Part shown: in pieces, positions 1-13,298 of the stretch
How positions within the stretch are numbered: position 1 is the stretch's first letter
Layout of the letters: each line of letters opens with the position of its first letter
Origin: Lachnospiraceae bacterium
GTDB lineage: Bacteria; Bacillota; Clostridia; Lachnospirales; Lachnospiraceae
Length of the DNA: 13,298 nt
Assembly: GCA_017443685.1 (NCBI GenBank)
Contig: JAFSYD010000055.1
Span: 1 to 13,298, forward strand
Reading direction: 5' to 3'
Made by a program: the position numbers and the translations under genes
Notes under the pieces: model-generated
The model's input: only the letters and a program-made list of their open reading frames with translations
Told to the model about the DNA's origin: nothing
Databases searched by the model: none

Positions 1-750
1 AAAAAAGGCTTTCTCAATAATATCTGCAATTAAATGGGATACTTGATTCAGCGAATCATTATCGCCCACCGATGAACGAATATCTTCTTTGATCACATCG
101 AAAGAAAAACTATTCGACTCATTTAAAAGAAGATCCACGCAGTTATGAATTTTGCTATTTGAAACACCGGGATACTTCTCTTTCAGGATATTCTCTATCC
201 GATGTTCCAATTCTACCAACTTAAGAACCGGTGAATCTTTAACAAGATTCTTATATTCATTTCCTCTTTGAATCACCCATGCTTTTTTTTGATAAAATGC
301 AGCATCCGGAACACAACTAAAATCCATGTATGATTCCACCATCGGATAGTTTATATATAGCTGACCGACATCCGTCACATTATCAAATAACGATAGCAAT
401 CGATTGATTTTATATTCGCTGAAATTCGGATCATGACGCTCATAGTCAAACACCAAAAAGATATTCGTATAATCTCTTTTATACTGTGTTGGTTTGTTGT
501 CTGCGTTTCGAGAAAGAACATAGGGCAAATCAATATCTACTTGTTCCAGCGGCTCTGAATACTCCTTGATTAATTGGTCATAAAGCATATAGATATTCGT
601 TCTGTAAATCCAAATATTATCCCTTTTAATATTTATTTCCGGAAAGGCTTTCAATAATGAAAAAAACAATAATTTTTTTTCATGGCTTCCCTCTACAACT
701 AACAATGTTTTTGATCTTTCCCGCTCCGATGTTCTATAGTTATTCAACAT
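1..750 (-). CDS. TOPRIM-like partner protein of the AAA ATPase (partial, C-terminus off window)
   Basis: An open frame of 250 codons runs from ATG at 750 to the window edge without a stop, so the C-terminus is missing. I read it directly on the reverse strand. Near the N-terminus TLLVVEGSHEKK (residues 15-26) resembles the first TOPRIM strand with its catalytic glutamate (E20). NIFLVFDYERHDP (96-108) supplies a hydrophobic strand followed by an acidic D102-x-E104 pair, the usual position of the TOPRIM DxD. LYINYPMVESYMDF (131-144) resembles the conserved strand after it in RloB-like and DUF4435-like proteins. The family therefore is probably a metal-dependent nuclease-type TOPRIM fold, as in OLD, RloB or AriB; that part is inference. 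The start overlaps the ATPase stop by 11 bases and has a GGAG ribosome site about 9 bases upstream, so the two are translated together. The gene is AT-rich like the ATPase and unlike the rest of the window. The exact family is not settled. Confidence 0.72.
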   Translation of the reverse strand, partial: MLNNYRTSERERSKTLLVVEGSHEKKLLFFSLLKAFPEINIKRDNIWIYRTNIYMLYDQLIKEYSEPLEQVDIDLPYVLSRNADNKPTQYKRDYTNIFLVFDYERHDPNFSEYKINRLLSLFDNVTDVGQLYINYPMVESYMDFSCVPDAAFYQKKAWVIQRGNEYKNLVKDSPVLKLVELEHRIENILKEKYPGVSNSKIHNCVDLLLNESNSFSFDVIKEDIRSSVGDNDSLNQVSHLIADIIEKAFF

Positions 751-1879
751 CCACAAACTCTCCACTTATATACATTTTTTCGAGATTATGTGCTTCTCGG
801 ATATCCCTTGATGTTGCATGTAACAACGTAGTCAATTGTCCGGATACCGAAAGAATAGCAACACAATCCGGTCTGACAAGTCGATTCGTCATCAGGTTCG
901 TATTATGTGATGTAATAACCACCTGTGTCGAAGGATATTCTCGCTTTATGAAAGAAAAAAGCTTTTCAGCCATTTCATAATGGTAAAGCGCATCAAACTC
1001 ATCTAAATATAAAAACGAGGGCGCTTTCTCCCACATAAAAATATTACGATAGAGCTCAACTGCGGAAATGGTGCCACTGGAAGCCGTTGAATAAAAAGGA
1101 ACCAACCTATCATGCTTAAAATACATCTCATGAGTTCCATCAGGAAGCTTCCTCACAACCAATTTGCATTTCACCCCCATCTGATTCAAATATGCTTCAA
1201 ATGTTCTTAACAACTCCTTATCATCATACAGATATCTGCACATCTCAGCATATGAACCTTTTCCAAGCGGGTTACTCTTAGCAACTCCTCGAACCATCTT
1301 CATATGAACTACATAATCCGAAAGATCCAATAAATGGGACATATTCGACAAAGCAAGATTTTCTATAATCCAACGTAAAAAAGGAAGCCTGGTCTCCTCT
1401 TCATTATTCAGATAGTTGTTCCAAAACCTGTTATAATTTATTGCCCCCTCTTCCAAATAGTTAAGTCCATCAAATCGGGCTGTTTTTCTTTCAAAATCAA
1501 TGTAAAATACCCTGTTTTTATTATATGACATACTTTCATCCAGTAACTGCCCCGTCGTATCCTTGGTGTATTCATAAATCAACTCATTGCCGCCAAATTC
1601 GAACAAATAAAGAAAATGAACATCTGAGTTCACTGAATCCGCATTCAACAAAAATCTTGTTTTCGGTTGAATGGCACTTCCAAGAACGTTCTGTATATCA
1701 AGGATTGCTTTTCCAAGATTTGTTTTACCGGTAGAATTTTTCCCATAAATGAGCATTTTTGTTATGATCTCATTTTCCAAACACTCTCCGCAATAGTCAT
1801 AGTTTCCGATATCCGTAAAATCAATTGTAATTTTCCCCTTAAAAGTTCGGTAATTTCTGATCTCAACTTTTTTTAACAT
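740..1879 (-). CDS. AAA_15/ABC-class ATPase, candidate defence ATPase
   Basis: A 379-residue SMC/ABC-like ATPase of the AAA_15 type. It opens with the usual strand KVEIRNYRTFKG, then a Walker A GKNSTGKT (residues 46-53), a signature-like STASSGT (264-270), Walker B FLYLDEFD (289-296, D293/E294) and an H-loop VITSHNT with H325. The middle (about 75-250) is a helical insert without a long Rad50-type coiled coil or zinc hook. The length fits RloA/AriA-type ATPases. These usually act as sensors or regulators of a linked effector, here the overlapping TOPRIM-like gene; that role is inference. ATG at 1879 has an AAAAGGAAA ribosome site at suitable spacing and sits about 37 bases from the predicted transcription start. 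A small Cys pair (C30, C33) lies just before Walker A. Composition is strongly AT-rich compared with the kinase gene 114 bases upstream, suggesting horizontal acquisition. It could instead belong to an unnamed ATPase/nuclease family. Confidence 0.85.
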   Translation of the reverse strand: MLKKVEIRNYRTFKGKITIDFTDIGNYDYCGECLENEIITKMLIYGKNSTGKTNLGKAILDIQNVLGSAIQPKTRFLLNADSVNSDVHFLYLFEFGGNELIYEYTKDTTGQLLDESMSYNKNRVFYIDFERKTARFDGLNYLEEGAINYNRFWNNYLNNEEETRLPFLRWIIENLALSNMSHLLDLSDYVVHMKMVRGVAKSNPLGKGSYAEMCRYLYDDKELLRTFEAYLNQMGVKCKLVVRKLPDGTHEMYFKHDRLVPFYSTASSGTISAVELYRNIFMWEKAPSFLYLDEFDALYHYEMAEKLFSFIKREYPSTQVVITSHNTNLMTNRLVRPDCVAILSVSGQLTTLLHATSRDIREAHNLEKMYISGEFVDVE

Positions 1880-1922
1880 TTACCATTTCCTTTTCTTTTT
1901 AAACCAGGATAACCTCCAATAT

Positions 1923-1931
1923 ATTGTATCA
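1923..1931 (-). promoter_or_regulatory. extended -10 promoter for the ATPase/TOPRIM module
   Basis: On the minus strand the sequence TGATACAAT gives an extended -10 element (TG-N-TACAAT) about 44 bases upstream of the ATPase ATG. No good -35 hexamer is present at 16-18 bases, which is acceptable for an extended -10. It gives the module its own promoter, separate from the kinase gene upstream. No strong intrinsic terminator separates them, so readthrough could also contribute. Confidence 0.45.
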
Positions 1932-1993
1932 TATCACCTCTTAGCGCGAAAGCACATCATCATAATATCCACAATAATTTTATGATTCAAGGG

Positions 1994-4900
1994 TCAAAAG
2001 CCTGTTCCCACGGCAAGCACCGCATCCCGGTCGAGCCGGCGGACAGCGGTACTTAACTTATCATATGCCGCCTTTTGCGCATCCGACAACGCGTATTCGG
2101 ACAGCATTGCAAGGATGTCGCCGGCGCCGTCGTAATCAAATGCTTCCACAAGCTCGCGGACGCCCGTGACCGCCGCGGCAAATTCCTCTTCTCCGATGAC
2201 GTCCGCCCCTTCCCGCAAAACAACATCCGACGACTCACCCTTCCGGCCATTCTCCGGCATACCGCCGCTTCTATTGCCCACGGTCTCCTCCGGCGAGCCA
2301 CCGGACTCTCCGGGCTTTTCATCCCCTGCCTCAAGTGCTGCGGCAAGAGCCTCCCCGAGTGACCGGTAGTCCTTAAGCAGCTGTCCGGTCTTCGCATTGA
2401 TCTCTTCCGCATTCTGCGCGTCCCCGCAGCTTTCCAGATATGCCGCCTGTTCCGATAAGTCTTTTGCACCGATGATGCGGGCGGAGCTTTTTAAGGCGTG
2501 CACGCGGATTGTATAATTCTTCCAGTCCTCCGCGGCGGCATCCGCTTCAATCATAGCGGGAACCGTCTTTGCACCGAGCACGAAATCACCCACCGTCTCG
2601 CGAAGGATCGCCTCCTCCATGCAGTTTGCAAGTGCCTCCTTTACATCAAGGCCGCCGATCCCCGACAATGCCGAAAGGAACGGACTGTCCGCATACCGAC
2701 CGCTTACGGCTGTCGCGTCAAAGCCGTCCGCCCCGGCCTTCGCGGATGACGCGCCTCCGACACCCCCTCCGGCTCCGGACGAACCGTCATCCTCAGATAC
2801 CGCGATCACCTTCTCTTTCGGCAGGTAGTTAAGCAGCATCTTCTCCAGCTTCTTCCCGTTCACCGGCTTAGACAGGTAATCGTCAAAGCCTGCCTCCAAA
2901 AACCGTTCGCGCGCTCCCGCCACCGCGTCCGCGGTCAGCATAATGACCGGCGTCTTGCGGTTCAGATCGTTGCACAGGCATAAGTTCTGCATCCGTTTCA
3001 ACGTCTCGATCCCGTCCATTTCCGGCATCCGCTGGTCTAAAAAGATCATGTCGTACCGCTTCTTATCCACGAGCGCAAGCGCTTCCATGCCGCTTTCCGC
3101 CGTATCGATGGCAACCTGCGTCTCCCTTAACAGCCCACGGAAAACCGTCAGGTTCATTCGCGTATCGTCCACAACCAGAATGCGGGCGGACGGCGCGTGA
3201 AAGGCCTCCCGGTAATTCTCCGCCGTCTCAAGCGATCTCTCGTACATCTCGGTAAAATTCCCGATCGGCTCGGTGCTCCTGACCTCCTGCGCCACGGTAA
3301 AATAGAACCGCGAACCGACGCCGTAGGTGCTTTCCACCTTAAGCTCGCTTCCCATCATCGCAAGAATGGACGTTACGATATTCATGCCGAGCCCCGTGCC
3401 CTCGATCCCGTGGTTCTTCGCCTCGTCGATCCGTTCATAGGCGTTAAACAGATGCGGAATATCCTCTTCCTTTATTCCGATCCCGGTATCCGTCACCGAA
3501 AAGGAAATCCCGACCCGCTCATCATCCTGCCACTCGTTCTTTACATCCAGCGTCACCGTTCCTTCCCTCGTGTACTTGACCGCATTTGTCAGGATGTTTA
3601 ACACACACTGCTTTAAGCGCGTATCATCCCCGAACAGAAGATGCGGGATGTCCTCTTCGACATTCACCTCCAGCTTCAGCCGCTTTTCATCGGCGCGGAC
3701 CGCCGTCATATTCACAAGGTCATTTAAGAGCGAAGCAAGGTCATATTCGACCGGCACAAGCTCCATCTTCCCCGCCTCGATCCGCGAGGAGTCCAAAAGA
3801 TCATTGATCAGCGAAAGCAGCGTCCGCCCGGAGTTCTGGATGTCCAGCGCATACCGCCGGATGTCTTTGTCCTTCGACTCCCTTAAGATCATTTCGTCAA
3901 ATCCCAAAACCGCGTTGATCGGCGTGCGGATCTCATGGGAGATGCTGGATAAGAACATGGATTTCGCTTTGTTCGCCTCCTTCGCTTCATACAGGGCATC
4001 CTGCAGCTCCCCGGAGGTCGCCGAGAGAAAGGTCAAAAGCCTATGTACCAAAGGCACGCTCCGGTTCGTCCGGTACGGGCATGCGCGGCAGAAATCCTGC
4101 GCCGCCGTCGAGTCCTCCTGCCTGTCCCCTTCCCGCAGCGCAAGAGCTGCCAGAGTGCTTGCCAGCTCCCCGCCGCCCTCCGCGTCAAAGAGAATCTCCC
4201 CGTTCCCGTGCAGCACCAGCATTTCCGGAGCCGCCGCCCGGTACATATCACGTTCGATCGCGACATCCTCTTTCAGCAGGACGCTGCGGTTCATACACGC
4301 GGAAGTCAGGAGTGCCTGCGTCTGAAATTCCAGAAACTCCTCCGCCCGGATGCTGCTTTCGGTAAAAATCTCATCCGGATTGCCATAGGAGAGACGAAGC
4401 ACGTCCCCCTCGAATACCGGCGAGGAAAAGGCCAGCGCACTCGCATCCCCCTCCACCTTGAAGCCGAGCCTGGCCAGGTAACGGCTGCCCCGCTTGATTG
4501 CAAACGGAAATTCACAGACATTTTCCGACACCAGCTGGTCGGGGCGCAGGCCGAGGTATTTCTTGTAAATATAGGAAGCAGGCTGCCCGTCAATCCGCTT
4601 TACGACCCGGTCGCCCTCCATCTCGTCGATCCGCATCGGCTTCCCGATCGGTGTCCATCCGAAATTATAGGACGAAAGCGCGTGCAGATCCTCTCCTTTA
4701 AAGACCACGTTGACAAAGCCCCGCGGCAGCAGCTGCGGTTTCCCGTCTTTCACGTAGAAGACATAGCCGGTAAGCTGTCTGTTGCTGTCAGGATTGCGCA
4801 CCCAGAAATCCGCCCCTATGTAGCGGGCCATACGCTGCATCACAGCCGCAGTCGCGCCGAAAAAGGGAATACTGCCGTTTGCCGCCGTCGCCATCGCAAG

Positions 4901-5356
4901 ATAGCTCTCCGTCGCTATCTCGTAACCTGCTGCCAGAAGCAGCACCGCCTTCGCGTCCTTCTCTTCGGAAAGCAGCTGTCCCATATAGCCGCCCGCTACG
5001 AACTCGCTCTGTGTGCTGCAGTCAAAGGCGTGCACGCAAAGTGTGCTTTGCTCGAACATCATAAGGTTTATGATAACGTCCGGCAGCCCCCGTTTTGCGC
5101 AGCCCATCTCATCGAAGATCTCCTCGAAGGTAAAGGTCTCGTGATTGATGTTCGTCATACCGGCAACAACTGCCTTCGGCATGGCCTTTTGCACTGTCCG
5201 GAGCACGCCCTCGATAAACTTCGGATCCCACGCTTCGATATAGACCTGCGCCAGCACGCTTTCGGCGTTCCGATACGCGTCCGACGCTGCCGCTTTTTTC
5301 AGATTTTTAACGATCTCGATCGGATTTTTACAATTGAGCTGTTTTTGTGTGATCAT
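1994..5356 (-). CDS. FIST-domain hybrid sensor histidine kinase with receiver and HPt domains
   Basis: A 1120-residue soluble multi-domain kinase with no membrane segment. Residues about 30-380 match the FIST N/C sensor layout (SVLAQVYIEAW, VVAGMTN), a domain thought to bind small ligands. A CxxC (C423, C426) follows. The HisKA H-box SISHEIRTPIN has phospho-acceptor H474. The ATPase domain shows the N-box (N587, N591), DTGIGI (623-628) and GTGLG (653-657). The receiver has D730/D731, phospho-acceptor D774 in FLDQRMPEMDG and K830. A glycine/alanine/serine linker (about 857-876) leads to an HPt domain with HALKSSARIIGA, H953. A second Gly/Glu/Ser-rich linker (about 1011-1046) precedes a helical tail (1051-1120) containing EAFDYDGAGDIL. 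This is a complete phosphorelay H-D-H in one chain, without a DNA-binding output; the final response regulator is not in the window. The start has AAAGGAGAA 7 bases upstream. It follows the MFS gene by 34 bases and is probably cotranscribed with it. The ligand is unknown. Confidence 0.93.
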   Translation of the reverse strand: MITQKQLNCKNPIEIVKNLKKAAASDAYRNAESVLAQVYIEAWDPKFIEGVLRTVQKAMPKAVVAGMTNINHETFTFEEIFDEMGCAKRGLPDVIINLMMFEQSTLCVHAFDCSTQSEFVAGGYMGQLLSEEKDAKAVLLLAAGYEIATESYLAMATAANGSIPFFGATAAVMQRMARYIGADFWVRNPDSNRQLTGYVFYVKDGKPQLLPRGFVNVVFKGEDLHALSSYNFGWTPIGKPMRIDEMEGDRVVKRIDGQPASYIYKKYLGLRPDQLVSENVCEFPFAIKRGSRYLARLGFKVEGDASALAFSSPVFEGDVLRLSYGNPDEIFTESSIRAEEFLEFQTQALLTSACMNRSVLLKEDVAIERDMYRAAAPEMLVLHGNGEILFDAEGGGELASTLAALALREGDRQEDSTAAQDFCRACPYRTNRSVPLVHRLLTFLSATSGELQDALYEAKEANKAKSMFLSSISHEIRTPINAVLGFDEMILRESKDKDIRRYALDIQNSGRTLLSLINDLLDSSRIEAGKMELVPVEYDLASLLNDLVNMTAVRADEKRLKLEVNVEEDIPHLLFGDDTRLKQCVLNILTNAVKYTREGTVTLDVKNEWQDDERVGISFSVTDTGIGIKEEDIPHLFNAYERIDEAKNHGIEGTGLGMNIVTSILAMMGSELKVESTYGVGSRFYFTVAQEVRSTEPIGNFTEMYERSLETAENYREAFHAPSARILVVDDTRMNLTVFRGLLRETQVAIDTAESGMEALALVDKKRYDMIFLDQRMPEMDGIETLKRMQNLCLCNDLNRKTPVIMLTADAVAGARERFLEAGFDDYLSKPVNGKKLEKMLLNYLPKEKVIAVSEDDGSSGAGGGVGGASSAKAGADGFDATAVSGRYADSPFLSALSGIGGLDVKEALANCMEEAILRETVGDFVLGAKTVPAMIEADAAAEDWKNYTIRVHALKSSARIIGAKDLSEQAAYLESCGDAQNAEEINAKTGQLLKDYRSLGEALAAALEAGDEKPGESGGSPEETVGNRSGGMPENGRKGESSDVVLREGADVIGEEEFAAAVTGVRELVEAFDYDGAGDILAMLSEYALSDAQKAAYDKLSTAVRRLDRDAVLAVGTGF

Positions 5357-5390
5357 CGGTGTTCTCCTTTTACAAAAATGGTGTGCCCCC

Positions 5391-6575
5391 TCATGCCTTG
5401 CGCTTCGTCGTGCCCTTCCTTTGAGTTATCGCCAGTATGGTAAAAAGCAGCGCACCCGCTATCGTCAGAACCTCGCAGAAACGCAGCATTGCGGGCAGCC
5501 CTAAGGTATCCTGTATCATCCCGCCGGCCAGGTTGCCGATCGTAGAGCCTAAGCCCGTCGTCATCACCGCGATCATCGTCTGCCCCTGCATCCCGTGCTC
5601 GAGCGCAAGCGCCTCATGCACGTAATAGGTGATGGACGCCGTGAAAATGCCGTAGCTTAAGCCCTGTAACGCCATGCCGAAAAACAGAACGCCGGGCGAC
5701 GGCGCCATACAGATGATAATGTTCCTTGCAACATAAGCGAGCGATGCGAAAAGCAGGATGTGCATCGTCGGTATCCGTCTTTTTAACACGGGAACAAGCG
5801 CCATAAACGGCAGCTCCGACGCGGCCATACAGAACACCCCGATGCCGTACATCGACGTGGTACCGCCGAGGCTTTCCACAATATTGATAAGGTAAGTACC
5901 GAGAGACGTTGCCGCCGCGAAGCTTAAGGTAAAAGCAAACAGCGTTATCATGTAGACCTTATAGTGCTTTACAAACGCCGGCATCGAAAGCTGCTCCTGC
6001 CCCGCGCCGGTCGCCTTCGCTTCCGCGTCGGGCATCGAGAATAATGTCAAAAACAAAAGCACGGTCGAACCGGCGTGCATAAACGCGAGCACCGTCGGAT
6101 CAATGCGCTCGATCAGTAGTCCCAATACCACCGCCGTCGTCGCATAGGAAACCGAACCCAGGCCCCGTGCCAGACCGAAGTTAACACTTAATCCGTCAGT
6201 CAGATAATTCATACAGATCGTAGTAAGAAGCGGCACGTTGACCCCCATCAGATTGCCGAGCGCGATAAACAACAGCATCAGCACCGCCTGAGGAAACGGC
6301 AGCCAGATCATCGCCGCCCAGAGTGCGATCATCAAAGAATAGCTTATGACGATCATTTTTTTGATCGTAAGCCCCTTTGTTTTCCCCACGAGGCCGGTAA
6401 AAAACGGCGTCGTAACGATCGTCATTGCGCAGTTGATCCCGCTCGTTAAGCCGATCATCGTGTTCGACATCCCCCGGTAGCGTAAGAACACCGCGATATA
6501 TCCGTACACGCAGCAATACGACAGCCAGAAAAAGATGTGCAATAGACTGTACTTCAGCTGTAAATGTTTTGGCAT
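5391..6575 (-). CDS. MFS transporter, MFS_1-like/LacY-type
   Basis: A 394-residue integral membrane protein with about 12 hydrophobic segments in two halves, separated by a hydrophilic loop near residues 182-205 (rich in Ala, Glu, Gln). The N-terminus with YGYIAVFLRYRGMSNTMIG and the second-half stretch from GIGVFCM to ASELPFM resemble the MFS_1-like group, which includes LacY-like sugar and nucleoside proton symporters. The substrate cannot be read from sequence. The start codon overlaps the glycosyltransferase stop (TGATG), so translation is probably coupled; only a weak GGGG ribosome site precedes it. The short basic C-terminus (QRKGTTKRKA) is cytoplasmic. Sitting between a glycosyltransferase and a sensor kinase, it might move a sugar or a signal related to both; that is inference. 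Confidence 0.9.
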   Translation of the reverse strand: MPKHLQLKYSLLHIFFWLSYCCVYGYIAVFLRYRGMSNTMIGLTSGINCAMTIVTTPFFTGLVGKTKGLTIKKMIVISYSLMIALWAAMIWLPFPQAVLMLLFIALGNLMGVNVPLLTTICMNYLTDGLSVNFGLARGLGSVSYATTAVVLGLLIERIDPTVLAFMHAGSTVLLFLTLFSMPDAEAKATGAGQEQLSMPAFVKHYKVYMITLFAFTLSFAAATSLGTYLINIVESLGGTTSMYGIGVFCMAASELPFMALVPVLKRRIPTMHILLFASLAYVARNIIICMAPSPGVLFFGMALQGLSYGIFTASITYYVHEALALEHGMQGQTMIAVMTTGLGSTIGNLAGGMIQDTLGLPAMLRFCEVLTIAGALLFTILAITQRKGTTKRKA

Positions 6576-7591
6576 CAGTTAAACCCCATAAATTTTTGCG
6601 CGATATGATAAAAATGAACCGACATCTTCCGCCCTGCCTTACCGGGCAGGTTCATTGCCGCGCCTAAGATGCCATACCGCAGATGATGCCAGGTGCGTTT
6701 GTCCTTTTTCTTGATATAGGCCCACAGATCCTTTACCTTCTGCAGATTCTCGGGATCCTCGGAGACATAGCCGATCGTCGTCGAGATCACCGTGATCATT
6801 TCCAGATACGCGAACATATACTCCCTTAAGTGGCGCTCCTCGATCTCCCAGAGGTCGAAGGCATCCACCATCAGATAGTTCACGCGAAGCTGCTGGTCGA
6901 TACGTTTTACCATAGTCTGTTCCGCGACCGACTGCCCTTCCCTGCCGATGTAATAGCGGTAGAAGTCCACGTTCAGGTAGTAGATCTTTTTCACGTGAGG
7001 AAGCGGCACGTAGACGAAGAGGTTGTCCACATAAAAGGTATGCTTCGGCAGCTTTAAGCCCGAAGCGCGGAGCATTTCGGTCCGGTAGGTAACGGAGTGC
7101 ATCAGGATTGAGAACCCCTTGATGTTGCGCTTCATATCCTCCCATCCGATCACCTTGTCCGTGGGAAAAAGCGGCGTGTAAAACATCGTCCGCTGGTGAT
7201 TCTCCGACACCTTCTCATAGACGTAATTCGTCAGGAGCATATCAATCTGCTCCCCCTCGGAAAGGAGACGCTTCAAGGTCGCGATCACTTCCATGTAGGC
7301 GTCATGATCCACCCAGTCATCCGAATCAACCACCTTAAAGTACTGCCCCACTGCCTCGCGAAGCCCGGTATTGACCGCCTCGCCGTGTCCGCCGTTTTCC
7401 TGGTGCACCGCCCGGATGATACCGGGATGCTCCTTTTCGAGCCGGTCCGCGATCGCGGCCGTCTCATCGGTCGAACCGTCGTCCACCAGAATGATCTCCA
7501 CGTCTTCGCCGCCGGGGAGAAGAGAATTCACGCATTTTTCCATGTAGTCCTGCGAATTGTAGCAGGGGATTGCAAAAGAAATCAGTTTCAT
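6575..7591 (-). CDS. glycosyltransferase family 2
   Basis: A 338-residue GT-A fold glycosyltransferase. The N-terminus has the classical LISFAIPCYNSQDYMEKCV, the nucleotide-binding ILVDDGSTDET (about residues 34-44) and the metal-binding acidic motif VVDSDDWVD with D89, D91 and D92. It would transfer a sugar from an NDP-sugar to a surface glycan, teichoic or exopolysaccharide acceptor; donor and acceptor are unknown. No membrane segment is obvious. The frame can be extended three codons to a TTG at 7600, but AGAAAGG would then lie too close, whereas it is about 10 bases from the ATG at 7591, so I chose that. It is separated from the methyltransferase upstream by 76 bases that hold no convincing terminator, and overlaps the MFS gene downstream. 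Confidence 0.92.
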   Translation of the reverse strand: MKLISFAIPCYNSQDYMEKCVNSLLPGGEDVEIILVDDGSTDETAAIADRLEKEHPGIIRAVHQENGGHGEAVNTGLREAVGQYFKVVDSDDWVDHDAYMEVIATLKRLLSEGEQIDMLLTNYVYEKVSENHQRTMFYTPLFPTDKVIGWEDMKRNIKGFSILMHSVTYRTEMLRASGLKLPKHTFYVDNLFVYVPLPHVKKIYYLNVDFYRYYIGREGQSVAEQTMVKRIDQQLRVNYLMVDAFDLWEIEERHLREYMFAYLEMITVISTTIGYVSEDPENLQKVKDLWAYIKKKDKRTWHHLRYGILGAAMNLPGKAGRKMSVHFYHIAQKFMGFN

Positions 7592-7667
7592 AAAAATCAA
7601 GCCTTTCTGTTATATTATGATGTGAGGGGCAAAAGGAGCTTCACATTATTTTGTTCCCGTCGGCGGA

Positions 7668-8405
7668 TCATTTGTTCACCTGCGCGGTAAAAAAGATACG
7701 CTCGGTGTCATTTTGCACCGCCCCGCCGGTCTGTGCATCCGTCACGGAAAGAACGCCAAATCCGTTCTTTTCCAAAAGAGCCGTTATCTCCTCCGCCTCG
7801 TACGCCCGCTGGGTGTGCGTCTCGGCATAACGGGCGTAGCGTCCGTCCTCCTGCCGCAAAAACAACGTCAGATCATACTCGTTGATTGCCGTATCAACAT
7901 CAAAGGAATTCTCCCATATATAGCTCCCGCGGTCCGCGTTTTCCGCGAAAACACGATCCGCGAGCAGCTCTTCGTAGACATACCGTGTCTTGATATCGAA
8001 CATCAAAAGCCCGCCCGGATCGAGGTAATTTGCCGCCAGTGCAAACGTCCGGTCGATCGCGGCGTCGGTTAAAAGATAATTCAACGAGTCGCAGACGCAG
8101 ACGATCGCAGCTACCGTACCGTATAATTCGAAGGAGCGCATATCCTGACAAAGGTAAAGGATTCCCTCATCCGACGCCCTCCCGGCAACCGCCAGCATCT
8201 CCGGCGACGCATCCACACCGATCATATCATATCCCGCACGTGCAAGCCTTCTTGTCATCTGTCCGGTTCCGCAGGCAAGGTCAAGTACCAAAGCCCCCTC
8301 GGCCACCCCATGTGTGCGCAGGGTATCGGTAATACTCAAAGCCCATGCGTCGTACGGCACATCCTCCATAAATGTATCATATACTTCGGCAAATTCTTCG
8401 TACAT
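7668..8405 (-). CDS. class I SAM-dependent methyltransferase, YqeM-like
   Basis: A 245-residue Rossmann-type methyltransferase. It starts MYEEFAEVYDTFMEDVPYDAW, wording typical of the Firmicute YqeM-like family. Motif I VLDLACGTGQM lies at residues 40-50, the acidic SAM ribose-binding motif GVDAS at 63-67, and the later CVCDSLNYLL near 103-112. The methyl acceptor is unknown for this family as far as I know, and the C-terminal half is beta-rich as usual. The frame extends upstream to a GTG at 8420, but AAGGA placed 7 bases before the ATG at 8405 decides for the shorter form; the GTG has no ribosome site. It lies 26 bases after the hydrolase stop and so belongs to the recJ operon. Confidence 0.9.
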   Translation of the reverse strand: MYEEFAEVYDTFMEDVPYDAWALSITDTLRTHGVAEGALVLDLACGTGQMTRRLARAGYDMIGVDASPEMLAVAGRASDEGILYLCQDMRSFELYGTVAAIVCVCDSLNYLLTDAAIDRTFALAANYLDPGGLLMFDIKTRYVYEELLADRVFAENADRGSYIWENSFDVDTAINEYDLTLFLRQEDGRYARYAETHTQRAYEAEEITALLEKNGFGVLSVTDAQTGGAVQNDTERIFFTAQVNK

Positions 8406-8431
8406 CGCTCTTTCCTTCACTGGGACCGTTC

Positions 8432-9379
8432 TTAAGATCCCTTTTTCATCCAGTGGTAGATGTCCTTATAGACCTGCATGCGGTCGGTCTCGTTTAAGAT
8501 CTCATGCCGGTCATTCTTATACAGCCGAAGCGCCACGTGTTCCACGCCCACGCGCTTATACATTTTTGCCGCTTCCCTGACACCCTTGCCATAATTGCCG
8601 ACCGGATCATCCGCACCCGAAATAAAAAAGATGGGCAGGGATTTCCTTACCTTTTCGACATTTTGCTTTTGCATATCGTATTCCGCGGCATCCAGCATCG
8701 CCATATAGGCGTTCAGGGAAAACAAAAACGCGCATTTTTCATCACTTTGATATCCCGTCACCACGTCCGCTTCCTTGGTCAGCCAGTTGTTCGCCGGGTC
8801 ATTGCCGGTATGATCGAACCTGCTGCCCGCGATCTGCGAGATCATCATACGCTCCACGCTTTCGCTCCGGTAATCCCATCCGTGGATCAGCGCAAGGGTA
8901 CGAAGAATACTTTTGCCTGCCGCGACCAAAGGCGGGGCTGCCTGCCCCGTTCCCATGACGATCGCACCGGTCAGTCCGGAAAGCTCGCCGGCCTTTGCCG
9001 AAAGCATCCACCGCAACAGATACGAGCCCATCGAATGCCCGAGGAAAAAGCAAGGGATATTCGGATAGAGTTCCTTCATATAACGGTAATCGCTAAACAT
9101 GTCTTCCATCATCACATGACCGGCATGTTCGGTATGCATGATGCCGCGCTCATCCGAAGATGCAACGGATCCTCCGTGTCCGATATGATCGTGCCCCATC
9201 AGGGCCACACCTTTTTCACAGAAAAATGCTGCCAAAGGTGCATACCGCTCAATATATTCCTTCATCCCGTGCGCCACCATCACGACCGCCTTTGGCTCCC
9301 CTTCGGGCAGGTAATGCATCCCGTGGATCCGCGTTGACGCGTCGTCTTTGGACGGGAACGAATAGGTCTTGATCTGCAT
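8432..9379 (-). CDS. alpha/beta hydrolase, monoacylglycerol lipase-like (Hydrolase_4)
   Basis: A 315-residue serine hydrolase of the Hydrolase_4/S33 type. The oxyanion-hole motif VMVAHGMKEY is at about residues 33-42, the nucleophile elbow GHSMG has S116, the acid is D258 in SGADDPVG and the base is H292 in NDRHEIL. All triad members are present. The cap region (about 145-235) is as long as in lysophospholipase or monoacylglycerol lipase relatives, so the substrate is probably an acylglycerol or lysophospholipid; this is family inference. There is no signal peptide, so it acts in the cytoplasm. A GGAGG ribosome site 8 bases before the ATG lies inside the end of the preceding gene, whose stop is only 3 bases away. 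Confidence 0.92.
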   Translation of the reverse strand: MQIKTYSFPSKDDASTRIHGMHYLPEGEPKAVVMVAHGMKEYIERYAPLAAFFCEKGVALMGHDHIGHGGSVASSDERGIMHTEHAGHVMMEDMFSDYRYMKELYPNIPCFFLGHSMGSYLLRWMLSAKAGELSGLTGAIVMGTGQAAPPLVAAGKSILRTLALIHGWDYRSESVERMMISQIAGSRFDHTGNDPANNWLTKEADVVTGYQSDEKCAFLFSLNAYMAMLDAAEYDMQKQNVEKVRKSLPIFFISGADDPVGNYGKGVREAAKMYKRVGVEHVALRLYKNDRHEILNETDRMQVYKDIYHWMKKGS

Positions 9380-9382
9380 CCT

Positions 9383-10324
9383 CTATTCCTCCGTGATCAT
9401 CCGTTGTATTTCCTGCACGACAGCTTCGATCTCCTCGCGACTTGCGGCTTCCTGTTCGTTGATCGCGGTAAACGCGTTCGTTTCCGCCTCGATCCCGCGG
9501 CTTGCCTCCCCCGCATCACGGAGTCTGCCCTGCATGCCTTCCACCGTATCCGTCATCCGCTGCACAACATTCCTCGGACGGGAGGCTGTCATCCTGTCGA
9601 TCTCCTTTTGCCCTTCATAAAGCGCCGCCACCGCGTCGCGGTTTTTGAACAGCTGATCGGTCAGGTTCGCAAGCTGCCCAAAGGTATCCTCATACGCCTG
9701 CTGCTCGGTTTCGATGGCTTTTACCATCTCGCCCAGTTCAGAGGACGCTTCCGTAACGTGAATGCGGACCTTATCACAGACCGCGGCAAACTCCCCCGCA
9801 TCCTCACCGAACCGCGCGGACAGCATGGCTGCCTGCAATGTCACGCCCGATATGCCGCCGAGCGCCTTCTGCGCCGCCTTCGTCCGCTCGAAAAGATCAT
9901 CGACACAGGCCTTATGGGCGGCAAGGAGCTCTTTTAACGTATCCGCCATCCCGATGTAAAACCGGCTCTCCTCAAACAGGCCTTTGAGCAGCTTTCTGCG
10001 GTTCTTTTCCGCGTCATCCTCCGCCGGCAGGCTCTGCCCGAGAATCTGAAGCTCCTGCGAAAGCGCCGCTATATCTTTGGCAAAAGCCGCATCCTGCTCA
10101 TCGCGTTCTTTTACGCAGCGTTCGACGCGTTCGTAGGTTGCCTGCCAGTTCTTCTCCAGAACGACAAGCGTCTCCACCTGCGAATCGATCACCTCGGAGA
10201 GCTCCGCGATCTTTTCCTTTGTAATGCGGTTGCGGTAATCGTCCATAATCTCTTTTTCATGATCCTTTTCGCGGATGCCGAAACGGCTTAGGATCTTCTC
10301 CCAAAAAGATTTTTCTTCGCTCAT
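9383..10324 (-). CDS. soluble coiled-coil protein with a degenerate MCP-type signalling hairpin
   Basis: A 313-residue, highly charged, almost wholly helical protein with no membrane segment or signal peptide. I do not recognise it as a named family. The first 60 residues are basic/acidic helix, followed by long heptad-like stretches (about 40-100, 115-160, 190-300). Residues 163-187 align without gaps with the tip of a chemoreceptor cytoplasmic hairpin: LQAAMLSARFGE corresponds to LNAAIEAARAGE and FAAVCDKVR to FAVVADEVR. About half of the positions are identical to that consensus, but the key glutamate of IEAA is Leu here, so binding to CheA/CheW is doubtful. It overlaps the recJ stop by 4 bases (ATGA) and lies 3 bases from the hydrolase gene. 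It could be a scaffold or sensor related to MCPs, or an unrelated coiled coil with chance resemblance. No chemotaxis gene is in the window. Confidence 0.85.
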   Translation of the reverse strand: MSEEKSFWEKILSRFGIREKDHEKEIMDDYRNRITKEKIAELSEVIDSQVETLVVLEKNWQATYERVERCVKERDEQDAAFAKDIAALSQELQILGQSLPAEDDAEKNRRKLLKGLFEESRFYIGMADTLKELLAAHKACVDDLFERTKAAQKALGGISGVTLQAAMLSARFGEDAGEFAAVCDKVRIHVTEASSELGEMVKAIETEQQAYEDTFGQLANLTDQLFKNRDAVAALYEGQKEIDRMTASRPRNVVQRMTDTVEGMQGRLRDAGEASRGIEAETNAFTAINEQEAASREEIEAVVQEIQRMITEE

Positions 10325-12078
10325 CTGTAATCCTCGATTCTCGCCTGAATGGTCTTTCGTCCCCTGAATTCGTTGATCCGCGGATAATAGGTAAAGGTCA
10401 GACGCACCGCGCTCTTTTTCGCGCCAAGCAGCGCCGCCACTTCTTTTTCTCCGAACTTGCGTTCCAGATACTCCGTCATCTCATCCGCATTGCCGAACCA
10501 CAGCGCTTCGACGTCGCTTCCGTCCGCCATACGGAATAAGAATTTCAAAAACTTCCTCTCGGACCGTCCGATGTAGCTCATCTGGTAAGGGATCAGATCC
10601 TTATCCGCAAAAAGCGGCTGCTCATTGCCTTCTCCGAACGGCTCCAGGCGCGAAAGCTCGCTGATCCGCTCCTCGGTCATATAGGAAAGCGGTGCGGCCG
10701 CATCGATCATCACGGTATCCGTCAGATCCTTTTCGGTAAGATGCGCGTTCGCGTTCAGGCGCATCCTAAGCTCCTCTACCTTCTCTTTTTTCAGGGAAAG
10801 GCCGGCAGCCATCGGATGTCCCCCGTAATGATCCAGAATATCCTCCACCTCGTGAAGCTTATCCGCCATGGGATATCCGGGAATGCTGCGACCGCTGCCT
10901 TTTACCATATGTTCGCCGTCGCAGAGAACGAAGACCGGCCGGTAATATTTTTCCCGCAAACGCCCCGCAACGATCCCGGCAAGGGACTCGTGCAGCTCGG
11001 GGATGTATACGATAAGCACCGCATCCGGTTCCCCTGCCGCCTCGACGGCTTCCATCGCTTTGTCCGATGCCGCTTCCGTCATCGACTTGCGGCGTTCGTT
11101 AAGGTCGATCATCCCGCGGGCCCGCTCGATCGCTTTGGCCGCACTGCTCTCCTCGAGAAGCTCGACCGCGCGGATCGCCGAATCCAGACGCCCGCAGGCG
11201 TTAAAGCACGGACCCAGAATAAAACCGATATCCATCGCGTTCAGCTGCGCCTCGCTTCTGCCGCAGCCGTCCAAAAGCGCGTTCAGCCCGATATTATCCG
11301 TATGGCTAAGCTGCGAAAGTCCCAAAGCAACGATTACGCGATTCTCACCCACAAGCGGCATAATGTCGCAAACAGTCGCAAACGCGGCAAACGGCAGGAA
11401 GGCGTCATATTCCGCCCCGGGAATGCCCATCAGCTCATACAGGACCCCGATCAGCTTCCAGGCCACAACCGCACCGCAGATATCGGCAAACGGATAGGTA
11501 TCCCCCGGCTGATGCGGATTGACCACCGCGTCCGCTTCGGGTAAAAGATATCTTTTTTCTTCGCCATCGTTTTCAAAATCGAACGCGTGATGATCCGTCA
11601 CGATCACCTGCATACCGGCTTCTTTTAACATCGCGATCTCGCGGAAGGCTTTGATCCCGTTATCACAGGTGATCACAAGCTCCGTGCCGTCCGCGATCGC
11701 CTTTTCACAGAGGCGGGCGTTCAGGCCGTAGCCGTCCGTGATCCTGTGCGGGATGTCGTAATCCACGATCCCGCCGCAGCGCACGAGCGCCGTCTTTAAT
11801 ATGTAGGTAGAAAAAACGCCGTCCACATCGTAGTCGCCGATCACGCGGATCTTCTTCCCTTCGTCGATCGCCTTTTTCAAAAGCGCAGCCGCTTCCTTTG
11901 CGCCCTTCAAAAGCGCTCCATCGTGCAGCCTGCCACGAGAGGGTGATAAAAATGCTCCCATTTCCTCTTCGGGGATGCCGCGGTTGACCATGCAGCGTGC
12001 GGTTAAGGGATCGATGCCAAACTGTTCGGCAAGGCGGTTAAAATCACCTTTTTTGTTGTAGACCATCCACTGCTTCAT
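10321..12078 (-). CDS. recJ: single-stranded-DNA-specific exonuclease RecJ
   Basis: A 585-residue DHH-superfamily 5'-3' single-strand exonuclease used in recombination and repair. Metal-binding motifs are in order: GDYDVDG with D82, D84, D86; ITCDNG with D139; TDHH with D162, H163, H164; and CDIMPL with D238. NACGRLDSA follows (about 294-301). The DHHA1 part shows GIVAGRLREKY and GGHPMAAGLS (419-428), then an OB-like DNA-binding C-terminus. Length is close to the E. coli type (577) and lacks the extra C-terminal domain of B. subtilis RecJ. The ATG overlaps the OhrR stop (ATGA), so it is translationally coupled to the regulator. All expected residues are present, so I expect an active enzyme. 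Confidence 0.97.
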   Translation of the reverse strand: MKQWMVYNKKGDFNRLAEQFGIDPLTARCMVNRGIPEEEMGAFLSPSRGRLHDGALLKGAKEAAALLKKAIDEGKKIRVIGDYDVDGVFSTYILKTALVRCGGIVDYDIPHRITDGYGLNARLCEKAIADGTELVITCDNGIKAFREIAMLKEAGMQVIVTDHHAFDFENDGEEKRYLLPEADAVVNPHQPGDTYPFADICGAVVAWKLIGVLYELMGIPGAEYDAFLPFAAFATVCDIMPLVGENRVIVALGLSQLSHTDNIGLNALLDGCGRSEAQLNAMDIGFILGPCFNACGRLDSAIRAVELLEESSAAKAIERARGMIDLNERRKSMTEAASDKAMEAVEAAGEPDAVLIVYIPELHESLAGIVAGRLREKYYRPVFVLCDGEHMVKGSGRSIPGYPMADKLHEVEDILDHYGGHPMAAGLSLKKEKVEELRMRLNANAHLTEKDLTDTVMIDAAAPLSYMTEERISELSRLEPFGEGNEQPLFADKDLIPYQMSYIGRSERKFLKFLFRMADGSDVEALWFGNADEMTEYLERKFGEKEVAALLGAKKSAVRLTFTYYPRINEFRGRKTIQARIEDYR

Positions 12079-12524
12079 ATGTCGTTTTCCTGCTTTAATT
12101 CATCGAGCATCTTATAAAGGATCTCGTATGCGAGCTTCGTTTCTTCCTCGGAGAGCTTTAAGCACCTGCCCATTTCGGAGGGGATCTTTTTCGCCTCCTC
12201 GCGCAGTGCCTCGCCCTCTTTGGTGATCGTAACCAAAAGGTTCCGCTCATCCTCCTCGGAGCGATGGCGCGTAATGTAGCCCTTCGCCTCCAGCTTTTTC
12301 AAAAGGGGTGTCAGCGTCCCGGAGTCCAGGTATAATCGTTTGCCGATCTCCTTGACGTTAATGCGCTTCTCTTCCCAGAGTACCATCATCGTGATATACT
12401 GCGTGTACGTCAGATCCAGCCGGTCCAAAAAGGGCTTGTATCTGCGTGTCACCTCTTTCGCGCAGGCGTACAGTGGGAAACAGAGTTGGTTTTCCAGTTT
12501 CAGACAATCGTAATTCTTCGACAT
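12075..12524 (-). CDS. ohrR: OhrR-type MarR family peroxide-sensing repressor
   Basis: A 149-residue winged-helix regulator. The N-terminus KLENQLCFPLYA and the block RLYLDSGTLTPLLKKLEAKG, then ITRHRSEEDER, closely follow Bacillus OhrR as I remember it. The peroxide-sensing cysteine falls at C15, the same position as in B. subtilis OhrR; only this Cys region is conserved with the one-Cys type, while C7 and C31 are extra. OhrR dimers repress until organic hydroperoxide oxidises Cys15. The frame extends upstream to a GTG at 12584, but GGGAG with good spacing before the ATG at 12524, and the position of C15, fix the start. It is the first gene of the recJ operon and overlaps recJ by 4 bases, so autoregulation would reach recJ and its neighbours. 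The usual target, an ohr peroxidase gene, is absent from the window. Confidence 0.88.
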   Translation of the reverse strand: MSKNYDCLKLENQLCFPLYACAKEVTRRYKPFLDRLDLTYTQYITMMVLWEEKRINVKEIGKRLYLDSGTLTPLLKKLEAKGYITRHRSEEDERNLLVTITKEGEALREEAKKIPSEMGRCLKLSEEETKLAYEILYKMLDELKQENDI

Positions 12525-12587
12525 CAGAGCCGCTCCCAGGTATGATTCGATCTGCCGCCGATGGCGGGCGCCGTTATGCAACACGAT

Positions 12588-12605
12588 TTAATTTTACGCA
12601 ATTCA
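12588..12605. promoter_or_regulatory. candidate OhrR operator (weak inverted repeat)
   Basis: The minus strand reads TGAATT-N6-AATTAA across the -10 element of the ohrR promoter, an AT-rich imperfect inverted repeat. Known OhrR sites are AATT-containing inverted repeats at the promoter, but their spacing differs, so this is only a placement-based guess. Confidence 0.22.
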
Positions 12606-12619
12606 TAAGGGAATGTCAA
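12591..12619 (-). promoter_or_regulatory. sigma-A promoter of the ohrR-recJ operon
   Basis: Reading leftward, TTGACA (12619-12614) is followed after exactly 17 bases by TAAAAT (12596-12591). The -35 is perfect and the -10 matches five of six positions. The predicted start is near 12584, giving a leader of about 60 bases before the ohrR ATG. It is the strongest promoter seen in the window and follows directly after the terminator of the small gene. Confidence 0.78.
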
Positions 12620-12696
12620 TCGCAAATAAGAGAGGCGCAGTTCTTATGGAGTTGTTTTTGAACTGATTTTGTATCGGCGTTCCCTTAATAATGAAA

Positions 12697-12720
12697 GGGG
12701 CGCCGCGTTTGCGACACCCC
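12697..12720 (-). terminator. intrinsic terminator of the small gene
   Basis: The minus strand forms a 10-pair stem, GGGGTGTCGC with GCGGCGCCCC (two G-U pairs), around an AAAC loop, followed by TTTCATTATT. It starts 33 bases after the stop of the 77-residue gene and ends its transcript before the ohrR promoter. The stem would also form on the plus strand, where TTCTTGTT follows. Confidence 0.72.
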
Positions 12721-12753
12721 TTCTTGTTCCCTTTGAATGGGCATTCCTTTTCC

Positions 12754-12987
12754 TTAGTGTACCTTCTGAAGGCTGCCGGCACTCTTCCCGTACGCTGCCT
12801 TGTGCATAGACATCATCAGTCTGCCGTACTTCGCCGGCTCATTGCACGCAAGCCATACAAGATATTCCTTCACATCATTCCATGAAAGCGAGGACATTCC
12901 GTCCGCTTCCCGCTCCTCCGAAAGCATCACGCCGTCAAAATTGAAATGCGCCCAGTCATGAGACCACTTTCTTCCTTTCAACTTCAT
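12754..12987 (-). CDS. small protein of unknown function (77 residues)
   Basis: I do not recognise this product. The protein is small, starts MKLKGRKWSHDWAHFNFD and is rich in Trp, Met, Lys and His. It has a mixed middle (SSLSWNDVKEYLVWLACNEP) and a basic end (MHKAAYGKSAGSLQKVH). No membrane segment or signal peptide is evident. Two ATGs in tandem (12990 and 12987) follow GGGAAAGGGG; I chose 12987 for spacing. The frame stays open to an ATG at 13077 (107 residues), but that start has no ribosome site. The gene is likely real because it lies between a plausible promoter and a strong terminator, with base composition like the main operon. It is a single-gene unit. Confidence 0.5.
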   Translation of the reverse strand: MKLKGRKWSHDWAHFNFDGVMLSEEREADGMSSLSWNDVKEYLVWLACNEPAKYGRLMMSMHKAAYGKSAGSLQKVH

Positions 12988-13117
12988 CATACCCCTTTCC
13001 CGTATTGCGTCTATGTCCTGCTTCCTTCCGGCTCCGCTCTTCGCCGCCGTTACGAAAATCGGCTGCCCGCCGTTCATAGACTAACCATACAGAAGCTTGT
13101 TTTCTCCTTATATGCGT

Positions 13118-13146
13118 ATCATACCAAATTTTTTCCAAAAACACAA
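13118..13146 (-). promoter_or_regulatory. candidate promoter of the small gene
   Basis: Minus strand TTGTGT (13146-13141), 17 bases, TATGAT (13123-13118). The -10 matches five of six positions and the -35 only its TTG. An AAGGAG lies at 13109-13104, just at the expected transcript start, yet has no start codon at good spacing; the next ATG (13088) opens only a four-codon frame. Confidence 0.45.
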
Positions 13147-13231
13147 GATATAGTTGGTTTATCTTATCTTCAACCATATATAGGAAGTTTATCAGACGGG
13201 GGATGTTCTCTCAACCATAAAACGGTTCGCA

Positions 13232-13260
13232 TTTACGATCTGATCAAGGGGTATTATACT
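13232..13260 (+). promoter_or_regulatory. candidate rightward promoter
   Basis: Plus strand TTTACG, 17 bases, TATACT. Matches to consensus are four and five of six. It would drive a gene beyond the right edge, which cannot be seen. Confidence 0.3.
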
Positions 13261-13280
13261 GTTCGCTTCGCAAATGATAA
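13253..13280 (-). promoter_or_regulatory. candidate second leftward promoter
   Basis: Minus strand TTATCA (13280-13275), 16 bases, a perfect TATAAT (13258-13253). It shares its -10 with the rightward candidate on the other strand. It would give the small gene a leader of about 260 bases up to the ATG at 12987. Confidence 0.35.
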
Positions 13281-13298
13281 TCTTTCAAAAATTTTTCT

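Follow-up and report, generated by a model that had tools for sequence, protein, structure and literature searches.

Does the pair of overlapping genes at one end of a Lachnospiraceae contig encode an antiphage module and, if so, of which family? The window analysed here (13,298 nucleotides) is an entire contig (C291) of a genome that is 71% complete. The preliminary description of this DNA proposed an ABC-class ATPase and a TOPRIM-like partner, on a plan similar to those of PARIS and AbiL; profile matches, motifs and a structural model bear this out. The reading favoured here is that the pair is a horizontally acquired module of the PADLOC candidate system PDC-M12, in which an ATPase probably restrains a TOPRIM-like nuclease that would act by abortive infection, with RNA or tRNA as its likeliest target.

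The gene pair in the window

The features of the pair are given below; all coordinates are those of the window.

1..750, minus strand: 5′ part of the partner gene (PDC-M12B; TOPRIM-like putative nuclease/effector); ATG at 750; the contig ends at base 1.
319..348, minus strand: YPMVESYMDF motif of the partner (residues 135-144), after the fourth strand.
439..447, minus strand: D102-Y103-E104 of the partner (in VFDYERHDP), D-x-E at the place of the TOPRIM D-x-D.
691..693, minus strand: E20 of the partner (in LLVVEG), first TOPRIM acidic residue.
740..750, minus strand: overlap of the ATPase stop and the partner start, 11 bases; similarly tight in most related loci.
743..1879, minus strand: ATPase gene (PDC-M12A; AAA_21/AAA_15, Rad50/PtuA-like head); ATG at 1879, stop at 740-742, 379 aa.
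998..1003, minus strand: D293/E294 of the ATPase, end of Walker B.
1721..1744, minus strand: Walker A of the ATPase, GKNSTGKT (residues 46-53).
1880..1993, minus strand: spacer of 114 bases that separates the pair from a hybrid histidine kinase gene and presumably holds the promoter.

Both ORFs are real and follow the order ATPase, then partner. The ATPase has 1770 homologues and the partner 534 (E ≤ 0.001), so the ORF pair is not a chance one. The 11-base overlap described earlier was found, with the ATPase stop at 740 and the partner ATG at 750; this arrangement makes translational coupling likely. The first 250 residues of the partner are present and the remainder lies beyond the contig end. 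The preliminary description called for completion of this gene. Full-length relatives have about 340 aa, so about 90 C-terminal residues are missing here, and this end was not found on other contigs of the same 71%-complete genome.

The spacer contains one consensus promoter match (1990-1962); the region has 10 matches, versus 6.9 ± 2.5 in shuffled sequences, and neither the promoter scan nor the terminator scan was clearly above shuffles. No tRNA and no Rfam family was found in the window. The large hybrid histidine kinase gene that adjoins the pair extends from 1994 to 5356. Its product has 59 matches in the same genome (E ≤ 0.001), which indicates an organism rich in such kinases.

The ATPase

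The assignment to the ABC class made from the sequence was confirmed: Walker A (46-53), D293/E294 and H325 are located where they had been described. SSGT (267-270) is the ABC-type signature and H325 the switch histidine. Across an alignment of 30 homologues, no variation is seen at G46, N48, T50, G51, K52, T53, S267-T270, D293, E294 or H325. Long coiled coils, reported as lacking, are indeed absent from the AF2 model. The Pfam matches are AAA_21 and AAA_15, and the head resembles those of Rad50 and PtuA; a sequence search of solved structures gave no match. For both proteins, an NCBIfam search returned nothing over its cut-offs, and PHROG families with no assigned function were matched (best E-values: 2.5e-38 for the ATPase, 2e-5 for the partner).

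The partner

The three partner motifs, E20 (LLVVEG), D102/E104 (VFDYERHDP) and YPMVESYMDF (135-144), lie where the preliminary description placed them. All 28 rows of an alignment have E20, D102 and E104. Conservation was also counted over 51 pairs: the window and 50 loci in which neither gene is broken, 37 of them partner-side and 13 ATPase-side (duplicates L138, which repeats L019, and L140, which repeats L057, were removed). Position 20 is E and position 102 is D in 51/51; position 104 is always acidic (44 E, 7 D); position 139 is E in 49, D in one and Q in one. One of the seven D at position 104 belongs to a long-type sequence; short relatives are of both kinds. YPMVESYMDF, cited earlier in favour of a separate family, is not special to this copy: it is a conserved family-wide motif that follows the fourth β-strand.

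A Pfam search of the window partner gave nothing meaningful. The AF2 model of a full-length homologue (P0055; pLDDT 90) has the order β1(E)-α-β2-α-β3(D-x-E)-α-β4(YPMIES)-α, which is the TOPRIM strand order. The structure prediction is consistent with the TOPRIM-like fold proposed earlier, and an E after β1 with an acidic D-x-D/E after β3 is found in 51/51 pairs. The partner profile matched one irrelevant sequence among those of solved structures (E 2.6). With the P0055 model, the top Foldseek row, a weak one, comes from the PARIS complex (a chain of 306 residues); among the VIA rows, 9 of 50 are OLD (four), Retron-Eco8 (four) or PARIS (one), all weak.

The OLD and Retron-Eco8 rows, the latter from a system reported to cut double-stranded DNA (in a passage of PMC12887533), agree with a DNA-directed function, as does the likeness of the ATPase head to Rad50 and PtuA. 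The two proteins would then assemble in the manner of OLD/Gabija and attack invading DNA directly, by nicking or degradation, with no RNA-based killing. This is unlikely: ATPase and partner are separate genes as in PARIS and AbiL, not one chain as in OLD or GajA, and the top Foldseek row comes from PARIS.

Family assignment: PDC-M12

The preliminary description left room for a separate family. This suggestion falls, since PADLOC already holds profiles for both proteins: the pair is the candidate system PDC-M12, as judged from profile matches. The ATPase matches PDC-M12A over its whole length (1.7e-80, 269 bits, residues 1-375 on profile 1-367 of 369). The partner matches PDC-M12B (2.4e-32, 111 bits) over residues 13-217 of 250, on profile 8-201 of 251. 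The gene order is also that of PDC-M12, and 64/64 aligned partner members match all five PDC-M12B models. PDC systems originate in a guilt-by-embedding study (preprint), as cited in passages of PMC12988326 and PMC12255303. A search of open-licence PMC found no paper that refers to PDC-M12 by name, nor a report of its antiphage activity.

The branch studied here has its own features. Its partner is longer (about 340 aa, versus 241-260 aa in five mobile-element members) and mostly carries D-x-E, whereas the mobile-element members carry D-x-D. Their partners have FFD-x-D, with EG-x-x-TE at the first motif (e.g. FFDYDGH, FVFEGEKTE). Short relatives from Lachnospiraceae (L012-L017; 260-295 aa where complete) also have FFD-x-D. 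Profile comparison joins the short and the mobile-element relatives to this clade (2.7e-16; 3.6e-18). The D-x-E was called unusual: it is so relative to the classical D-x-D, but the D-x-D of short and mobile-element relatives and the 44 E/7 D at position 104 make it a tendency of one branch.

Comparison with known systems

AbiL (AbiLi/AbiLii, from Lactococcus) is the nearest cousin of the pair among PARIS, RloAB, OLD, Septu and AbiL. It is likewise bicistronic, with an ATPase and a TOPRIM_OLD/RloB-type effector, and acts by abortive infection according to part of PMC10440598. The pair could even be a divergent AbiL member and not a separate system, which would be compatible with the mechanism proposed below; the AbiLi profile is matched by the ATPase at 1e-34, and the AbiLii profile weakly by 30/64 partner members (E ≤ 0.05, best 1.4e-4) and by the window partner (P0002; 6e-4). 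Membership is nevertheless somewhat unlikely. The ATPase scores 118 bits with AbiLi, i.e. 151 bits below PDC-M12A, and the partner 18 bits with AbiLii, versus 111 with PDC-M12B; the AbiLi alignment covers only profile 49-282 of 326, and Pfam finds no RloB domain in the pair.

PARIS (AriA/AriB) also associates an ATPase with a separate TOPRIM effector. The ATPase matches AriA (2e-17) and AAA_21 (1.1e-13), both of which are broad profiles. The DUF4435 domain of AriB (PF14491) was not found in P0002 (E ≤ 1), in 64 members (E ≤ 0.05), in 10 diverse members (E ≤ 1) or in the genome itself. The pair has an AriA-type ATPase and no DUF4435 partner; PARIS was rejected. DUF4435 matches were observed in single long frames of 536-646 aa at three loci (L102, L103, L104), which are possible ATPase-DUF4435 fusions.

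RloB proteins, when compared by eye, share with the partner the EG-x-x-(T)E and D-x-D motifs and, past the fourth strand, a motif like N-P-x-x-E. In contrast, hhalign of the clade against 15 RloB proteins gave a probability of 1.4%, and five plasmid/phage members gave 44% at best, over 27 columns only. No RloB match (PF13707; cut-off 31.5 bits) was found in P0002 (E ≤ 1) or in 64 members (E ≤ 0.05). Five of 10 diverse members match RloB below the cut-off (13-17 bits, E 0.0068 to 0.12), and unrelated DUFs reach comparable E-values in other members. The RloB cut-off not being reached, RloAB was rejected.

OLD and Gabija GajA carry ATPase and TOPRIM on one polypeptide; here the genes are separate, both in the window and in the 47 loci where both are visible, and OLD/Gabija was rejected. 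In Septu, PtuA (also found in retrons) is associated with the HNH nuclease PtuB; the partner has no HNH match (E ≤ 1) and has TOPRIM-like motifs, and Septu was rejected too.

Pairing, spread and neighbourhood of related loci

A partner-side set of 48 loci was drawn from GTDB genomes. The ATPase gene is directly upstream of the partner in 47 of them (intact in 46, broken in L054); in the 48th (L044), the sequence begins inside the last residues of the ATPase. The two genes diverge together: Mantel r is 0.95 over the 51 pairs and 0.875 over a 34-pair core, values that 0 of 2000 permutations reach.

The module looks horizontally acquired, and recently so. The partner was found in 15 of 299 Lachnospiraceae genomes and is absent from a genome of the same genus (G168). 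The GC content of the pair is 35.7%, versus 54.4% for the rest of the contig (third-codon GC: 34-36% versus 62-73% elsewhere on the contig). It is below that of the flanks in 44/44 usable loci, by 10.5 points on average; the other four of the 48 (L044, L054, L064, L066) were dropped by script conditions. The best relative of the histidine kinase (68% identical over 607 residues) ends at its contig edge, and none of its relatives in four genomes of the same genus (L106-L109) lies in a locus that matches the other nine window proteins queried; synteny is thus too poor for an empty-site comparison.

Most neighbours look like ordinary chromosomal genes. No family of neighbours keeps a constant position. 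None of the Pfam families among 131 near neighbours exceeds three proteins, and only two of the 131 have a phage-integrase domain. Defence-island enrichment around homologues, suggested as a check in the preliminary description, was searched for with PADLOC (E ≤ 1e-15) in 131 of 160 near proteins (two nearest genes per side, 100-899 aa) and in 131 of 204 far ones (six or more genes from the pair). None was seen: defence genes are no denser near the 48 loci than far from them, and matches are scattered in both sets. Among the matches listed (25 of 34 near families), near proteins include mad3 (three), subtilase (two) and one protein each of JetB, LmuA, type IV restriction, Csm4, Csm5, Avs1a, PDC-S70, RTasMBL, PbeA and mad2. 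Among those listed for far proteins (25 of 27 families) are mad3 (two) and one each of PDC-S01, WYL, DpdF, RTasDUF1848, PDC-S23, PDC-S05, mad2 and PDC-M10A.

Two loci have particular surroundings. In L045, the pair (8800-11053) directly follows csm5 (7508-8620) of a CRISPR type III-A locus, in which it is possibly embedded. In L038, the partner (2064-3110) is just upstream of a Wadjet-type operon (3161-8698), with JetB confirmed at 4705-5388.

Such neighbours, and the even density of defence genes, would also be expected if the two genes were ordinary chromosomal ones that take no part in conflicts with mobile elements. This explanation is highly improbable, given the patchy distribution, the absence from G168, the low GC in all usable loci and, as described below, the carriage on plasmids and phages and the decay of the genes.

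Carriage on plasmids and phages

The module is mobile, with divergent members on plasmids and on a filamentous phage. In tblastn searches, the ATPase matched 14 of 72,556 plasmid records and 3 of 50,697 phage records. Thirteen of the plasmid matches cover at least 80% of the query; among these is a Fusobacterium record of 2.1 Mb, which is probably a chromosome. The same 14 plasmid and 3 phage records matched the partner, over 28-49% of its length. Ten of the plasmid records, from Escherichia and Raoultella, are of 4.0-4.4 kb (including L164, NZ_CP101918.1). In pEcFELIX705.3 (4404 bases), the one small plasmid examined, the pair is the main cargo; its Rop gene suggests a ColE1-like plasmid. On Acinetobacter plasmids, the pair is found among RelE/ParE and HicAB-type genes. 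In the Vibrio phage record examined (Tubulavirales, filamentous), it is flanked by a gene-1 homologue on one side and a regulator on the other; in the deposited annotation, the ATPase is Paris_II__AAA_21 and the partner a hypothetical protein. PADLOC assigned both proteins to PDC-M12 on the Vibrio phage, pEcFELIX705.3 and the Acinetobacter plasmid pA1192-P1; on plasmids L167 and L168, the partner was scanned and is PDC-M12B. A pattern scan of viral contigs gave 102 matches, none confirmed; phage members surfaced only by tblastn on GenBank phages.

Homologues confined to core, non-defence settings would have spoken against the module proposed earlier; this is not the case, and the copies on plasmids and filamentous phage argue against a core gene with no defence function.

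Such carriage could instead reflect a toxin-antitoxin (addiction) pair that stabilises plasmids or prophages, any antiphage effect being secondary. Being the main cargo of a 4.4-kb plasmid, being located among toxin-antitoxin-type genes in Acinetobacter and decaying in a toxin-like way (see below) all fit this explanation. It is quite unlikely: the copies of Lachnospiraceae and other Clostridia look chromosomal by their neighbours, with the two phage-integrase domains mentioned above, and, as a large head of the sensor type, the ATPase differs from the usual antitoxins. Moreover, the genome type of the Vibrio phage often has defence genes in a variable locus; passages of PMC11630473 describe complete defence systems, Paris among them, in variable loci of marine Vibrio filamentous/tailless prophages.

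Gene decay

Decay is biased towards the partner. Among the 44 partner-side loci away from contig ends, both genes are intact in 37; the partner is broken beside an intact ATPase in six (L051, L058, L060, L061, L063, L065); both are broken in one (L054); the ATPase alone is broken in none. This tally leaves out L044, L062, L064 and L066, which are at contig ends, although the break in L062 may be a true one. The six-to-zero ratio gives 1/64 in a one-sided sign test; L058 is among the six because a short stretch is deleted inside its partner (87% profile coverage), and the tally is five to zero when it is left out. The partner of L051 is frameshifted, so a sequencing error is possible there, and L054 and L163 also have frameshifted copies; large internal parts of the partner are lost in L060, L063 and L065. 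In L062 (10207-10341), a second fragment of an ATPase C-terminus follows the partner fragment near the contig end, by recombination or as an assembly artefact.

The 27 ATPase-side loci are descriptive only, since the way they were sampled favours intact ATPases. They include 24 intact ATPases: the partner is intact for 15, broken or absent for seven (L142, L150, L152, L155, L156, L159, L160) and unclear for two (L146, L154). The other three loci have a broken ATPase; one of the three, L163, has kept its partner intact. In L150 and L159, an intact PDC-M12A-like ATPase has no remnant of a partner downstream, which may point to a different partner or effector.

Six partner-only decays versus no ATPase-only one would be expected of a toxic partner held in check by the ATPase. 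A self-toxic partner speaks against DNA-directed action, although self-toxicity could also come from a DNA nuclease.

Proposed mechanism

The reading as a defence-type module, with a putative antiphage role, is supported. In the restrained-nuclease reading favoured here, the ATPase, an SMC/Rad50/PtuA-type head that is probably a dimer or a higher oligomer, would sense infection and restrain the partner. Upon infection, the partner would become active and would cut nucleic acid by a two-metal mechanism with E20, D102 and E104. Its target would most likely be tRNA or another RNA needed for translation; this step is the weakest and is only tentatively proposed, by analogy. Growth would halt before phage is made: the pair would act by abortive infection, in a toxin-antitoxin-like way.

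The analogy is with published systems. AriB of PARIS is a TOPRIM tRNA nuclease whose E26A mutant does not stall ribosomes (in a passage of PMC12409363). AAA + TOPRIM_OLD pairs from Clostridium algidicarnis and Streptococcus agalactiae behave as antitoxin and toxin in neutralisation assays, and the authors speculate that such pairs are abortive-infection systems (in part of PMC10440598).

Significance

The family itself was already a named candidate; new here are the decay bias, the features of this branch and the carriage on mobile elements. PDC-M12 may, though this is doubtful, be an independent branch of ATPase-restrained TOPRIM effectors, the third after PARIS and AbiL/RloAB, with 4-kb plasmids and filamentous phages as its vehicles between phyla; the Lachnospiraceae branch would have largely changed D-x-D to D-x-E and gained a C-terminal helical region, giving a different nucleic-acid target. 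A PADLOC candidate becomes a testable model: the toxin gene is indicated by the decay bias, the residues are E20, D102 and E104, and compact natural vectors of 4.4 kb are available. If the model is confirmed, ATPase-restrained TOPRIM effectors would prove to be a more diverse group than PARIS and AbiL show, with carriers that extend even to filamentous phages and plasmids of very small size.
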